53,726 bases of DNA. Origin: a virus. Position numbers and translations under genes: made by a program. The DNA is taken from the IMG/VR virus record IMGVR_UViG_3300025645_000097, positions 1 through 53,726 of that record; one strand, 5' to 3'. A model generated the notes under the pieces. It had not been told where the DNA came from, did not search any database, and saw only the letters and a list, made by a program, of their open reading frames with translations. Shown in pieces: positions 1-53,726 of this stretch (position 1 is its first letter; the number at the start of each line of letters is the position of its first letter).

Positions 1-54
1 GCCGTCGATCTGGACCGGGAGCCGGGAGCCGTCGATCTGGACCGGGAGCCGGGG
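1..54. repeat. Tandem 27-bp repeat, two copies
   Basis: Two adjacent copies of a 27-base unit starting GCCGTCGATCTGGACC occupy 1-27 and 28-54 and differ only at the last base. No gene overlaps them. They sit at the window edge and, if the genome is circular, continue the repeat-rich non-coding tract at 52.7-53.7 kb. Function unknown. Confidence 0.85.
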
Positions 55-94
55 AGCCGCGCGACCAATAGAGGAATCCCGGGCGCGCCCATGC

Positions 95-164
95 ACGCGG
101 GCGCGCTGGCCTACGCGGGCGCACATGCACACGCGGGCGCGCGGGCACGCGCCTACGCGGGCGC
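95..164. repeat. Four copies of the decamer ACGCGGGCGC
   Basis: The decamer ACGCGGGCGC occurs at 95-104, 113-122, 131-140 and 155-164, with a period of 18, 18 and 24 bases. The segment is almost pure G/C with CA/TA interruptions. An open frame runs through it but is a low-complexity by-product. Function unknown. Confidence 0.75.
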
Positions 165-180
165 GCGTGTGTGTATAGGA

Positions 181-297
181 AACTTTGGAGACCTGGCCGG
201 TCCTCGACAACTTTGGAGGTCTAGCCGGTCCTGGCCCGGCGCAACTTTGGAGGGCTGGCCGGTCCTGGTCTGTAACTTTGGAGGGCTGGCCGGTCCT
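181..297. repeat. Four 24-bp direct repeats (AACTTTGGAGG...GGCCGGTCCT)
   Basis: Four copies of a 24-base unit that begins AACTTTGGAG and ends GCCGGTCCT lie at 181-204, 209-232, 243-266 and 274-297, spaced 28, 34 and 31 bases apart. A fifth copy is at 587-610. The last copy of the cluster touches the stop codon of the first leftward gene, and the fifth ends two bases before the stop of the second. The array looks like iterons or binding sites at the end of the leftward operon. Confidence 0.85.
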
Positions 298-542
298 CAG
301 TCCGCGCTCTTGAGCAGGCAGTCCAGCCGCTCGCGCTTCCCCTGGGCGTTGTACGCCTCGGGTGGCCGTGACAGCTTGATCCGGCACAGAGCCTCGTCAG
401 CGGCCACGGTGGCCTGCTCCAGGCGCTCCAGGGCGGTCTGCGGCTCCTCTTTCTGAGGGACGCCGTAGACGACCGCGTAGCCGCCCAGCCCGACCAGGGC
501 TAGGACGCCGACAGAAAGGATTCCTTGGGTGACAGGGTGCAT
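297..542 (-). CDS. Small membrane protein, unknown
   Basis: An 81-residue protein of unknown role. Residues 7-28 form one hydrophobic segment (GILSVGVLALVGLGGYAVVY), followed by a charged, probably helical cytoplasmic or periplasmic tail. The start is supported by a GAGGAG Shine-Dalgarno (SD) sequence 8 bases upstream. It is the last gene of the leftward early operon, separated from its neighbour by one copy of the 24-bp repeat, and its stop codon abuts the four-copy cluster. A single-spanning early phage protein could be a superinfection-exclusion or membrane-targeting factor, but nothing in the sequence proves this. Confidence 0.7.
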   Translation of the reverse strand: MHPVTQGILSVGVLALVGLGGYAVVYGVPQKEEPQTALERLEQATVAADEALCRIKLSRPPEAYNAQGKRERLDCLLKSAD

Positions 543-586
543 GTCTATTCTCCTCGATCTGTCCCCGGATAACCGGGGGTTGTGGC

Positions 587-610
587 AACTTTGTGGCCCT
601 GGCCGGTCCT
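587..610. repeat. Fifth copy of the 24-bp repeat
   Basis: An isolated copy of the 181-297 repeat (AACTTTGTGG...GGCCGGTCCT) lies between two leftward genes and ends just before the stop codon of the upstream one, the same placement as the copy at 274-297. This argues for a role at gene ends, such as transcript processing or termination, rather than chance. Confidence 0.8.
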
Positions 611-612
611 CG

Positions 613-837
613 TCACTCGTCGGCCAGGAGGTGATCTTTGACGAACTCTTTCAGGTCCTCGACGGTCTCGCACTCCTCAAGCTGGGCCAGACGGAGACCT
701 TCCCGGGACCGGGCGAAGGCCAGTTGCTTCTCCCGCTCGAACTCGTCGTCGTGGGTGGCGCACCGCTTGACGAGGGAGAAGCGGCTGACCTCCTCCCAGC
801 AGCCCTCGACGGCGCACAACTTGGCTCTACGACCCAT
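613..837 (-). CDS. Small Cys/His protein, possible zinc-binding
   Basis: A 74-residue unknown protein. Cys8, Cys13, Cys26 and His29 (C-x4-C...C-x2-H) could form a small zinc site, followed by a charged helical region. The ATG has a GGGGGG SD and overlaps the 3' end of the upstream gene by 11 bases, so translation is probably coupled. Early-operon position and small size fit a host-takeover or regulatory protein. No family recognised. Confidence 0.65.
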   Translation of the reverse strand: MGRRAKLCAVEGCWEEVSRFSLVKRCATHDDEFEREKQLAFARSREGLRLAQLEECETVEDLKEFVKDHLLADE

Positions 838-1015
838 TGGTTTCCCCCCGTAGCTTCTCGTAGGTTGCCACCGGGACCAGGAGGATCGGCTTTCCGCCCG
901 GTAGGATGTCGCTGGGCACGATCTGCACCCCGGACATCATCACGGTTTTCGCCAGGTCCAGGCTGTTCGCTTCAACCTCCTGCTGGATTTCGCGCATGAG
1001 ATTCGAATCTATCAT
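827..1015 (-). CDS. Small hypothetical protein
   Basis: A 62-residue protein of unknown function with no clear motif. The ATG is preceded by AAAGGTGAA, a strong SD that is also one half of the genome's recurrent TTCACC/GGTGAA element. The stop lies within the first codons of the next gene. It belongs to the leftward operon of small genes. Confidence 0.6.
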   Translation of the reverse strand: MIDSNLMREIQQEVEANSLDLAKTVMMSGVQIVPSDILPGGKPILLVPVATYEKLRGETNGS

Positions 1016-1032
1016 TTCGTTTCACCTTTTTT

Positions 1033-1100
1033 GGAACGATTCCGTTTTTCGATTTCGATTTTCCAAAACGATTCCGTTTTTCGGTTTTGCGTTTCGGATT
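1033..1100. repeat. Degenerate copies of the leader element
   Basis: Two tandem stretches of the form ACGATTCCGTTTTTCG lie upstream of the 62-residue gene. They resemble the ACGATTTTCGTTTTCGG core found at 1361-1406 and 1892-1937, which precede the two next genes of the same operon. They look like decayed copies of the same leader. Confidence 0.55.
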
Positions 1101-1337
1101 TCAGACCAATTCGGCCAGGCCGCCCCAGATACGCTCGATCCGGTGGCGGACAACGAACCAGGCCGTGCCGCTGCTCGGGCAGTCCTCTCTCAGGATTTCG
1201 GTGATCCGCTCGGCCTGGCTGTAGTTGATGCCGTCCACGATGACCTTTTCGGCCACGGATTCCCGGGCGAGATTGTCGGTGTAGACGACCCGCCAGGTGC
1301 GCGCCTCTTTGTCCATCTGGTCGTGGTCTGGGTTCAT
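1101..1337 (-). CDS. Hypothetical protein, 78 residues
   Basis: The start used is an ATG at 1337 overlapping the TGA of a 17-codon leader ORF (ATGA), so it is probably translated by re-initiation. The upstream extension of the open frame overlaps the MazG-like gene in another frame and was rejected. The predicted protein is compact, mixed alpha/beta, without recognisable motif. An internal ATG seven codons later is a possible alternative start. Confidence 0.55.
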   Translation of the reverse strand: MNPDHDQMDKEARTWRVVYTDNLARESVAEKVIVDGINYSQAERITEILREDCPSSGTAWFVVRHRIERIWGGLAELV

Positions 1338-1387
1338 TTCGGGTACACCCCGCCGTTGCTGGGACGATTTTCGTTTTCGGTTTTCAT
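1334..1387 (-). CDS. Leader mini-ORF MKTENENRPSNGGVYPK
   Basis: A 17-codon ORF with a good SD (GAGAGGGAA) ends in a TGA that overlaps the ATG of the downstream 78-residue gene. Its first eight codons, MKTENENR, and its upstream sequence are nearly identical to the start of the MazG-like gene at 1918. This looks like a duplicated translation leader used to drive a second gene, not an independent protein. Confidence 0.5.
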   Translation of the reverse strand: MKTENENRPSNGGVYPK

Positions 1388-1406
1388 GTTTCAGATTCCC
1401 TCTCAG
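1361..1406. repeat. Leader element copy A
   Basis: This 46-base element (GACGATTTTCGTTTTCGG core, then TTTCAGATTCCCTCTCAG) matches 1892-1937 closely. On the minus strand it supplies an SD, a start codon and the codons for MKTENENR. A duplicated expression leader is the simplest reading. Confidence 0.8.
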
Positions 1407-1918
1407 TACGCCTTCCCGCCGGGCGCGGCGCGGTTTTCGGGCTTGTGATCGGCGCGGCCTGCGTTGAACCGCAGCTTGTCGATGGTGGCTCCCGGTAGAT
1501 CGAGGCCCATTGCCCCGGCCAGGTCGAAGATGCGGATCAGCGCGTCGGCCAGTTCGACCTCGATGCCGGGCCGGTAGGTCAGCTTGTCGTCGGCCAGTCC
1601 CTTGCGGTCCGCCTCCATCGCCTCGCTGATCTCCGAGTGGATCAGGCACAGCTTGACCGGGACGTTGTGCGGCAAGTCGTGGGGCAGTCCGTCTCCGTCG
1701 TGCCACCACCCGGCGCGGAGGCTGGCCCCGTGGCAGATGTCGGTGAGGCCATCGAGGCAGACGCGCAGGTCCTCCAGCGGCGATTCAGCCAGGAACCCAG
1801 CCGGATCGTCGGGGAGTTTGAGGTCGAGCCATTTGCCGTAGACCTCGCCTGGGCGCAGCTTTGGCATGAGGACCTTTTCCGGGCCTTTGCCGGAACGATT
1901 TTCGTTTTCGGTTTTCAC
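1403..1918 (-). CDS. MazG-like nucleotide pyrophosphohydrolase
   Basis: A 171-residue protein. Its C-terminal half carries the helical metal-binding pattern of the MazG/dUTPase-like pyrophosphohydrolases: Glu96 and Glu99 in LIHSEISEAMEA, then Glu122 and Asp125 in ELADALIRI. Such phage enzymes hydrolyse (d)NTPs to monophosphate and PPi, either balancing the nucleotide pool or removing a signalling nucleotide. The start is GTG at 1918, overlapping the upstream stop (GTGA) with an AGGGG SD; an internal ATG at codon 18 is an alternative. The first eight residues (MKTENENR) duplicate the leader peptide at 1387. Family call moderately sure, substrate unknown. Confidence 0.7.
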   Translation of the reverse strand: MKTENENRSGKGPEKVLMPKLRPGEVYGKWLDLKLPDDPAGFLAESPLEDLRVCLDGLTDICHGASLRAGWWHDGDGLPHDLPHNVPVKLCLIHSEISEAMEADRKGLADDKLTYRPGIEVELADALIRIFDLAGAMGLDLPGATIDKLRFNAGRADHKPENRAAPGGKAY

Positions 1919-1937
1919 TTTTGAAATCCCCTATCAG
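1892..1937. repeat. Leader element copy B
   Basis: Second copy of the leader element, giving the SD, GTG start and first codons of the MazG-like gene. Differences from copy A are few and mostly silent with respect to the encoded MKTENENR. The element may have been copied together with its translation signals. Confidence 0.8.
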
Positions 1938-2262
1938 TTGACTTTTTCATTTTCAGGTTACGAACAAGGCGTGCGAAAACCAGGCAGAACCAGAAGGCCC
2001 CCAGGCACTCGCGGACCGCCCCGGCCATGCGGGACAGAACGCCGGGCTTCTCTTTGGGCGGCCACCCCCTACGCCAGGGCTGCGGCTCCTCCCCGGGTAG
2101 CACGGACGGACGGTGCCGGACGGTGTCGGGCAGTTGCCCCGCAGCCGGGCCGACCATGTCGATCTCGATGTCGTAGAAGCCGTATGTGCGGCCGTAGTAT
2201 TCGACCCACCGGGGTTCTGGCGGCGCGACCCGGGCTGGCTCTAGGAAAAATAGGTTGCTCAC
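1915..2262 (-). CDS. Hypothetical protein with one membrane segment
   Basis: A 115-residue protein of unknown function. The start is GTG with a GAGGAG SD 8 bases upstream, and its first G is the last base of the upstream TAG. A hydrophobic stretch near residues 84-101 (CLGAFWFCLVFARLV) is followed by a basic tail, suggesting a C-terminal membrane anchor. Its TGA overlaps the GTG of the MazG-like gene, so the two are likely co-translated. Confidence 0.6.
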   Translation of the reverse strand: MSNLFFLEPARVAPPEPRWVEYYGRTYGFYDIEIDMVGPAAGQLPDTVRHRPSVLPGEEPQPWRRGWPPKEKPGVLSRMAGAVRECLGAFWFCLVFARLVRNLKMKKSTDRGFQK

Positions 2263-2486
2263 TATTCTTTCTCCTCTGTTTCGCCCGGATTGAACCCGGC
2301 GTTGATGATCTCCGCTGCCCGATCCCGTGCCGACCAGGCGGAGGCAAACTTGGTGTATTCGAGGACCCGCCAGCTATCCGTCTCCGGGATGTGGCTGCCG
2401 GGGTAGAAGAAGGCCGAAGCGGGCGGCGGGTCGGCAGACACGATCGTCGGCCCGATCACCGGGATCGCCACGGGTCGGATGCTCAT
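2262..2486 (-). CDS. Hypothetical protein, 74 residues
   Basis: No domain recognised. The ATG at 2486 follows a GGAGGGG SD and overlaps the TGA of the upstream membrane protein. The C-terminal part (SARDRAAEIINAGFNPGE) looks like a short amphipathic helix. Only its place in the tightly coupled early operon supports it as a real gene. Confidence 0.6.
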   Translation of the reverse strand: MSIRPVAIPVIGPTIVSADPPPASAFFYPGSHIPETDSWRVLEYTKFASAWSARDRAAEIINAGFNPGETEEKE

Positions 2487-2695
2487 CGGCCCCTCCGATC
2501 CAGGCGGTTCATCATCTTACGGTGCCGCCTATCACCCTTCGCCTGTGCGACGACGAACAGGCTGATTAGGGACATCAGGGGCCAAAGCCACCCCATCGAG
2601 ATCGCAATGAGGATCAGAGAGAGCAGCGAAAACCCGACCCGGCCAACAAAGAGCGGTCCGATGAACGGGAATATGAAGCTAAAAAGGTAAATCAT
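2483..2695 (-). CDS. Small two-pass membrane protein
   Basis: A 70-residue protein with two hydrophobic segments, about residues 2-17 (IYLFSFIFPFIGPLFV) and 21-50 (GFSLLSLILIAISMGWLWPL and onward), and a strongly basic C-terminus. It starts at an ATG with a GAGGAGG SD, coupled by ATGA overlap to the upstream HTH gene. It may act in the inner membrane, for instance in superinfection exclusion or as an anti-holin; the sequence does not decide. Confidence 0.65.
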   Translation of the reverse strand: MIYLFSFIFPFIGPLFVGRVGFSLLSLILIAISMGWLWPLMSLISLFVVAQAKGDRRHRKMMNRLDRRGR

Positions 2696-2943
2696 TTGCG
2701 AGCCTCCTCGGGCAATGGTGTCTTGTTCAACAGACGCTCGGGCCAGTCATCGGGCCGGTAGCCTGCCAGGTACGCCCTGTAGAGCCGCACAACGCGGGTA
2801 GCAGGCGGTCGGTGGGTCGAGTGCCCCGGCGTGCTTTCCATGCGGTAGATCGCCTTGGTGTCCGCCAGGTCGAGCATCTGCGCGGCCTCGGCGGGGGACA
2901 GCCCAAGAGATTCCCGGGCCGCCCTGAGTTCGTCGTGGTTCAT
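2692..2943 (-). CDS. XRE-type HTH DNA-binding protein
   Basis: An 83-residue Cro-sized protein. Residues 4-40 (ELRAARESLGLSPAEAAQML and following) fit an XRE/Cro helix-turn-helix, where SPAEAAQML would be helix 2. It is coupled by ATGA to genes on both sides. The extra C-terminal helix may be for dimerisation. A phage regulator in an early operon is the natural reading; its operator is not identifiable from sequence. Confidence 0.7.
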   Translation of the reverse strand: MNHDELRAARESLGLSPAEAAQMLDLADTKAIYRMESTPGHSTHRPPATRVVRLYRAYLAGYRPDDWPERLLNKTPLPEEARK

Positions 2944-3443
2944 GGGGCCTCTCCGATGGAGTAGGCCACCTGCACCGCCGGGGCGATAAGGGCGTGCATC
3001 TCCGGGGTGTCGGTCAGGTCGGAGATCACATCCTCGACGTTGCCGTGGACAAGCCAGATGAACCCGAGCCGCGTCTTGCCGCGAAAGACGTGGTAGTAGG
3101 TCGATCCGGTGGCTCCGGTCTCTTTCTCGATCGCTGCTCGGTCACGGGTGGCCTCGACCGCGAGTTCCACCTCGTCCCAGACCTCGATCTTTAGTTTGGG
3201 GTCGGCCAGGATCGTGTCGAGCAGCTTGCCGATGATCCGGCCCTCGATGAACGGCAGGTGGTCCGGGAGATCGCTCTTGCGGCGGTCCCATGCGGCCTGG
3301 AACTGGTCGAGGTCCATGCGGGCCAGCGTGTGCGCCGCGCCCATGATCTCGCCGTCGGTGAACCCTTTGCCGCCAGCAACCTCGGCCAGCGCGGCCAGGA
3401 GGCGGGTCTGCCGGTCTACGATCTGTTCTTTCGTGTAGGTCAT
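2940..3443 (-). CDS. Hypothetical protein, 167 residues
   Basis: The start was set at the ATG at 3443 because it has a GGAGGTG SD and an ATGA overlap with the upstream stop; the frame is open further upstream but only over the neighbouring gene. The protein is acidic and helical in its first half, with a beta-rich patch near the centre (GSTYYHVFRGKTRLGFIWLV). No family recognised. Confidence 0.65.
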   Translation of the reverse strand: MTYTKEQIVDRQTRLLAALAEVAGGKGFTDGEIMGAAHTLARMDLDQFQAAWDRRKSDLPDHLPFIEGRIIGKLLDTILADPKLKIEVWDEVELAVEATRDRAAIEKETGATGSTYYHVFRGKTRLGFIWLVHGNVEDVISDLTDTPEMHALIAPAVQVAYSIGEAP

Positions 3444-3634
3444 TTCCGCACCTCCGGGTTGATCGCGGTGATAGTCAAGAACCCGGCGCGGGAGAAGTCG
3501 TAGGCGAACTCCCAGCCGAGGCGTTCCTTGTGAAAGCGGGCGATCGAGTCGTCCGCAAGGTCGTGGTTTGCCAGGCACCAGCCCAACGACAGTTCCAGTT
3601 CGCTCCGGGAGCAGCGTGCGATTTCAGCGGCCAT
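3440..3634 (-). CDS. Hypothetical protein, 64 residues
   Basis: The start was set at ATG 3634 (SD GAGGA, 7-base spacing), not at the upstream GTG at 3670, which has a poorer SD and would overlap the previous gene by 26 bases. The C-terminal half (GWEFAYDFSRAGFLTITAI) is beta-rich. Unknown function; coupled to its downstream neighbour by ATGA. Confidence 0.6.
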   Translation of the reverse strand: MAAEIARCSRSELELSLGWCLANHDLADDSIARFHKERLGWEFAYDFSRAGFLTITAINPEVRK

Positions 3635-3644
3635 GTTCCCGTCC

Positions 3645-3860
3645 TCAGTAGTCACCGTGCCCGGAGGCACGGGAGGTTTCGTTGTCGGCCTTGATGTTGG
3701 CCTCTGCCGCGTTGATACGCTCCATCTCTACCTGGTTGTCGAAACAGCTATCGCAGGTCGCGCGTCCGCCCCAGGGATCGGTCCGGCCACACTGTATTTC
3801 GATCTCGCGGAAACTGTAGCCACGCTGGACGTGGAAGGTTGCTTTGTTCTGGCAACTCAT
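3645..3860 (-). CDS. Cys-rich small protein, possible zinc ribbon
   Basis: A 71-residue protein with Cys3, Cys24, Cys36 and Cys39; the TCDSCF knuckle is a typical zinc-binding half, with the other pair widely spaced. The start has a GAGGTGG SD and an ATGA overlap with the upstream gene. Probably a small nucleic-acid- or protein-binding early protein. Confidence 0.6.
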   Translation of the reverse strand: MSCQNKATFHVQRGYSFREIEIQCGRTDPWGGRATCDSCFDNQVEMERINAAEANIKADNETSRASGHGDY

Positions 3861-4183
3861 GCCGCCACCTCGGTCAGCTTGACACCCAGGTATCCGGCGA
3901 ACGAGGACAACTCTTTCAGCTTGCCCGGCTCGACTGACGCAACCACCAGCACGTTCTCCGGCTCCGGCTCGGCGGCGGGCGCTTCAAGCTGCGCCAAGAT
4001 GTACTGAGCGGCGAGTTCCGTGGCGATGCGGCACTGCCGCTCCGCGATATTGGTGCTGATAGCCGACGAGGACAGACCGAGATACGCGCCAGCCTTGCTC
4101 AAGCCTACGGTTTCCGCGAGTTCGACCAGCGCCCTCGGTGTGGTCAGGTTGTGATTGCGCTTGGTTTCAACGGTGTCTTTCAT
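3857..4183 (-). CDS. HTH protein, first gene of the leftward early operon
   Basis: A 108-residue protein. Residues 18-46 (LVELAETVGLSKAGAYLGLS, then SAISTNI) fit a helix-turn-helix with recognition helix SSSAISTNI. The rest holds an Ala/Pro/Glu-rich linker (EAPAAEPEPENVLVV) and a C-terminal helical part. It has an AGGAGG SD and lies directly behind a leftward promoter. Being the first product of the operon and facing the divergent control region, it probably autoregulates or controls the opposing rightward genes. Confidence 0.65.
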   Translation of the reverse strand: MKDTVETKRNHNLTTPRALVELAETVGLSKAGAYLGLSSSAISTNIAERQCRIATELAAQYILAQLEAPAAEPEPENVLVVASVEPGKLKELSSFAGYLGVKLTEVAA

Positions 4184-4229
4184 GCGAGCCTCCTAAGTTT
4201 CCGAGATGATTCTCGTTGTCGCACTTGGA

Positions 4230-4258
4230 TAGTTAGGGACATATGGCCCCACGATCAA
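4230..4258 (-). promoter_or_regulatory. Leftward early promoter
   Basis: On the minus strand, -35 TTGATC (4253-4258), a 17-base spacer and -10 TAACTA (4230-4235) precede the 108-residue HTH gene, giving a leader of about 40 bases. No other promoter candidate precedes this operon. Confidence 0.6.
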
Positions 4259-4265
4259 GCAGTAT

Positions 4266-4282
4266 TTCATCTTTTGGGTGAA
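4266..4282. promoter_or_regulatory. 17-bp palindrome, operator-like
   Basis: TTCATCTTTTGGGTGAA, one mismatch from the TTCACC-N5-GGTGAA consensus, lies between the divergent leftward and rightward promoters. A regulator bound here could affect both. Confidence 0.65.
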
Positions 4283-4302
4283 AAAGTATTTTGCCGCCAA
4301 AA

Positions 4303-4343
4303 TTCACCTTTCAGTTGACAGTCCGGGAATCACGAGGCTACGA
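4303..4343 (+). promoter_or_regulatory. Rightward early promoter with overlapping operator half-site
   Basis: TTCACCTTTCAGTTGAC (4303-4319) overlaps a perfect -35 TTGACA at 4315-4320. With a 17-base spacer the -10 would be CTACGA (4338-4343), which is weak. The same CTACG-type -10 is seen in the leftward replication promoter at 49410. It would drive the genes starting at 4380. Confidence 0.6.
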
Positions 4344-4379
4344 AAAGGGGCACACAGCACGGAATCGAGCGAGGAACAC

Positions 4380-4748
4380 ATGAGCAAACCGTACAAGCGA
4401 GCAACCCCCGAAGAAATGGCCGAGCGCGCAAAAGTGATCGCCAAGCTGGTCGATGAGGGCCTTACGATCCTCCAGATCGCAGAGAAGATCGGCGTGGGCG
4501 ATGGCCGTATCCGCGAACAGATCAAGAATACCCCCGGCCTGAAAACGCCCTCCGAGGCACACCCCAACCCACGCCGCCTGGCCGGTCCGGTGGGTGCGCT
4601 GCGCCCGGCGATCACTGCCCAGACAGACGAGTTCCAGCGGTGGCTGGAGAACATCCTGCCCGAGGGAACGAGCCACGCGGAGTTCATCGTCTCGATGGCC
4701 GTGGACACCTACCTCGACGAGATGGAGGCCCAACAAGATGCGGCTTAA
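4380..4748 (+). CDS. HTH regulator, 122 residues
   Basis: Residues 12-45 hold a helix-turn-helix of the resolvase/sigma-like kind (IAKLVDEGLTILQIAEKIGV, then GDGRIREQI). A Pro-rich linker leads to a helical C-terminal part that may dimerise. The ATG at 4380 has a GAGGAA SD; the open frame extends 34 codons upstream but only through the promoter/operator region, so that part is not coding. It is the first gene rightward from the divergent control region and a candidate early regulator. Confidence 0.7.
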   Translation: MSKPYKRATPEEMAERAKVIAKLVDEGLTILQIAEKIGVGDGRIREQIKNTPGLKTPSEAHPNPRRLAGPVGALRPAITAQTDEFQRWLENILPEGTSHAEFIVSMAVDTYLDEMEAQQDAA

Positions 4749-4750
4749 AT

Positions 4751-4767
4751 TTCACCTGAAAGAGGAA
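4751..4767. promoter_or_regulatory. Operator-like half-site before secreted-protein gene
   Basis: TTCACCTGAAAGAGGAA matches the 17-bp element in its left half; the right half is replaced by GAGGAA, which can serve as SD. The same string recurs at 5174-5190, before the next gene. Confidence 0.55.
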
Positions 4768-4782
4768 TACCGGCGGCATAAG

Positions 4783-5166
4783 ATGAAGATCGCCCTCACC
4801 TCGTTCTCCATCCTGGTCGGGCTGGTGGCCTGGACCGGGCCAGCCCGGGCGCAGAGCGAGGATTGCGTCTCCGGCAACGTGGTTTTCGAGCCTACCGGCA
4901 CCGAGCCGCTGGTCGGCCACATCACCGTGACGAACGAAAGCTGCTTTGAGCCTTCGCTGCGCAATGAGTGGACAGAGCAGACCGAGATCGGCGGGTTCCG
5001 CCTGGTCTACGATCACACCTGGAACTCGCACTGCTCGCCGGAGCCGTGCCCGGATACCCTGACCGTATGGGGCGTCCCCGAAGGGTACTCCGTCCGGCCC
5101 GACAGCATCGTGATCCCCGAGAAGGGGACCATGCAGATCGAGGTCTTTGATTACCTCGGCTTTTAA
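4783..5166 (+). CDS. Predicted secreted protein with Sec signal peptide
   Basis: A 127-residue protein starting with a textbook signal peptide: Lys2, a hydrophobic core (IALTSFSILVGLVAWTG) and a cleavage motif PARAQS near residue 25. The mature part has four to six Cys residues (SEDCVSG, NESCFEP, HCSPEPC), suggesting disulphides in the periplasm, and a beta-rich fold. An in-frame ATG at 4738 with a GGAGG SD would add 15 charged residues. A phage-encoded periplasmic protein could alter the cell surface or block superinfection. Start uncertain, function unknown. Confidence 0.65.
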   Translation: MKIALTSFSILVGLVAWTGPARAQSEDCVSGNVVFEPTGTEPLVGHITVTNESCFEPSLRNEWTEQTEIGGFRLVYDHTWNSHCSPEPCPDTLTVWGVPEGYSVRPDSIVIPEKGTMQIEVFDYLGF

Positions 5167-5173
5167 CCAGAAA

Positions 5174-5190
5174 TTCACCTGAAAGAGGAA
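5174..5190. promoter_or_regulatory. Operator-like half-site with SD
   Basis: TTCACCTGAAAGAGGAA is identical to 4751-4767. Here GAGGAA is the SD for the GTG start at 5197, and TATACA follows it, a possible -10 box. A duplicated leader cassette for two consecutive genes. Confidence 0.55.
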
Positions 5191-5196
5191 TATACA

Positions 5197-5466
5197 GTGA
5201 ATCTACTCAAGAAAATGTACTCGGCCTTTGCGCCCAAAGTGTCCGTCGGCAAGATCGTCCTGCCGCTGCACGGCGGAGCGAACGCCACCCAGAAGATGCT
5301 GCATCACATGGCGATGCAGGAGGCCGCTGGCACCAACCACCTCGGCCACCCGCGCGGGTTCCGCCAGGCCCCCACCAGCCACAAGAACCCCAAGACCCAC
5401 AAGAAGGCCCCGCAGACGCGCCTGGAGAGCCTGGCGAAGCTGGCACGCGCGGAGGGTCTGGCATGA
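5197..5466 (+). CDS. Basic hypothetical protein, 89 residues
   Basis: GTG start with SD GAGGAA seven bases upstream. The protein is rich in Lys, His, Pro and Asn (SHKNPKTHKKAPQTR), so it may bind nucleic acid. No motif recognised. Its TGA overlaps the ATG of the next gene. Confidence 0.6.
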   Translation: MNLLKKMYSAFAPKVSVGKIVLPLHGGANATQKMLHHMAMQEAAGTNHLGHPRGFRQAPTSHKNPKTHKKAPQTRLESLAKLARAEGLA

Positions 5467-5693
5467 AAACCGCAATCGTACACGGCCCCGCGGGCTGCGG
5501 GAAAACCACGAACGCCGAGGCGCTAATGCGCGCGTTCGGCTGCACCGATGTCGTTGACCCCTGGCACCCGAACCAGGCGATCCAGGACGGGGCGCTCCAC
5601 CTGACGAACCACGGAGACGTTTTGCCCACCGGGATACCGTCGGGCGTGAAGGTCCTCCCCTACGACCACGCAATCCGGGAGGTGTTCGCATGA
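5463..5693 (+). CDS. P-loop miniprotein
   Basis: A 76-residue protein with a clean Walker A motif, GPAGCGKT, at residues 8-15, following a hydrophobic strand (KTAIVH). Full P-loop ATPases are two to five times longer. The rest (DPWHPNQAIQDGALHLTNH) resembles the early part of a small nucleotide kinase-like fold, ending in PYDHAIREV. It may be a minimal NTP-binding protein or the remnant of a larger ATPase. It is coupled by ATGA overlaps to both neighbours, which argues that it is expressed. Confidence 0.65.
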   Translation: MKTAIVHGPAGCGKTTNAEALMRAFGCTDVVDPWHPNQAIQDGALHLTNHGDVLPTGIPSGVKVLPYDHAIREVFA

Positions 5694-5989
5694 GCGACGT
5701 TGAAGAACTCCTGGGCGATGCGCCCGGCCAGGGCCACAACTCCGGGGACGCCACCTACCGCGTGACGGCGGACGAACTGCGCCAGTTCATCGAGCGGTTC
5801 GAGCGCCTGGAGGTCGAGAAGAAAGACATCGCGGAGCAGCAGAAAGAGGTCAAGGCCGAGGCCAAGGCGCGCGGCTACGATGTCAAGGTGATGATGAAGA
5901 TCATCGCGGAGCGCAAGCGCAACCCGGACGACATCTCCGAGGAGGAGGCCGTCCTGGAAATGTACCGCGAAGCGTTGGGGATGGGATGA
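5690..5989 (+). CDS. gapR: GapR-like (DUF2312) DNA-binding protein
   Basis: A 99-residue protein with the DUF2312/GapR signature: GHNSG at residues 15-19, then a long coiled-coil segment (ADELRQFIERFERLEVEKKD), KAEAKARGYDVKV and a conserved end DISEEEAVLEMYREALG. GapR in Caulobacter binds overtwisted, AT-rich DNA and helps topoisomerases at replication and transcription sites; it is widespread in alphaproteobacteria. A phage copy may protect or organise replicating phage DNA. Residues 3-11 add VEELLGDAP, the LLG-AP peptide also seen in the small terminase and primase. Length fits the family. Family call secure. Confidence 0.9.
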   Translation: MSDVEELLGDAPGQGHNSGDATYRVTADELRQFIERFERLEVEKKDIAEQQKEVKAEAKARGYDVKVMMKIIAERKRNPDDISEEEAVLEMYREALGMG

Positions 5990-6096
5990 ACCCGATCGCC
6001 TTTTTCACGCTCTACCAAGCGATCTGGATGGGGGCCTTCCTGGCTCCCATCACCACCCAATCCGCCACCGCGCGCCGCGCGCTGTACGGCAAATAG
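5986..6096 (+). CDS. Mini membrane protein, 36 residues
   Basis: A short ORF, MNPIAFFTLYQAIWMGAFLA and on to LYGK, starting with an ATG that overlaps the GapR stop (ATGA). Residues 4-22 could be one membrane span. It is shorter than usual prediction cut-offs, but the overlap and the filled space before the next SD support it. Confidence 0.5.
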   Translation: MNPIAFFTLYQAIWMGAFLAPITTQSATARRALYGK

Positions 6097-6112
6097 CACA
6101 AGAGGGAATCCA

Positions 6113-6397
6113 ATGCTCACCATCGAGATCAAATTGAACGGCAAACTCATCGCCGGATCGAAAATCGTCAACGTCAGCAAATTGGCGGACATCTCAGACT
6201 ACAAGGTCGAGGCCGTGGAGCGCGCCTCTCCGTCCCTCGGGTTCGTCAAGGATTTTTGCACCGAGTTCCCGATCGAAGGGCACACCCGGCGCAACTCGGC
6301 TTGGTCCCTCGTAGAGAAGGTGGCCCGGGAGGCCGCGCTGCGCCGGACCAGCGGACAGTATGACCACGAACCGCGCGCAGACCAGGAGACGTTCTAA
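6113..6397 (+). CDS. Hypothetical protein, 94 residues
   Basis: The ATG has an AGAGGGA SD. The N-terminal part is beta-like (TIEIKLNGKLIAGSKIVNVS), the C-terminal half helical. No recognised motif. The terminal TAA shares its last A with the next ATG, so translation is coupled. Confidence 0.65.
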   Translation: MLTIEIKLNGKLIAGSKIVNVSKLADISDYKVEAVERASPSLGFVKDFCTEFPIEGHTRRNSAWSLVEKVAREAALRRTSGQYDHEPRADQETF

Positions 6398-6735
6398 TGA
6401 TCTCAGTCCGGGAGGAGGCAAAAGCGTTTCGAATATGGCGGGAGGGCCAGTCGGTCGGCTGGGACTGCTCGGTCAAAGACCTGGCCGAGGCCACGGGGAT
6501 GTGGCCGGGAGAGGTGAGCCGGATCGTTCGGGAGCGCGGCTGGACCGTCACCGAGGAGAAAGACAGCCGGACGCCCCGCGTCCCGGAACTCGTCCACTAC
6601 TTCTCGCTGCGCAAGAGCGCCCAGGATCGCGGCAAGGTCTGCGACACCCGCGCCGTCGTCCGCGACCCCTACAAAGCCCTGCTGAATATCATTGAGGAGA
6701 CCGAATCCGATGAACACGAAATCTTTACCTTCTGA
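6397..6735 (+). CDS. HTH DNA-binding protein, 112 residues
   Basis: Residues 25-50 (CSVKDLAEATGMWPGEVSRI, then VRERGWTV) form a good helix-turn-helix with wing. The SD is CAGGAG. The C-terminal end is acidic (EETESDEHEIFTF). Probably a small transcription regulator of the rightward accessory genes. Confidence 0.65.
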   Translation: MISVREEAKAFRIWREGQSVGWDCSVKDLAEATGMWPGEVSRIVRERGWTVTEEKDSRTPRVPELVHYFSLRKSAQDRGKVCDTRAVVRDPYKALLNIIEETESDEHEIFTF

Positions 6736-6994
6736 CGACCTCAACGACGAAACCGCCTGGCCCTTCGAGGCCGGAGCGGACGAGATCGTGATCCGGGTGA
6801 GCCGCTACGAGGCCGATCTGAAAACTCCGGCGGCCTTCCAGGCCATCGTCCGGGGCCAGGACCGCACGAAAGAATGGGGCGTAGGTGTCCGGGCCAACTC
6901 GGTCGCAGCGATCACCGCCGCCATCGAGTCCTTTATGCGGCCCAAGATCGAGCCGGAGGAAGTCGAAATTGATGTGGAGGACCTGTTGTCGTGA
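6710..6994 (+). CDS. Hypothetical protein with DLLS tail
   Basis: A 94-residue protein of unknown function starting at ATG 6710 (SD GAGGAG), overlapping the previous gene by 26 bases. It is acidic and ends IDVEDLLS, the C-terminal peptide shared by the methyltransferase, primase and other phage proteins in this window. Central beta strands (EIVIRVSRYEADLKTPAAF) and a helical segment precede the tail. Confidence 0.65.
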   Translation: MNTKSLPSDDLNDETAWPFEAGADEIVIRVSRYEADLKTPAAFQAIVRGQDRTKEWGVGVRANSVAAITAAIESFMRPKIEPEEVEIDVEDLLS

Positions 6995-7209
6995 ACAAAG
7001 GAGTCAGAGACGTTGTGAAGCATTTCGAGAAGGCCGGGCTGGAGGTAGAGATCGTGACGAAGAAGAAGCACCATTTCATCTACTTTGAAGGCGTGCCGGT
7101 CTACAAGGTCTCTATAAGCGGCAGGCTGCCCTCCTGGGCGGTAAGAGACCGCGCGGCGATCATCCGCAGTTTGGTCGAGGACAGGGAAAGTCGAACGCTC
7201 CTGCGCTAA
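6991..7209 (+). CDS. Small basic protein, HicA-like fold possible
   Basis: A 72-residue protein starting at GTG overlapping the upstream TGA. The pattern VVKHFEKAGLEVEIVTKKKH followed by HFIYFEG and PVYKVSISGRLP resembles the small dsRBD-like fold of HicA/YcfA toxins (helix, strand with basic residues, His in a strand). HicA partners normally lie next to it; the 94-residue acidic neighbour upstream is not a clear HicB. The toxin reading is weak. Confidence 0.5.
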   Translation: MNKGVRDVVKHFEKAGLEVEIVTKKKHHFIYFEGVPVYKVSISGRLPSWAVRDRAAIIRSLVEDRESRTLLR

Positions 7210-7211
7210 GT

Positions 7212-7251
7212 TTCACCTTTTATTGTACTATTCCCTTTTCAGGTGTATCCT
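7212..7251 (+). promoter_or_regulatory. Rightward promoter with two operator-like sites
   Basis: -35 TTGTAC (7223-7228), a 17-base spacer and -10 TATCCT (7246-7251) precede the metallophosphoesterase gene. TTCACCTTTTATTGTAC (7212-7228) overlaps the -35, and TTCCCTTTTCAGGTGTA (7231-7247) covers spacer and -10. Both are variants of the 17-bp element, each with one good half. Binding here would block RNA polymerase. Confidence 0.7.
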
Positions 7252-7285
7252 GACTCCGAGGAGCGCCTTTTATTCGGAGAGCGAC

Positions 7286-8557
7286 ATGAGCGAAAACCAG
7301 GTCAAGCCGGTGTTGTCGGAATTTGAGCAACACTGCATCGAGGCGTATGAGGCATACGTCTCTTTTGGAAACGACCAGGCAAAAGCCGCCTCCGCTTTAG
7401 GAGTGCCCCGCCATACCTTCACGAACCGCCTGCTCAAATACTTCCTGCGGGACCTCGGCCAGACCACCCCGGGCGGCGTACTCCCCGGGCATGAGATCGC
7501 CAGCCGAACCCAGCAGTTCGACAAAGACGGCAACCTGATTACCCAGAGCATTAAGACGGCGCGGGCCAAGTCCGACGAGGTTTTCGAGGCCCTGGCGGGC
7601 CACCGGGTCAAAGGCGAATCTGCCTTGATCGACGCCGACGGCAACGTCCTCCAAAAATGGGTCAAGACGGTAGAGGGCGAACGCTCCGACGAGATCATCA
7701 CCCAGGCCGCCAAGCGCGCCGCCGAGACCTACGCCGGACCCGCCGCCCCGATCTCGATGGACCCCTACGCCCAGCAGAACCTCGACCCCAAGCTGCTCAA
7801 CCTCCACCTCCTCCCGGACCTCCACATCGGCCTCCACTCCTCCGCGTTGAACGCCCAGATGGATTGGAACCTGGAGCGCGCCATCACCACCTACAAGTCG
7901 CTGTTCCGGCTCCTGGTCGAGCGGTCCCCCGCCGCCAAGACCGGCGTGATCCTCGGGGGCGGCGATCTCTTGCACGCGGACGACCCGATGCAGGCCACGC
8001 GCGGCTCGGGCAACCGGCTCGATGTCGGGGAGCCATACGACCTTGTGTTGGCCGAGGCCGAGAACCTGCTGGTCTACCACGTCGAACTGGCCCTCCAGAA
8101 GTACGAGAACGTCGTCGTCCGAATCCTCAAGGGCAACCATGACCCGGACAGCGCGGTTGCGATCGCACACTACCTGGCCGCCTGGTTCCGCAACGAGGAG
8201 CGCGTCTCGATCGACCTGGACCCCTCGCTGTTCTGGTACTACGAGCACGGCGTCACGATGCTCGGCGCGACCCACGGGCACGAGACCAAGATCAAGCAGA
8301 TGCCCGGCGTTATGGCCGCAGACCGTGCGCAGATGTGGGGCCGCACCAAGGTCCGCTACGCCCACGGGTTCCACATCCACCACAACAGCGCAGGCGGCGG
8401 CGAGGAGGGCGGAGCATCCTGGGAGACCCACGAGGCCCCCACACCGCGCGATGAGTGGCACCAGGGCAACCCCTTCCGCTCCCGCCGCTCTCTACCCCTC
8501 ATCACCTACCACCACGACCACGGCGAGGTGGGCCGGACCCGAGAGAACCTGATCTGA
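7286..8557 (+). CDS. HTH-metallophosphoesterase fusion protein
   Basis: A 423-residue protein with two parts. Residues 20-60 form a Fis/HTH-like DNA-binding region (DQAKAASALGVPRHTFTNRL). Residues 170-400 hold the calcineurin-like phosphoesterase motifs in order: PDLHIG (D-x-H), GVILGGGDLLHADD (GGD), LKGNHD (GNHD), ATHGHE and HGFHIHH. This set is found in Mre11/SbcD-type nucleases and related enzymes using two metal ions. An SD GGAGAG precedes ATG 7286; upstream codons of the frame overlap the promoter and were excluded. A DNA-binding domain joined to a phosphoesterase suggests a nuclease or DNA-end-processing role. The substrate is not deducible. Confidence 0.8.
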   Translation: MSENQVKPVLSEFEQHCIEAYEAYVSFGNDQAKAASALGVPRHTFTNRLLKYFLRDLGQTTPGGVLPGHEIASRTQQFDKDGNLITQSIKTARAKSDEVFEALAGHRVKGESALIDADGNVLQKWVKTVEGERSDEIITQAAKRAAETYAGPAAPISMDPYAQQNLDPKLLNLHLLPDLHIGLHSSALNAQMDWNLERAITTYKSLFRLLVERSPAAKTGVILGGGDLLHADDPMQATRGSGNRLDVGEPYDLVLAEAENLLVYHVELALQKYENVVVRILKGNHDPDSAVAIAHYLAAWFRNEERVSIDLDPSLFWYYEHGVTMLGATHGHETKIKQMPGVMAADRAQMWGRTKVRYAHGFHIHHNSAGGGEEGGASWETHEAPTPRDEWHQGNPFRSRRSLPLITYHHDHGEVGRTRENLI

Positions 8558-8587
8558 CGATCGGCCCGTATCTCTTTTTGCCTGAAA

Positions 8588-8623
8588 TTCCTTTTTTAGT
8601 TGAAATTATATCTTTCATGTGAA
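8588..8623 (+). promoter_or_regulatory. Control region of the methyltransferase gene
   Basis: Two degenerate copies of the 17-bp element, TTCCTTTTTTAGTTGAA (8588-8604) and TATATCTTTCATGTGAA (8607-8623), surround a -35-like TTGAAA at 8600-8605. No good -10 at the right distance is visible. The 98-base gap before the methyltransferase is AT-rich compared with the genes. Confidence 0.5.
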
Positions 8624-8655
8624 ACTTTACGACTCATGCACTTGAGGAGCGGGAC

Positions 8656-9429
8656 ATGAAAACACAGGCAGAACTCTATTGCGGGGACGCAATAAGCGTG
8701 CTTTCTCGGATAGAAAGCGGCAGCATCGACGCGGCGGTTTTCGACCCGCCCTACCCAACAATCTCAGGCGGGTCGAACCAGGACAAGGGCGGCAAACACC
8801 AGCGCCCGAGCGGCATCCTGACCAAGAACGACGGCAAGATTTTCGGCTACAACGACATCTCGCCGGACGAGTACCTGCCGGAGGTCTACCGCGTGCTGCG
8901 GGGCAACGCCCACATGTACTTGATGACCAACGTGTTGAACTTGGCGCAGAAGGACCTTCTCGGGTCGATCGCGCGGGCCGGATTCCAGGTCCACAACATC
9001 CTGGTCTGGCGCAAGAACAATGCCACGCCGAACCGCTGGTATATGAAGGACCTGGAGTACACGATCTTCGCGCGGAAAGGCAAAGCCTTCCCGATCAACC
9101 ACGCCGGGACCCGTAGTTCCGGCGATGTGTTCCCCCACCCCCTCGATTGGGACAACGTGAGCAGCCCGAAGGCGCACCCGACCGAGAAGCCGGTGAACCT
9201 TATGGCAACCTACATCCAGAACTCCACACTGCCCGGCGATACCGTCCTCGACCCGTTCATGGGCGCAGGTTCAACCGGCGTTGCCGCCCTCCAGGAGGGC
9301 CGCCAATTCGTCGGGATCGAGATGGACCCGATGTACGCCGACATCGCGGCGGAGCGGATGGACTCCGCCCTGATCTACCCAACACCCCCGGAACTGTCCG
9401 ACGCGGACATCCTAGACCTTCTTTCCTAA
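8656..9429 (+). CDS. Beta-class DNA methyltransferase
   Basis: A 257-residue S-adenosylmethionine-dependent DNA methyltransferase. Catalytic motif IV DPPY is at residues 30-33, and the AdoMet-binding motif I DPFMGAGST near residues 200-208, followed by FVGIEMDP; the order IV...I makes it beta class, which includes N6-adenine and N4-cytosine enzymes such as CcrM. The region between holds the target-recognition part. It has a GAGGAG SD. No restriction partner is adjacent, so it is probably an orphan enzyme protecting phage DNA or regulating replication. It ends DADILDLLS, the shared acidic docking-like tail. Confidence 0.88.
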   Translation: MKTQAELYCGDAISVLSRIESGSIDAAVFDPPYPTISGGSNQDKGGKHQRPSGILTKNDGKIFGYNDISPDEYLPEVYRVLRGNAHMYLMTNVLNLAQKDLLGSIARAGFQVHNILVWRKNNATPNRWYMKDLEYTIFARKGKAFPINHAGTRSSGDVFPHPLDWDNVSSPKAHPTEKPVNLMATYIQNSTLPGDTVLDPFMGAGSTGVAALQEGRQFVGIEMDPMYADIAAERMDSALIYPTPPELSDADILDLLS

Positions 9430-9447
9430 GCCAACTGGAGCGACACA

Positions 9448-10032
9448 GTGAACACCCAAGCAGCGATCACCGCCGAGAACCTTTTGCCGGACATGGCCTG
9501 GACAGGCAGCCGCATGATAAGCATGACGCACCCGACCTCCAACGACATCATCCTAGAGGAGGTAGCAACCGGACTGTCCCGAGAGACGCGCTACGGCGGC
9601 GCTGCGACAGCGGTGCCCTGGTCCGTGGCCCAGCACTGCCTGACGGCGCTCCACTTTGCCGAGGAGGACGGAATCCAGCAGGTCGCGCACCTCGGGGCGA
9701 TCCTCATGCACGACGCGCCGGAGTACATGCTGCGGGACATCATCGCGCCGCTCAAACGGTATCTGCCGGACTACCGGGAGATCGAGGCGCGCTGGTGGCG
9801 GGAAACCGCCGCCCGGTTCGGCCTGCCCTTCGACATGCCGGAGATCGTCCACTACTACGACCGGGTGACTGCTTCCTCGGAGAAAGCCCTGTTGATTTCA
9901 CCCCTGTCCGGGGACTGGCCGGACATGCCGGACGCCCGGGCTGTCCCGGCGGCGATCCTGTCCTACACGCCGCAGCAGGCGGCGGGGCGTTTCGTCGCAG
10001 CAGCCAGGCGGCTTTTGCGCACGGGCGTCTGA
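9448..10032 (+). CDS. HD-domain phosphohydrolase (YfbR-like)
   Basis: A 194-residue HD-superfamily enzyme. Metal ligands are visible as His63 (SVAQHCLTAL), His88-Asp89 (AILMHDAPEY) and Asp97 (RDIIAPLK region), the pattern of phage YfbR-like deoxynucleotide phosphohydrolases. Such enzymes act on dNMPs or dNTPs. The start is GTG at 9448 with SD GGAG. With the MazG-like and dATP/dGTP diphosphohydrolase-like genes it is one of three nucleotide-pool enzymes in this genome. The family includes DatZ of Z-genome phages, but no PurZ is present here. Confidence 0.8.
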   Translation: MNTQAAITAENLLPDMAWTGSRMISMTHPTSNDIILEEVATGLSRETRYGGAATAVPWSVAQHCLTALHFAEEDGIQQVAHLGAILMHDAPEYMLRDIIAPLKRYLPDYREIEARWWRETAARFGLPFDMPEIVHYYDRVTASSEKALLISPLSGDWPDMPDARAVPAAILSYTPQQAAGRFVAAARRLLRTGV

Positions 10033-10094
10033 GACGTAGCGCAGCGTCCCGGTCTTTGCATACTTACTTCGCGTAAAGATTAGGCTGTTTAACA

Positions 10095-10123
10095 TTGTGA
10101 AATATAGAACGGACCGCTATGGG
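10095..10123 (+). promoter_or_regulatory. Possible rightward promoter
   Basis: TTGTGA (10095-10100), a 17-base spacer and TATGGG (10118-10123) lie in the 121-base gap before the duplicated-domain gene. The gap has no TTCACC-type site, unlike most other long gaps. Tentative. Confidence 0.4.
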
Positions 10124-10153
10124 CCCCCCGTATAGTGAGCAGGAGACAGCACT

Positions 10154-10816
10154 ATGAACTTGAGAAAAGCTACCCTCCGCCTACCCTTCGTGCGCGAAAA
10201 CGCGGATCAAACCCTTAACCTTTGGGCGGTCAAACCTACGGGAGATGACAGACTCGACAAGACGACCGGGCAGAACTACGCCGCCCTGTTCATCCACTAC
10301 ATGCGGTACTACGACGCGCCGCACATGCTGCACCACTTGGGCCAGCGGTGGGTCGAACTCGGGCCGCAGCGCGACCCCATTCAGATCGCCTTCACCGGAG
10401 AACTCAACCAAGCGATCATATGCGCCCCGACCGACTACGGCTATAGCTTCTCACCTCTGAAATGCCGTAAGGACGCGGACCCGAGAGAGGCGATGCTGTC
10501 CCTGCCGTTCGTGCGGGAGAACGCGGAGAGCCGCCTTGAGGTGTTCCTGCCGCAGAAGGCCGACACGGGGGAGGACTGCCAGATCGGTCGGAACTACGCG
10601 GCTAAGGCCGCCCGCCTGGCCCGGGAGCGGCAAGACGCGGGCGTCTTTGCCAGCTTTATGCAGTGCGACGGCGTGGCCGAGATAGCGGCGCAGAGGCCGC
10701 AGGTGATCGTCGGGTATCATCAGGTGATGGCCGAGGCCGTGATCGCCAGTGCGGCGGACGGCACCGAGCCTCAAAAGCGGATGATGAGGGTCTACCTGGA
10801 CACGGTGGCCCTCTAA
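10154..10816 (+). CDS. Protein with an internal duplication, unknown
   Basis: A 220-residue protein in which residues about 10-47 and 116-152 are diverged copies of one module: LPFVRENADQTLNLW...GQNYAALF and LPFVRENAESRLEVF...GRNYAAKA. Each starts with a conserved LPFVRENA and ends with a GxNYAA helix. No family recognised. It has an AGGAGA SD and is the last rightward gene, its TAA overlapping the stop of the convergent lysis-region gene. A small duplicated domain often indicates a bivalent binding protein. Confidence 0.75.
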   Translation: MNLRKATLRLPFVRENADQTLNLWAVKPTGDDRLDKTTGQNYAALFIHYMRYYDAPHMLHHLGQRWVELGPQRDPIQIAFTGELNQAIICAPTDYGYSFSPLKCRKDADPREAMLSLPFVRENAESRLEVFLPQKADTGEDCQIGRNYAAKAARLARERQDAGVFASFMQCDGVAEIAAQRPQVIVGYHQVMAEAVIASAADGTEPQKRMMRVYLDTVAL

Positions 10817-11493
10817 CCCCGGTGCTTGATCTGAATCAGGAGCCGGAAAGTTTCGCGTGTGACGGTCTCGTTTTCTGACGTGAACGGGCAAGAGGCGTAG
10901 ACCGTCAACACCACCACCCCCGCCGGACCGACCGGGATAAATGCCGGGACGATAATGCGGGACTCGATCGTCTCAAAGCTGGTCGTCAACTGGACGATCG
11001 GATTGTCTTTGGCGTATCTGACCGGGAACTCCCGACCGTCTGGCAGCACCAGGCGCGGCTTGAGGGCCTGGACGACGCAGCCCGCCCCGGGTTGTGTCCG
11101 ACGCCCCCGAAAGTACACCGTGCAGACCTCGCCCGCGTAGCAGCCGCCCACCGCGTCGGTGAGGCGCTGACTGTGATCGGGTGCCCATTCGACGACCTTC
11201 TGAGTCTCCCGGCGCAGCGCCTCCAGGGAATCCGCGATCTGTAGCAGCGCGGCGTGGGTCTCGGCCTGGGTGTGTTGCACATCCTCCAGGGTGCCTTCGA
11301 CGCGCGCGTGGTACTCCGGCAGCCCCGAGAGGGTGTCCGCGATCTCCGGGTCAGACAGGGCCATCACGGACGTTGTGAGCGCCACTGCGCCCCCTTTCGC
11401 CAGCCACCAGGTAGCGCCAGCCGTGACGGACACAAAGCCACCCAGGAGGGCCGCTGTGCCCTTGTGCTTGTCCAGGAAGGTGAGGATGTTCAC
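10813..11493 (-). CDS. Membrane-anchored protein at the end of the late operon
   Basis: A 226-residue protein. Residues 12-38 form an N-terminal membrane anchor (TAALLGGFVSVTAGATWWLA), followed by a helical coiled-coil-like stretch (residues 55-105) and a beta-rich C-terminal domain with three Cys. The topology, and its place after endolysin and holin, resemble an inner-membrane spanin-like or lysis accessory protein, but spanin features such as a nested lipoprotein were not found. Coupled by ATGA to the gene before it. Confidence 0.6.
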   Translation of the reverse strand: MNILTFLDKHKGTAALLGGFVSVTAGATWWLAKGGAVALTTSVMALSDPEIADTLSGLPEYHARVEGTLEDVQHTQAETHAALLQIADSLEALRRETQKVVEWAPDHSQRLTDAVGGCYAGEVCTVYFRGRRTQPGAGCVVQALKPRLVLPDGREFPVRYAKDNPIVQLTTSFETIESRIIVPAFIPVGPAGVVVLTVYASCPFTSENETVTRETFRLLIQIKHRG

Positions 11494-11900
11494 TTGCGCC
11501 GCTCCAGTATCGTGCCAACCACGATGGTCGGGATCAGCCAGGTTGCCATGTCGAAGATGTGCGGCGGCAAGTCCTGGATGACGAAAGTCGTGCCGATGTT
11601 CTCGTTAATGATCGAGACGACGTGGACCCCAGCCCACCAGAAGCCGAACGGGATCACGATGAGGTACTGCCCGATCATCATGGGCGAGAACCAGTTGGAG
11701 GAGGAGGGTTTCTGGAGGTCCGCGATCGCTTTCAGTTGAACGATGTCCCGCTCGATCTGGGCCTTCTCGATCTCGGTTTCCGCGTCCCGCAGGTCAACCA
11801 GGCGGGCCATGATCCGGTCCGCAGTATCAGCAATGCCCCCGCCCGAGAAACCCCGGGAGAGGACAGTCCAGACCAGCCCAAAAACAGTGCCGAGTCCCAT
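11490..11900 (-). CDS. Membrane protein in lysis cassette
   Basis: A 136-residue protein with a hydrophobic N-terminus (residues 1-16), a helical charged segment (DTADRIMARLVDLRDAETEI) and two hydrophobic segments near residues 75-97 and 113-131. It may be a holin partner or antiholin. The layout recalls three-span holins of gene-transfer agents, but no diagnostic motif is clear. It overlaps the genes on both sides by a few bases. Confidence 0.6.
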   Translation of the reverse strand: MGLGTVFGLVWTVLSRGFSGGGIADTADRIMARLVDLRDAETEIEKAQIERDIVQLKAIADLQKPSSSNWFSPMMIGQYLIVIPFGFWWAGVHVVSIINENIGTTFVIQDLPPHIFDMATWLIPTIVVGTILERRK

Positions 11901-12121
11901 TAGTTGATCTTTTCGTCGAGGGCCTTCTTGGCGGCGCTCCAGTAGTACCAGATGCCCGTCCCGAGGTAGAGCAGCAGACCGGCCACGAACTCGACCAGAA
12001 CCGGATCAGAGGCGAGGACGTTGACCATCGTGTCAGGCAGGAACCCGCCGGACACCATCTTGGTTGCCATGATGATGAGCGCGTATCGGGCGAAAGGGGT
12101 AAATCGTGCGATCTTGGACAT
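11900..12121 (-). CDS. Putative holin
   Basis: A 73-residue protein with two membrane segments, about residues 11-26 (ARYALIIMATKMVSGG) and 43-62 (VEFVAGLLLYLGTGIWYYWS), and a charged C-terminus (AAKKALDEKIN). Size, topology and place directly after the endolysin fit a class II holin, and the segments resemble the Pam3-gp28 family. Holins form pores that release the endolysin or depolarise the membrane. Confidence 0.7.
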   Translation of the reverse strand: MSKIARFTPFARYALIIMATKMVSGGFLPDTMVNVLASDPVLVEFVAGLLLYLGTGIWYYWSAAKKALDEKIN

Positions 12122-12122
12122 T

Positions 12123-12998
12123 CTACTCTCCGGTCTCTCTGAGGATGCGTTTGCGGCCAGTTGCGACCAGGGCGATGCCGACGACGATCAAGCCGATAGC
12201 GACGAGGGCTGCGGGGCCGGACAGCTTTTCGGTCAATCCGCCGACTGCTGCGCCGATGCCCGTGGTGGCCGAGAGGACTGCGCCCCAGGTGATGCCGTCG
12301 CTCTTGGGCGGCAGCTTCACCGGGTTCTCCTCCTCGATGTGTTCGCGGTCGAACATGTCGGCCTGCTCGTAGGCTTCCAGGGCCACGTCGATCGCGTCCA
12401 TGAACTCGTCGTAGTAGCTGGCGATGAGTTGGGCCTTGTCGGTGCCGTTCACGATCCGGCGCGCCCCGATCGGGTCGTCATCTTCGTCGTTGAAATAGTC
12501 CTCCAAGGACTTGCCGGTGAAATCGCCGTCCTGGGAGGCCCCGTTCAACATGCCCTCGATCAGGACCGCCTTGGAGACCTTTGATTGAAGAACCATGTCG
12601 GGTTTCTCGGCCAGGGGCAGGCCGAGGATTTCGCCCATTTTCAGGTAATTCTCGTACCAGGTCAGTTGGACATCGCCGCGACCGTAGTAGACATGGCCGT
12701 GCGGCCCCTGGGGCCAGCAGTACCACTTGGGGCCTTTGTGGCCGTAGTGGCGCTGGACCCAGCCCCGGGCCGCTTTGTCGGTGGTTTTGAAGCCTTCGCG
12801 GACGGGCTGCATCTTCGAGCCGGTCTCGTGGTAGTCCGTGGCGAGCGCGTAGCCCAGGTGCCGGGGATCGGCGGAGCCGCGCTCCTGCCAGACATCCAGG
12901 AGGTCGTTCATGCCGTCTACCTGCGCCTGGGTCAGTTTTCCCCAGAAAAGGCTCTTACGAACCGCTGCGAAGAACACTTTTCTGTCTAGCTGAATCAT
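12123..12998 (-). CDS. Endolysin, GH19/lysozyme-like, with C-terminal membrane segment
   Basis: A 291-residue peptidoglycan hydrolase. The catalytic region resembles glycoside hydrolase 19: a putative acid in ATDYHETG and the conserved YYGRGDVQLTWYENY. Residues 245-285 form a hydrophobic C-terminal tail (GPAALVAIGLIVVGIALVAT) ending in a basic cluster, so the enzyme may be membrane-tethered, which is uncommon for a soluble-type endolysin. The ATG at 12998 has an AGAGGTAG SD and was chosen over an in-frame ATG eight codons upstream. It is followed by the holin with one base between. Confidence 0.82.
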   Translation of the reverse strand: MIQLDRKVFFAAVRKSLFWGKLTQAQVDGMNDLLDVWQERGSADPRHLGYALATDYHETGSKMQPVREGFKTTDKAARGWVQRHYGHKGPKWYCWPQGPHGHVYYGRGDVQLTWYENYLKMGEILGLPLAEKPDMVLQSKVSKAVLIEGMLNGASQDGDFTGKSLEDYFNDEDDDPIGARRIVNGTDKAQLIASYYDEFMDAIDVALEAYEQADMFDREHIEEENPVKLPPKSDGITWGAVLSATTGIGAAVGGLTEKLSGPAALVAIGLIVVGIALVATGRKRILRETGE

Positions 12999-13015
12999 CG
13001 AGACTACCTCTAGTG

Positions 13016-13055
13016 GAATCACTTATTAGGTCAATAATAACCCAATAAGTGATTC
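13016..13055. promoter_or_regulatory. Perfect 12-bp inverted repeat before endolysin
   Basis: GAATCACTTATT (13016-13027) and AATAAGTGATTC (13044-13055) form a perfect inverted repeat with a 16-base loop. It lies between the end of the fibre gene and the endolysin SD. No T-run follows, so it may be an RNA hairpin controlling lysis gene expression or an operator instead of a simple terminator. Confidence 0.7.
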
Positions 13056-13109
13056 ACAGCCAGAGAAGGTCTATAGGCCGGGTAGCACGATGATTTCGCC
13101 CCGGGTCGG

Positions 13110-13634
13110 CTAGGCGTAGGGCGCGGTGAACGTCCGAATATCCCCCGCAGTGACCCAATTCCCCGTGGTCTCGGACCAAGCGGTCGTCCAGTTCGTCCCG
13201 TCATCGGAATACTGGACGGCGAACTGACGCGGGGACTGGTTCTGGTTCGGGCTGGTCCGGGCCTGGATCGTGATCTCTTGAACCTCGGCCTCGTTGCCCG
13301 CTCCGAAATCCTGGCCGACCCAGGCGTCCGCTCCGGGCACACCTCCCGGGAGTTCGTAGCGCCACCAGGTTGCGGGATCGCTATCGAACGCCAGCGATCC
13401 GTCGGCGGTCGTGTGGTGAGTCCCCTCGATGTAGTTCAGCGGGTCGGCCAGGTCCGCGCCGCCGATTGAGGGCCGCATTTCCAACTCCGCGATCGTGAGG
13501 AAGGCCAGGTTTTGCAGTTCGGTTGTCAGGACGCGCCAGTAGCGGTGCGCGCCCGGTGTCCCGGCTCCGGCACCACCTGCGGCCCAGCCCTCGATTGAGC
13601 CGACCATCGGCGCGTACCATGTTCCAGTTGCCAT
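13110..13634 (-). CDS. Tail fibre/receptor protein with discoidin-like domain
   Basis: A 174-residue protein. Most of it fits a galactose-binding (F5/8 type C, discoidin-like) jelly-roll: RYWRVLTTELQNLAFLTIAE, DSDPATWWRY, WVGQDFG, VQEITIQAR and FAVQYSDDGTNWTT. Such domains at tail tips bind surface carbohydrates. It follows two other fibre genes and is probably part of the adsorption apparatus. The stop lies 54 bases before the 12-bp inverted repeat. Confidence 0.75.
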   Translation of the reverse strand: MATGTWYAPMVGSIEGWAAGGAGAGTPGAHRYWRVLTTELQNLAFLTIAELEMRPSIGGADLADPLNYIEGTHHTTADGSLAFDSDPATWWRYELPGGVPGADAWVGQDFGAGNEAEVQEITIQARTSPNQNQSPRQFAVQYSDDGTNWTTAWSETTGNWVTAGDIRTFTAPYA

Positions 13635-13635
13635 C

Positions 13636-14292
13636 TTATGCTGCGTCCACTGCGCCGATGAGGTGGTAAACGTCGGACCCCGTTGGGATCAACGTGACCG
13701 CCGTGTATTGGGTGCTGACGGTCAGGATGCCGCCCGCGCTGTTGATCGTCACGCCGACACCCGCCGCGAAGGTCAACTGGCCGGTGCCGGTGACGATGAT
13801 GGTCACGGGTTCGGTGCCGGTAAGCCCGGAGTTTACGGTGACGGTTTGCGCGGTGTTGAGGGCGCGCTCGACGACCACATTCCCGGCCAGGTCGGAATTT
13901 GAGACCACACGATCCGCCGCGCCATCCTCGATGACGCTGATACCAGCAGCAGCGGGAGCCGCAGAGACCCAATTCGTGCCGTCGAACCGCAGCTTCTCGT
14001 CGGTGGCGCGGTTAAAGACCTCCCAGCCTTCCGCCGGGGTGATCGGGACCCAGGCCGCGTTGTCGCGGACCATGATGTCGTTCGCGCTGCCCAAGCCCCA
14101 GGTGCCGGAGGAGAGGTAGATTTCCCCATCCACCGGGCTGCCAGGCTCGGTGGCCTGGATCGACAGGACGTAGGGCTGCACCAGCGCAGAGAGGGACCGG
14201 ATGTTGGTGTCCATCCCGTCTTTCCAGGTGTCGTCTCCGAGATTCCAAAAAGCGGTCAGATTGAGACCGGGTAGTGTGCGTTCGCCAGCCAT
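13636..14292 (-). CDS. Tail fibre protein, DUF2793-like
   Basis: A 218-residue protein. The first 110 residues fit the DUF2793 pattern of alphaproteobacterial phage fibres (SALVQPYVLSIQATEPGSPV, then DGEIYLSSGTWG, AAWVPITPAEGW and LRFDGTNW). The rest is beta-rich, Thr/Gly-rich repeat-like sequence ending in VYHLIGAVDAA. Probably a structural fibre segment. It overlaps its upstream gene by one base (TAATG). Confidence 0.72.
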   Translation of the reverse strand: MAGERTLPGLNLTAFWNLGDDTWKDGMDTNIRSLSALVQPYVLSIQATEPGSPVDGEIYLSSGTWGLGSANDIMVRDNAAWVPITPAEGWEVFNRATDEKLRFDGTNWVSAAPAAAGISVIEDGAADRVVSNSDLAGNVVVERALNTAQTVTVNSGLTGTEPVTIIVTGTGQLTFAAGVGVTINSAGGILTVSTQYTAVTLIPTGSDVYHLIGAVDAA

Positions 14293-15599
14293 TATGCTGA
14301 TCCTCCATAGTCGTTTCCGTAATTGACGCCATAGCCGATAGACGACGCTTCGACCTCGACACCTTGCATCGGGTAGAAGGCGAACACGCCGCCCACTTTG
14401 CCGTCTGCGTCTGAGGTAGCAAGCCTAACCGCGCCGGTCGGGCCAGCCGTCTCCTGGTCAAGCCGCGCGACCGCAGCCGAGCAACCGGCGTTGCTGGTGA
14501 GTGGGGTGTCGTTGTCCTCGTAGTACCAGCCGTAGCCGCTCACATCCACGATGGTCCAGGGATCGCCCGTACCGTCGTCGTAAGCCGCAGGGGCGAGAAC
14601 TATCGCCCCGTCAACCGTGGTGGTGATCGAGGTCACGTTCAACTGCGTTCCGCCATCCGTGTCTGCGTCGAAGAAAACGGGCGGTGCGGGGGCCTTGGAC
14701 TGCGCGCCCGGCAGGCGGTAGAGGTAAGCGTGCTTTTCCCAATACCAATTAGCTGCGCCCTGCACGTTAAAGGTGCCTTCCTCGTCACCGTTGGCCGCCT
14801 TGGCCCAGACGGAGTACATCACGGCATTGCCGAATTTCGATGCCACCTCGACGAAACCGGCATCACCCCCCGCGATTGTGGGGTCTACTGAGACGTTGCC
14901 GCTGGACTGGTCGTTCATCACCATCAGCACCAGAAGGTCGTCTTTTTGGATGCCCTCGGGGTACGCGACGGCCATCTCGACAGTCGAGTTGTTGAACGTA
15001 TGCGTCTTGCTCGCCAGCCGGAAAGGTTGCGCGACGTAGGGTTGCGTCGTGACGGTCCGGTGCCCTACCAAGAAGTCCCCGGTTGTCAGACCAGACTCAG
15101 AGAAAACAGTTGTCCAAGAGCCACCTGTGAAGGCTTGGATTTCATACGCCCCGACGGCGAAAGATGAGCTTACGAATTGGAACTCGACCTCGACAATGGC
15201 CTGCGGCTCAATGAACGTGAAATCTACCGTCACGGCCCCCGAAGGGGCGTTAACGGAGGACCAGCCGTCCCCGGCAGGCTCGCCGTTGAAGGCGTTGGAG
15301 ACATCGTACGCAGCGCCCTCCCGCTGGCTGTTCGTAGTGGCGGTGCCCGTCCGCGGATCGAGGGCGCGTTGGGCACCTTGCGCCGCGCTGCTGAGAATGA
15401 ACTGGTCCGCCCGGATGAAACCGGGGTCGAAACGATCTGTCATGCTAATACGCCATTGCGTAGAACTGACCAGGCCCGCGTTGGGGCCGGGATCGCCGCC
15501 GGGATCGCCGCCGGGATCGCCGCCGGGGACCCCCAGGCCGGGGAACCCCATTACAAACCTAGCGGCGCGGTATCCGCCTCGCCGGAGGGGCCTAATCAT
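14292..15599 (-). CDS. Tail fibre-like protein with collagen-like stretch
   Basis: A 435-residue protein. Residues 24-38 are a GGDPGGDPGGDPG repeat encoded by a 12-base tandem repeat. The next 130 residues look like a discoidin-type domain (AYDVSNAFNGEPAGDGWSS, FVVSSSFAVG-like strands, FTGGSWTTVFSESG). The remainder is beta-rich. It ends GYGVNYGNDYGGSA, closely like the end of the host-specificity protein (GYGQGYGQDYGG). Start at the ATGA overlap (15599); ATG 15551, just before the collagen-like stretch, is possible. Probable receptor-binding accessory. Confidence 0.72.
   Translation of the reverse strand: MIRPLRRGGYRAARFVMGFPGLGVPGGDPGGDPGGDPGPNAGLVSSTQWRISMTDRFDPGFIRADQFILSSAAQGAQRALDPRTGTATTNSQREGAAYDVSNAFNGEPAGDGWSSVNAPSGAVTVDFTFIEPQAIVEVEFQFVSSSFAVGAYEIQAFTGGSWTTVFSESGLTTGDFLVGHRTVTTQPYVAQPFRLASKTHTFNNSTVEMAVAYPEGIQKDDLLVLMVMNDQSSGNVSVDPTIAGGDAGFVEVASKFGNAVMYSVWAKAANGDEEGTFNVQGAANWYWEKHAYLYRLPGAQSKAPAPPVFFDADTDGGTQLNVTSITTTVDGAIVLAPAAYDDGTGDPWTIVDVSGYGWYYEDNDTPLTSNAGCSAAVARLDQETAGPTGAVRLATSDADGKVGGVFAFYPMQGVEVEASSIGYGVNYGNDYGGSA
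15489..15530. repeat. 12-bp tandem repeat, three copies
   Basis: GGGATCGCCGCC is repeated three times in a row and encodes the GGDP repeats of the fibre protein. Such repeats change copy number by slippage and can vary linker length. Confidence 0.8.
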
Positions 15600-15880
15600 G
15601 CTGGGGCCGTCCCCGGCAGTACGACCGCGACCTCGTTTGTCTCCTCGTGGCGGCAGCGGGCGTATATGCTGTCCCCCGTCTCAAGGCCCTCGAAAGCAAC
15701 CTCTTGGAGGCCGCCGTCCCAGAGTTCGACACCTTCAAAGCTGCCCACGCCCGGGTCAGCTTGCGCCACCTGGACAAGCACAGGCCCGTCGCTCAACAGT
15801 TGGACAAAGCCCGTGGCCTTTTCCGTCGCGATGACAGTCCAGACCGACTCGGTGACGGAGTAGTTTTTAGTGAAACTCAT
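15596..15880 (-). CDS. Small tail protein, unknown
   Basis: A 94-residue beta-rich protein (VLVQVAQADPGVGSFEGVEL, AVVLPG) located between the host-specificity protein and a fibre. The ATG follows an AAAAGGGGA SD. It may be a small tail-tip or fibre-attachment domain. No family recognised. Coupled by ATGA to the downstream fibre gene. Confidence 0.65.
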   Translation of the reverse strand: MSFTKNYSVTESVWTVIATEKATGFVQLLSDGPVLVQVAQADPGVGSFEGVELWDGGLQEVAFEGLETGDSIYARCRHEETNEVAVVLPGTAPA

Positions 15881-15886
15881 GGTCGA

Positions 15887-15922
15887 ATCCCCTTTTGGGT
15901 TAGAGTAAACTTTTCGGTTGAA
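15887..15922. promoter_or_regulatory. Two degenerate 17-bp elements before fibre genes
   Basis: ATCCCCTTTTGGGTTAG (15887-15903) and TAAACTTTTCGGTTGAA (15906-15922) match the recurrent palindrome imperfectly. They fill the 67-base gap between the host-specificity gene and the fibre genes. No convincing promoter boxes flank them, so a block to readthrough is as likely as promoter control. Confidence 0.5.
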
Positions 15923-15947
15923 TTTTGCCAGATGATTTTGATTCGGC

Positions 15948-18900
15948 TCACGCTGGGACCTCCCCGCCGTAGTCCTGGCCGTAGCCCTGGCCGTAGCCGA
16001 TCACCACCGCGACCTCGAAGTAGCGGCGCGCGCCGTAGACGGAACGGATGCCGTCCCGCTCAGACAGGAACTCGATGTAGCCGGACCCAGCGGGCGGCAG
16101 GAGCGAGGTGTCGATCGTGTGAGAGGTCCCGGTGAGGCCGGTGATCTCACCGTGTTCGCTGCCGTCGCGGTTGAGGATGCGGAGAACGGTCGTCTGCCCG
16201 GACTCCACGGCGGCGTTGGCGTCGTCCCAGCGCAGCGCGACCTGGTCCTCGGTCGTCCGGTTCCGCGTGTTCCAGGTTGCGACGATCTCGGTCGGGTAAG
16301 GCTCGGTGTCGTAGATCGTGTCCCCGAACCCGTTGCCGTCAACCTGGCAGTTGGAGGGGCGGAACGGCGCGTAGGGCCGCTCGTTGAACGTCGCGGTCAG
16401 CGGGTCCGCGCTGCCCTCGGCCAGGGTGCCAAGCTGGGTCACAGGCAGAAGCAGGTATTCGACCGTCTCGCCTGCGTTCCGCACAGCCGGGTCGAGTTTC
16501 GCGGCGGTCAGGCTGAAACGCCACAAGCGCGTGCCGGAGGGCCAGGCGCGGGGCACGGTGTCCCACATGCCGCGCGCCACGACCCACTCGCCCGTAGCTG
16601 TGTCCAGGGAGTCCAGCATGACCAACTCGGAGTCCGCGTCGGTCACGCCGAGCATGAAAAAGTCGCCAGCGCGTGCGCCTGTGCGAGTGATCCCGTCGAT
16701 CACGTTGCGCGGCAGCCGGGTCTCGGCCTCGGCCACCCAGGGCGTGCCGATCCGCCCGGAGAGAGTGATGTTGACCGCGCCGATCCGCTCCCGGCTGGAG
16801 GAGCCGTTGGCGTTCTGGACGGGCGCATGAACGGCCACGCTGGAGGGCCGGACGCCGTCGTCGTCCGCGAACAGTGCCACGGGCACGCTCGGGTAGTTTG
16901 CATCCCAATCCGACACAGTCTCCCCGGTCAACAGGATCGACGGCAGAGGCACGGTGATCGCAGCCTGGGCTTCCAGCGGCGTCGGGCCGCTGAGACGGTT
17001 CGTCCACTCGGTCCGCTGCGGCGCTGAATACTGCGCGTGTTCGATCGAGAACATATCCTCGGAGACTTCCAGCTTGATCGTCCGGTCCGTTGGCTTGCCG
17101 TAGTCCACCGACATCACGCGGACGATGATCTCGACGATGCCGTCCTCCGGCCAGGAGAACTTGCGGAGATCACCGGGCCGGGCGTCCCACTCGGAGCGGT
17201 TCACCTCGACCTCGCAGGAGAACAGCGGATAGCCCGCCTCGGCCACGTCCCGCTCTGCCACCACTTGCGCGATGTCGGGGTTGCGGAATCCGTGGTAGTC
17301 CCGGGTCTCGGAGATAATGCTGCCCTGGATGGCGATGTTCGCCAAGTTCTGCGCGCTGACCGTGGACGCCTTCTCGGTGTTGGGGTCGGTGTAGCTGACC
17401 ACGATCTCGTTGATCGTCTCGCCCCAAAGGCGGCGCTTCCGGTTCGTCGCAATGCAATTGGTCTCGTCCAGGGTCTTGAGGGACCCCACATCATAGTCAT
17501 CTCGGAGCAACTTGAGCGTCCAAAGCGAGGTGCCGGGATCAAAGTAGAAAAACGCCTGGATGTGATCCAGCACGTCCTGGATGAAATCCTCGATGCTCGA
17601 CTGCTGGAACCAGCCGATCGACATGCCCATACGCTCGTTGTAAAGCACCTCGGCGCAAGCATCGAACGAGGCTGTATCCATGAGGGCAACCGGCGTAGAC
17701 TTGCCCCAATCCCGGTTGACCATGCACTCCCAGATAATGTGCGCCGGGTTGGCGTCCGGGAGCGGGCCGAGGGTCTGGTCGGGCAGACACCAGTGCGCGG
17801 TGTAGCCCTGCCGGAGGACCTGGTAGCCCGCGAACCGGGCGTTGAACGTCCGGCCAACAGCGGGCGTGTAGCCCATGCGGAACTGGACGTACCGGGCGAA
17901 CGCCGGAACCTTGGTCGTCGTCACGTCGATGTCGTTCTCCAGGATGGAGGGGAGCGTAAACGTGGTCTGGTGTGGTTCGTTGACGTAGCCAAAGTCCGTC
18001 GTGGAGTTGGCGTCGTAGTAGTTGACCGGCTCAACGGTGTGGAACTCGATGAACTGGAAAGTCTGAGTGTCCAGGTCGTCGTCGAGCGCCGGGATCGTCT
18101 CCCCAGCCTCGTCCACGACCAGGAGTTGCGCCACTCGGGCGGCCCCGGCGTCGATTTCCTCCTGAGTGAATCCCAGGTCAAAGAGATCGACCACGGTGCC
18201 CAGGAACCACGGCGGGACATCTTGAACCTCCACGCCGCCTCCGTCCACAACACGGAACTCCCCGGTCGGCAGAAGGTATTGCTCCGGCTCCGCGCCTGCC
18301 GTGGGCAGCGGCACACCGATCGCCACGGTGAAGGTGCCCACGGCAGAGACCCGGTAGCTGCTCGGCGCGTCGTAGCTGGCCGCGATCTGCACATACCGCG
18401 CGCCTGGAGGGGCCGTCAGTTGTGCGATCTGGCTCTGCGTGGTGCCCTCGTAGCCGTCACGGGTGTCGTCGTCGAGCGTGATATTCTCAGTCACGGTCAC
18501 GTCCGACGCCTCGCCCGGCAGCGGGGCGATCTCGTCATCGGGAGTCTGGTCCCAGGTCGTCGGGATGGCGTCGTAGAAGCGGACGCTGGTGGTTGCTGTT
18601 CCCGCGCCGCCAGTTTGGGCGTCCCAGGAGCGCAGCACCACGGTCCAGTCTACCGCCATTAGCACGTCCCCGGCGTCGATCTGTTCCTGAGTAGCACCCT
18701 GCTCCAGGAGGTCGATAATCGTGCCCGGGGCCGTCAGGTCTACACCTTGCCCGTTGTCGTCGCGGATCACGCCGAGCGTCTGCGGCTCGGTGTTCGACAC
18801 CTCCTCGGAGACGGACCCGAAGGTCGCGCCAAGCGGCCAGATCGCCCGGTACGGGTCGTCCTCCGCACCCGGCAAGCGGGTCACGTTGGCTTTCATCGTC

Positions 18901-19385
18901 GGCATGTACGGGTTGTTGCTGATCCAGCGCCAACCGATCTGCGCAGTCGGGTATCCCTCCGGCGGGGCCGTGGGCAGGCGCTTCTTGTAGATGTTTTGCG
19001 CGATGCCGTCACCAAGGGCCGCCGCCGTGGCCGCCTCGGACGCGGAGTCCCGAAGGCCCCGGAAAAAGAGATGGCAGAGATTGCGGTAGCCGGGCGTCTG
19101 GCCGACGGTCGAACCGCCCCGCGCCGCCAGTTCCGCCGAGGAATACTGATCCGCCTCGCCGGTATAGACCTCGATCGTGCCGTGGGTTCCGCCCTCCGCG
19201 TCGTCCCCGCCGAACAGTTCGGGCAGGTAAATCTCGTAGTCGGTCCGGCGATCCACGATGTCGCAGAGGATTTGCTTGTCCTTGATCCAGACCTTGTTGA
19301 GGTGGTCGATCGGGCCGTGGCACAGTCCGTAGTCCAGGCTGTAGTGGTAGTCGAATACCGGGCGCGTTCCGCCTTTTTTACCCAT
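15948..19385 (-). CDS. Host-specificity/tail tip protein (lambda gpJ-like)
   Basis: A 1145-residue tail-tip protein. The start (GKKGGTRPVFDYHYSLDYGL, then CHGPIDHLNKVWIKDK) and the large central region with GFRNPDIAQVVAERDVAEAG-type residues are typical of gpJ-like hub and receptor-binding proteins. The C-terminal part has fibronectin-like sequence (EIVATWNTRNRTTEDQVALR) and ends in GYGQGYGQDYGGEVPA. It forms the tail tip and contacts the receptor. ATG 19385 with SD GAGGA was chosen; the frame opens 17 codons earlier over the preceding gene. It follows the small tail-assembly genes as in lambda. Confidence 0.88.
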   Translation of the reverse strand: MGKKGGTRPVFDYHYSLDYGLCHGPIDHLNKVWIKDKQILCDIVDRRTDYEIYLPELFGGDDAEGGTHGTIEVYTGEADQYSSAELAARGGSTVGQTPGYRNLCHLFFRGLRDSASEAATAAALGDGIAQNIYKKRLPTAPPEGYPTAQIGWRWISNNPYMPTMKANVTRLPGAEDDPYRAIWPLGATFGSVSEEVSNTEPQTLGVIRDDNGQGVDLTAPGTIIDLLEQGATQEQIDAGDVLMAVDWTVVLRSWDAQTGGAGTATTSVRFYDAIPTTWDQTPDDEIAPLPGEASDVTVTENITLDDDTRDGYEGTTQSQIAQLTAPPGARYVQIAASYDAPSSYRVSAVGTFTVAIGVPLPTAGAEPEQYLLPTGEFRVVDGGGVEVQDVPPWFLGTVVDLFDLGFTQEEIDAGAARVAQLLVVDEAGETIPALDDDLDTQTFQFIEFHTVEPVNYYDANSTTDFGYVNEPHQTTFTLPSILENDIDVTTTKVPAFARYVQFRMGYTPAVGRTFNARFAGYQVLRQGYTAHWCLPDQTLGPLPDANPAHIIWECMVNRDWGKSTPVALMDTASFDACAEVLYNERMGMSIGWFQQSSIEDFIQDVLDHIQAFFYFDPGTSLWTLKLLRDDYDVGSLKTLDETNCIATNRKRRLWGETINEIVVSYTDPNTEKASTVSAQNLANIAIQGSIISETRDYHGFRNPDIAQVVAERDVAEAGYPLFSCEVEVNRSEWDARPGDLRKFSWPEDGIVEIIVRVMSVDYGKPTDRTIKLEVSEDMFSIEHAQYSAPQRTEWTNRLSGPTPLEAQAAITVPLPSILLTGETVSDWDANYPSVPVALFADDDGVRPSSVAVHAPVQNANGSSSRERIGAVNITLSGRIGTPWVAEAETRLPRNVIDGITRTGARAGDFFMLGVTDADSELVMLDSLDTATGEWVVARGMWDTVPRAWPSGTRLWRFSLTAAKLDPAVRNAGETVEYLLLPVTQLGTLAEGSADPLTATFNERPYAPFRPSNCQVDGNGFGDTIYDTEPYPTEIVATWNTRNRTTEDQVALRWDDANAAVESGQTTVLRILNRDGSEHGEITGLTGTSHTIDTSLLPPAGSGYIEFLSERDGIRSVYGARRYFEVAVVIGYGQGYGQDYGGEVPA

Positions 19386-19584
19386 TTTTCTCGATCCTCG
19401 CTTTTGCGATGCTGACCGCCCGCTGGACGGAGACATCGTCGATGTTTTCTACGCTCTCCAGGGGCACGCCTTCGCGGACCAACTGGCGGAAATCTACGCC
19501 GTGCAGCTTGCACGCCTCTTTGACGCCTGGGTTGATGCAGAACCCAGCGTCTCGGCAGTCCTGGATGGTCAGGAGCCGGGTCAC
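19378..19584 (-). CDS. Small tail-assembly gene, 68 residues
   Basis: A 68-residue protein with three Cys and one His in its first half (DCRDAGFCINPGVKEACKLH), starting at GTG overlapping the previous TGA, SD GGGGG. The position between a lambda K/I-like pair and the host-specificity gene suggests tail-tip assembly. The larger open frame upstream is a shadow of other tail genes. Unknown function. Confidence 0.6.
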   Translation of the reverse strand: MTRLLTIQDCRDAGFCINPGVKEACKLHGVDFRQLVREGVPLESVENIDDVSVQRAVSIAKARIEKNG

Positions 19585-19826
19585 TTTTTGCCCCCGGCGC
19601 TGACTTCCCGGGTCAGCATCTCTTTGTCGAACTCCCCGACGAGGTTGCTGGACTCGATCGTCAGTGAGCCAAAGACCACCGTGATCGGCTTGCCGCTCTC
19701 CGCAGTCTGCCGCTCCTGCTCTTTCGCTGCCTCCGGCTTCGCCGTTTTCGGCTTGGGCATGAGCAGATAGCCCGCCACGTTGAGGGCGATGCCGATCAGG
19801 AGTTGGGTGACGAAAGGTATTGGCAC
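19581..19826 (-). CDS. Tail assembly protein with N-terminal hydrophobic segment
   Basis: An 81-residue protein. Residues 2-22 are hydrophobic (PIPFVTQLLIGIALNVAGYL), followed by a Lys/Glu-rich stretch and a beta-rich end. This resembles short proteins that precede gpJ-like genes in many siphophages and are thought to help tail-tip assembly (compare lambda gpI). GTG start with SD GGAG. Confidence 0.62.
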   Translation of the reverse strand: MPIPFVTQLLIGIALNVAGYLLMPKPKTAKPEAAKEQERQTAESGKPITVVFGSLTIESSNLVGEFDKEMLTREVSAGGKK

Positions 19827-19835
19827 GGCGCGCTC

Positions 19836-20690
19836 CTATGTGTGGTTGTTCTTGCCGACGGGGTTCATAAGCGGGATCAGGTGATGCCCGCCGTAGTTCG
19901 GCGCGTTGTTGTGGAGGGTCCGACACCCGCTGATCGTGTGCGGGCAGCCCAGGAAAACGTCGATCGCGCTGCCGTTTACGAAGCCGTGGGGCACGGCGTT
20001 GAGGACCACGGTGGTCGAGTCCACGATCCGGTAGATCGTCCGGTACTCGCGCCCCTCGGTGCCTTCCCACTCGACCAGGCCGCCGATGTAGTTGATCGGG
20101 TCGATCGCCCCGTTCCACCCGGGGGCGAAGGTCATCTGGTTCGCGGAGGCCGTGGCGGTCGTGGTGGTCTTTGCGGCCTCTTTGTCGGCACCGCAGCGCG
20201 ACGAGTAGAGCGCCAACGGGCAGGACCATTGGTAGTGGAGCCGCAGCCCGACGCGCTTCATCCCGGCCTGGCTGTTGTCGCAGGACAGATCGGCGTTCGG
20301 GCCATTGCGGCGGCTCTCCAGCACGCGGCCTGTCCAGACCACGGGGAACTGCTCCCCGGCCAGGAACTCCGCCGCGTCGTCCGGGTTGGGGACGTGGCCC
20401 TGGCGCACGACGACGCTGACGACGCGGCCGGGGGGAAAGATGCGAAACAGTTCTGAGATGTCCGAGTAGAGCGGCACCTGGATCGTGATCTCGTCAGACT
20501 CGCCCCTGCCCTTGGTCGTGATCTTGTCCCGGTCGATCGGCGTGGCGGCGTAGACGATCCCGTCGTGCGTGATGTCCTGGTCCGCGTTGGTGTAGGTGTA
20601 GTGCTGCCCGACGACCTCGCCGTAGATGAACTGGAAAAGTTCAACCGGCTGGCCGCGCTGGGTGCTGTTTTCGTATTCGGTGAGTGCCAT
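19836..20690 (-). CDS. Tail-tip protein, DUF2163-like
   Basis: A 284-residue protein. The C-terminal motif CPHTISGCRTLHNNAPNYGG and the central LHYQWSCPLALYSSRCGAD give clustered Cys as in the DUF2163 family, which in gene-transfer agents belongs to the tail-tip hub where Cys residues may hold an iron-sulphur cluster. The N-terminal half is a beta-rich domain. SD GGGGG; the TAATG overlap with the upstream gene suggests coupling. Confidence 0.72.
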   Translation of the reverse strand: MALTEYENSTQRGQPVELFQFIYGEVVGQHYTYTNADQDITHDGIVYAATPIDRDKITTKGRGESDEITIQVPLYSDISELFRIFPPGRVVSVVVRQGHVPNPDDAAEFLAGEQFPVVWTGRVLESRRNGPNADLSCDNSQAGMKRVGLRLHYQWSCPLALYSSRCGADKEAAKTTTTATASANQMTFAPGWNGAIDPINYIGGLVEWEGTEGREYRTIYRIVDSTTVVLNAVPHGFVNGSAIDVFLGCPHTISGCRTLHNNAPNYGGHHLIPLMNPVGKNNHT

Positions 20691-21880
20691 TATGCCCCCG
20701 CTGGTGCAAAGAGGCTGCGGACCGGCAGCGAGGTTTCGCAGACGGTGTCGGTCAGCCAGCGAACATCGAGAACGTCGCTCTCGAACCGGCAGTTGAGCAG
20801 CCAGAGAATGTTGGTGTCGGGTGTGATGTCCTGATCCCAGGCCGCGCCGAACTCGACGATCGAGTCCGTGGTGCCGGTGATCGCGGTGACGCGGTTCGCC
20901 TGCCAGGTGCCGTCGTCCCAGATGGCGATCATCGCCTGGTAGACCGGGTGCGCGTCGTAGGCGTCCCGGAAATCCGAGCCGTCCACCTGGAAGGTCAAGG
21001 CGCTGCCCGTGGATGTGGCGGACGGCTCAATGTCCCGCGCCCAGATCGGGCACCAGAAAGAGTTCCGACGCCCCCGGTGGCGCATGAAAAAGCTGATAAG
21101 CGTGTCGGCCTTGGTGGCGGTGATCCCGGTAAAATTGTAGCGGGCGCTGAAATGGTCGGCCTGCTCGGGAGCGGACACCAGGTTGCGGCCCATGCCGGGG
21201 TCAAATTCTTCGCGCTCCTGGAGGAACGTGATGCGGGGCCGATCGGACCAGTTGGGGCGGAGCAGCAGAATCTCCTCGCCCTCGAACGTGTCAGCGCCAG
21301 CCGCGCCGTAGGTCTCCTGGCCGGTGCCGGGCACCGCGTCGTAGCGGACGTTGCCGGTCCACACGCCAGTCGTCTCCGCGCTAAACTCGACCTTGTCTGC
21401 CAGGCGGGCGGTGTAGGCCAGGCTCACGCGAGTCCTTGCCGGGTAGTCCACCGAGGTCGTGCCGCTGATCGTCACGGTATCCGAGGCCACGGAGTCCACG
21501 GTGAACAGGTCCTCGTGCGTGCCCGTCGTCACAATGATCTGGCAGCCTGCCACGAGCCAGAGCGGCGTCTCCTCGACCGGGATCGTTGCGGCCCCGGCGG
21601 TGACGGCAGAAGCCGTGTAGGCAGGCAACCAGTCGGCCAGGACCCCGAAAGGCACATCGAGTCCCTTCCGCAGATCGGCAACGTGACGGGCCATCTTGGG
21701 CCGGGTCAACGTGGTCGAGAACTTGAGGGCAACCCGCGCCGACTGGCGTAGGGCCTCCCGGGTCTCTGTGCCGTCCCGCGACGTGAAAACCCGGGTCTTG
21801 AAGGTGTACTCGACCCCGACATCCCGCGCCCAATTGGGGCGGGTCACGGCGATCCGGTCGTTTCTAATCTTCGCGCTCAT
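20690..21880 (-). CDS. Distal tail protein, DUF2460-like
   Basis: A 396-residue protein containing the FxCPxW-type block FFMRHRGRRNSFWCPIWARD, and beta-rich halves on both sides, as in distal tail proteins next to tape-measure genes (DUF2460-like; lambda gpM position). It probably joins the tail tube to the tip. ATGA overlap with the tape-measure stop. Confidence 0.68.
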   Translation of the reverse strand: MSAKIRNDRIAVTRPNWARDVGVEYTFKTRVFTSRDGTETREALRQSARVALKFSTTLTRPKMARHVADLRKGLDVPFGVLADWLPAYTASAVTAGAATIPVEETPLWLVAGCQIIVTTGTHEDLFTVDSVASDTVTISGTTSVDYPARTRVSLAYTARLADKVEFSAETTGVWTGNVRYDAVPGTGQETYGAAGADTFEGEEILLLRPNWSDRPRITFLQEREEFDPGMGRNLVSAPEQADHFSARYNFTGITATKADTLISFFMRHRGRRNSFWCPIWARDIEPSATSTGSALTFQVDGSDFRDAYDAHPVYQAMIAIWDDGTWQANRVTAITGTTDSIVEFGAAWDQDITPDTNILWLLNCRFESDVLDVRWLTDTVCETSLPVRSLFAPAGA

Positions 21881-24800
21881 CCGATTGCCGCCTTGATCTG
21901 GGTCTTGTTTCCTCGGATCGTGTTGACCAGGATTTTCTGGCCGGAGGGCGCAGAGAGCGCCGCCGCAAGCACGTCAGCCGGGTCGAAGGTGTTGACGATC
22001 GTGGTGCCGCTGTCCTTGCCGCCGCCCATGCCGCCGCCGTTGAAGCGATGGCGCGGGTCGCTCTCGGTCAGGACCTCCTCGTTCTTCTTGAGGATCGCGC
22101 CGAACTCGTCGGGAGCGAAGCCGACCACGCCCCCGGAGTGATACCGGGTAGCGTTGGCGAAGATCGCCGGGTTGACTGACCGGCCCGAGGGCAAGGTCGA
22201 GGTGCCGACCACGCCGCCGTTGTGGGCGAAGATGCTGTTGATCCCGCCCGCCACGAGACCGCCGACGCCGCCTTGCCCGGAGGCACCGCCGCCGAAGGCG
22301 CTGGAGAGCGCGTTGAAGATCGCCTGGCGGATAATCATGCGGCCAAGTTCGATCAGGATGTCGGCGGCCATTTTCAGGAACTCATCCTTGAACACCTGGA
22401 TCGCGTCCTCGCCCGCAGCAACACGCTGGGAGAAGGAGTCGATGGCCTTGGTGATCCGGTCCGCGAACATGTCGTTGATCTGGCGGCCCGTCGTGACGGC
22501 GGTAGATTCTGTCCGCTTGAGTTCTTCTTGGGTCTGCTGGAGGGCCTGGATCGCTTTCTCCGAACCTTCTCCGCCCATCGCTTCCCAGAAGGCCAAGGCT
22601 TTCTCGATCGCAGACTCAAGCTGCTCCTCGACGCCGTCCAGTTCCTCGGTCAGACCGGCGGCCTCCACGAGGCGGCCTTGCCCTTCGAGTTCGGTGATCT
22701 GCTCGATCAGGAACCGGCGGCGCTCTTGGAGAAGGTTTGCCTTTTCCTCCAGCGCACGCGCTTTCTCCAGCGAGGCTTCGCGGTCCTCGTCGGCCTGGGC
22801 TTGGGCGTACTTGGCCCGGGTGGTTTTCTCGATTGCGGCCCGCTCGGCCTCGGTCAGTTCCAGGCCGACCTTCTTGGCTTCGACCTCGGCCTCCCGGATT
22901 GCTTTCGCCACCTCGGCGTCAATCAGGCGCTTGCCTTCCAGGCTATTCAGGAACTCCTGCTTGCTGATCTCCTCGTCGAGGCCCAGCCGGAACTCTTTCT
23001 GCTTCTCGGCTTTCTTTTCGGCGGCCTCGGCGGCCTCCTCCTCTGCGTCCACGGCCTCCTCGATGCGGTTCTCGACGCCCGCCGTGGAGCGGAAAAGCGC
23101 GGCTTCCTTGTTCCGGCGGTTCCGGTTGGTCCCGCTGTTGTCCCCACCGAGGCCCTTGATCGCCTGGGCGATGTCATCGGCGGTCCCCGAGCGAACGGCT
23201 TCCACGATCCGGTCAGGGATTTCGCCGTAGTTGTAAGCGATCGAGGTCAGCGCGGCCTGCTGCTGGGCATTGAATGAATCGAAGCGATCGCCACCGGCAG
23301 CTTGGCGAGCCAGCGGCATGAACTCGTCTCTAAGGCGGCGCGTGAGATCGCGCACGGCGTCTGCCTCGGTGAACCGCGTGTCTGCTGTTACCTGCTGGAA
23401 TGTGCCGTCGGGGTTCGTGAAGGTGTCGGTGCCGAAGCCTCCGCGAAGCGCGTTTACGTCCCATTTCGGGACGGTCAGGAAACCCTCGAACTCGCGGATC
23501 ACCGAAGCGGCAACCTTCGCGCCGTCGGTGCCGTCAAAGCCGGAAACGGCCTCGTCGTTCAAGGAGTCGTATGCGCGGTTGCGCAGGTCAACCGCCTGGC
23601 CGATCGCGGCGGCGCGCTTGGCGGCGTCGGTGAAGGCGTCCGCCGCTTCCATCGCCGTCTTGAAATTCGCCTCGATCTCACGGATCGCGTCGAACTCCTC
23701 CAGTTTCTCGTTCACGCTGGGGATCAACTCCCCGAGTTCGCGCATGGCCCCCTCGAAGGCTTTCATCTGTTTCCGCGCGGCGTCGGTGCCCCCCTCTAGG
23801 TCGTCGGTCGCGTCTTTCAGACCTGCCAGGGCCTCTTGCGCCTCGGTGGCCGTGCCGTTGATGACCGCCAGTTCCGCTTCCAGCTTCTCCGCCGCCGTCT
23901 CGGCTTCCGCCAGTTGGTCGATCCAGTCGATGAAATCGTCCAAGCCGGTGATCTCGGAGACCTCGGAGAAGCGGGCGGACAGGTCCTCAATACCTTCCCG
24001 GAGATCGCGTGCGCTGATCTCTCCGCGATCGAACTGAGCAGTCAGGCGGCGCATGTAGAGGAACGCCTTTTCGTCCTTCACAGTCTCGGAGATCGCCCGG
24101 TTGAGGGCTTCCACCTCTTTGATGACCCCTGAGATTCCGTCCCGGTTGCCCTCGGTCTGGGCCTGGATACCTTCGCGGACGTTTTTCAGATCGAGTTGAA
24201 GGTCTAGTTCGCTGATCTCGTCCAGCCGACGCCGGAACCCTTCCGCGTCTCCGCCTGCGTCCCGGAACGCCTTGGCAACCTGGCCGATGGAATCCTCGGC
24301 GTCCTCCATCGTGCGGTCGAGGTTCTGCATCCCCTCGTCCACCGCGCCGATGGCGTCAAAAGCAAAGTAGGTCAGGACCGCCGCAGCGATACCCACGATC
24401 CCGCCGATCGAGGCGAAAGCCGCCCGGAATGTGACGAGCAGGGTCGCGGTGATGGCTCGGAGACCGCGCAGACCCGCGCCGAGCGCCGTGGTGGAGCGCA
24501 GTGCCGCCGCAGCGGAGGGCGAGAAGGACGCAACGGCTCGGTTGAGAGCCACTTGGACCCGCAGGTTGCCGACTGTCTGAGCGCCCAGCCCAGCCATGCT
24601 CCCAGCAATGCCCGAGACCACTTGCCCGACCTTGAAGCCGACAAAGACCTGGAACAGGCCGATCAGGAGGTCGATGTTGTCGATGACGCCCGGGAGCAGT
24701 TCAAACAGTTGCCCGAAGGCCGCGCCAATGCGCTCGAAGTATTCGACCCCGTCGTCGCTCTCCAGGAAGGCGTTGAGCGCGTCGATCGCCGTTTCCAGGC

Positions 24801-26700
24801 CCGCGATGAACCCGGAGTTTGCCGCCGTCAGCTTCCGCTCAAATAGGAGGTTCTGGAGCGCGCCGATCTTGGTGGTGGTGGAGTCCAATGCGTCGTCAAG
24901 CTGCCCGCCGAATGTGTCCTCAAGACCCTGTCCGAGCGCGACCAGCGCCTCCTCGGCCCCGACCTGGCCGTTCTCGACTGCCTTGTAGAAGTCTGCCAGT
25001 TCGTTCTCGCCGTAGCCCAAAGCCTTCGCCAGGAGGCCCACGGCACCAGGAAGGCGATCGCCCAACTGCTGCCGAAGTTCTTCCATCTGGAGCGTGCCCT
25101 TGCCCGCGATCTGGGTGAGCGCGTTGAACGTCCCGGAAATCTGGTCGTTGGACAGCTTGAGGACCCGGCCCGCTTCCGAGACCTGCCGGAAAATCGTGCG
25201 AAGCTGCTCCGTCTCCAGCCCGGCCTGCTGGCCTGAGATCAGGAAACGGGAAAAGTTGCCCGCCAGGACATCGAAGCTGATCCCGAGCCGGGACGCTTCG
25301 CTCTGGAGGCGTTCCAGTTCCGCGCTGACTTGGCCGTAGTCCTGGTCGAAGGCCGCGCCGAGGCGGTTCTGGGCGGCTTCGAGTTCCTGGAACGCTTCCA
25401 GGATGCCCGTGCCGAAATTGAAAACGCCGTAGAAGCCGACGAACGAGGCCGTCAGCGACAGCACCTCGCCGCGCATACGCTGCATAAGTGAGAGCGCGCG
25501 GCGGGAGTCTCCGTAGAAGGCGGCAAACACGCGCCGCCCGTTGGTCATCTGTCCGGTCAAACGCCGTACACCGTTCGCGCCCTGATCGGCGGCGGGGCCG
25601 AGGCGTCCGAGTTCGTTGGCGATTTTCCGAATCGGCGTAGCTGTCCGCTCTGCTGCGGTGAAGGCCGACCGGAAAGACTGCGCCAGCTTGTCCTGCTCAC
25701 CGGCAGAGACACGGGCCGCAGCGCGTCCGCGTTCGTAGCTGGCCGCCAGGGTTGCTTGGGCACGGGCTGCCGCGTCGGCGGCGCGTGCGCCGTTGGTCTG
25801 GGCCTGGGCGATCCGGGCCTCTGCCTCTACGAGACCGGCGATGCCTTTGGCGGCGTTCGCGTTGGCCTGGGCGGCTGCGCGTTGGCGAACAGCCCGGGCC
25901 ACGTCCTGCTCCGCCGCAGAGAGACGGGCGATGCCTTTGGCGGCGTTCTCGTTGCCCCGCGCGTACTCGGCGGCAGCTTGCCGGGTGGCTTCTTCACGCT
26001 CCGCGACTTTCTTGCGAACCTCGTCCTCGGCTTTGGAGAGCGCCGCGATACCGCGCTGCGCCGCCTGGTTCGCCACACCGATCCGTGCGCCTTGGTCCGT
26101 GACCCCCTGGGCGCGCCGGTTGGCCTGTGAGACCTCACCGAGCGCAAGGGTGGCCGCACGGGCCGCGTTGGTGATCCGCTGGAGTTCCTGGGCGGAGTCC
26201 GCAAGCTGGGACTCCTGCTTGGAGAGTTTTGGGGCGGTCTTGTCGATCTCGCGGTTGAGATCGCGGTACGCCTGCTGCGCGGCTTCGAGCCGGGCGTTGG
26301 ACTGGTCATCCCCGCTTTGGCGTGCCGCGATGGCCGCGTCTACGATCGCCCGGCGTGCGGACTCTGCCTGGGCCTGGAGGGCGTCGTAGGCGGACTTGCT
26401 TTCGAGGAGGGTGCGCTGCTGGCGCTGGAAGGCTTGCTCGGACTCGTTGACCGTTTTCTCGATCCGCTCGAACACCTGGGCGGCCTTCTCGGCCTCCTGC
26501 GCGGTATCCTTGCCGATGGCGCGGGCAAGTGCCGTAGCAGACCCGCCGCTCTTTTCGAGGGCAGCGTCCATCCGGCTCGCACCGGAGGCCACCGTATCCT
26601 GGATGTTGACGAGTTCGTCGAGTGCGCTGTTGACCGACTTGAACGCCCGGGAGGCGTTGTCTCGGGCGCGGATTAGAAGGTCAACATTTCGCTGCGCCAT
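21877..26700 (-). CDS. Tape measure protein with embedded lysozyme-like domain
   Basis: A 1607-residue protein setting tail length. Residues 1-370 are Ala/Arg-rich coiled coil. About 415-640 is the TP901-type tape-measure core (LEAAQNRLGAAFDQDYG, QLGDRLPGAVGLL). A hydrophobic region lies at 745-785 (GGIVGIAAAVLTYFAFDAIG). About 1060-1205 resembles a T4-type lysozyme (GH24): IREFEGF with a likely catalytic Glu, LRGGFGT, FNAQQQAALTSIAYNYG and NRRNKEAALF. A further coiled coil and the usual Gly-rich end follow. The lysozyme part would open peptidoglycan during DNA entry. SD GGAGACC. One of the longest genes, as expected. Confidence 0.93.
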   Translation of the reverse strand: MAQRNVDLLIRARDNASRAFKSVNSALDELVNIQDTVASGASRMDAALEKSGGSATALARAIGKDTAQEAEKAAQVFERIEKTVNESEQAFQRQQRTLLESKSAYDALQAQAESARRAIVDAAIAARQSGDDQSNARLEAAQQAYRDLNREIDKTAPKLSKQESQLADSAQELQRITNAARAATLALGEVSQANRRAQGVTDQGARIGVANQAAQRGIAALSKAEDEVRKKVAEREEATRQAAAEYARGNENAAKGIARLSAAEQDVARAVRQRAAAQANANAAKGIAGLVEAEARIAQAQTNGARAADAAARAQATLAASYERGRAAARVSAGEQDKLAQSFRSAFTAAERTATPIRKIANELGRLGPAADQGANGVRRLTGQMTNGRRVFAAFYGDSRRALSLMQRMRGEVLSLTASFVGFYGVFNFGTGILEAFQELEAAQNRLGAAFDQDYGQVSAELERLQSEASRLGISFDVLAGNFSRFLISGQQAGLETEQLRTIFRQVSEAGRVLKLSNDQISGTFNALTQIAGKGTLQMEELRQQLGDRLPGAVGLLAKALGYGENELADFYKAVENGQVGAEEALVALGQGLEDTFGGQLDDALDSTTTKIGALQNLLFERKLTAANSGFIAGLETAIDALNAFLESDDGVEYFERIGAAFGQLFELLPGVIDNIDLLIGLFQVFVGFKVGQVVSGIAGSMAGLGAQTVGNLRVQVALNRAVASFSPSAAAALRSTTALGAGLRGLRAITATLLVTFRAAFASIGGIVGIAAAVLTYFAFDAIGAVDEGMQNLDRTMEDAEDSIGQVAKAFRDAGGDAEGFRRRLDEISELDLQLDLKNVREGIQAQTEGNRDGISGVIKEVEALNRAISETVKDEKAFLYMRRLTAQFDRGEISARDLREGIEDLSARFSEVSEITGLDDFIDWIDQLAEAETAAEKLEAELAVINGTATEAQEALAGLKDATDDLEGGTDAARKQMKAFEGAMRELGELIPSVNEKLEEFDAIREIEANFKTAMEAADAFTDAAKRAAAIGQAVDLRNRAYDSLNDEAVSGFDGTDGAKVAASVIREFEGFLTVPKWDVNALRGGFGTDTFTNPDGTFQQVTADTRFTEADAVRDLTRRLRDEFMPLARQAAGGDRFDSFNAQQQAALTSIAYNYGEIPDRIVEAVRSGTADDIAQAIKGLGGDNSGTNRNRRNKEAALFRSTAGVENRIEEAVDAEEEAAEAAEKKAEKQKEFRLGLDEEISKQEFLNSLEGKRLIDAEVAKAIREAEVEAKKVGLELTEAERAAIEKTTRAKYAQAQADEDREASLEKARALEEKANLLQERRRFLIEQITELEGQGRLVEAAGLTEELDGVEEQLESAIEKALAFWEAMGGEGSEKAIQALQQTQEELKRTESTAVTTGRQINDMFADRITKAIDSFSQRVAAGEDAIQVFKDEFLKMAADILIELGRMIIRQAIFNALSSAFGGGASGQGGVGGLVAGGINSIFAHNGGVVGTSTLPSGRSVNPAIFANATRYHSGGVVGFAPDEFGAILKKNEEVLTESDPRHRFNGGGMGGGKDSGTTIVNTFDPADVLAAALSAPSGQKILVNTIRGNKTQIKAAIG

Positions 26701-26701
26701 T

Positions 26702-26926
26702 TTAGGTCTCCGTCAACTGTTTGAGGCGTTTGGACAGAGCCTTTTGCGCCTTTTCAGAAAGGACCGAAGCGATTGCGAGTTGCTGGAGAGCCGTCTGGTT
26801 AGCCATCTCTCTGTTCACTCGTTGCCGCACAATCCTCGTTTCGGTCCACAGCATCGGCAGAGGGTACTGCCGGGCCTCCGGGTGGCCGTGGGCCTGTAGG
26901 AGAGACGCCATCTCCCGCAGGCCCAT
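26702..26926 (-). CDS. Tail assembly chaperone 2 (gpT-like), likely made by frameshift
   Basis: A 74-residue helical protein (NQTALQQLAIASVLSEKAQK) between the tail chaperone and the tape measure, where lambda has gpT. The ATG has no SD. The frame stays open upstream into the end of the preceding gene in the -1 register (CCG TCC TCG ATA GAT GAA TGG GTC ATG). As in most siphophages it is therefore probably translated as a -1 frameshift fusion with the upstream gene. Confidence 0.65.
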   Translation of the reverse strand: MGLREMASLLQAHGHPEARQYPLPMLWTETRIVRQRVNREMANQTALQQLAIASVLSEKAQKALSKRLKQLTET

Positions 26927-26937
26927 GACCCATTCAT

Positions 26938-27396
26938 CTATCGAGGACGGTTTGCGGCCACTGTGGACAGGCTGGTCGCTAGTGTAGATACCGTCTCGAT
27001 TAGCTTTTCCACGCCGCCCTCCGCTTCGAGGGTGAGCGTGACGATCTTGGTCATCGCGTCGATCTGGGTTCCCATCGGCAGCAAGCGCGGCAGGTGGGTG
27101 TCCTCGGTCATGTCGGCGGCACGCGCGATGGTGTCCCCGATCAGTCCGGGCGCGACGGTGAGAGCGTTCAAGATGACGCCCTTCATGTCGGCCAGGCCGA
27201 GCGCGTTTTCGGTGTCCTTGTCCACCTTCGCCAGCGCAGCCTCCGAGAGGTACTGGTCGAACAGGGCGGCCATAGGCTCGTAGTATTTGCGCAGGAGGAT
27301 CGTGAAATCTTCGAGCGCAAGGCCCCGGACGGCGAAGGTTCCGCCGCCCGGGATTGCAACCTCTTGGGTTGCTGGTTGAAAGGACTTGAGGTCCAT
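26938..27396 (-). CDS. Tail assembly chaperone 1 (gpG-like)
   Basis: A 152-residue protein upstream of the tape measure. The beta N-terminus (EVAIPGGGTFAVRGLALEDF) and helical rest fit tail tape-measure chaperones, which keep the tape measure soluble. SD GGGGAGGAG. The last codons (GCC GCA AAC CGT) contain an AAAC tract where a -1 slip would join the gpT-like frame. Confidence 0.75.
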   Translation of the reverse strand: MDLKSFQPATQEVAIPGGGTFAVRGLALEDFTILLRKYYEPMAALFDQYLSEAALAKVDKDTENALGLADMKGVILNALTVAPGLIGDTIARAADMTEDTHLPRLLPMGTQIDAMTKIVTLTLEAEGGVEKLIETVSTLATSLSTVAANRPR

Positions 27397-27416
27397 CTAT
27401 CGCTCCTCCCCAGGGC

Positions 27417-28187
27417 TTAGGTTGTCTGCCCGCGCGCCGCGATGTAGAGGTTTTCGAGTGTCGTACCGGCCTGGAGGATTTCGACGTTGAGGCCGAAGTT
27501 CTGCCACTCCTCGCCTTTCAGCGCGAACTCGCCGTTGGGGCGGAGCGTCACTTTGGGCATGTAGAAGTTCCGGTTGGTGCCAACGCCGTTGTAGGAGATG
27601 AACCGCAGCGCACCAGACACGAGGGACGCACCAGAGGAGACGCGCTCCTGAGTCTGTGCCGCCACGTCGTAGGTGATCTCGACCGCAGCGTCGTCCGCGA
27701 TGCCTGCGCCAGGCATGATGTAGACGCGGCCAAGGGTCAGATCGACCGTGTAGTCCGTGTCAGCGACGTAGGTGGGCGTGCCAGCGGGGCCGGTGACGAC
27801 CACGTTGGTCACGTTCTCGACACCCTCGGGCTTCGCGGCAGTCGTGCCAAGCTGGTAGTAAAGGCCCTGCTTGACCGTCAGATCGTCCTGCTCGCCAACG
27901 GCTGCCGAGATGGTGGCATTTTCCGCAGCGCCGAAGAAGAACAGCGCCAGGTTGTCCTGGTTGATGTCCTCCAGCGTCAGCGCGCCGGTAAAGTCGATCT
28001 GGAGGGTCACTGATTCGTCCTTCACGCGAAGGCCGCGCTCGGAGGAAAAGTGTTCCAGTTCTTGCGTTTCACCGGATACGGAAAAGGCGGGCGTTGCCCC
28101 CAGATACCGTTCGCCGGTCTTGTTTTCGGTGCCAGCCGCGAAGCGATCGAAGTAAATTTCGCCGCGACCCAGAACGAGATTGCTCAT
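27417..28187 (-). CDS. Major tail tube protein
   Basis: A 256-residue beta-rich protein in the lambda gpV position. Typical features are an N-terminal NLVLGRGEIYFDRF, a region with VTLQIDFTGALTLEDINQDN and a final GTTLENLYIAARG. It polymerises into the tail tube. SD GGAGA; a palindromic operator-like site lies 28 bases upstream of the ATG. Confidence 0.82.
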   Translation of the reverse strand: MSNLVLGRGEIYFDRFAAGTENKTGERYLGATPAFSVSGETQELEHFSSERGLRVKDESVTLQIDFTGALTLEDINQDNLALFFFGAAENATISAAVGEQDDLTVKQGLYYQLGTTAAKPEGVENVTNVVVTGPAGTPTYVADTDYTVDLTLGRVYIMPGAGIADDAAVEITYDVAAQTQERVSSGASLVSGALRFISYNGVGTNRNFYMPKVTLRPNGEFALKGEEWQNFGLNVEILQAGTTLENLYIAARGQTT

Positions 28188-28214
28188 AGGAAAGTCTCCA
28201 CTTTAGGGTTAAGG

Positions 28215-28231
28215 TTCACCTTACAGGTGAT
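28215..28231. promoter_or_regulatory. 17-bp palindrome upstream of tail tube gene
   Basis: TTCACCTTACAGGTGAT has both half-sites nearly intact. Flanking hexamers (TCAAAA and CCTTAA on the minus strand) are poor promoter boxes, so here it may act as a block to transcription rather than as a promoter operator. Confidence 0.7.
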
Positions 28232-28238
28232 TTTTGAT

Positions 28239-28751
28239 TCACGCAAACGGATCATCGCGGTCCTCCACGAATGTTAGCGTGACGGGGAGCCAGAAAAACG
28301 CATTGTCAGAGACAACCGCGTCTGGCGGGCGAACGACACCCTGGCCGACAGAGAGCGACATGATGCGCTCTCCGAAGCCCAAAATGTCGAAACCTCGGGA
28401 TTGAGGACGCCCCGGGGGCGTCTTTGACCGCTCGACTGCCAGACGCTTTTGAACGTCAGCGAGGAGCCGGTAAGCGGGGTCGGTCGGGTGCGTCCGGTCG
28501 TCTTGGACAAAACCCTGGATCAGAACGGTCAGGTTGACCTTGGAATCGGGTGAGCCTTCCGGGGATGCCATATCCTCCGGCATCTGGGGAGGTTCGTTGA
28601 TGGTGACGCACGGCAACCCGTCCTCCTCGGTGAGGACCAGGCGTCCGCGATAGACCACCCCGGCCAGGTCGAACTGGTAGCCGTTGGCGATCGTGATCTC
28701 CTCAAGCGCCGCAGTCAGCGCCTTGAGAACCGTGAGTCGGAAAGGGTCCAT
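28239..28751 (-). CDS. Tail terminator/minor tail protein (gpU-like)
   Basis: A 170-residue protein with an N-terminal helix (LTVLKALTAALEEI), strands around VVYRGRLVLTEEDGLPCVTI and a C-terminal strand with FWLPVTLTFVED. The pattern fits tail-terminator proteins that cap the tube. The position between the Z-like and V-like genes agrees with lambda. TAATG overlap with the upstream gene. Confidence 0.68.
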   Translation of the reverse strand: MDPFRLTVLKALTAALEEITIANGYQFDLAGVVYRGRLVLTEEDGLPCVTINEPPQMPEDMASPEGSPDSKVNLTVLIQGFVQDDRTHPTDPAYRLLADVQKRLAVERSKTPPGRPQSRGFDILGFGERIMSLSVGQGVVRPPDAVVSDNAFFWLPVTLTFVEDRDDPFA

Positions 28752-29374
28752 TACAGCAGCGCCTCCGTCAGTCGCAAAAATTCGCCCTCAAGCCACTCCG
28801 CCGCGTCTGGCGCGACATCATCGGCCACTTGCCGGAACACCTGGTTCACCGAGGGGCCGTAGAGCAGGTAGAGGTTCTTGTCCTTCCGGGAGAAGGACGC
28901 CATTTTCTTCTTGTTCTGGATCGTCTCACCGGGCTTGAGCCGGATCGCCAGGCCGATGTTGTCGTTCCGCAGCTTCATAAGGAAAGACCGCCCGATCTGG
29001 GTGGTCGAGCCGGAGCCAACCTCCAACCGGGGGGCCTTGCGCCCGTGGGTCTTTGCGCCCTTGGCGAACCGGGCCAGCGAGGTCGGGTCGAACCGGCCTT
29101 CGATCGCTGCCTCTAGCCGAGCGGCACTGGCTTGCTGGCGAACGCGCAGACGGCCATCCGCCTTGCTGTCCAGGTATCGGGCCGGGAACGCGATCTGCTC
29201 GCGGATTTTCCGGCTCGCGTCGGTGCGGTAGCGGCGCGCGGTGGCGTTGATCGCCCGGCTCGCCAGCGTCTTGATCTTGTCAGCCGCGTCGGCCAGGTCC
29301 AGGCCGTCCAGGCCCTCCACGGCCACGACATAGCCGAGGCCCTGCGTGCTGAAACGCGGCTCCAGTCCCATCAC
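28751..29374 (-). CDS. Tail completion protein (gpZ/HK97 gp10-like)
   Basis: A 207-residue Arg-rich, helical protein. The ASRAINATARRYRTDASRKI and IREQIAFPARYL pattern resembles minor tail protein Z or HK97 gp10 types that finish the tail before joining to the head. GTG 29374 overlaps the upstream TGA; an ATG directly follows at 29371 and either may start it. Confidence 0.7.
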   Translation of the reverse strand: MMGLEPRFSTQGLGYVVAVEGLDGLDLADAADKIKTLASRAINATARRYRTDASRKIREQIAFPARYLDSKADGRLRVRQQASAARLEAAIEGRFDPTSLARFAKGAKTHGRKAPRLEVGSGSTTQIGRSFLMKLRNDNIGLAIRLKPGETIQNKKKMASFSRKDKNLYLLYGPSVNQVFRQVADDVAPDAAEWLEGEFLRLTEALL

Positions 29375-29748
29375 ACCGCCCCCGGCAGGGGCAGCGCAAG
29401 TTCGGTGATCCGGGCTTGCGTCATGCGGGTGACTTGGGTGGTGATGGTGATGCCGTCGCGGGGCATGACGACCTCGACCTCGTATGCCTCATCGGCAGCG
29501 AGGGAGAAGATCATTCCGCGCTTAGGCTGAATCTCGTCAGCGAGTACCACGATCTCAGGAACCGTCATTATCCGCTCCGCCGGGGCATAGTCGAATCCTG
29601 CCATGTCCCCGAAAGCCTGGGTACGGTCGTGAACTCGAACCGTGCAGTCCGTGTTGGACGGCACATCGAGATCGACGTACACGGCGGGAACCGAAAGGGC
29701 CGTATGCAGCGACAAGCGCGAACGGTTTCTGAGATCGCGGATAGACAT
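29371..29748 (-). CDS. Head-closure/head-tail joining protein (gpFII-like)
   Basis: A 125-residue beta-rich protein (IVVLADEIQPKRGMIFSLAA, ITITTQVTRMTQARI). The position behind the capsid and in front of the tail genes matches lambda gpFII, a stopper at the head-tail joint. It shares one base with the upstream stop (TAATG). Confidence 0.68.
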   Translation of the reverse strand: MSIRDLRNRSRLSLHTALSVPAVYVDLDVPSNTDCTVRVHDRTQAFGDMAGFDYAPAERIMTVPEIVVLADEIQPKRGMIFSLAADEAYEVEVVMPRDGITITTQVTRMTQARITELALPLPGAV

Positions 29749-30026
29749 TAGCCCAGCGGGTCGTCGTCTGCTGTGCCGTCTGCGCCTGTGACGGCAGCAG
29801 GTGTGACTACATCGTCAGCGGCAGGCGCGGCGGGAGTCTCCGCCTTCTTGGCGTCCTTCTTCGCGGGGGCCTTCTTGGACTTCTCCTCGGAGATGACCAG
29901 GACGGCTTTCTGGGCGATCAGGTAATCGGCTTCATCGCCGGTTGCCTCGAACTCAGTGCCCGGTTCGACCCGGACCTGCTTGCCCTTTTCCTTGCGATAT
30001 ATCGCGTTGACTGCTTTCAATTTCAT
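29748..30026 (-). CDS. Small connector-region protein with acidic DDDPLG tail
   Basis: A 92-residue protein. The first 45 residues look like a small compact domain (AIYRKEKGKQVRVEPGTEF), then an Ala/Pro/Lys-rich linker (KKAPAKKDAKKAETPAAPA) and an acidic end ADDDPLG. It occupies the lambda gpFI position. The tail resembles the EGDDDPLG end of the protein at 48800, a variant of the DDLLG peptide. SD AGAGGAG. Confidence 0.62.
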   Translation of the reverse strand: MKLKAVNAIYRKEKGKQVRVEPGTEFEATGDEADYLIAQKAVLVISEEKSKKAPAKKDAKKAETPAAPAADDVVTPAAVTGADGTADDDPLG

Positions 30027-30040
30027 GTTCTGGCTCCTCT

Positions 30041-30085
30041 TTTAGCCGAAAGGTGAAGCTGCCCCGACAGTGAAGCCGGGGCAGC
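30041..30085. terminator. Hairpin plus operator half-site after capsid gene
   Basis: GCTGCCCCG (30058-30066) and CGGGGCAGC (30077-30085) form a perfect 9-bp stem with a 10-base loop just after the capsid stop. TTTAGCCGAAAGGTGAA (30041-30057), one good half of the 17-bp element, follows directly on the minus strand. No U-run follows, so it may be an RNA stability hairpin or attenuator. The capsid gene needs more product than the genes after it. Confidence 0.6.
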
Positions 30086-30093
30086 AGGGTTGC

Positions 30094-31176
30094 TTAGAGC
30101 GACACCGGAACCGCTTTCACGGTCGCGTTGGTGTTGACCGGGATCATCAGCGGCGCGGACTGCGACATGATGAAACGTGCGGAGGGGTCGTTCTCGTCCC
30201 ACATCTTCGAGAAGATGTCGGCGGGCTGGATGTCAGCCGCCGCGTCCAGGATCGCGCCGAACGCCTTCACACCGTTGACAGCGCGGGATGCCAGAAGCAC
30301 CTCGTTCTTCTTGAGGATGTCAACGGTGCTGCCGTTGGACTTGAAGGTGTTGCCGATGCCGGAGACCAGCCACACGCGGACGGAGCCGAAGCCGCCAACC
30401 AGCGTGAACGGGTTCAGCGGGTCTTTCTCGATCAGGCCGAGGTTCAGGTTCACGGACTCGTTGCCGCGAAGGTCCTTATTCAGCTTCGCCTGGACATCTG
30501 CATCGGCCATAAAGGCAGCGTATGCCTTGGAACCCATGAGGATGTCCGTGGGAGCCGCGCCGAACTCGGCAGAAGCAGCCAGATCGTACCACGCCTGGAT
30601 GTCGTCCCACGCGGAGATACCGGCGTCACCCCACTGCGAACCGCCCGCCTTGGTGATCGTGTGACCGGCATCGCGGCCAAAGTCGATCGTCACGGCCTGA
30701 GCAGGCGTGCCTGCGTCAACCGCGTAGTTGATCGTGATCGAGCCGTCGATGACGGAGCGCGCGCCCATGTACTCCCAGAGGCGGGTGATCGCGTCACGGT
30801 GGAAACCCGTGATCTCGATGACCTTGCTGTTGTAGCGGGCCTCGGGGGTCATAAGCGCAAGACGCTTTGTCAGTTCGCCGGGTTGCAGCTTGAGGGCCTG
30901 ACCGGGACGAACCGCGTCCTTGGGTTTGGTGTAGGCGGGCTTGAAGGATTCAATCCGCTCACCGACGCCCTTGTAGATCGGGCGGCCCGGCATGTTCGGC
31001 AGCATGAACGGCGCGATCTCGCGGGTAGCGTCGATCTTGTCGAACATGATTTCTTCCTGCTCGGACATGTGCGAGTTGGGGTAGAACATGTCCAGCCACG
31101 CCGACGTGCGGACGGTCTGCCGCTCATCGAACATGACCTGGTACAGGTCCATCGGGGTGTAAATGTCGAGTGCCAT
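30094..31176 (-). CDS. Major capsid protein (lambda gpE family)
   Basis: A 360-residue protein of the phage major capsid protein E family. Typical features: a short N-terminal arm (DIYTPMDLYQVMFDERQTVR), LDMFYPNSH, a central domain with RPGQALKLQPGELTKRL and the late AVNGVKAFGAILDAAADI. No protease-cleaved scaffold domain is attached. SD GAGAGGA. A perfect copy of the 17-bp palindrome lies 22 bases upstream of the start. Confidence 0.9.
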   Translation of the reverse strand: MALDIYTPMDLYQVMFDERQTVRTSAWLDMFYPNSHMSEQEEIMFDKIDATREIAPFMLPNMPGRPIYKGVGERIESFKPAYTKPKDAVRPGQALKLQPGELTKRLALMTPEARYNSKVIEITGFHRDAITRLWEYMGARSVIDGSITINYAVDAGTPAQAVTIDFGRDAGHTITKAGGSQWGDAGISAWDDIQAWYDLAASAEFGAAPTDILMGSKAYAAFMADADVQAKLNKDLRGNESVNLNLGLIEKDPLNPFTLVGGFGSVRVWLVSGIGNTFKSNGSTVDILKKNEVLLASRAVNGVKAFGAILDAAADIQPADIFSKMWDENDPSARFIMSQSAPLMIPVNTNATVKAVPVSL

Positions 31177-31197
31177 CTAGTTATCCTCTCATGGCTA

Positions 31198-31214
31198 TTC
31201 ACCCAGAAGGTGAA
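31198..31214. promoter_or_regulatory. Perfect 17-bp palindrome upstream of capsid gene
   Basis: TTCACCCAGAAGGTGAA is a full match to the consensus. A further GGTGAA follows at 31219-31224 in the same direction, making overlapping sites. On the minus strand a weak TAGCCA could be a -10. Confidence 0.75.
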
Positions 31215-31230
31215 ATTTGGGTGAAGCAGC

Positions 31231-31653
31231 TTAGACCGGAGTGAAGGTCTGAATCTTGCGGATGATGATCTGCGTGGGCGAAGGTGCGCCCTCGAAGGCT
31301 TTGGCTTTCAGCGCGTCCGTGCTGTAGGCCGCGTCCCAGACCAGGAGGTCGGGGTTGAAGCAGCCGCCGCGATAGATCGACGCGACAGCATCGCCGCCGG
31401 TCGTATCGGTCGCGTAGACCAGGATGCCGACCGCTGCGACAGTCGTGTTGTTCGCCGGTACGACTTTGCCGCTACCGTCGAAACCAACCACGGTCAGGGC
31501 CGCGAGGTCCTGGGTGGTCAGCACGGTTTCATCCGTGGAGAAAACCTGCGGGTAGTCGCCGGTCAGCAGTGCATCCACTGCGGGGTTGATGGTCTCTGAA
31601 TACTTGCCCGCAAGGCCCGCAGTCAGATCACCGTTCTGAGGTGTAATAGGCAT
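31231..31653 (-). CDS. Head decoration protein (lambda gpD-like)
   Basis: A 140-residue protein in lambda gpD position; the sequence (LLTGDYPQVFSTDETVLT, VVPANNTTVAAVGILVYATD, NPDLLVWDA) fits the decoration family that binds threefold sites on the expanded capsid and stabilises it. SD AGGAGA. Confidence 0.85.
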   Translation of the reverse strand: MPITPQNGDLTAGLAGKYSETINPAVDALLTGDYPQVFSTDETVLTTQDLAALTVVGFDGSGKVVPANNTTVAAVGILVYATDTTGGDAVASIYRGGCFNPDLLVWDAAYSTDALKAKAFEGAPSPTQIIIRKIQTFTPV

Positions 31654-31677
31654 GTTGGAGTCTCCTGTGCCCTGGGG

Positions 31678-32112
31678 TTACGCTTTGGCGGCTTTGAAGC
31701 CAGCCGAAGCAAAGATGCCCTCGACGACGTTGGTTTCGTCATCGTTGGCGTCATCGGTGGGTGCTGCGCCGAGTTCCGGGTTTCCGGTGGACATCATCGC
31801 AGCAGCAAAGGCGGTCGCGTCGGCGGGCGCTGCGGCAGCAGGCTTACCGGCGGGAGCGGCGGCTTTCGTCGGGGCAGGCATGGCGGCCAGAAGCGCCTTA
31901 GCGGCCTCTGCGGTCATGTCCGTATTCAGGGCAACGTGGCGTGCGGCCTCGGGGTGAACCTTGGCTTCCTCGCTGTCCAGGATCGCGGAAACGCGGGCGC
32001 GTTCTGCGTTGGCTCCCTCGGCTTTACCAGCCTCGGTTGCCTCTGCTGCGGCAGCAGCCACGGCAGTATCGAGAGCGGCCTGATCGACCGCCGAATTGTC
32101 GTTTGTAGACAT
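31678..32112 (-). CDS. Nested scaffold protein (Nu3-like) from an internal start
   Basis: An in-frame ATG at 32112 within the protease gene has its own SD (GAGG, 8 bases upstream). The resulting 144-residue protein (MSTNDNSAVDQAALDTAVAA...) is Ala/Glu-rich and helical, ending in FASAGFKAAKA. This matches the lambda C/Nu3 arrangement, where the scaffold is translated separately from the same frame. Confidence 0.7.
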   Translation of the reverse strand: MSTNDNSAVDQAALDTAVAAAAAEATEAGKAEGANAERARVSAILDSEEAKVHPEAARHVALNTDMTAEAAKALLAAMPAPTKAAAPAGKPAAAAPADATAFAAAMMSTGNPELGAAPTDDANDDETNVVEGIFASAGFKAAKA

Positions 32113-32970
32113 TTCATCGTCCTCATCTTGTTGGGAGGGATCGGCGTAGGCCGACAGGGTGCCGAGAGACCCGACCGTATCGGCCAGACCACCATCGACG
32201 GCTTGCTGGGCCATGAATGTCGCAGCCTCGGTGTCACGCACCGCCTGCTCGTCCATGCCCCGATTCCGTGCCACGGTGGCAACGAAAATGTCGTGGATCG
32301 CGTCCACACGTTCTTGCATCCGCGCTTTCGCGGCGTCGGTCAGAGGGACATAGGGCTGTCCGTCCACCTTGTTCTTACCGGCGAATACCGGCGTGACCTT
32401 GACCCCTTGGGCCGCAAGCCGCCCGGTCATGTCCATGTGCGCTGTCATCACGCCGATCGAGCCAACGCCGCCCGTGCGCGCCACGGCGATCGTGTCCGCG
32501 CTGGAGGCGATGGCGTAGGCCGCCGAGTATGCGAACTCGTTTGCAACGGCCCGGATCGGCTTCACGCCGCGCGCTGCGTAAATGGCGTCCGCGCAGTCGA
32601 AGCAGCCCGGGACCGTGCCTCCGGGTGAGTTGATGTCCATGACGATCTCGTTCACGTCAGGGTCCGCCACGCCGCGCATAACAGTCTGGGTGATGTAGTC
32701 GTATCCGGTTGCCATCGAACCAAGCTGGAACGGCAGGTTCGCCATGAGCATCCCTTTGACCGCGATGGTCAGGACGCCCTCTTTGACCCGGTAGGGCCGC
32801 AGGCTGGAGTCGAGCAGGAAAAAGTCGTCATCTTCGTCGGTGTCGTCGAGCGCGCTGGAGATTTTCGCCCGGGCCTCGGGGGAAAGCATCTCTGCAAAAA
32901 TGTCCTCGACCCAGGCATGGCTTTCCGCCGCCACCAAGAGGTCAGTCTTGGGGATTACAAAATCAGTCAT
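31678..32970 (-). CDS. Head maturation protease (S49/ClpP-like, lambda gpC)
   Basis: A 430-residue protein. Residues about 70-300 are an S49 peptidase: VNEIVMDINSPGGTVPGC, a candidate nucleophile Ser in NEFAYSAAYAIAS, then VARTGGVGSIGVMTAH. A low-complexity Ala-rich C-terminal half serves as scaffold. It processes the portal/scaffold during capsid assembly. ATG 32970 (SD GGAG) overlaps the portal end by 8 bases; the longer open frame upstream lies over the portal gene. As in lambda the scaffold is also made from an internal start. Confidence 0.88.
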   Translation of the reverse strand: MTDFVIPKTDLLVAAESHAWVEDIFAEMLSPEARAKISSALDDTDEDDDFFLLDSSLRPYRVKEGVLTIAVKGMLMANLPFQLGSMATGYDYITQTVMRGVADPDVNEIVMDINSPGGTVPGCFDCADAIYAARGVKPIRAVANEFAYSAAYAIASSADTIAVARTGGVGSIGVMTAHMDMTGRLAAQGVKVTPVFAGKNKVDGQPYVPLTDAAKARMQERVDAIHDIFVATVARNRGMDEQAVRDTEAATFMAQQAVDGGLADTVGSLGTLSAYADPSQQDEDDEMSTNDNSAVDQAALDTAVAAAAAEATEAGKAEGANAERARVSAILDSEEAKVHPEAARHVALNTDMTAEAAKALLAAMPAPTKAAAPAGKPAAAAPADATAFAAAMMSTGNPELGAAPTDDANDDETNVVEGIFASAGFKAAKA

Positions 32971-34627
32971 CGGATTCTCCGCTCTCAACTTGGGCTGCGC
33001 CTTCAACGGAGCCGGGTGCATCGGCCTCGCCGTCGTCCCCTGGTGTGAGGTTCAACTCCTCGTCCATCGCCATCTCGCGGGCACGCTGCCGCTTGACGGT
33101 GCGCCAGTCCTGGCCGAGACGCCCGATCTCGTACTCCTCGGTGGTGAGGTTGTACTTGAGACGCAGCACGGCGGCCTGGGTCTCTTTCAGTTCGTCGATC
33201 TGGCCTTTCGCGGCACCGAGCCACTCACAATGGGAGAGCGCGTCGAAACGCTGCGCGTCATAGAGCCAATTCGGGTCGCGGGCCTGCCGGGGCAGAGACG
33301 AGATCATGCCCTTGTTGACCGCTTCCTCCAGCCAGAGCCGGTAGATCGAGGAGGCAAAGCGGTCCGCGACGGTACGCTTGAGCGCGTTCATCCGCTTCCA
33401 GGTCTCGCTCATCGCGGCCCGGGCGCTGGAGTAGTTGGTTTTGCTGTAGTCGTGCGATAGCTGCTCGTAAGAGACGCCGAGGGACGCCGCGATGTAGCGC
33501 AGAAGCGATTGCTCGAACTCCTGGCCCAGCGGGCCGCCCTTCCCGGCGGGCATCATGTTCAACTTGGTGCCCGGGAACAGGTGCGGAATCTTCACGCCGT
33601 CAAGCTGGAGGTTCTTCGCGCCGCCGGAGTAGTCCGCGATCTGGCCGAGGTACTGTTCGACGTACTCACCGAGGGCCTGGCCGGGGGAGTCCGTGCCGCC
33701 CAGGGTGGCGAAAGCCTCAACCGATGGCAGATCGGATTCGATCGCCGCCGCGTATGTCGCGTTGACCACCGCGTTCTGGAGCGTCACGTCCCGGAACTGC
33801 TTGGTGATCCGCATTTCCTTGAGCGCCGAGACCATCGCCGCGATACCGCGCGTCTGGTCGGGTCGGAACTGCTCGAAGATGTGGATGATCTGGAGGCGGC
33901 CCCACGGCTTGCGTGCGTTGACCGCGCGCCAGCGGTGGTTGTTCATGTTCCGCCAGTCGCTCGGGTGCGCCACGCGGATGTGATACCGCTTGGCCGCGCC
34001 GTAGCGGTCCTTTTCGATCCCGGCCACGAGGTTCGGGTCGTTGAGGTACTGCGGAGGCGAGGAGAGCCTGTCCGTGTCGATCATCTGGATCGCCGTCTGG
34101 AACGAGCGGCCAAGGCCGCCGCGCATCCACTCGACCGAGGCCAGGACCTCGCCGCAAGCGACATGCGTGCCGACTGCCAGGCGAACCAGTTCCGTGAATG
34201 TGTTATTGCGGGAGGAGTCCACCCAATTGTCGGGGCTTTCCGCCCAGAGCGTGAACCGCTGCTCGACCTCCTCCTGGAACTCGTCGGCCCAGGTCTCGTC
34301 GAACTCGCCACCCAGGATGCGTGTCATGGGCTTCGCGTTGAGCGCGTACAGGCCGCCGACGATGTTGTCTTGGTGGATGACCTGGCCGCCGCGCACATAG
34401 CTATCGTTCCGCAGAACGTCTCGGGCGCGTGCGTCAAGCTGGCCCTTCGCGGGCACGATGTCGAGGTCCGCCGAGCGGAGCGTCGGGTGCCAGAGGGCCA
34501 GGGTCCGCTCGTTGCGGCTGGCCGCGTCGAAAGCGCCGCCGACTAGGGCAGACTCAGCGGGTGCGGCGGAAGGGAGATTTGCATCATCCAGATCGCCCAG
34601 GAGATAGTGGGATTCGCGATCCAGCAT
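32963..34627 (-). CDS. Portal protein (lambda gpB family)
   Basis: A 554-residue portal of the lambda type. Characteristic pieces are LRNDSYVRGGQVIHQDNIVG, LPSVEAFATL, SLGVSYEQLSHDYSKTNYSS and ARAAMSETWKRMNALKRTVA. Twelve copies form the ring through which DNA passes. The acidic C-terminus (GESDD) overlaps the protease start. It starts by TAATG overlap with the gpW-like gene. Confidence 0.9.
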   Translation of the reverse strand: MLDRESHYLLGDLDDANLPSAAPAESALVGGAFDAASRNERTLALWHPTLRSADLDIVPAKGQLDARARDVLRNDSYVRGGQVIHQDNIVGGLYALNAKPMTRILGGEFDETWADEFQEEVEQRFTLWAESPDNWVDSSRNNTFTELVRLAVGTHVACGEVLASVEWMRGGLGRSFQTAIQMIDTDRLSSPPQYLNDPNLVAGIEKDRYGAAKRYHIRVAHPSDWRNMNNHRWRAVNARKPWGRLQIIHIFEQFRPDQTRGIAAMVSALKEMRITKQFRDVTLQNAVVNATYAAAIESDLPSVEAFATLGGTDSPGQALGEYVEQYLGQIADYSGGAKNLQLDGVKIPHLFPGTKLNMMPAGKGGPLGQEFEQSLLRYIAASLGVSYEQLSHDYSKTNYSSARAAMSETWKRMNALKRTVADRFASSIYRLWLEEAVNKGMISSLPRQARDPNWLYDAQRFDALSHCEWLGAAKGQIDELKETQAAVLRLKYNLTTEEYEIGRLGQDWRTVKRQRAREMAMDEELNLTPGDDGEADAPGSVEGAAQVESGESDD

Positions 34628-34830
34628 TACATAAGAACCCGCATTGGGCCGGGATTGACGCTCCCGACCTGGTTTTCGAGGCGCTGAATGTAGGCGAGCA
34701 ATGCTTGCCGATTCGCGGCGGTGTACTCGACACGCTCGCCGTTCTGATCGACGTAGACGCGCGCCTGTTGGCCCGTTACCAGCAAGTGATATTGGGCTTT
34801 CGCGTCCGCAAGTTGTTCTGCAAGAGTCAA
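34627..34830 (-). CDS. Head-tail joining protein (gpW-like)
   Basis: A 67-residue helical protein (TLAEQLADAKAQYHLLVTGQ, EYTAANRQALLAYIQRLE), the size and pattern of lambda gpW, which binds the portal and completes the head. The position between terminase and portal is conserved. It lies 40 bases downstream of a promoter inside the terminase 3' end. Confidence 0.78.
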   Translation of the reverse strand: MTLAEQLADAKAQYHLLVTGQQARVYVDQNGERVEYTAANRQALLAYIQRLENQVGSVNPGPMRVLM

Positions 34831-34839
34831 GTCGGTCTC

Positions 34840-36933
34840 CTAGCCTAGCTTCTCAGCGAGCGTGCGTAGACTATATTCACCTTTCGGGTGAATTTCAAAC
34901 CGTTTGTTGGTATCTCCATACACCATGTCGTTGTCGTCCCATTCCTCGGCCCAAGATGGAGGGGCTGACCAGTCGATATGCTGCATCCTGATCCGGCTGG
35001 AGTGGCAGAGCGCCAAGGCGTAGACGAGGAGGTCCCAGCTTTCGTTGCGGCTCTTGGCCGGGTTGACCCAGCCCTTGCCGGTCTTGGTCTCTGCGCAGAG
35101 TTCGACGTACCACCAGTCCGGTAGCCACTCGGGGAAAAACACCATCCCGCCGCCCGGCTCCTCCCGGGCGAGCATGTTGTTCACCATGTCCTTCGCCTGG
35201 TTGGTGTTAATCATAAGCACCGGGACCTCGCCGCGTGCCGAGGCGCGCCGGTCTTTCCGCTCCGCGTTGGGGTAGTCGATCCGCACCAGGGGCGCGGAGG
35301 CGGTCGTGCCGCCCTTGAGAAGCTGCACCCGGCGGTGATAGTTCTTTCCGTCCGCGCGAAGCTGCCGCCAGAACTCGTAAGCGTTCGCGGTCACACCTGC
35401 CGAGCCGCCGGAGTCACAGCAGAGCATCCGTATCTGCATACGCCGCCCGCTCTCATCGCCAAGTTCGTACTCGGCCTTTAGGACCAGATCGACAAGCTGA
35501 TACCAGTCCTCGACGTAGGCCGCCGGATTCAGGGGATACGGGTCTCCGTCCTCATCGACCCGCTTGGACTTTCTGATCTTGAAGCGGTCGATCACCACGA
35601 CATCGCCGTGGGGCCGGATACCGTGGACCTGGACCTCGAACCGGCTTTTCTGCACGTCCACCGACGCCACCAGGAAACGGACATCCTCGGGCACCACTCG
35701 CTCACCGAGGCGGGCCTGGGCGCGGGCTTTCAGTTCCTCCGGCAACCGCTCGGACTCGATCCCGGCGGGGAGGTAGGGCAAGCCCTGGTCGGTGTTGACC
35801 GTGGTTTTCAGGGCCTCCTCGGAGCCGGTGTTCTCGAACTCCTGGATGGCCTTGAGGTACTTGTGCGTCATGTCGGTCCAGTCAGCGAACGCCGCCGCCG
35901 GACCTTTGAGCCAGAAGGACGCCATCCGGGATCGCATGGGCGTCCCGACGATCTCGCCGGTTTCCATGTCCATCTTCTCGCCGTCCCGGAGCCAGAAGCC
36001 GCGCTGGTTCATCCCGCGCTTGCCGGGGGTGTCGGACTCGTCGTGGTTGCTGTCACGGTAGGCGTGATTGCAGTGTGGGCACCGCATGACCACCTCCTCG
36101 GCGGCTGCCAGGAGATCGTCGGTGTCGGTGTTCCACTCGAACAGGCTGAAATCCGGCTCGAAGGGCTGCCCGCAGGAAAGGCAGGGCCAGTACCAGCGCC
36201 GCCGGTCTCCCCGGTTATAGAGAGCCAGGATGCCGGTCGTCGGCGGAGCCTGGTGCGGAGAGGACGGCATCCACCGGCTGTTCTCGGTGATCCGAGAGGG
36301 CGAGGACTCGGCGGCGCACATGCCGAACCGCCCGAATGTTTTCATACGCTGGACAGCCAGGTCGAAGGCGGAACCCTCGCCGCCGATGTCCTCGGGCATC
36401 CGGTCGTAGTCCGCCAGCCAGAGCCGTCCGATCGGCTTGCCCGACAGTTCGTTCACCGTGGGCCAGGAAAGCGTGTAGAGCATCCCGGACGTGAACCGGC
36501 TGGAGTACGTTGACTGGTTGTGCTTGCCGGGCAGGAGCCGGTCGCGAATTTCGGGGTTGTCCCGGTACAGTTTCTCGACCCGGCGCTGATACCAGTCGCG
36601 GGCGGAGGACTGCGATTTGTCGATGTGCATGAAATCTGCCGGATCACAGATCGCGGAGTAGGACGACCAGTTGAGGCTCATGTCAGATTTGCCGCACTGC
36701 GCCGGACCGACGAACACCATTTGCGTAAAGTCGAGGGAGGTCAGCATCTCCATTGGCTCGACAAGGTAGGGCGTGGCGCTGTTCTTGTACTTGCCGACGT
36801 AGCTGCCGGGGTTGTTGATGTATCTGTACTTCTCGGCGGCCTCGGCCACGCTCAGACGCTCGGGTGGGCGTACCGCCTCCGCAGTCGCCAGCACCATGTC
36901 CTCTAGTGTCTGGAATCTAGTCATCCTGGGCAT
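34840..36933 (-). CDS. terL: Large terminase subunit (lambda gpA-like)
   Basis: A 697-residue packaging ATPase/nuclease. Walker A is VFVGPAQCGKSD near residues 73-84; Walker B-like WLADYDRMPEDI; then a zinc-ribbon (CLSCGQPF ... CPHCNHAY) found in GpA-type terminases; the nuclease half follows. It cuts concatemers at cos and drives DNA into proheads. The start at 36933 overlaps the upstream gene by 17 bases; an in-frame ATG three codons later is possible. Its last 20 codons contain a complete promoter with operator. Confidence 0.92.
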   Translation of the reverse strand: MPRMTRFQTLEDMVLATAEAVRPPERLSVAEAAEKYRYINNPGSYVGKYKNSATPYLVEPMEMLTSLDFTQMVFVGPAQCGKSDMSLNWSSYSAICDPADFMHIDKSQSSARDWYQRRVEKLYRDNPEIRDRLLPGKHNQSTYSSRFTSGMLYTLSWPTVNELSGKPIGRLWLADYDRMPEDIGGEGSAFDLAVQRMKTFGRFGMCAAESSPSRITENSRWMPSSPHQAPPTTGILALYNRGDRRRWYWPCLSCGQPFEPDFSLFEWNTDTDDLLAAAEEVVMRCPHCNHAYRDSNHDESDTPGKRGMNQRGFWLRDGEKMDMETGEIVGTPMRSRMASFWLKGPAAAFADWTDMTHKYLKAIQEFENTGSEEALKTTVNTDQGLPYLPAGIESERLPEELKARAQARLGERVVPEDVRFLVASVDVQKSRFEVQVHGIRPHGDVVVIDRFKIRKSKRVDEDGDPYPLNPAAYVEDWYQLVDLVLKAEYELGDESGRRMQIRMLCCDSGGSAGVTANAYEFWRQLRADGKNYHRRVQLLKGGTTASAPLVRIDYPNAERKDRRASARGEVPVLMINTNQAKDMVNNMLAREEPGGGMVFFPEWLPDWWYVELCAETKTGKGWVNPAKSRNESWDLLVYALALCHSSRIRMQHIDWSAPPSWAEEWDDNDMVYGDTNKRFEIHPKGEYSLRTLAEKLG
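34870..34898 (-). promoter_or_regulatory. Promoter with 17-bp palindrome as spacer, inside terminase 3' end
   Basis: On the minus strand -35 TTGAAA (34893-34898) and -10 TATAGT (34870-34875) are separated by exactly 17 bases, which are the perfect palindrome TTCACCCGAAAGGTGAA. It reads toward gpW, portal and head genes. It lies wholly inside the terminase coding region (FEIHPKGEYSL). A protein bound to the palindrome would occlude RNA polymerase. Confidence 0.8.
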
Positions 36934-37213
36934 CCATCCGGCACTGGACCGCGTAGTCCCACATCGAGACGGGGCCGTGGCCCAGGTCGTAGCCGTGGCC
37001 CTCGACCGGGTTCCCGCAGCAGCAAGTCTCGCGTTGCAACTTGATCTCCTCTGCCGTCACCCCCGATTCCGCGATCAACGCGACCTCGATGCGGTCCCGC
37101 TCGGAGCGCGGGTCGTGGTACGGGGACATCGGCATCGGGCAGTGGCCGATGCAGTGTGACCAGTCGTCCCCGCTGATCGCGCCGCACTTGGGGCATTTGA
37201 ACTTAGAAGTCAT
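36917..37213 (-). CDS. Small zinc-binding protein between terminase genes
   Basis: A 98-residue Cys-rich protein: CPKCGAISGDDWSHCIGHC and RETCCCGNPVEGHG. Two CxxC-type knuckles suggest zinc binding. Start ATG 37213 with SD AGGA; it overlaps the end of the small terminase gene. It may belong to packaging, or be an HNH-like remnant without the catalytic residues. Confidence 0.65.
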   Translation of the reverse strand: MTSKFKCPKCGAISGDDWSHCIGHCPMPMSPYHDPRSERDRIEVALIAESGVTAEEIKLQRETCCCGNPVEGHGYDLGHGPVSMWDYAVQCRMDAQDD

Positions 37214-37868
37214 CGAGGTCGGTTCCTTCAATCTCGCCAAGCTGCGATAGTGTGGCACGTTTCTCGGGCATCTCGACGAGCGAGCGGTGCAGATCGTGCT
37301 GGAGCGCGTCCACCATCGTCGTCAACTCTGCCCGGACCTCGGTTGAGAGGGAGTGCGCCTCCGACACCTGGTCGATCCAAAGCTGGGTCGTGGTCTTGAG
37401 GCGCTGGAACGTCTCGCCCAGGACCTCCAGCACGTCCTCCGTTTTCCAGAGATCGCCAGCCTGCGCGGCCCACTTTTGGGCTTTCAGCTTTGCGTCCCAG
37501 ACATCCTTCTGGAGTGCGGTGGGCAGATCATCGGTGCCCATCTTCTTGATGGCCTCGGCAGCGTTCATCTTGGGCGTGACGAGGTATTCGAGAGCCTGCC
37601 GGAAATCGTAGAGCGGAGTGTTGCCCCGGTGCCGGGCGATCGGCGCAAGGTTGGCGAGTCGCTTGGTGACGAGTTTTCGATCTCGTTGCAGCACCTCCGC
37701 AAGGAACGTGATGCTCACCGGCTGGTATAGCGCCTGGACTACCGCCGCGTCGGCTCGACCGACGACGCCCACAGAAGGTTTACCCGACGCCGGTTTCGCG
37801 GCGCGGGGCTTTCGCTTTTTCGGTTGTTTTGGGGCCGGACCAAGCAGGTCCTCAAAGTCGTCGTTCAT
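37203..37868 (-). CDS. terS: Small terminase subunit (gpNu1/DUF1441-like)
   Basis: A 221-residue protein. Residues 50-95 are a winged helix (VSITFLAEVLQRDRKLVTKR, LYDFRQALEYLV), followed by a helical segment like DUF1441/gpNu1 proteins that bind cos and recruit the large subunit. The N-terminus, DDFEDLLGPAP, is the LLG-AP peptide shared with GapR and the primase, followed by a Lys/Pro-rich tail. The C-terminus is acidic (TDLDDF). SD GGAGGAG. The promoter/operator pair lies just upstream. Confidence 0.8.
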   Translation of the reverse strand: MNDDFEDLLGPAPKQPKKRKPRAAKPASGKPSVGVVGRADAAVVQALYQPVSITFLAEVLQRDRKLVTKRLANLAPIARHRGNTPLYDFRQALEYLVTPKMNAAEAIKKMGTDDLPTALQKDVWDAKLKAQKWAAQAGDLWKTEDVLEVLGETFQRLKTTTQLWIDQVSEAHSLSTEVRAELTTMVDALQHDLHRSLVEMPEKRATLSQLGEIEGTDLDDF

Positions 37869-37891
37869 TTGCAGTCGTCTCCTCCTGGCAA

Positions 37892-37920
37892 GTGTAATTC
37901 ACCCAAAAGGTGATTGGCAA
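37892..37920 (-). promoter_or_regulatory. Late promoter with palindrome as spacer
   Basis: On the minus strand -35 TTGCCA (37915-37920), a 17-base spacer ATCACCTTTTGGGTGAA (37898-37914) and -10 TTACAC (37892-37897) precede the small terminase gene. The layout is the same as at 34870: the operator fills the spacer. It is the natural start of the late operon. Confidence 0.72.
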
Positions 37921-37981
37921 ACTAAAAGTTGAATATGCAGTCGATATAGGCGAGAATGGTCATGTCGCTTGTGTGGCACCT

Positions 37982-38020
37982 GGGGACCGGGTGTCGTCGC
38001 TCCTCCCAAGCCCGGTCCCC
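37982..38020. terminator. Strong hairpin between integrase and late promoter
   Basis: GGGGACCGGG (37982-37991) and CCCGGTCCCC (38011-38020) form a perfect 10-bp GC stem with a 19-base loop, 15 bases after the integrase stop. It lacks a U-run. It may be a transcription stop insulating the late promoter, or part of a packaging (cos) site since it sits beside the terminase genes. Confidence 0.6.
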
Positions 38021-38035
38021 AATCTCCCCCTCAGA

Positions 38036-39274
38036 TCATTTCGCGTTCTCGGCCACGTCGTCGAGCCAGTCCGCGTATGCTTGCATCATCTCTTTCCGGC
38101 CATCGAGATAGAGGGCCTTGTTGTAGGCCGCCCGCACCTCGTCCTTGCTCGTGTGCGCAAGCTGCCGCTCGATCCAGTCCCGGTTCCAGCCCTGCTCGTT
38201 CATGGTGGTAGAGAAGGTCGTGCGGAACCCGTGGTGGCAGTGTTCCTTGCGGGTGTCGTAGCCGAGCCGCCGGAGCGCGGAGTTCAAGGTGTTCTCGGAC
38301 ATGTAGCGATCCGGGTATCGGGGCATCGGGAACACCAGGTCGTTGTCTCCCCGGCAGAGCGCCATCGCCTCCAGGATTCCCTTCGCCTGCCGGGACAGCG
38401 GAACCAGGTGGTCCCCCACCTGGCCCTTCATCCGATCTTTGGGCACCGTCCAGAGTTCGAGGTCCAGGTCGATCTCGCTCCAGCGCGCGCCGCGCAACTC
38501 CCGCGACCGCAGGAACGTGTAGGCCGAGAGCAGCAGCGCCGCGCGGGTCTGTTGGCCTGCCGTGTCGGGGTAGAGCCGGATCGACCGCATGAGGCCGCCC
38601 ACGTCCCGGGCGCTCGTCAGGCCGGGATGCTCGCCGCCCTTCTTCTTGACGACCGCCCGCGTGACCATCCGCGCAGGGTTCCACTCGACCAGGCCCAGGG
38701 CGATCGAGTAGTCGAACATCTGGCCCAGCTTGCGGTGGATGTCCTTGGCCTTCTCGATCTTGCCCTCCTCCTGGACGCCCTCAACCAGGGCCAGGATTTC
38801 GGGCGGCTTGATCGAGCCGATGTCCCGACCGTGCAGCACGCCGTTCGCCAAGCTGCCGAGGTTCCAGTTCAACTTGTTCAAGGTGGCCTCTGCGATCCCC
38901 TCCTGCATCCGCTTGCGGATGAACTTGGCCGCGATCACCTCGACCCGGCGCTCCTCGGGGACCTCCTCGTCCTCGCCCGCTCTCCGGGGGCCTGTCCTCC
39001 GGTCCGTGCGGATCGCCGTGGTGTCCCGGGGGTCGATGCCGCGCTTGACCCTGGTGTTGATCTCTGCCGCTCCGAGGCGCGCGTCTGCCAGCTTCACCTC
39101 CGGGAACTCCCCGAGGGTAGCCATGCGCTGCTGGCCCCGGAACCTGTAGGCTTTCACAAAAACCTTCGCCCCGGTCGGTCGAACCTCCAGGAACAGACCA
39201 GCGCCGTCTGGCATCCGGTACTTTTTCGGTTCGGGCGCGGCTTTCTTGATCTTCTGTTCGGTCAGTGCGGTCAT
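38036..39274 (-). CDS. int: Tyrosine recombinase integrase
   Basis: A 412-residue phage integrase. The N-terminal 90 residues (KKYRMPDGAGLFLEVRPTGA, KVFVKAYRFRG) are the DUF4102-type arm-binding domain. The catalytic domain has Arg in TFLRSRELRGARWSEID (about residue 256), HHGFRTTFSTTM (HxxR, about 348), LAHTSKDEVRAAY with the nucleophile Tyr near 383. It recombines attP with a host tRNA gene. ATG 39274 has an AGGAG SD; the upstream in-frame start was rejected. attP lies right behind its start. Confidence 0.92.
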   Translation of the reverse strand: MTALTEQKIKKAAPEPKKYRMPDGAGLFLEVRPTGAKVFVKAYRFRGQQRMATLGEFPEVKLADARLGAAEINTRVKRGIDPRDTTAIRTDRRTGPRRAGEDEEVPEERRVEVIAAKFIRKRMQEGIAEATLNKLNWNLGSLANGVLHGRDIGSIKPPEILALVEGVQEEGKIEKAKDIHRKLGQMFDYSIALGLVEWNPARMVTRAVVKKKGGEHPGLTSARDVGGLMRSIRLYPDTAGQQTRAALLLSAYTFLRSRELRGARWSEIDLDLELWTVPKDRMKGQVGDHLVPLSRQAKGILEAMALCRGDNDLVFPMPRYPDRYMSENTLNSALRRLGYDTRKEHCHHGFRTTFSTTMNEQGWNRDWIERQLAHTSKDEVRAAYNKALYLDGRKEMMQAYADWLDDVAENAK

Positions 39275-39314
39275 CCTGTTGCTCCTGAGTGTTGGATTCA
39301 CCTTTCAGCGTTGG

Positions 39315-39343
39315 ATAGTTGGATATTTCACCCGAAAGTACAA
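39315..39343 (-). promoter_or_regulatory. Possible integrase promoter with operator
   Basis: On the minus strand -35 TTGTAC (39338-39343), 17 bases, -10 AACTAT (39315-39320). TTCACCCGAAAGTACAA (39327-39343), with one intact half-site, covers the -35 and most of the spacer. TTCACCTTTCAGCGTTG (39297-39313) is another half-site. Both overlap integrase arm sites. Confidence 0.5.
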
Positions 39344-39569
39344 GGATCATCCAACGGTTATCCAACATTTTTGTTGCTCAGAACGACGATTTTAGGGAAG
39401 ATTTAGACCCGCAGATCAGCTAACTCGCTGAATTTACACCATTTTATATGTAGCCGATAGGTGATTATTCAACTGAAACTTGGAAAATGGTGCCCGGGGG
39501 CGGAATCGAACTGCCTAAAATCAGTTATTTTGAGCGTTTTTCAGGGCTATCCAACAGTTATCCAACATA

Positions 39570-39586
39570 TTCACCTATTGGATGAA
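39570..39586. promoter_or_regulatory. 17-bp palindrome next to attP
   Basis: TTCACCTATTGGATGAA matches the consensus at all but one base of the half-sites. It lies between attP arm sites and the end of the repressor gene. Confidence 0.6.
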
Positions 39587-39619
39587 TATTCCTCTTTTGG
39601 TGTTGGATAGCCTTCAATC

Positions 39620-40318
39620 TTAGTCTTGCGCGGCCAACTCGCTAAATTCGCGCAGAGGCTCGATCGAGCCGCCGCCGTCCTTGAACACGCGGCCGCTTTC
39701 CCGGTGCAGCGTGACGACGGAGTACCCGCCGAGCGACTGCCGTTCCACGTTGGTCACGTCCAGTACGTTGACGCACACGGTCCCCGTGACCTCCGGCCCG
39801 CGCTCCTGGATCACCATGAGGATTCGCGAACTGCCCACCGGCTCCGGCACGACGCAGGTGTAGGTGTCCTCGTCTCTGACGTTTGCGACCTGGACCAGCG
39901 CCGTGAAACGGGTGCCGCCCATGTTGACGCTCAAGTCCCAGGCATCATCCTCGCCGGGGAAAGAGAAGCGCCCGCCGTTCATCTCGACAAGACCCGCAAC
40001 CAGGAGGACCGCGCCAGACGCGCTGGTGGCCTTCTCCTGGACGATCCTGGCCTTCTGCGTTGGCCGCCTGCCCAGATTCAGCCAAACCTCATCCACACTC
40101 AAGACCTTGGCGAGTTTCTGGACGTTATCATTCCGGGGTTTGGCCTCACCGGCAAACCACTTGCTCATGGTGTTGGGCGATACTACACACTTGGCCTCGG
40201 TTTCTAGTTTGCGCCGGAGCCAGCTTTGCCTACCGTGCGGGGTGGGAGGAGCCAGCGGGTGCCCCTCGACAGCTTGCGCCAGTCGAAGCCCAAACGCCTT
40301 TGTTGAATCTTGTGCCAT
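39620..40318 (-). CDS. Phage repressor (XRE HTH, no S24 peptidase)
   Basis: A 232-residue protein. Residues 30-84 form an XRE-type helix-turn-helix (VSPNTMSKWFAGEAKPRNDN, then VQKLAKVLSV). The C-terminal half is beta-rich (GRFSFPGEDDAWDLSV, MGGTRFTALVQVANV) and lacks the Ser/Lys peptidase motifs of CI/LexA repressors. Position beside attP and integrase, and TTTACCTAACGGGTGAT in its leader, make it the best candidate to bind the dispersed 17-bp elements. Induction would then not depend on RecA-stimulated self-cleavage. Confidence 0.78.
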   Translation of the reverse strand: MAQDSTKAFGLRLAQAVEGHPLAPPTPHGRQSWLRRKLETEAKCVVSPNTMSKWFAGEAKPRNDNVQKLAKVLSVDEVWLNLGRRPTQKARIVQEKATSASGAVLLVAGLVEMNGGRFSFPGEDDAWDLSVNMGGTRFTALVQVANVRDEDTYTCVVPEPVGSSRILMVIQERGPEVTGTVCVNVLDVTNVERQSLGGYSVVTLHRESGRVFKDGGGSIEPLREFSELAAQD

Positions 40319-40322
40319 CGCT

Positions 40323-40339
40323 TTTACCTAACGGGTGAT
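40323..40339. promoter_or_regulatory. 17-bp palindrome in repressor leader
   Basis: TTTACCTAACGGGTGAT lies between the repressor promoter and its ATG, 5 bases upstream of the start codon. Binding would give negative autoregulation. Confidence 0.7.
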
Positions 40340-40352
40340 TTAACCTCTTTCA

Positions 40353-40382
40353 TCTATATGTTGAAAGATCACCCAAGGTCAA
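40353..40382 (-). promoter_or_regulatory. Repressor promoter
   Basis: On the minus strand -35 TTGACC (40377-40382), an 18-base spacer and -10 TATAGA (40353-40358). The start point would lie near 40345, so the leader is short and includes the operator at 40323. A degenerate operator (ATCACCCAAGGTC...) overlaps the -35. Confidence 0.68.
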
Positions 40383-40578
40383 CAATTCTATGGGTTGCAA
40401 TTTCCCGAATAGGTAGTTAACGTACTCTATATGGGGGATTCGCCAACAGAAAAACACAATATATAGTGTCTTAACTGGTGAAAAAACCACATCCAACCAC
40501 ACCGCCCCACAGCAGATTTTCGCGCTATGAGGGAATATGTGGATAACTCCGGGTTAAGCCCGGGTTAATTCTTGACAA
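40383..40578. other. Non-coding gap between repressor promoter and replication operon end
   Basis: About 200 bases with no gene. ACACAATATATAGTGT is a near-perfect palindrome at 40454-40469 and overlaps a possible rightward -10 (TATAGT 40462-40467, with TTCGCC 17 bases upstream). CCGGGTTAA is repeated at the end. A rightward transcript from here would be antisense to the helicase gene. No cro-like gene is present. Confidence 0.5.
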
Positions 40579-42018
40579 CTAAACGCCCAGATGAGCCTTA
40601 ACCGCGTCGGTGATTCTCTCCTGAGTCGCGTCCCGGTCGGCCAGCACATCCACCAGGCGCATGTCGAACGTCGAGTTCGTCAGGATGTGGTGGATGAACA
40701 CATGCTCCGCCTTCTGCCCGGGGCGGGCCAGGCGCGCGTTGAACTGCTGATAGAGTTCCAGCGAGGCGTTGAGGCCGAACCAGACAATATGGTGGCCGCC
40801 GTACTGGAGGTTCATGCCGTGGCCGATCGAGGCCGGGTGCGCCAGGAGCATCCGAACCTTGCCCTCGTTCCAGGCATCGAGGACGCCCGGCTCCGTCGCT
40901 TCTCGGGCGTAGGGGAACTTCTTCTTGATCCGCTCCAGGTCGAACTTGAAGCTGTAGGCCACCAGGAGGTTCGCCCCGGCGGTGTCCGCGACGATCGACT
41001 CCAGTTCGTTCACCTTGAGGTCGTGGATCGGGATCGTCTCCCGCACCTCGGTCATCTCGTCCGTCCGGTAGACCGAGCCGTTGGCGTACTGGAGCAGCTT
41101 GAAGGTCAGGACGCCCTTGTTGACGGCCTCGATGTCATGCTCCTCCAACGCCAGTTCCTTCTCGAACCGCTTGTAGTCCTTGAGCAGCTTGGACGAGAGG
41201 TCCACGATCCGGGGCGGCAGGTCGGGGATCGTCATCACGGGCGGCAGCGCCACATAGTCCCTAGCCTTCATCGAGACCATCACATCCCTAATCCGGTCGA
41301 TGATCTCGCCCTCGGAGTGCGGGTAGGCCGTGTAGTTCCAGCCCTTGAAATCGCTCTCGAACCAGCGATTCAGGAAGGCGGTCTTTGTCCGGCCCAGGCG
41401 TTCGCCCTGGTCGATGATGTAAAGCTGCCCCCATAGATCGGTCAGGCCGTTCGGCGTCGGCGTCCCGGTCAGTTCGATGATGTAGTCCATGTGCTTGCGG
41501 ACCTTGGAGTAGACGCCGAACTCGGAGAGGTTCATGGACGCGGTGCGCTTCTTGCCCTCTTTGAGGCGGCTGCTCTCGTCGTAAACCAGCACGTCGAACG
41601 GCCACTCCACCTTGAGTTCCCGCAGCGTCTTGTAGAGCCAGACGACGTTCTCCCGGTTGATGACCATGATCTCGGACATCGGATCGTCCAGGAACTCCTG
41701 GAGCCATTCAAGGCGCTGCTTGGGCGTCACCTTCTGGCCGATCTTGCCGGAAAGGCTTTTCCAGTGCAGCGGGCGAAGGTGGCTCCAGTTCTCGAACTCG
41801 TCGGGCCACGTCTTTTGCGCCACGCGCAGAGGCGCGACGATCAAGACCTTGCGGACCATGAGCGTGTCGAGCAGCGCCCGGATCGCGGTGGCCGTGGTCA
41901 CGGTCTTTCCCAGAGCCATCTCGACCGCCAAGAGCGCGCCGGGCTTGACGCCGAAATCGGCCTCTATCCGGCCCGCAAGATCGGTCTGGTAGCCGTGCAT
42001 ATCAGAGCGGTGAAGCAT
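40579..42018 (-). CDS. SNF2-type DNA helicase/translocase
   Basis: A 479-residue superfamily 2 helicase of the SNF2 type found in many phage replication modules. Walker A EMALGKTVTTATAI near residues 33-46, VLIVAPLRVAQKTWP (motif Ia), LVYDESSRLK (Walker B), ELTGTPTPNGLTDLWGQLY (motif III) and LAHPASIGHGMNLQYG, LYQQFNARLARPGQ (motifs V and VI). It is the last gene of the leftward replication operon. SD AAGGA; the start overlaps the upstream gene. Confidence 0.88.
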   Translation of the reverse strand: MLHRSDMHGYQTDLAGRIEADFGVKPGALLAVEMALGKTVTTATAIRALLDTLMVRKVLIVAPLRVAQKTWPDEFENWSHLRPLHWKSLSGKIGQKVTPKQRLEWLQEFLDDPMSEIMVINRENVVWLYKTLRELKVEWPFDVLVYDESSRLKEGKKRTASMNLSEFGVYSKVRKHMDYIIELTGTPTPNGLTDLWGQLYIIDQGERLGRTKTAFLNRWFESDFKGWNYTAYPHSEGEIIDRIRDVMVSMKARDYVALPPVMTIPDLPPRIVDLSSKLLKDYKRFEKELALEEHDIEAVNKGVLTFKLLQYANGSVYRTDEMTEVRETIPIHDLKVNELESIVADTAGANLLVAYSFKFDLERIKKKFPYAREATEPGVLDAWNEGKVRMLLAHPASIGHGMNLQYGGHHIVWFGLNASLELYQQFNARLARPGQKAEHVFIHHILTNSTFDMRLVDVLADRDATQERITDAVKAHLGV

Positions 42019-42274
42019 CGGAGTCCTTCTCGTCGATCACCCGGGGGTCCAGCATCTCGTCCTCCCACTCGGAGTCGCACACCGGGCAGCGCCAGTAGAC
42101 AAAGGGCGGCACCTTATCGCCGCCCCCGCAGCCCTCGCAATCGGGGTCGGCATAGGTCTCAACGATCTCGTAGTCGTCGGACATCCAGTCGAACTCCCCG
42201 CGCTCGACCTCCTCCCAAGTCGCCTCTGTCCCGTCGGGCCAGCGAACAACAGCGTCAGGACTCGGCATCTGCAT
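42002..42274 (-). CDS. Zinc-ribbon protein, 90 residues
   Basis: A 90-residue acidic protein with DPDCEGCGGGD and WRCPVCDSEW, a two-knuckle zinc ribbon. The start at 42274 has a GAGG SD and overlaps the nuclease gene by 20 bases. Located between VRR-NUC and helicase; perhaps an adaptor in the replication machinery. Confidence 0.65.
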   Translation of the reverse strand: MQMPSPDAVVRWPDGTEATWEEVERGEFDWMSDDYEIVETYADPDCEGCGGGDKVPPFVYWRCPVCDSEWEDEMLDPRVIDEKDSDASPL

Positions 42275-42587
42275 CGTCCTCTACCTCCGGCTCGTGGGCG
42301 TCGAAGATCGCCTTGCCCTGCGGAATCGTGTCCACGACATGCACCTCGAAGCCGTTGGCCGTCAGCCAGTTGATCTCCCGCTTCTGCGCGACAGACAGCT
42401 TGCCGTTCGGGTCCTTGAACTCGATGATGAGAAGCTGGCCCATGCCGCGCTTGAACCAGCGGTCGGGGCATCCGCGCCGACCGACGAACTGCATCTTGCG
42501 GGGCCGCCAGCCGAGGCTCTTGGCGTACTTGCACACCTGCTCCTCGATGTAGAACTCGCGGCGGCCCATGTCGCACTTGGCGCTCAT
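42255..42587 (-). CDS. VRR-NUC domain nuclease
   Basis: A 110-residue single-domain VRR-NUC enzyme (PD-(D/E)XK superfamily): FVGRRGCPDRWF, LLIIEFKDPNGKLSVAQKRE (catalytic E-x-K), ANGFEVHVVDT. Phage members act as Holliday-junction or flap-type nucleases next to SNF2 helicases and family A polymerases. It ends in an acidic tail (EPEVEDDADAES). ATGA overlap with the upstream gene. Confidence 0.85.
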   Translation of the reverse strand: MSAKCDMGRREFYIEEQVCKYAKSLGWRPRKMQFVGRRGCPDRWFKRGMGQLLIIEFKDPNGKLSVAQKREINWLTANGFEVHVVDTIPQGKAIFDAHEPEVEDDADAES

Positions 42588-42877
42588 TCGTCACCTCCGA
42601 ACATCTCGCGGTCGCGGAACGCGCTGTAGGCCAGGCAGACCTCTTGGAGTTCCGGCAGGTCTTTGAAATGCTTCCCGGGGTTCGGCATCATCTCGATCGC
42701 CAGGAGGAGCCGCGACAGCGTAGGGCCGTCCACGGTCTCCGTTGGGCGCACGCGGGACCGGCGCACCGGGCGGTGGTGCGGGATCACCTCCTGCGACCAG
42801 ATTCCGGGGCGGGTGTTATACACGTTCGGGACCTGCTTGAGCCAGATCGCGGGTTCGTCCTCGGGGGGCTTAGTCAC
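42584..42877 (-). CDS. Hypothetical protein, 97 residues
   Basis: The GTG at 42877 with SD GGAGG was chosen; the open frame goes further upstream without a good SD. The protein (VYNTRPGIWSQEVIPHHRPV, then LSRLLLAIEMMPNPGKHFKD) is not recognised. It lies in the replication operon, coupled to the VRR-NUC gene. Confidence 0.6.
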   Translation of the reverse strand: MTKPPEDEPAIWLKQVPNVYNTRPGIWSQEVIPHHRPVRRSRVRPTETVDGPTLSRLLLAIEMMPNPGKHFKDLPELQEVCLAYSAFRDREMFGGDE

Positions 42878-42959
42878 TGTCGCGGCCCTCCCAGAGAAGG
42901 AATCCGAGGATGCCGAAGTACACGACGATCCCGACAACACCGGCCACGTTCACCCACAT
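42870..42959 (-). CDS. Mini membrane protein, 29 residues
   Basis: A short ORF, MWVNVAGVVGIVVYFGILGF and LLWEGRDSD, forming a single membrane helix with charged end. Its stop overlaps the next gene's GTG. The SD is weak. It is too short for most gene callers; support is topology and packing. Confidence 0.45.
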   Translation of the reverse strand: MWVNVAGVVGIVVYFGILGFLLWEGRDSD

Positions 42960-42967
42960 CTCGGCGC

Positions 42968-43168
42968 TCAATGGACCAGCCCTCCGTCCGGGGCCACTTT
43001 TGGCGGGATGTACGCCTCGAACCGGCCATCGAAGAACTCGGCCGCCGGGCGGGTCCACACCAAGCCCATCTCGTCCTGGTAGGCCACCTGGATTCCCATG
43101 TCGTCCTCTTTGATTTGCAGGGCCACGATCTTGTAGGTCCCGCCGCTCTTTTTGTGTTTCACATACAT
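42968..43168 (-). CDS. Small beta protein, DUF1653-like
   Basis: A 66-residue protein (VKHKKSGGTYKIVALQIKED, VAYQDEMGLVWTRPAAEFFD) resembling small phage DUF1653-type domains, with a W-x-RP-x-x-x-F core. SD AGGAGA. Function unknown. It lies directly downstream of the polymerase gene. Confidence 0.6.
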   Translation of the reverse strand: MYVKHKKSGGTYKIVALQIKEDDMGIQVAYQDEMGLVWTRPAAEFFDGRFEAYIPPKVAPDGGLVH

Positions 43169-43177
43169 CTCTGTCTC

Positions 43178-45424
43178 CTAGTCCTTGAGGAAGATTGGGG
43201 AGGTGAAGCCGTCCGCCTTGAGCGGCATCTTCTCGTCGGCCCACGGGGGCCGGGTCGTCATGCACCGGATCAGACCGGCCAGGCGTTCTTCTGCGATGTC
43301 CTCGGCCTCAAGCGCGACGATCTGGTCGTGGACGTGCATACGGATGTCGTAGCCCTCGGCATCGGCCAGGGTCATGCCGTGTGCCAGGAGGTCGCGTGCG
43401 ACGGCCTGGGTCACGTTCTCGGTCAGCTTGCCGGGGTGCGTGGTCACGCGCCGCCACTGGCCGTTCTCCATATTCTCGTAGGTGATCTGCGGCTTGTAGA
43501 CCGGCTCGCCGTTGCGACCTTTCCAGGGCATCTTGCGGCGCTGAATCTCAGGCCGCATGTAGTGGAGGAACCGCCCGCTCGGCAGCCCGATCCGCAAGAA
43601 CGGCTTCTTCATGTCGATCGTTAGATAGCCGACGCGCTCGGGCTTTCCGGTCTTGATGACGCGGCGCACGGCGTCGTCCAATTCGTACCAGAACTCGACG
43701 ACGCGGTGGAACTTGGAGCGGAACGTGTCCACCGACAGCTTGGACATCTCTTTCGTCAGCGGGACGTGCATCGCCCAGGCGTATCCCAGGAGGCCGGTTG
43801 CCTCGATCTCGCCGGTCGATTTGTTCTCCCGCTCGTCACCCGCGCCGAGCATGTAGCCGCAGCCCAGAACCCCCGGCTTCGCGGTGGTCCTCATGCTCTT
43901 GTCCCCGGCCTTCACGCGGGCCGCGATCTCGTCGTAGGGCAGCTTGAACATGTCCGTGGCAAAGTCGATGTATGGGTCCAGGTTCTCCCAGAACACCCGC
44001 AGAATCTTCTCGTCCTGGGCCAGCCAGCCGAGGACCACGTTCTCGATCGCGGACAAGTCGGCGTCGAGGAGCAGCTTGCCGGGGCCTGCTTGCACGACCG
44101 GGCGGACGCCAGCGGTCAGCACCTCCATCGGGTTGTCGTACTTGGCCCAGATTTCCTCGGGCGTCAGATGCTCGATGTCGTGGACGCACTCATGGATTCG
44201 GTCCTCCAGCGACTTGTCCGGCTTGGGCAAGTTCTGGGGTTGGAACCGGCGGCCCGACCAGCGCCAGGTGCGCCCTGCCCCGGCGAACTGGTGGCAGCCT
44301 CGAAGGTTGCCGTCCAGATCGGTCGCGGCCCAGAGCGCAGGGTATTTTTTGACGCTCGCCTTCGAGACGCGGAGACGCAGTTGCAGCACCCGGTTGAGCA
44401 GTTCGTCCGGCTCCACCAGGACCATCCGCAGGTAGTCCGCCAGCGGCCCCTCGTACATCTCCACGGCGGCCTTGGCGTCCTCGACGCGCTCGGCGGCGGC
44501 CTTGGCTGCGCGCTCGACGTGGCCCTTCTTGAGGTCGTCAAAGTTGTAGCCGTGGTCCTTGAGCCAGGGCAGGATTTGCATGTTTGAGTTCGGGTTGGCG
44601 AGGCCGGTCAGCTTGCGCAGTTCGGCCATGTCCCGGGAGATCGTGAACTCCGACAGCTTCAACGCCGCTTTCACGGCGTTGAGGTTGATCGGGATTCCGG
44701 CGTTGTTGATCTTCTGGTCGAGGTGCCACAGCTTCCACTCGTGGTCGGGCATCTGGTACTTTTTGAAACGCTTGTAGATCGCGCGCTCGGCTTCCACGTC
44801 CCGGATGTTGTAGTCCAGGAACTCCTGCCAGTCCTCGGGGTCGGTCGTGTGGTCGCAGCGGGTCCAGGGCTTATACTTGGACGGCTTGCGGGGCATACAG
44901 AATTTGCGGACCAGGTTGGTCCCGCGCGCCATCTTCTTCTGGTCCTCACCCAGCCCGACGACCTCGCCGCACTTGGACAGCTTGCCCGGCAGCGACAGAG
45001 AATAGGACAGCGCCATCACGTCCAGCCACCGCTCGACGGGGATGTCCATGCCCAGCGTATGCTCGAAGATGTTTGATTCAAACGGGGCGTTCCATGCCGC
45101 CAGGGTAATGCTTGGATCGGCCAGGGCGGCCTTGAGATCGTCCGGCATAGGCTCACCCAGGACGGGGAGCCACTGCTTGATCTCGCCCTCTGCCCAGCCG
45201 TAGGCGAGCATAAGGACCTCGGTGGTCTCGTGCCGGGCGTAGACGGACGCGCCGGTCTTTGGCAGTTCGCACTCGGACCAGGTCTCGAAATCGAGGTGGA
45301 GGATCGGGCGGTGGGGCACCTGCTGCACGGACAAGGCGATCTTGCCGAGGTAGGCCGCGAAAACGCCGTTTACCGGCTCCGCGTCATCTGGTTGGAAATG
45401 CTGCCAGCCGAACGGGAAACTCAT
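43178..45424 (-). CDS. DNA polymerase, family A, with 3'-5' exonuclease
   Basis: A 748-residue replicative polymerase. The exonuclease domain has LDFETWSE (Asp45, Glu47), AAWNAPFESNIFE and YNIRDVEAE. The polymerase domain has motif A LLDADLSAIENVVLGW (about 450), motif B KSMRTTAKPGVLGCGYM (about 510) and motif C MHVHDQIVALEAED (about 696). It lacks a 5'-3' exonuclease. Phage enzymes of this kind copy the genome with the VapE-type primase. SD GGGGGA; ATGA overlap with the upstream gene. Confidence 0.93.
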   Translation of the reverse strand: MSFPFGWQHFQPDDAEPVNGVFAAYLGKIALSVQQVPHRPILHLDFETWSECELPKTGASVYARHETTEVLMLAYGWAEGEIKQWLPVLGEPMPDDLKAALADPSITLAAWNAPFESNIFEHTLGMDIPVERWLDVMALSYSLSLPGKLSKCGEVVGLGEDQKKMARGTNLVRKFCMPRKPSKYKPWTRCDHTTDPEDWQEFLDYNIRDVEAERAIYKRFKKYQMPDHEWKLWHLDQKINNAGIPINLNAVKAALKLSEFTISRDMAELRKLTGLANPNSNMQILPWLKDHGYNFDDLKKGHVERAAKAAAERVEDAKAAVEMYEGPLADYLRMVLVEPDELLNRVLQLRLRVSKASVKKYPALWAATDLDGNLRGCHQFAGAGRTWRWSGRRFQPQNLPKPDKSLEDRIHECVHDIEHLTPEEIWAKYDNPMEVLTAGVRPVVQAGPGKLLLDADLSAIENVVLGWLAQDEKILRVFWENLDPYIDFATDMFKLPYDEIAARVKAGDKSMRTTAKPGVLGCGYMLGAGDERENKSTGEIEATGLLGYAWAMHVPLTKEMSKLSVDTFRSKFHRVVEFWYELDDAVRRVIKTGKPERVGYLTIDMKKPFLRIGLPSGRFLHYMRPEIQRRKMPWKGRNGEPVYKPQITYENMENGQWRRVTTHPGKLTENVTQAVARDLLAHGMTLADAEGYDIRMHVHDQIVALEAEDIAEERLAGLIRCMTTRPPWADEKMPLKADGFTSPIFLKD

Positions 45425-45624
45425 TCAAGCATCCCCCGGATAACTGGCCGGGCGTAGAGATCGCCGCCGAACACGGTGTACTCGTAGCCGTCCATCGTCG
45501 GGCCGGGGCACGGGCAATCGGCATAGTCAACATCGAAGCAGACCGGGCAATGGCCGCAACTGTCTACATCTCCGGCGTAGACCACTCTCTCCCAGCCGTC
45601 GTGGGCTGTTTCATCCTCTGCCAT
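45421..45624 (-). CDS. Cys-rich zinc-binding protein, 67 residues
   Basis: A 67-residue protein with a dense Cys cluster (SCGHCPVCFDVDYADCPCPG), likely zinc-bound. SD AGGAGG. It is co-translated with the polymerase by ATGA overlap; a small replication cofactor is conceivable. Not recognised as a family. Confidence 0.62.
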   Translation of the reverse strand: MAEDETAHDGWERVVYAGDVDSCGHCPVCFDVDYADCPCPGPTMDGYEYTVFGGDLYARPVIRGMLE

Positions 45625-45645
45625 GTGCGCCTCCTGTTGGTAAGA

Positions 45646-45687
45646 CCCGGCCCCCGCGCGAAACCTGACAAACTCGCGGGGGCCGGG
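45646..45687. terminator. Very stable hairpin upstream of polymerase genes
   Basis: CCCGGCCCCCGCG (45646-45658) and CGCGGGGGCCGGG (45675-45687) are a perfect 13-bp GC-rich stem with a 16-base loop. It sits between the DUF2815 gene and the polymerase genes. Without a U-run it may reduce readthrough, setting a high ssDNA-binding protein to polymerase ratio. Confidence 0.65.
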
Positions 45688-45718
45688 CGTATGGGCGGCT
45701 GTACCTCACCCGCCCGTA

Positions 45719-45735
45719 TTCACCTAAAAGGTGAA
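45719..45735. promoter_or_regulatory. Perfect 17-bp palindrome after DUF2815 gene
   Basis: TTCACCTAAAAGGTGAA is a full consensus match, 8 bases after the DUF2815 stop. Flanking hexamers (CTGAGT and TACGGG on the minus strand) are poor promoter boxes. It may work as a roadblock rather than as a promoter operator. Confidence 0.75.
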
Positions 45736-45742
45736 ACTCAGA

Positions 45743-46324
45743 TCACCCCAAGAGGTCATCATCGTCGTCGTCATCGCCCTCGTCGTCGTCCCACTCGTCG
45801 TCACCGATCTGGGCTTTGCCGAAGGCGTCGCCGTCGTCCCAGAACCGCACGCCGTCGAGAGAGGCGAAGATGCCGGGCGCGCCGCCCTTCTTGGTGCCAT
45901 AGAGGCCCAGCATCGCTTCAACGTAGCAACCGCCGTAGAACGGCGAATTGTCGGGATCGACCTCGGTTTTCTTGCGTGTCAGCAGGCGGAAATTGTCGGG
46001 ATTGCTGGCCTTGATGACCATCACGTCCTCATAGCCCGCTTTGACCTCGCCCTCATCGTCGGTGTTCTCGTTGCCGTCGAAGAAGCAGACGCGGTTGTCC
46101 TTGAACTTGATCTTGTCACCGAAACCAGCCTGCTCTTTGGCAGCCTCGATCGCGGCTTCGATCTTCTTGATGTTTTCCTTGCCGATCTTGGTGGTGGGGT
46201 CGATCAGGAAAGACGCGGAGAACTTGGGGTCCGCATCTTCGTTGGCTTTCTGCCGCTTGTGAAGGTGCGGGTAGGAGAGACGCACATCCTTGAGATACAC
46301 GCGGCGGGGGTCTTTATCAGCCAT
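45743..46324 (-). CDS. ssDNA-binding-like protein (DUF2815)
   Basis: A 193-residue DUF2815 protein (RVYLKDVRLSYPHLHKRQKA, SPFYGGCYVEAMLGLYG, GVRFWDDGDAFG), a family held to be phage single-strand DNA-binding proteins near family A polymerases. It ends with a long acidic tail, DDEGDDDDDDDLLG, like the acidic tails by which SSB proteins recruit partners. The DLLG end matches other DNA-linked phage proteins here. Start ATG 46324. Confidence 0.85.
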   Translation of the reverse strand: MADKDPRRVYLKDVRLSYPHLHKRQKANEDADPKFSASFLIDPTTKIGKENIKKIEAAIEAAKEQAGFGDKIKFKDNRVCFFDGNENTDDEGEVKAGYEDVMVIKASNPDNFRLLTRKKTEVDPDNSPFYGGCYVEAMLGLYGTKKGGAPGIFASLDGVRFWDDGDAFGKAQIGDDEWDDDEGDDDDDDDLLG

Positions 46325-46374
46325 AGTTTTCGTCCTTCGTTTTTTGCGTTTTACGTTTGCCGTTTTCGCGGTTT

Positions 46375-46391
46375 TTAACCCAAAAGGTGAA
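46375..46391. promoter_or_regulatory. 17-bp element upstream of DUF2815 gene
   Basis: TTAACCCAAAAGGTGAA follows a -35-like TTGAAT (46392-46397, minus strand) in the same place as in the terminase promoters, but the -10 position (AAAAAC) is weak. Confidence 0.65.
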
Positions 46392-46405
46392 ATTCAAGAC
46401 GTGGG

Positions 46406-47632
46406 TTAGTCGTCATCGAACTCGTCGGCCAGGTCGTAACCGGGCCGCCTATCGTCAGCGCCAACGAGCGCCAACTTTCCCTCGGAGCGAACCGTGTAGT
46501 CGTTCACGGATTGCTTCACGTCCTTGGGGACCGTTTTGACCTTCTCGAACTGCGCCGGGGAAATCAGCGCAGGATCGGTGAAGGCCGATTCAAAATCCAA
46601 ATGCTCCAGAACGAACGCTTCGGCGGCTTCTGGGTCTGCCCACTTGCGGGGGCCTTGCTTGCCGACCACCAGTTTCGCGCCGGGCGTTGGCCGTCCGGCC
46701 TTGGCGTCGTTCATCACCTGGGCGTGTACCGCCTTGAGCCAGGCCCGCACGCGGTCGGCGTTGAGCGCCGCGTTGCTCCGCTGCTGCGGGGTGAACTCGC
46801 CGTGGTCCTTGAGGGAGATCACGTCCGGGTCCAGGTCGTGCAACTCAAGCTGGAGGTGCGTCATCGACCAGCGGGCGTATTCTTCGCAGATGCCCTTGGC
46901 CGGGCAGAACTGGCACTGCTTCTCGCCAGCGCGGAGCCAAGCGTCGGGGGAGGTGGCGAGGTCGTAGGCTGTTTTCAGCTTCTCTCCAAACGCCAGCAAC
47001 TCGTCCAGCGTGACCTTCCACTCACCTCCCCACTGCGGCACCTGCTCGGTGTCCCCATCGTCCTCGTCGTCGTCAAAGTCCTCGATGACCGCGCTGGTCG
47101 CACGGGCACGGGGCTGATCGACCACCAGGAGAAAGTCAGTTGCGTCTGTTTCGTGCCGCGCCACGTTGTCCCAGAACCCGAGCGCGTAGGTCATAAGTTG
47201 CTCGTTCTGATAGGCCGACACGGGCATCCCTGCCCCGTATTTCAGGTCGTTGATGATGACCCGCCGGGGAGAGATGATCCCCACGTCGAGCGTGCCGAAT
47301 TGCTCCGGCAGCCAGCGGTCAAACGAGACCCGGTATTCGTTGACAACCCGGCCCGGCTGCTCGCGCACGAACTCGATGCCCGGCACCAGATTGTCCGCCA
47401 TGTCCTCGGTGACGGTGAAGGTGTAGCCGTCTGCCGACATCACCTGGCCCACGAAAACGTGCGGCTCCAGGTCGAACTCCAGGCACATCTCCCGGATATG
47501 GTGCGCCACCGTGCCCTCTGCCGCGAACTCGCTGGAGTCACGTTCCCCGATCTCGTCGCAGAGCGCGACAGAGCCAGGGCACCGAATCCAACGGTGCGCG
47601 CCAGAGGGTGAGAGGCGGGCGTGTTCGCTCAT
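46406..47632 (-). CDS. DUF2800 PD-(D/E)XK nuclease
   Basis: A 408-residue DUF2800 protein. The nuclease core has EGTVAHHIRE, FGTLDVGIISPRRVIINDLK (D...D-x-K) and a glutamine block YQNEQLMTYALG. Cys residues in WIRCPGSVALC and CQFCPAKGICEEYA could hold an iron-sulphur cluster as in AddB/Cas4 nucleases. It is a common partner of DUF2815 in phages and may process DNA ends for recombination. The C-terminus is acidic (DLADEFDDD). Confidence 0.85.
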   Translation of the reverse strand: MSEHARLSPSGAHRWIRCPGSVALCDEIGERDSSEFAAEGTVAHHIREMCLEFDLEPHVFVGQVMSADGYTFTVTEDMADNLVPGIEFVREQPGRVVNEYRVSFDRWLPEQFGTLDVGIISPRRVIINDLKYGAGMPVSAYQNEQLMTYALGFWDNVARHETDATDFLLVVDQPRARATSAVIEDFDDDEDDGDTEQVPQWGGEWKVTLDELLAFGEKLKTAYDLATSPDAWLRAGEKQCQFCPAKGICEEYARWSMTHLQLELHDLDPDVISLKDHGEFTPQQRSNAALNADRVRAWLKAVHAQVMNDAKAGRPTPGAKLVVGKQGPRKWADPEAAEAFVLEHLDFESAFTDPALISPAQFEKVKTVPKDVKQSVNDYTVRSEGKLALVGADDRRPGYDLADEFDDD

Positions 47633-48723
47633 TACCAGGACAAGCCCGCAGCTTTGAGGATGTTGTCCATCTCAGTCAGGGGGAACTCGGCCCCGCTGCC
47701 GTAGGCTTCCAGGTAGAAGGCGAGACGGGTCCGGTCGGACTGCTTGTAGAGGGAGGTCTGGAACGAGCCGATGTGCGTCCGTGCGTTGTTGAACACGGCC
47801 ATGTGTTTCTGCGCTAGGTCCCCGGCGAGGAACCGCGTCACGATCTCGTGCATCTCCGGGTGCGTGACCCCGAAGCGGATAGACACGTCGAACTGCTTCT
47901 CAGTATCCGGGGCCGAGAGGTGGAAGGTGGCTAACCCGTCGTCGAAATGGTCCACGATGCCGCCCGCCAGGCCCAGATCAGACTGCTCGGCCTGCTGTGC
48001 TTGCGCGATCTGCGTGTCCTGCTCGACGCTGGTGTCGTCCCAGCCCGGCTCCTCGTTCGTGGCGAGTATCGCTTCAACCAGTTCTTCGCAGGCGTGGCTT
48101 ACGTTCTCCGCGCCCCGGATCGCGTTGACCGTGGCAGTCAGCCACTCCGCAGTCTCCTCGTCCAGTTCGCCCTCGTCGTCGAACTGGATAGTCCGGCAGA
48201 AATCCATCCAGTCCGGGAAATCATCCCAGGACGGCGATTCCGCGGGCCAATCCGCGCCCATGATCTGTTCGAGCGTTTCCGCCTCGTCCGCGTCCCGGCC
48301 GAGATCAGACGCCCCACACGCCCCCGGCTCACGCGGAGCCGTGGTCTGGGTCATCGCTTTGACCATCTCGGAGAACTTGCCGGGCACGCTCGGGCGATCG
48401 TCGATCAGGTTGCCCTGGGCCTCGGCGTCCAGCAGGATCGCGCAGCAGGCCATGACGTGCCCGAGGTGATGCACCCCGGAGTCCTCGGCCTCTTGCTCCC
48501 CGTCCCACCAGGAGGCGAGGTGCCGGAAAGCGGCGTTGTAATAGACCGAGGCCGCGACAGAGTTCTCGCGCCAGTTGGTCAGGCCGTACTTGACGACGCC
48601 GTCCCGCATACCGTTGCCGCAGTGCAGAAGCGCGACCACGGGGATTCCGTGGATACCCGGCTTCGCCGTGCCGTAGGCGCTTTTGGGGTTGGAGTCAGGA
48701 AGGGCGAAGGGTTTGCGGGTCAT
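47632..48723 (-). CDS. dATP/dGTP diphosphohydrolase-like protein (DUF5664)
   Basis: A 363-residue protein. Residues 10-110 fit the DUF5664 type: DGVVKYGLTNWREN, YYNAAFRHLASWWDGEQEAE and HHLGHVMACCAILLDAEAQG with conserved Asp/Glu/His metal ligands. Such domains hydrolyse dATP/dGTP in phages. The C-terminal half (LATFHLSAPDTEKQFDVSIR, RFLAGDLAQKH) is of unknown kind and makes it longer than single-domain members. It begins 2 bases after the 17-bp element. Confidence 0.75.
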   Translation of the reverse strand: MTRKPFALPDSNPKSAYGTAKPGIHGIPVVALLHCGNGMRDGVVKYGLTNWRENSVAASVYYNAAFRHLASWWDGEQEAEDSGVHHLGHVMACCAILLDAEAQGNLIDDRPSVPGKFSEMVKAMTQTTAPREPGACGASDLGRDADEAETLEQIMGADWPAESPSWDDFPDWMDFCRTIQFDDEGELDEETAEWLTATVNAIRGAENVSHACEELVEAILATNEEPGWDDTSVEQDTQIAQAQQAEQSDLGLAGGIVDHFDDGLATFHLSAPDTEKQFDVSIRFGVTHPEMHEIVTRFLAGDLAQKHMAVFNNARTHIGSFQTSLYKQSDRTRLAFYLEAYGSGAEFPLTEMDNILKAAGLSW

Positions 48724-48725
48724 CT

Positions 48726-48742
48726 TTAACCTTTCAGGTGAA
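48726..48742. promoter_or_regulatory. 17-bp element directly before DUF5664 gene
   Basis: TTAACCTTTCAGGTGAA follows -35-like TTGAAT (48743-48748, minus strand). Its right edge ends 2 bases before the ATG, and GAAAGG in it serves as SD. Bound protein would block both transcription from above and a start here. Confidence 0.65.
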
Positions 48743-48750
48743 ATTCAAGG

Positions 48751-48791
48751 CAGGGGCCGCCCCCAACAGGGAGGAAAAAGGGCGGCCCCTG
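48751..48791. terminator. Strong hairpin before DUF5664 gene
   Basis: CAGGGGCCGCCC (48751-48762) and GGGCGGCCCCTG (48780-48791) form a perfect 12-bp stem with a 17-base loop containing AGGGAGG. It lies upstream of the 17-bp element on the minus strand. No U-run. The same hairpin-then-element order occurs after the capsid gene. Confidence 0.65.
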
Positions 48792-48799
48792 GGGACGGC

Positions 48800-49354
48800 T
48801 TACCCGAGTGGGTCGTCGTCACCTTCCGCGTCCGGGATCAGGGCGTCGATCTCATCGAAATCGACCTCCAGCCCGGCCATCCAGTATGTGATGTAGCCTG
48901 CCACGCGGGCACGCTGGGCATCATCCTCCAGTTCCGTCAGCTTCTTCGCGCCCAGGTGGGCCAGAGCGCCGACGAAATTAGACTTGGCGTTGTCGCGGAC
49001 ATCCGCGTCATCGGAGGCCAGGAACTTACCCGCCAGCTTGTGCAGTTCGTCGTGCGTGACGGACTCAGCCAGTTCGGGCTTCTCGGCTTCGCCCTTCTCG
49101 GCTTCTGCCTCGTCCTTCTTCTTGGCTTCTGCCTCGGCCTTCTTCTTCTCGGCTGCCAGGCGCTTCTTCTTGGCCGCTGGGGTCTCGGCCTCCTCTTTCG
49201 GCTCCTCTTTCGGCTCCTCTTTCGGCTCCTCTTTGGCCGTCGTCGTGGCCTTGCCCCTCGCGGCTGCGGTCGCAACCTCGGCCAGCTTGGCGTGGGCTGC
49301 GGTGTTGTCTTTGATCGCGGTCGTCAGTTCCGCGATGAGCGTTTCGATGCTCAT
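48800..49354 (-). CDS. Acidic/Lys-rich linker protein, first gene of the replication operon
   Basis: A 184-residue protein. After a short N-terminal helix (SIETLIAELTTAIKDNTAAH) comes a highly charged linker with KEEPKEEPKEEPKEE encoded by 12-base tandem repeats, then a Lys/Glu/Ala-rich stretch, a small helical domain (THDELHKLAGKFLASDDADV, NAKSNFVGALAHLGA) and the acidic end EGDDDPLG. The layout, globular module plus acidic tail, resembles a recruiting or ssDNA-linked protein. SD GAGGAG. Confidence 0.7.
   Translation of the reverse strand: MSIETLIAELTTAIKDNTAAHAKLAEVATAAARGKATTTAKEEPKEEPKEEPKEEAETPAAKKKRLAAEKKKAEAEAKKKDEAEAEKGEAEKPELAESVTHDELHKLAGKFLASDDADVRDNAKSNFVGALAHLGAKKLTELEDDAQRARVAGYITYWMAGLEVDFDEIDALIPDAEGDDDPLG
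49192..49235. repeat. 12-bp tandem repeat (CTCTTTCGGCTC), about three copies
   Basis: The repeat encodes KEEP on the minus strand inside the linker protein. Copy number may vary by slippage. Confidence 0.8.
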
Positions 49355-49409
49355 GTGCTGCTCCTCAATGGTGATTTAGGTTTCGGCGGCGAATCTGCCG
49401 ACACAGCAA

Positions 49410-49438
49410 ACGTAGCCCACTACATCTTGTGGTTTCAA
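49410..49438 (-). promoter_or_regulatory. Leftward replication promoter
   Basis: On the minus strand -35 TTGAAA (49433-49438), a 17-base spacer and -10 CTACGT (49410-49415) precede the replication operon. The -35 overlaps the operator-like 49434-49450. The leader is about 50 bases. Confidence 0.58.
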
Positions 49439-49481
49439 CCAAAAAGTTATCTTTACGTTTTTGGGTGACGAATGGTAGTAA
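49434..49481 (+). promoter_or_regulatory. Divergent control region with two operator variants
   Basis: TTCAACCAAAAAGTTAT (49434-49450) and TTACGTTTTTGGGTGAC (49453-49469) are variants of the 17-bp element. A rightward promoter is possible: TTTACG (49452-49457), 18 bases, TAGTAA (49476-49481). One bound protein could control replication genes on both sides. Confidence 0.55.
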
Positions 49482-49519
49482 TGGGCGGCCCACAGGCAAG
49501 AAAATGGAGCCACAATACA

Positions 49520-49864
49520 ATGAGCAATACTGCCACAGCACAGCCCCGCCGTCGTTATTCCTTTGGCCCGCTGTACGATTTCCTCTCCGAGACCTTCCCG
49601 AATCACCGAAGCGAACGCGGCGTCTTTGACGTGCCGAATTTCGCCAAGGACATCGGCTATTCCCATGAGGCGATCTACCGCGCACTCCGCCAGCGTGACC
49701 TTCTCAAGCAGAATGTTGCCCTGCGGATCATGGAACTCTCCCGCACCGACGCCGCGATCCGTGTGATCTATTGGGAGGACCTGATCCCCTACGTTCTCGA
49801 CGGCTACGACGAGTTCCGCGAAGGCCCCCAGGCCGACGTAGAGGTAGACGACCTCCTCGGCTGA
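49520..49864 (+). CDS. HTH regulator with DLLG tail
   Basis: A 114-residue protein. Residues about 37-70 (FAKDIGYSHEAIYRALRQRD, LLKQNVALRIMEL) are a helix-turn-helix. It ends DVEVDDLLG, the shared acidic peptide. The ATG at 49520 with SD GGAG was chosen; the frame opens 16 codons upstream over the promoter. As first rightward gene opposite the replication operon it is a good Cro-like candidate, and its tail links it to the other DNA proteins. Confidence 0.7.
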   Translation: MSNTATAQPRRRYSFGPLYDFLSETFPNHRSERGVFDVPNFAKDIGYSHEAIYRALRQRDLLKQNVALRIMELSRTDAAIRVIYWEDLIPYVLDGYDEFREGPQADVEVDDLLG

Positions 49865-49907
49865 ATCTCCCCGCAACCAGAATAAATGAAACACGCGGGA
49901 GCCGAAA

Positions 49908-52712
49908 ATGAGCGACACCGAAAACCTGATCGTCAAATTCAGCCGGAGCAAGGGCCGAAGCCGTGGCTTTGTGAAGGGCCAGCGAAAGACCTGGACGGGG
50001 TTCAAAAAGATGTTCGACGAGGAGAACATCCTCAAGGACCCGACCATCACCTTCGCGGCCTATCACGCCCTGGGGGACTCCAAAGAAGGCAAAGAGGTCC
50101 AGGCCGAGAAGAAGGCCGCAGCCGGTGGCTGGGTGCCCGCCCTGTTTGACGACGGCGTCCGCCGGAAAACCCATATCAAAGGCCGGACGATGATCGCGTT
50201 CGACCTGGACTATGTGTCGGTCGAGCAGCTTGACGCGATCCGGGCCGGTGAGGTGCCGACCGCGCAGTGGGAATGGTTCATGCACACCACCCGCTCGCAC
50301 TGCCCCGAGAAACCCCGCGTCCGCATGATGATCCCGACCTCCCGGTTGATGACGATGGTGGAGGCCGAGGCAATCACCCGGTACATCGCCTGCGATCTGG
50401 CGAACGACCCGCAGCAGGGCATCGACATCCCCGACATCGTGTCAATGCGGGACAATCAGATCATGTACCTGCCGTCCATCTCCAAGAACCAGGAGTATTG
50501 GACCGACGAAAACGAGGGGGCCGTCATCGACGTTGACGCCGTCCTGGCAGAGAACCCCGATTGGGCCAACGTGGCCTCCTGGCCGACGCAGACCCACGAG
50601 GACGAGGTGCGTCGGTCGGGCGAGGTGATGGAGGACCCCCGCGAGAAGCCGGGAGTCATCGGAGCCTGGTGCCGGACCTATACGGTCGAGGACGTGATCG
50701 GTGAGCATCTGAGCGACATCTACGTCCCCGGTGACTCGACGGGCAGCCACCCGCGCTACAGCTACGCCCCTGGCGGGACCTTCAACGGCGCGATCGTGTA
50801 CGACGGCGGCCTGTTCCTCCAGTCGCACCACGGCTCGGACCCGATCGGCGGCCAGGCGAACGCTTTCGACCTGCTGCGTATTCACAAGTTCGGGCACCTC
50901 GACAAGGACGCCCACGCAAACACCTCGCCGGGCCAGATGCCCTCGTTTAAGGCGATGTGGAAATTCGCGGAGAACGACCCCGAGGTGAAGGCCGAGCGCC
51001 TGGCCGACCTGGTGTCAAACGACGAATGGGATGACGACGACGAGGACGAGGACGAGTCCGAAAAAGATACACGTTTTTCTGACATCGACATCGACGATCT
51101 GCTCGGGCCAGCGCCCAAAGCGGAATCCTCGAAAATCGACGACGACCTGGCAGAATTGCTAGGTGATGCACCCGAGGACGACGAGGCCAACCACGACATC
51201 GCGGATGATTTCGACGACGATCCCGACGACGAGGACGAGCCGGAGGAGAAGGCCGAGAAAAAGTCGAACTGGAAAGACGCCCTGGTCCTCGACAAGAACG
51301 GCAATATCGAAAAGGGGCTGCACAACTGCTTTTCGATCATCTGCGGTTTCAGCAAGATCGCGAACACGGTCTGGTACAACGAGATGGACCACGGCCACTA
51401 CACCCGCAAGCTACTCGATTTCAAAAACGTGACGCTGGAGCAGGCCCCGATCAAGGACCCGATAGCCGGGCGGCGCTGGGCTGACAACGACACGGCGGCG
51501 CTCATGCGGCTCCTGGCGACCCCCTCCAACCAGGGCGGGCTGGGTGTGGCCTTCACCAAGCAGGATGTGGAGCAGGCGCTCTCACAGGCCGCTCAGAAGA
51601 ACAGCTACCACCCCGTCATAGATCAGATCGAGCGCCACATCTGGGACGGCGTGCCGAGGATCGGCACCTTTTTCCAGGACTGGCTCGGATGCACCGACAA
51701 CGCCTACCACTCCGAACTGGCAACCGTCTGGTTCGTGGCCGGGATCACCCGCTTGTACGAGCCGGGCCACCGCTTCGACCTGGTGCCGATCCTGGGCGGC
51801 AAGCAGGGCGGCGGTAAGTCCGGTCTGATCGAGGCCCTGGGTCTCGGCTTTGCCGGATCGCTCTCGGGGGATTTCCACGACACGAAAAAGATGGCCGAGT
51901 CCACGATGGCGAAATTCATCCTGGAGGTGCCGGAACTCAAGGGCATGTCGAAGGGCATGATCGAGGACATTAAGGCGTATTTCACCGCGACCCGAGACAC
52001 CGTGCGCCTGTCCTACCGGGCGAACCCCGAGGACTTCATGCGGATGTGCATCTACATGGGCACGACCAACGCGAACCACTACCTGCGCGACGAGGAGAAC
52101 CGCCGCTTCTGCCCGGTCCTGACCGATACGCACGAGTGGAACAAGATCGACTTTGAGAACCTGGTCCCGATCATCCCGCAGCTTTGGGCCGAGGCCCGCG
52201 AGATTTACCTGCAAATGCGAAAAGACCAGCCCAAGGGGTTCCTGCCGCTGCACTTCACCTCTCCCGAGGCCAAGGCCGAAGCCCGCCGCTTGCAGTCTGA
52301 GAGCCGCGAGACGATGCCCCACGAGCCGGTGGCGGAGGTCGTCGGGGCCTGGCTGGATAACGAGGTCTCCCAGCAGCAGATCGACACCCCGGGCAACGAG
52401 GATTTCGACGACGACGATCCTGGTGACGGGCTTTTCGTCCGCAACCTGGTGACGGCCACGATGATCCGGCAGGAGTTGGCGTCGAACCCCATCATCCGCG
52501 ACCTGCGGGCGGCTGCGGACAAGACGATCGGCACGGCGCTCTCCAAGATGGAGGGCTGGCAGGCTGTAGGTTCCGGCTCTGTGCGGCGGCTGGGCCGCAA
52601 GGCGCGCTGGTACAGCCGGTTCCCCGCCGACGACCCGCGCAGCGATTTGGAGTACGTCTCGGTGAGCGAACTCACGGCTCGGGACGACGACCTGGACGAC
52701 CTCTTGTCCTGA
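49908..52712 (+). CDS. Primase/VapE-type replicative ATPase fusion
   Basis: A 934-residue replication protein. Residues 90-220 look like an archaeo-eukaryotic-type primase domain (RTMIAFDLDYVSVEQLDAIR, HTTRSHCPEKPRVRMMIPTS). About 366-470 is an acidic linker carrying DIDIDDLLGPAP and LAELLGDAP. The C-terminal half is the VapE ATPase: GGKQGGGKSGLIEA (Walker A, about 630), FILEVPELKGM and KGMIEDIKAYFTATRDTVRL, MGTTNANHYLRDEENRRFCP. It ends LDDLLS. The protein probably unwinds and primes at the origin just downstream. SD GGGAG. Longest gene of this region, with three copies of the LL-[GS] peptide. Confidence 0.88.
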   Translation: MSDTENLIVKFSRSKGRSRGFVKGQRKTWTGFKKMFDEENILKDPTITFAAYHALGDSKEGKEVQAEKKAAAGGWVPALFDDGVRRKTHIKGRTMIAFDLDYVSVEQLDAIRAGEVPTAQWEWFMHTTRSHCPEKPRVRMMIPTSRLMTMVEAEAITRYIACDLANDPQQGIDIPDIVSMRDNQIMYLPSISKNQEYWTDENEGAVIDVDAVLAENPDWANVASWPTQTHEDEVRRSGEVMEDPREKPGVIGAWCRTYTVEDVIGEHLSDIYVPGDSTGSHPRYSYAPGGTFNGAIVYDGGLFLQSHHGSDPIGGQANAFDLLRIHKFGHLDKDAHANTSPGQMPSFKAMWKFAENDPEVKAERLADLVSNDEWDDDDEDEDESEKDTRFSDIDIDDLLGPAPKAESSKIDDDLAELLGDAPEDDEANHDIADDFDDDPDDEDEPEEKAEKKSNWKDALVLDKNGNIEKGLHNCFSIICGFSKIANTVWYNEMDHGHYTRKLLDFKNVTLEQAPIKDPIAGRRWADNDTAALMRLLATPSNQGGLGVAFTKQDVEQALSQAAQKNSYHPVIDQIERHIWDGVPRIGTFFQDWLGCTDNAYHSELATVWFVAGITRLYEPGHRFDLVPILGGKQGGGKSGLIEALGLGFAGSLSGDFHDTKKMAESTMAKFILEVPELKGMSKGMIEDIKAYFTATRDTVRLSYRANPEDFMRMCIYMGTTNANHYLRDEENRRFCPVLTDTHEWNKIDFENLVPIIPQLWAEAREIYLQMRKDQPKGFLPLHFTSPEAKAEARRLQSESRETMPHEPVAEVVGAWLDNEVSQQQIDTPGNEDFDDDDPGDGLFVRNLVTATMIRQELASNPIIRDLRAAADKTIGTALSKMEGWQAVGSGSVRRLGRKARWYSRFPADDPRSDLEYVSVSELTARDDDLDDLLS

Positions 52713-52822
52713 GATCAACGGTATCCCGGCGGCGGGGACCAGTCGCGAGTATCACAGAGAAAAGAAAGGGCCTCTATTTTACTGTTTCGACCGCGCCCCC
52801 ACCCTGGGGCAACCAACTTTTC

Positions 52823-52855
52823 AGCCCCGCCAGCTTCGTCTGAGCGGGGTTTTTC
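52823..52855 (+). terminator. Rho-independent terminator after primase gene
   Basis: CCCCGC (52825-52830) and GCGGGG (52844-52849) form a GC stem, extended by an A-T and a G-T pair, followed by TTTTTC. It sits 110 bases after the primase stop and is the one classical terminator in the window. Confidence 0.85.
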
Positions 52856-52873
52856 TTTGCCCGGAAGCCCTGT

Positions 52874-52890
52874 TTCAACGGACGGGTGAA
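52874..52890. promoter_or_regulatory. 17-bp palindrome after the terminator
   Basis: TTCAACGGACGGGTGAA has one mismatch in the half-sites. It lies in non-coding DNA between terminator and origin-like region, so it may control a transcript through the origin. Confidence 0.6.
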
Positions 52891-53057
52891 ATCGGAATCG
52901 TTCGCGGTCTGAATCTACAGATCGTAGAATGACCCAAACAGAGATCGTTTTAGGTCTACGTTCGGTGGAAATTTCAAGCGGATGCTGATTTTTCAACGGG
53001 AGCCGGGGGTAACTTCCCGTCTCAATGACCGGAATCCCGGAAAACGGCCCTCCAGGG

Positions 53058-53290
53058 TGGAACACGTACCCCCCGGAACAGTTACTTTCCTATCTCTCTG
53101 TGGAGAATCGACACATATTATATAGTTTAACCATTAAACTACTTATTAGTGTATATATTTTATATTATTCTTTTATAGTTTGTTTAGTGTTCCAGTGTTC
53201 CACCTACCCCTTAGACCCCTTGTTTATATGGCCTAAATGCCCGGAACACATAAACCGAATGGACGTGTTCCAGCGTGTTCCAGTGTTCCA
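53058..53290. other. Candidate replication origin: GTGTTCCA iterons and AT-rich island
   Basis: GTGTTCCA occurs at 53187-53194, 53195-53202 (tandem), 53265-53272, 53275-53282 and 53283-53290, and inverted as TGGAACAC at 53058-53065, with near copies CGGAACAC and CCGGAACAG. Between them, about 53105-53185, lies the most AT-rich tract of the window, including an AGTTTAA/TTAAACT inverted repeat. Iterons beside an easily melted tract downstream of the primase gene fit a replication origin. Confidence 0.6.
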
Positions 53291-53442
53291 CCCCGAAAAA
53301 GGCTGTCTCGACCGGATTCCGGGCCAAAAATTTCCCGAGCGTATCGCGGTCTGATACATGCCAAGCACCCGGGGTTTTTGATAGGCACAAGATCGGCAAC
53401 GAAGATCGGCAAGATCGCCAGGCGGCCAGGCGGCAGGGCTTT

Positions 53443-53614
53443 TGCGCTCCGGCGTATATTCCGGGGTTATGCGCTCCGGCGTAAATCGAGGATGCCATAT
53501 GGCAGGGTTTCCGGGTTTTGATGCCAGATGGCAGGACCGGATTCAGGGCGGACGCGGGGACCAGGAATCCCCCTGTGCATATACGCACATGAGATGGGGC
53601 CATTTGTGCATATA
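53443..53614. repeat. Three pairs of short direct repeats
   Basis: TGCGCTCCGGCGTA occurs at 53443-53456 and 53470-53483; GATGCCATATGGCAGG and GATGCCAGATGGCAGG at 53491 and 53520; TGTGCATATA at 53574 and 53605. Spacings are 27, 29 and 31 bases, the same range as the repeats at the left end of the window. This could be a partition, packaging or regulatory array. Confidence 0.7.
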
Positions 53615-53726
53615 TCATTAGTTTCGCTCATATAAACCCCCCAGAACATGAGGTTCACCACATATAAACGCCGAGTGTGCTATGAGTTCTGTGCGAAATT
53701 GTCGAATGACGCGCTCTGCGCTACCA

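Follow-up and report, generated by a model that had tools for sequence, protein, structure and literature searches.

A family of dispersed probable operators

The DNA analysed here (the window: a contig of 53.7 kb from a marine bacterial virus) carries approximately 30 dispersed copies of a palindrome that, on comparison with related phages, are probably operators of a CI-like repressor; two of them, one at the end of the terminase large subunit gene (terL) and one just before the small subunit gene (terS), would lie in sigma70-type late promoters that the repressor occludes in the lysogen. The palindrome has the form TTCACCT-N3-AGGTGAA, with aATTCACCTnnnAGGTGAATt as the consensus of the refined matrix. 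The sequence TTCACCNAAAAGGTGAA, allowing up to three mismatches, was found 15 times in the window compared to 0.2 expected, and the pattern TTCACCN5GGTGAA 63 times compared to 20; when palindromes of every half-site and gap were searched without a seed, TCACCT-N3-AGGTGA came out on top (19 vs. 0). The hits of each operator matrix also served to fit it, so that the 30 sites may include a few false ones (e.g. those at 2674 and 52874). Eight pairs of operators from the matrix scan of the window are exactly 19 bp apart, and over six phages this offset is the only peak (38 compared to a mean of 1.8).

The matrix scan places two operators just upstream of the repressor start (40323–40339 and 40349–40365), where autoregulation of the repressor is their likely role, a strong operator between the repressor and integrase genes (39570–39586), and a pair at 39449 and 39468, 19 bp apart, upstream of the integrase gene (39449–39484). 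Two further operators (4266 and 4303; 4266–4319) lie between divergent early genes and have counterparts at the same junction of Ruegeria phage DSS3-P1 (10071 and 10107). Sequence and matrix together locate one operator at an early gene junction (4751–4767) and another, with the same half-site, 6 nt before a GTG start (5174–5190). Matrix-identified pairs with the 19-bp offset are found at 7212–7247, 8588–8623, 13018–13053, 15887–15922 and 49434–49469, the last of which is retained in DSS3-P1 (55099/55118); a pair at 28196–28231 precedes the major tail protein gene and is accompanied by TTGCGT-17-TAAGGT on the minus strand. Other operators are situated just upstream of the ORF at 29748–30026 (30041–30057) and at 48726–48742, where 2 nt separate the operator from the ATG at 48723, both by sequence and matrix; upstream of the major capsid gene at 30094–31176 (31198–31214) and, with perfect arms, in the replication gene block (45719–45735), both by pattern and matrix; and upstream of a gene for a ssDNA-binding-protein-like product (46375–46391; matrix).

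The phage and its repressor

The window belongs to the Casjensviridae: its terminase, head and tail genes are homologous to those of the family and their order is shared. The nearest phages are the Ruegeria phages DSS3-P1 and vB_RpoS-V7 (79% nucleotide identity, with 38% of a 23-kb query aligned; TerL of the window against TerL of DSS3-P1, also 79%). Because it encodes both a tyrosine integrase (38036–39301, minus strand; Pfam Arm-DNA-bind_3 and Phage_integrase) and a CI-like XRE repressor (39620–40318, minus strand), the phage is taken to be of the temperate type. Homologous elements are present in long bacterial contigs, including a 578-kb Stutzerimonas contig (L086) that holds TerL, portal and capsid genes as well as operators. 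Among relatives, AH2 is listed as experimentally capable of lysogenization (PMC10269493), while AchV4 is reported to have yielded no stable lysogens in its host (PMC7996906). AchV4 and AH2 are of the same family and have homologous repressor and integrase genes; the papers on them (PMC7996906 and PMC3483164) name a cI-like gene, an integrase gene and others for lysogeny. A lysogenic setting is supported by the integrase, by the homologues in bacterial contigs and by the lysogenization-capable relative AH2.

The N-terminal part of the repressor is an XRE helix-turn-helix (HTH_3, with matches to TP901-1 CI and P22 c2), and the protein is assigned to phrog_2967 (regulator). Neither Pfam nor NCBIfam gave a match to an S24 peptidase-type domain in the C-terminal part, and a sequence search among solved structures returned no significant match. 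In the predicted model (mean pLDDT 83.8) the C-terminal domain resembles PD-(D/E)XK folds: its best structural match is the homing endonuclease I-Ssp6803I (Z 12.7 over 122 residues, rmsd 2.7), and Hjc resolvases also match. Since inspection of the structural alignment by eye revealed no (D/E/Q)-x-K pair at the expected place, one possibility is that this predicted domain has a nuclease-type fold that is inactive and serves dimerisation.

Those phages examined that encode a homologous repressor have ~20–30 dispersed palindromes of the same geometry (fewer in AH2). Their half-sites read TTCAACT... in DSS3-P1 and V16, TTCAAC... in AchV4, N133 and RHph_X2_30, and ATCAACA... in SS2019XI, with AACAACA-N3-TGTTGTT as the variant in AH2; for AchV4 and RHph_X2_30 the motif was recovered by unseeded search. 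What points to a link between the operators and the CI-like repressor is that the half-site shifts with the recognition helix: NTMSKW goes with TTCACC, EAVRKW with TTCAAC, and NAMSKW (DSS3-P1) with mixed sites. The repressor is thus the presumed binder of all operators. A loose pattern (10 fixed positions, two mismatches) did not separate phages with the repressor from those without; the exact pattern TCA[AC]C-N5-G[GT]TGA, with other gap lengths as controls, separates them better but misses the SS2019XI and AH2 variants. Of the 121 operators in five relatives with annotation, 86 are intergenic, compared to an intergenic share of the genome of 5–10%, and 90 have a start codon within 150 nt.

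An operator and a predicted promoter inside the end of terL

Site 1 (34898–34870, minus strand) reads TTGAAA-17-TATAGT, with a spacer made up of TTCACCCGAAAGGTGAA, a perfect palindrome (6+6 arms), and nothing else. The −35 hexamer TTGAAA (34893–34898, minus strand), the operator (34876–34892; the top matrix score in the window) and the −10 hexamer TATAGT (34870–34875, minus strand) are all contained in the coding end of terL (34840–36933, minus strand), the stop of which is at 34840; the sequence-only reading had put the first promoter wholly within the terminase coding region, and was right to do so. Site 1 is the best sigma70 match in the region 33–53 kb (10/12), although the promoter scan as a whole returned seven matches compared to 3.1 expected, and scans alone are weak evidence. 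The predicted start, near 34863, would leave a leader of ~33 nt to the gpW-like head-tail adaptor gene (34627–34830, minus strand; Pfam gpW, phrog_75), which begins at 34830 and is the first gene after promoter 1. Expression of the head genes separately from terminase, via this predicted promoter, is plausible.

The same layout recurs at the same terL codons in L010, L011, AchV4, L105, L116/L117, L125 and L136, the −10 of the eight related loci being TATGAT, TATAGT or TACACT, and the TTG at this codon position is also retained in DSS3-P1, L012, L013 and L014. In these close relatives (DSS3-P1/V16, L012, L013 and L014) the −10 has been lost while the operator and TTG stay. TerL proteins of relatives that conserve the unit at the same loci are each 53–92% identical to their best query.

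A palindrome inside a gene could be nothing other than the code for the protein, here the C-terminus of TerL, and the residues RF...YD are indeed partly conserved and contribute to the site-1 sequence. The stretch in the window is nevertheless spelled with rare codons (share per residue: TTT 14%, GAA 19%, GGT 15%, AGT 2%), whereas in AH2 and L138, where the operator lies after the terL stop, similar residues are coded TTC and TTC GAC / TAC GAC. Codon choice tracks the position of the operator and not the amino acids; an explanation from protein code alone is therefore rejected.

None of 54 terL relatives lacking a detected repressor gene has an operator at the place of site 1, where lacking means that none was found in the stretch fetched (no more than about 10 kb on each side of TerL, with several loci being fragments). 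Two of these relatives (L034 and L065) have TTG-17-TATGAT/TATAAT at this very spot without the operator. Promoter and operator are therefore separable, which suggests that the predicted promoter is able to exist independently of the operator.

An operator and a predicted promoter upstream of terS

Site 2 (37891–37920, minus strand) is better read as TTGCCA-18-TACACT. Its −35 hexamer TTGCCA (37915–37920, minus strand; sequence and sigma70 scan), operator 2 (ATCACCTTTTGGGTGAA, with one arm mismatch; 37898–37914, by pattern and matrix scans) and −10 hexamer TACACT (37891–37896, minus strand; sigma70 scan and conservation) lie upstream of terS (37203–37868, minus strand; phrog_141), with a predicted start near 37884. 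The −10 originally proposed, TTACAC, matches TATAAT at only two of six positions, whereas TACACT is usable and conserved. Because this conserved −10 begins a base beyond the one first proposed, the spacer is 18 bp and operator 2 does not fill it exactly. While both stretches singled out by the sequence-only reading are present on the minus strand, its description of a spacer filled completely by the 17-bp palindrome is thus exact for site 1 and fails for site 2.

A second, weaker operator (37917–37933; matrix) lies at the 19-bp peak offset from operator 2 and overlaps the −35. Upstream of terS, or of a small AlpA-like gene that precedes it, TTG adjoins the operator in L009–L014, DSS3-P1, RHph_X2_30, AH2, L107 and L109.

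Promoter layout around operators

Both sites show a sigma70-type arrangement around the operator, with TTGnnn and TAnnnT separated by 16–18 bp (17 at site 1, 18 at site 2). Among 113 segments (window excluded), TTGnnn-17/18-TAnnnT surrounds operators 15 times in sense and three times in antisense orientation, compared to 3.7 expected; of intergenic places picked at random, 2.1% show the same layout. For the strict, spacer-filling layout (TTG adjoining the operator and TAnnnT at +17/18) the numbers from five relatives (window excluded) are five sense, zero antisense and 0.06 expected. Expected counts are from shuffled flanks with the operator kept, and orientation is that of the nearest downstream gene.

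Equality of operator and spacer length does not extend to a general rule: operators that fill a spacer number only ~7 of ~150 in six phages, with others overlapping a −35 or −10 or adjoining start codons. What the comparison upholds is a repressor-type operator within a promoter-like unit at the two late loci. Moreover, the −35 TTG belongs in part to another operator, 19 bp upstream, as its outer half-site. Packing of operators could in itself put TTG there, and the 17-bp length plus 2-bp gap may owe as much to such packing as to promoter design.

Proposed repression of late genes and alternative explanations

According to the explanation we favor, repressor dimers would occupy the operators, often as two neighboring dimers 19 bp apart. 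Operator 1 would make up the entire spacer of a sigma70-type late promoter, and operator 2 all of such a spacer except one base: promoter 1, at the end of terL, would drive the genes for head-tail adaptor, portal and head, and promoter 2, just before terS, the terminase genes (from about 37884). In the lysogen, bound repressor would cover the −35/−10 region and block RNA polymerase; once repressor is lost the late promoters would open and host sigma70 polymerase would transcribe the late genes directly. Early, replication and structural genes would be silenced in like manner from the remaining operators, or through a block to elongation where these lie at start codons. Some observations sit uneasily with this account, namely the loss of the −10 at site 1 in some relatives, the overlap of TTG with a half-site, the fact that most operators are not spacer-filling and many are at start codons, the separability of promoter and operator in L034 and L065, and the absence of stable lysogens of AchV4.

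The same observations lend themselves to a different view, in which the operators are stoperator-type road-blocks at gene junctions and the TTG and TAnnnT elements are mostly half-site edges plus AT-rich context rather than real promoters. Of the 90 sites near start codons in the five relatives, 47 are within 35 nt of the codon, and ~25 of the 30 sites in the window have no spacer-type promoter. Half-site edges would not, however, lead one to expect a strong excess of sense over antisense layouts with the −10 in exact register, conservation of TATGAT/TACACT at the same codons of distant phages, or a promoter without operator as in L034 and L065. We regard this view as unlikely. At the many operators no more than 35 nt away from a start codon, however, repression by road-block and by occlusion of a promoter are equally likely.

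Two other explanations concern what the palindromes interact with. Small HTH protein genes are nearby (2692–2943 in the window), as are AlpA-like genes in relatives, and a Cro-like, AlpA-like or late activator protein might bind the operators in place of the CI-like repressor, with or without repression. Such a binder is improbable given that operator sequence changes with the recognition helix of the CI-like protein and that operators flank the repressor gene. A dimer filling the −35/−10 spacer is, in addition, where a repressor and not usually an activator would be placed, and on this ground a late activator was judged unlikely. The repressor could nonetheless share its operators with a Cro-like protein, e.g. 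that encoded at 2692–2943. That the palindromes act as RNA hairpins, in translation control or termination, is suggested by their frequent overlap with Shine-Dalgarno-like AAGGTGA beside start codons, but seems highly improbable: G.U is not in excess of A.C on the transcribed strand (43 vs. 60), there is no Rfam match, and sites also occur within terL and between divergent genes.

Returning to repressor operators on late promoters, a broader proposal is offered tentatively, as somewhat less likely than not: temperate Casjensviridae of alpha-, beta- and gamma-proteobacteria may share a form of immunity based on a CI-like repressor whose C-terminus has a PD-(D/E)XK-like fold and which acts on 20–30 palindromic operators, late promoters (one in terL) included, such that the whole prophage is silenced. 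If true, the presence of operators directly on late promoters would mean that no separate antiterminator switch is needed for late genes.

These operators are not described in the searched passages of the AchV4 (PMC7996906) and AH2 (PMC3483164) papers, and are absent from the literature searched on Casjensviridae repressors, Chi-like promoters, phiC31 inverted repeats and nuclease-fold repressors. They are likely to supply the missing cis-elements for the lysogeny genes of AchV4/AH2-type phages. The operator code tracks the recognition helix, which would help predict shared immunity among these phages, and the late promoters are predicted with exact start sites.

Comparison with known systems

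Occlusion of a promoter by an operator within it is classical. At lambda PR and PL an XRE repressor dimer binds a 17-bp operator that overlaps the −35/−10 region and has TCACC in its half-site; the operators of lambda number six and form a cluster, and its late genes are controlled through Q, whereas here there are ~30 dispersed sites, predicted late promoters included, with 19-bp tandem spacing. Streptomyces phage phiC31 is alike in that its repressor binds 17-bp inverted repeats at numerous scattered positions, although host, repressor and sequence differ.

The C1 repressor of P1 recognizes 22 dispersed 17-bp operators (PMC8546580) and offers the parallel of one repressor controlling lytic genes from ~20 operators genome-wide (~30 sites here). 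Unlike the palindromic operators and 19-bp pairs described here, the P1 consensus is asymmetric (ATTGCTCTAATAAATTT), and P1 late genes depend on the activator Lpa, whereas here operators lie directly in predicted late promoters. In mycobacteriophages L5/TipsytheTRex the repressor has more than 20 sites, located in promoters or in the small gaps that separate genes (PMC9283540). These Cluster A stoperators resemble the present sites in lying between genes and close to their starts (86 of 121 intergenic and 47 within 35 nt in the relatives), but they are asymmetric 13-mers, bound by monomers and oriented with transcription, in contrast to 17-bp palindromes paired with a classical XRE domain. For silencing across the whole genome by stoperators or in the manner of P1, the operators of the window and its relatives would represent a counterpart that is palindromic and proteobacterial.

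A promoter-like unit before the major tail protein gene

In the region 28173-28245, which precedes this gene, a conserved TTGCGTGA stretch, which forms TTGCGT-17-TAAGGT (-35 hexamer, spacer in bp, -10 hexamer), is followed by an operator, that is, one of the dispersed 17-bp palindromes presumed to bind the CI-like repressor. This promoter-like unit is likely to be a further repressed late promoter, its register being unlike that of the other predicted late promoters.

Repeats and regulatory proteins

Within 39296-39610, four TCCAAC/GTTGGAT repeats surround the start of the integrase gene, the 23-nt copies being located at 39349/39549 and 39296/39588. These repeats are likely integrase arm or att sites, and operator 39570 lies among them. 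Close to the contig end are five short direct repeats (CAACTTTGGAGG-CTGGCCGGTCCT), spaced 28-34 bp, plus one distant copy (178-302 and 584-615); a GC-rich tandem-like repeat (96-169) adjoins them.

A small HTH protein encoded on the minus strand (2692-2943; phrog_14076 regulator) weakly matches both repressor and CII-like families, and is a candidate Cro- or CII-like partner. Alignment of the repressor C-terminal domain (39620-40057) revealed no catalytic (D/E/Q)-x-K pair at the expected position. In its predicted structure this domain resembles PD-(D/E)XK nuclease folds, with Z scores of 12.7 against I-Ssp6803I and about 9 against Hjc.
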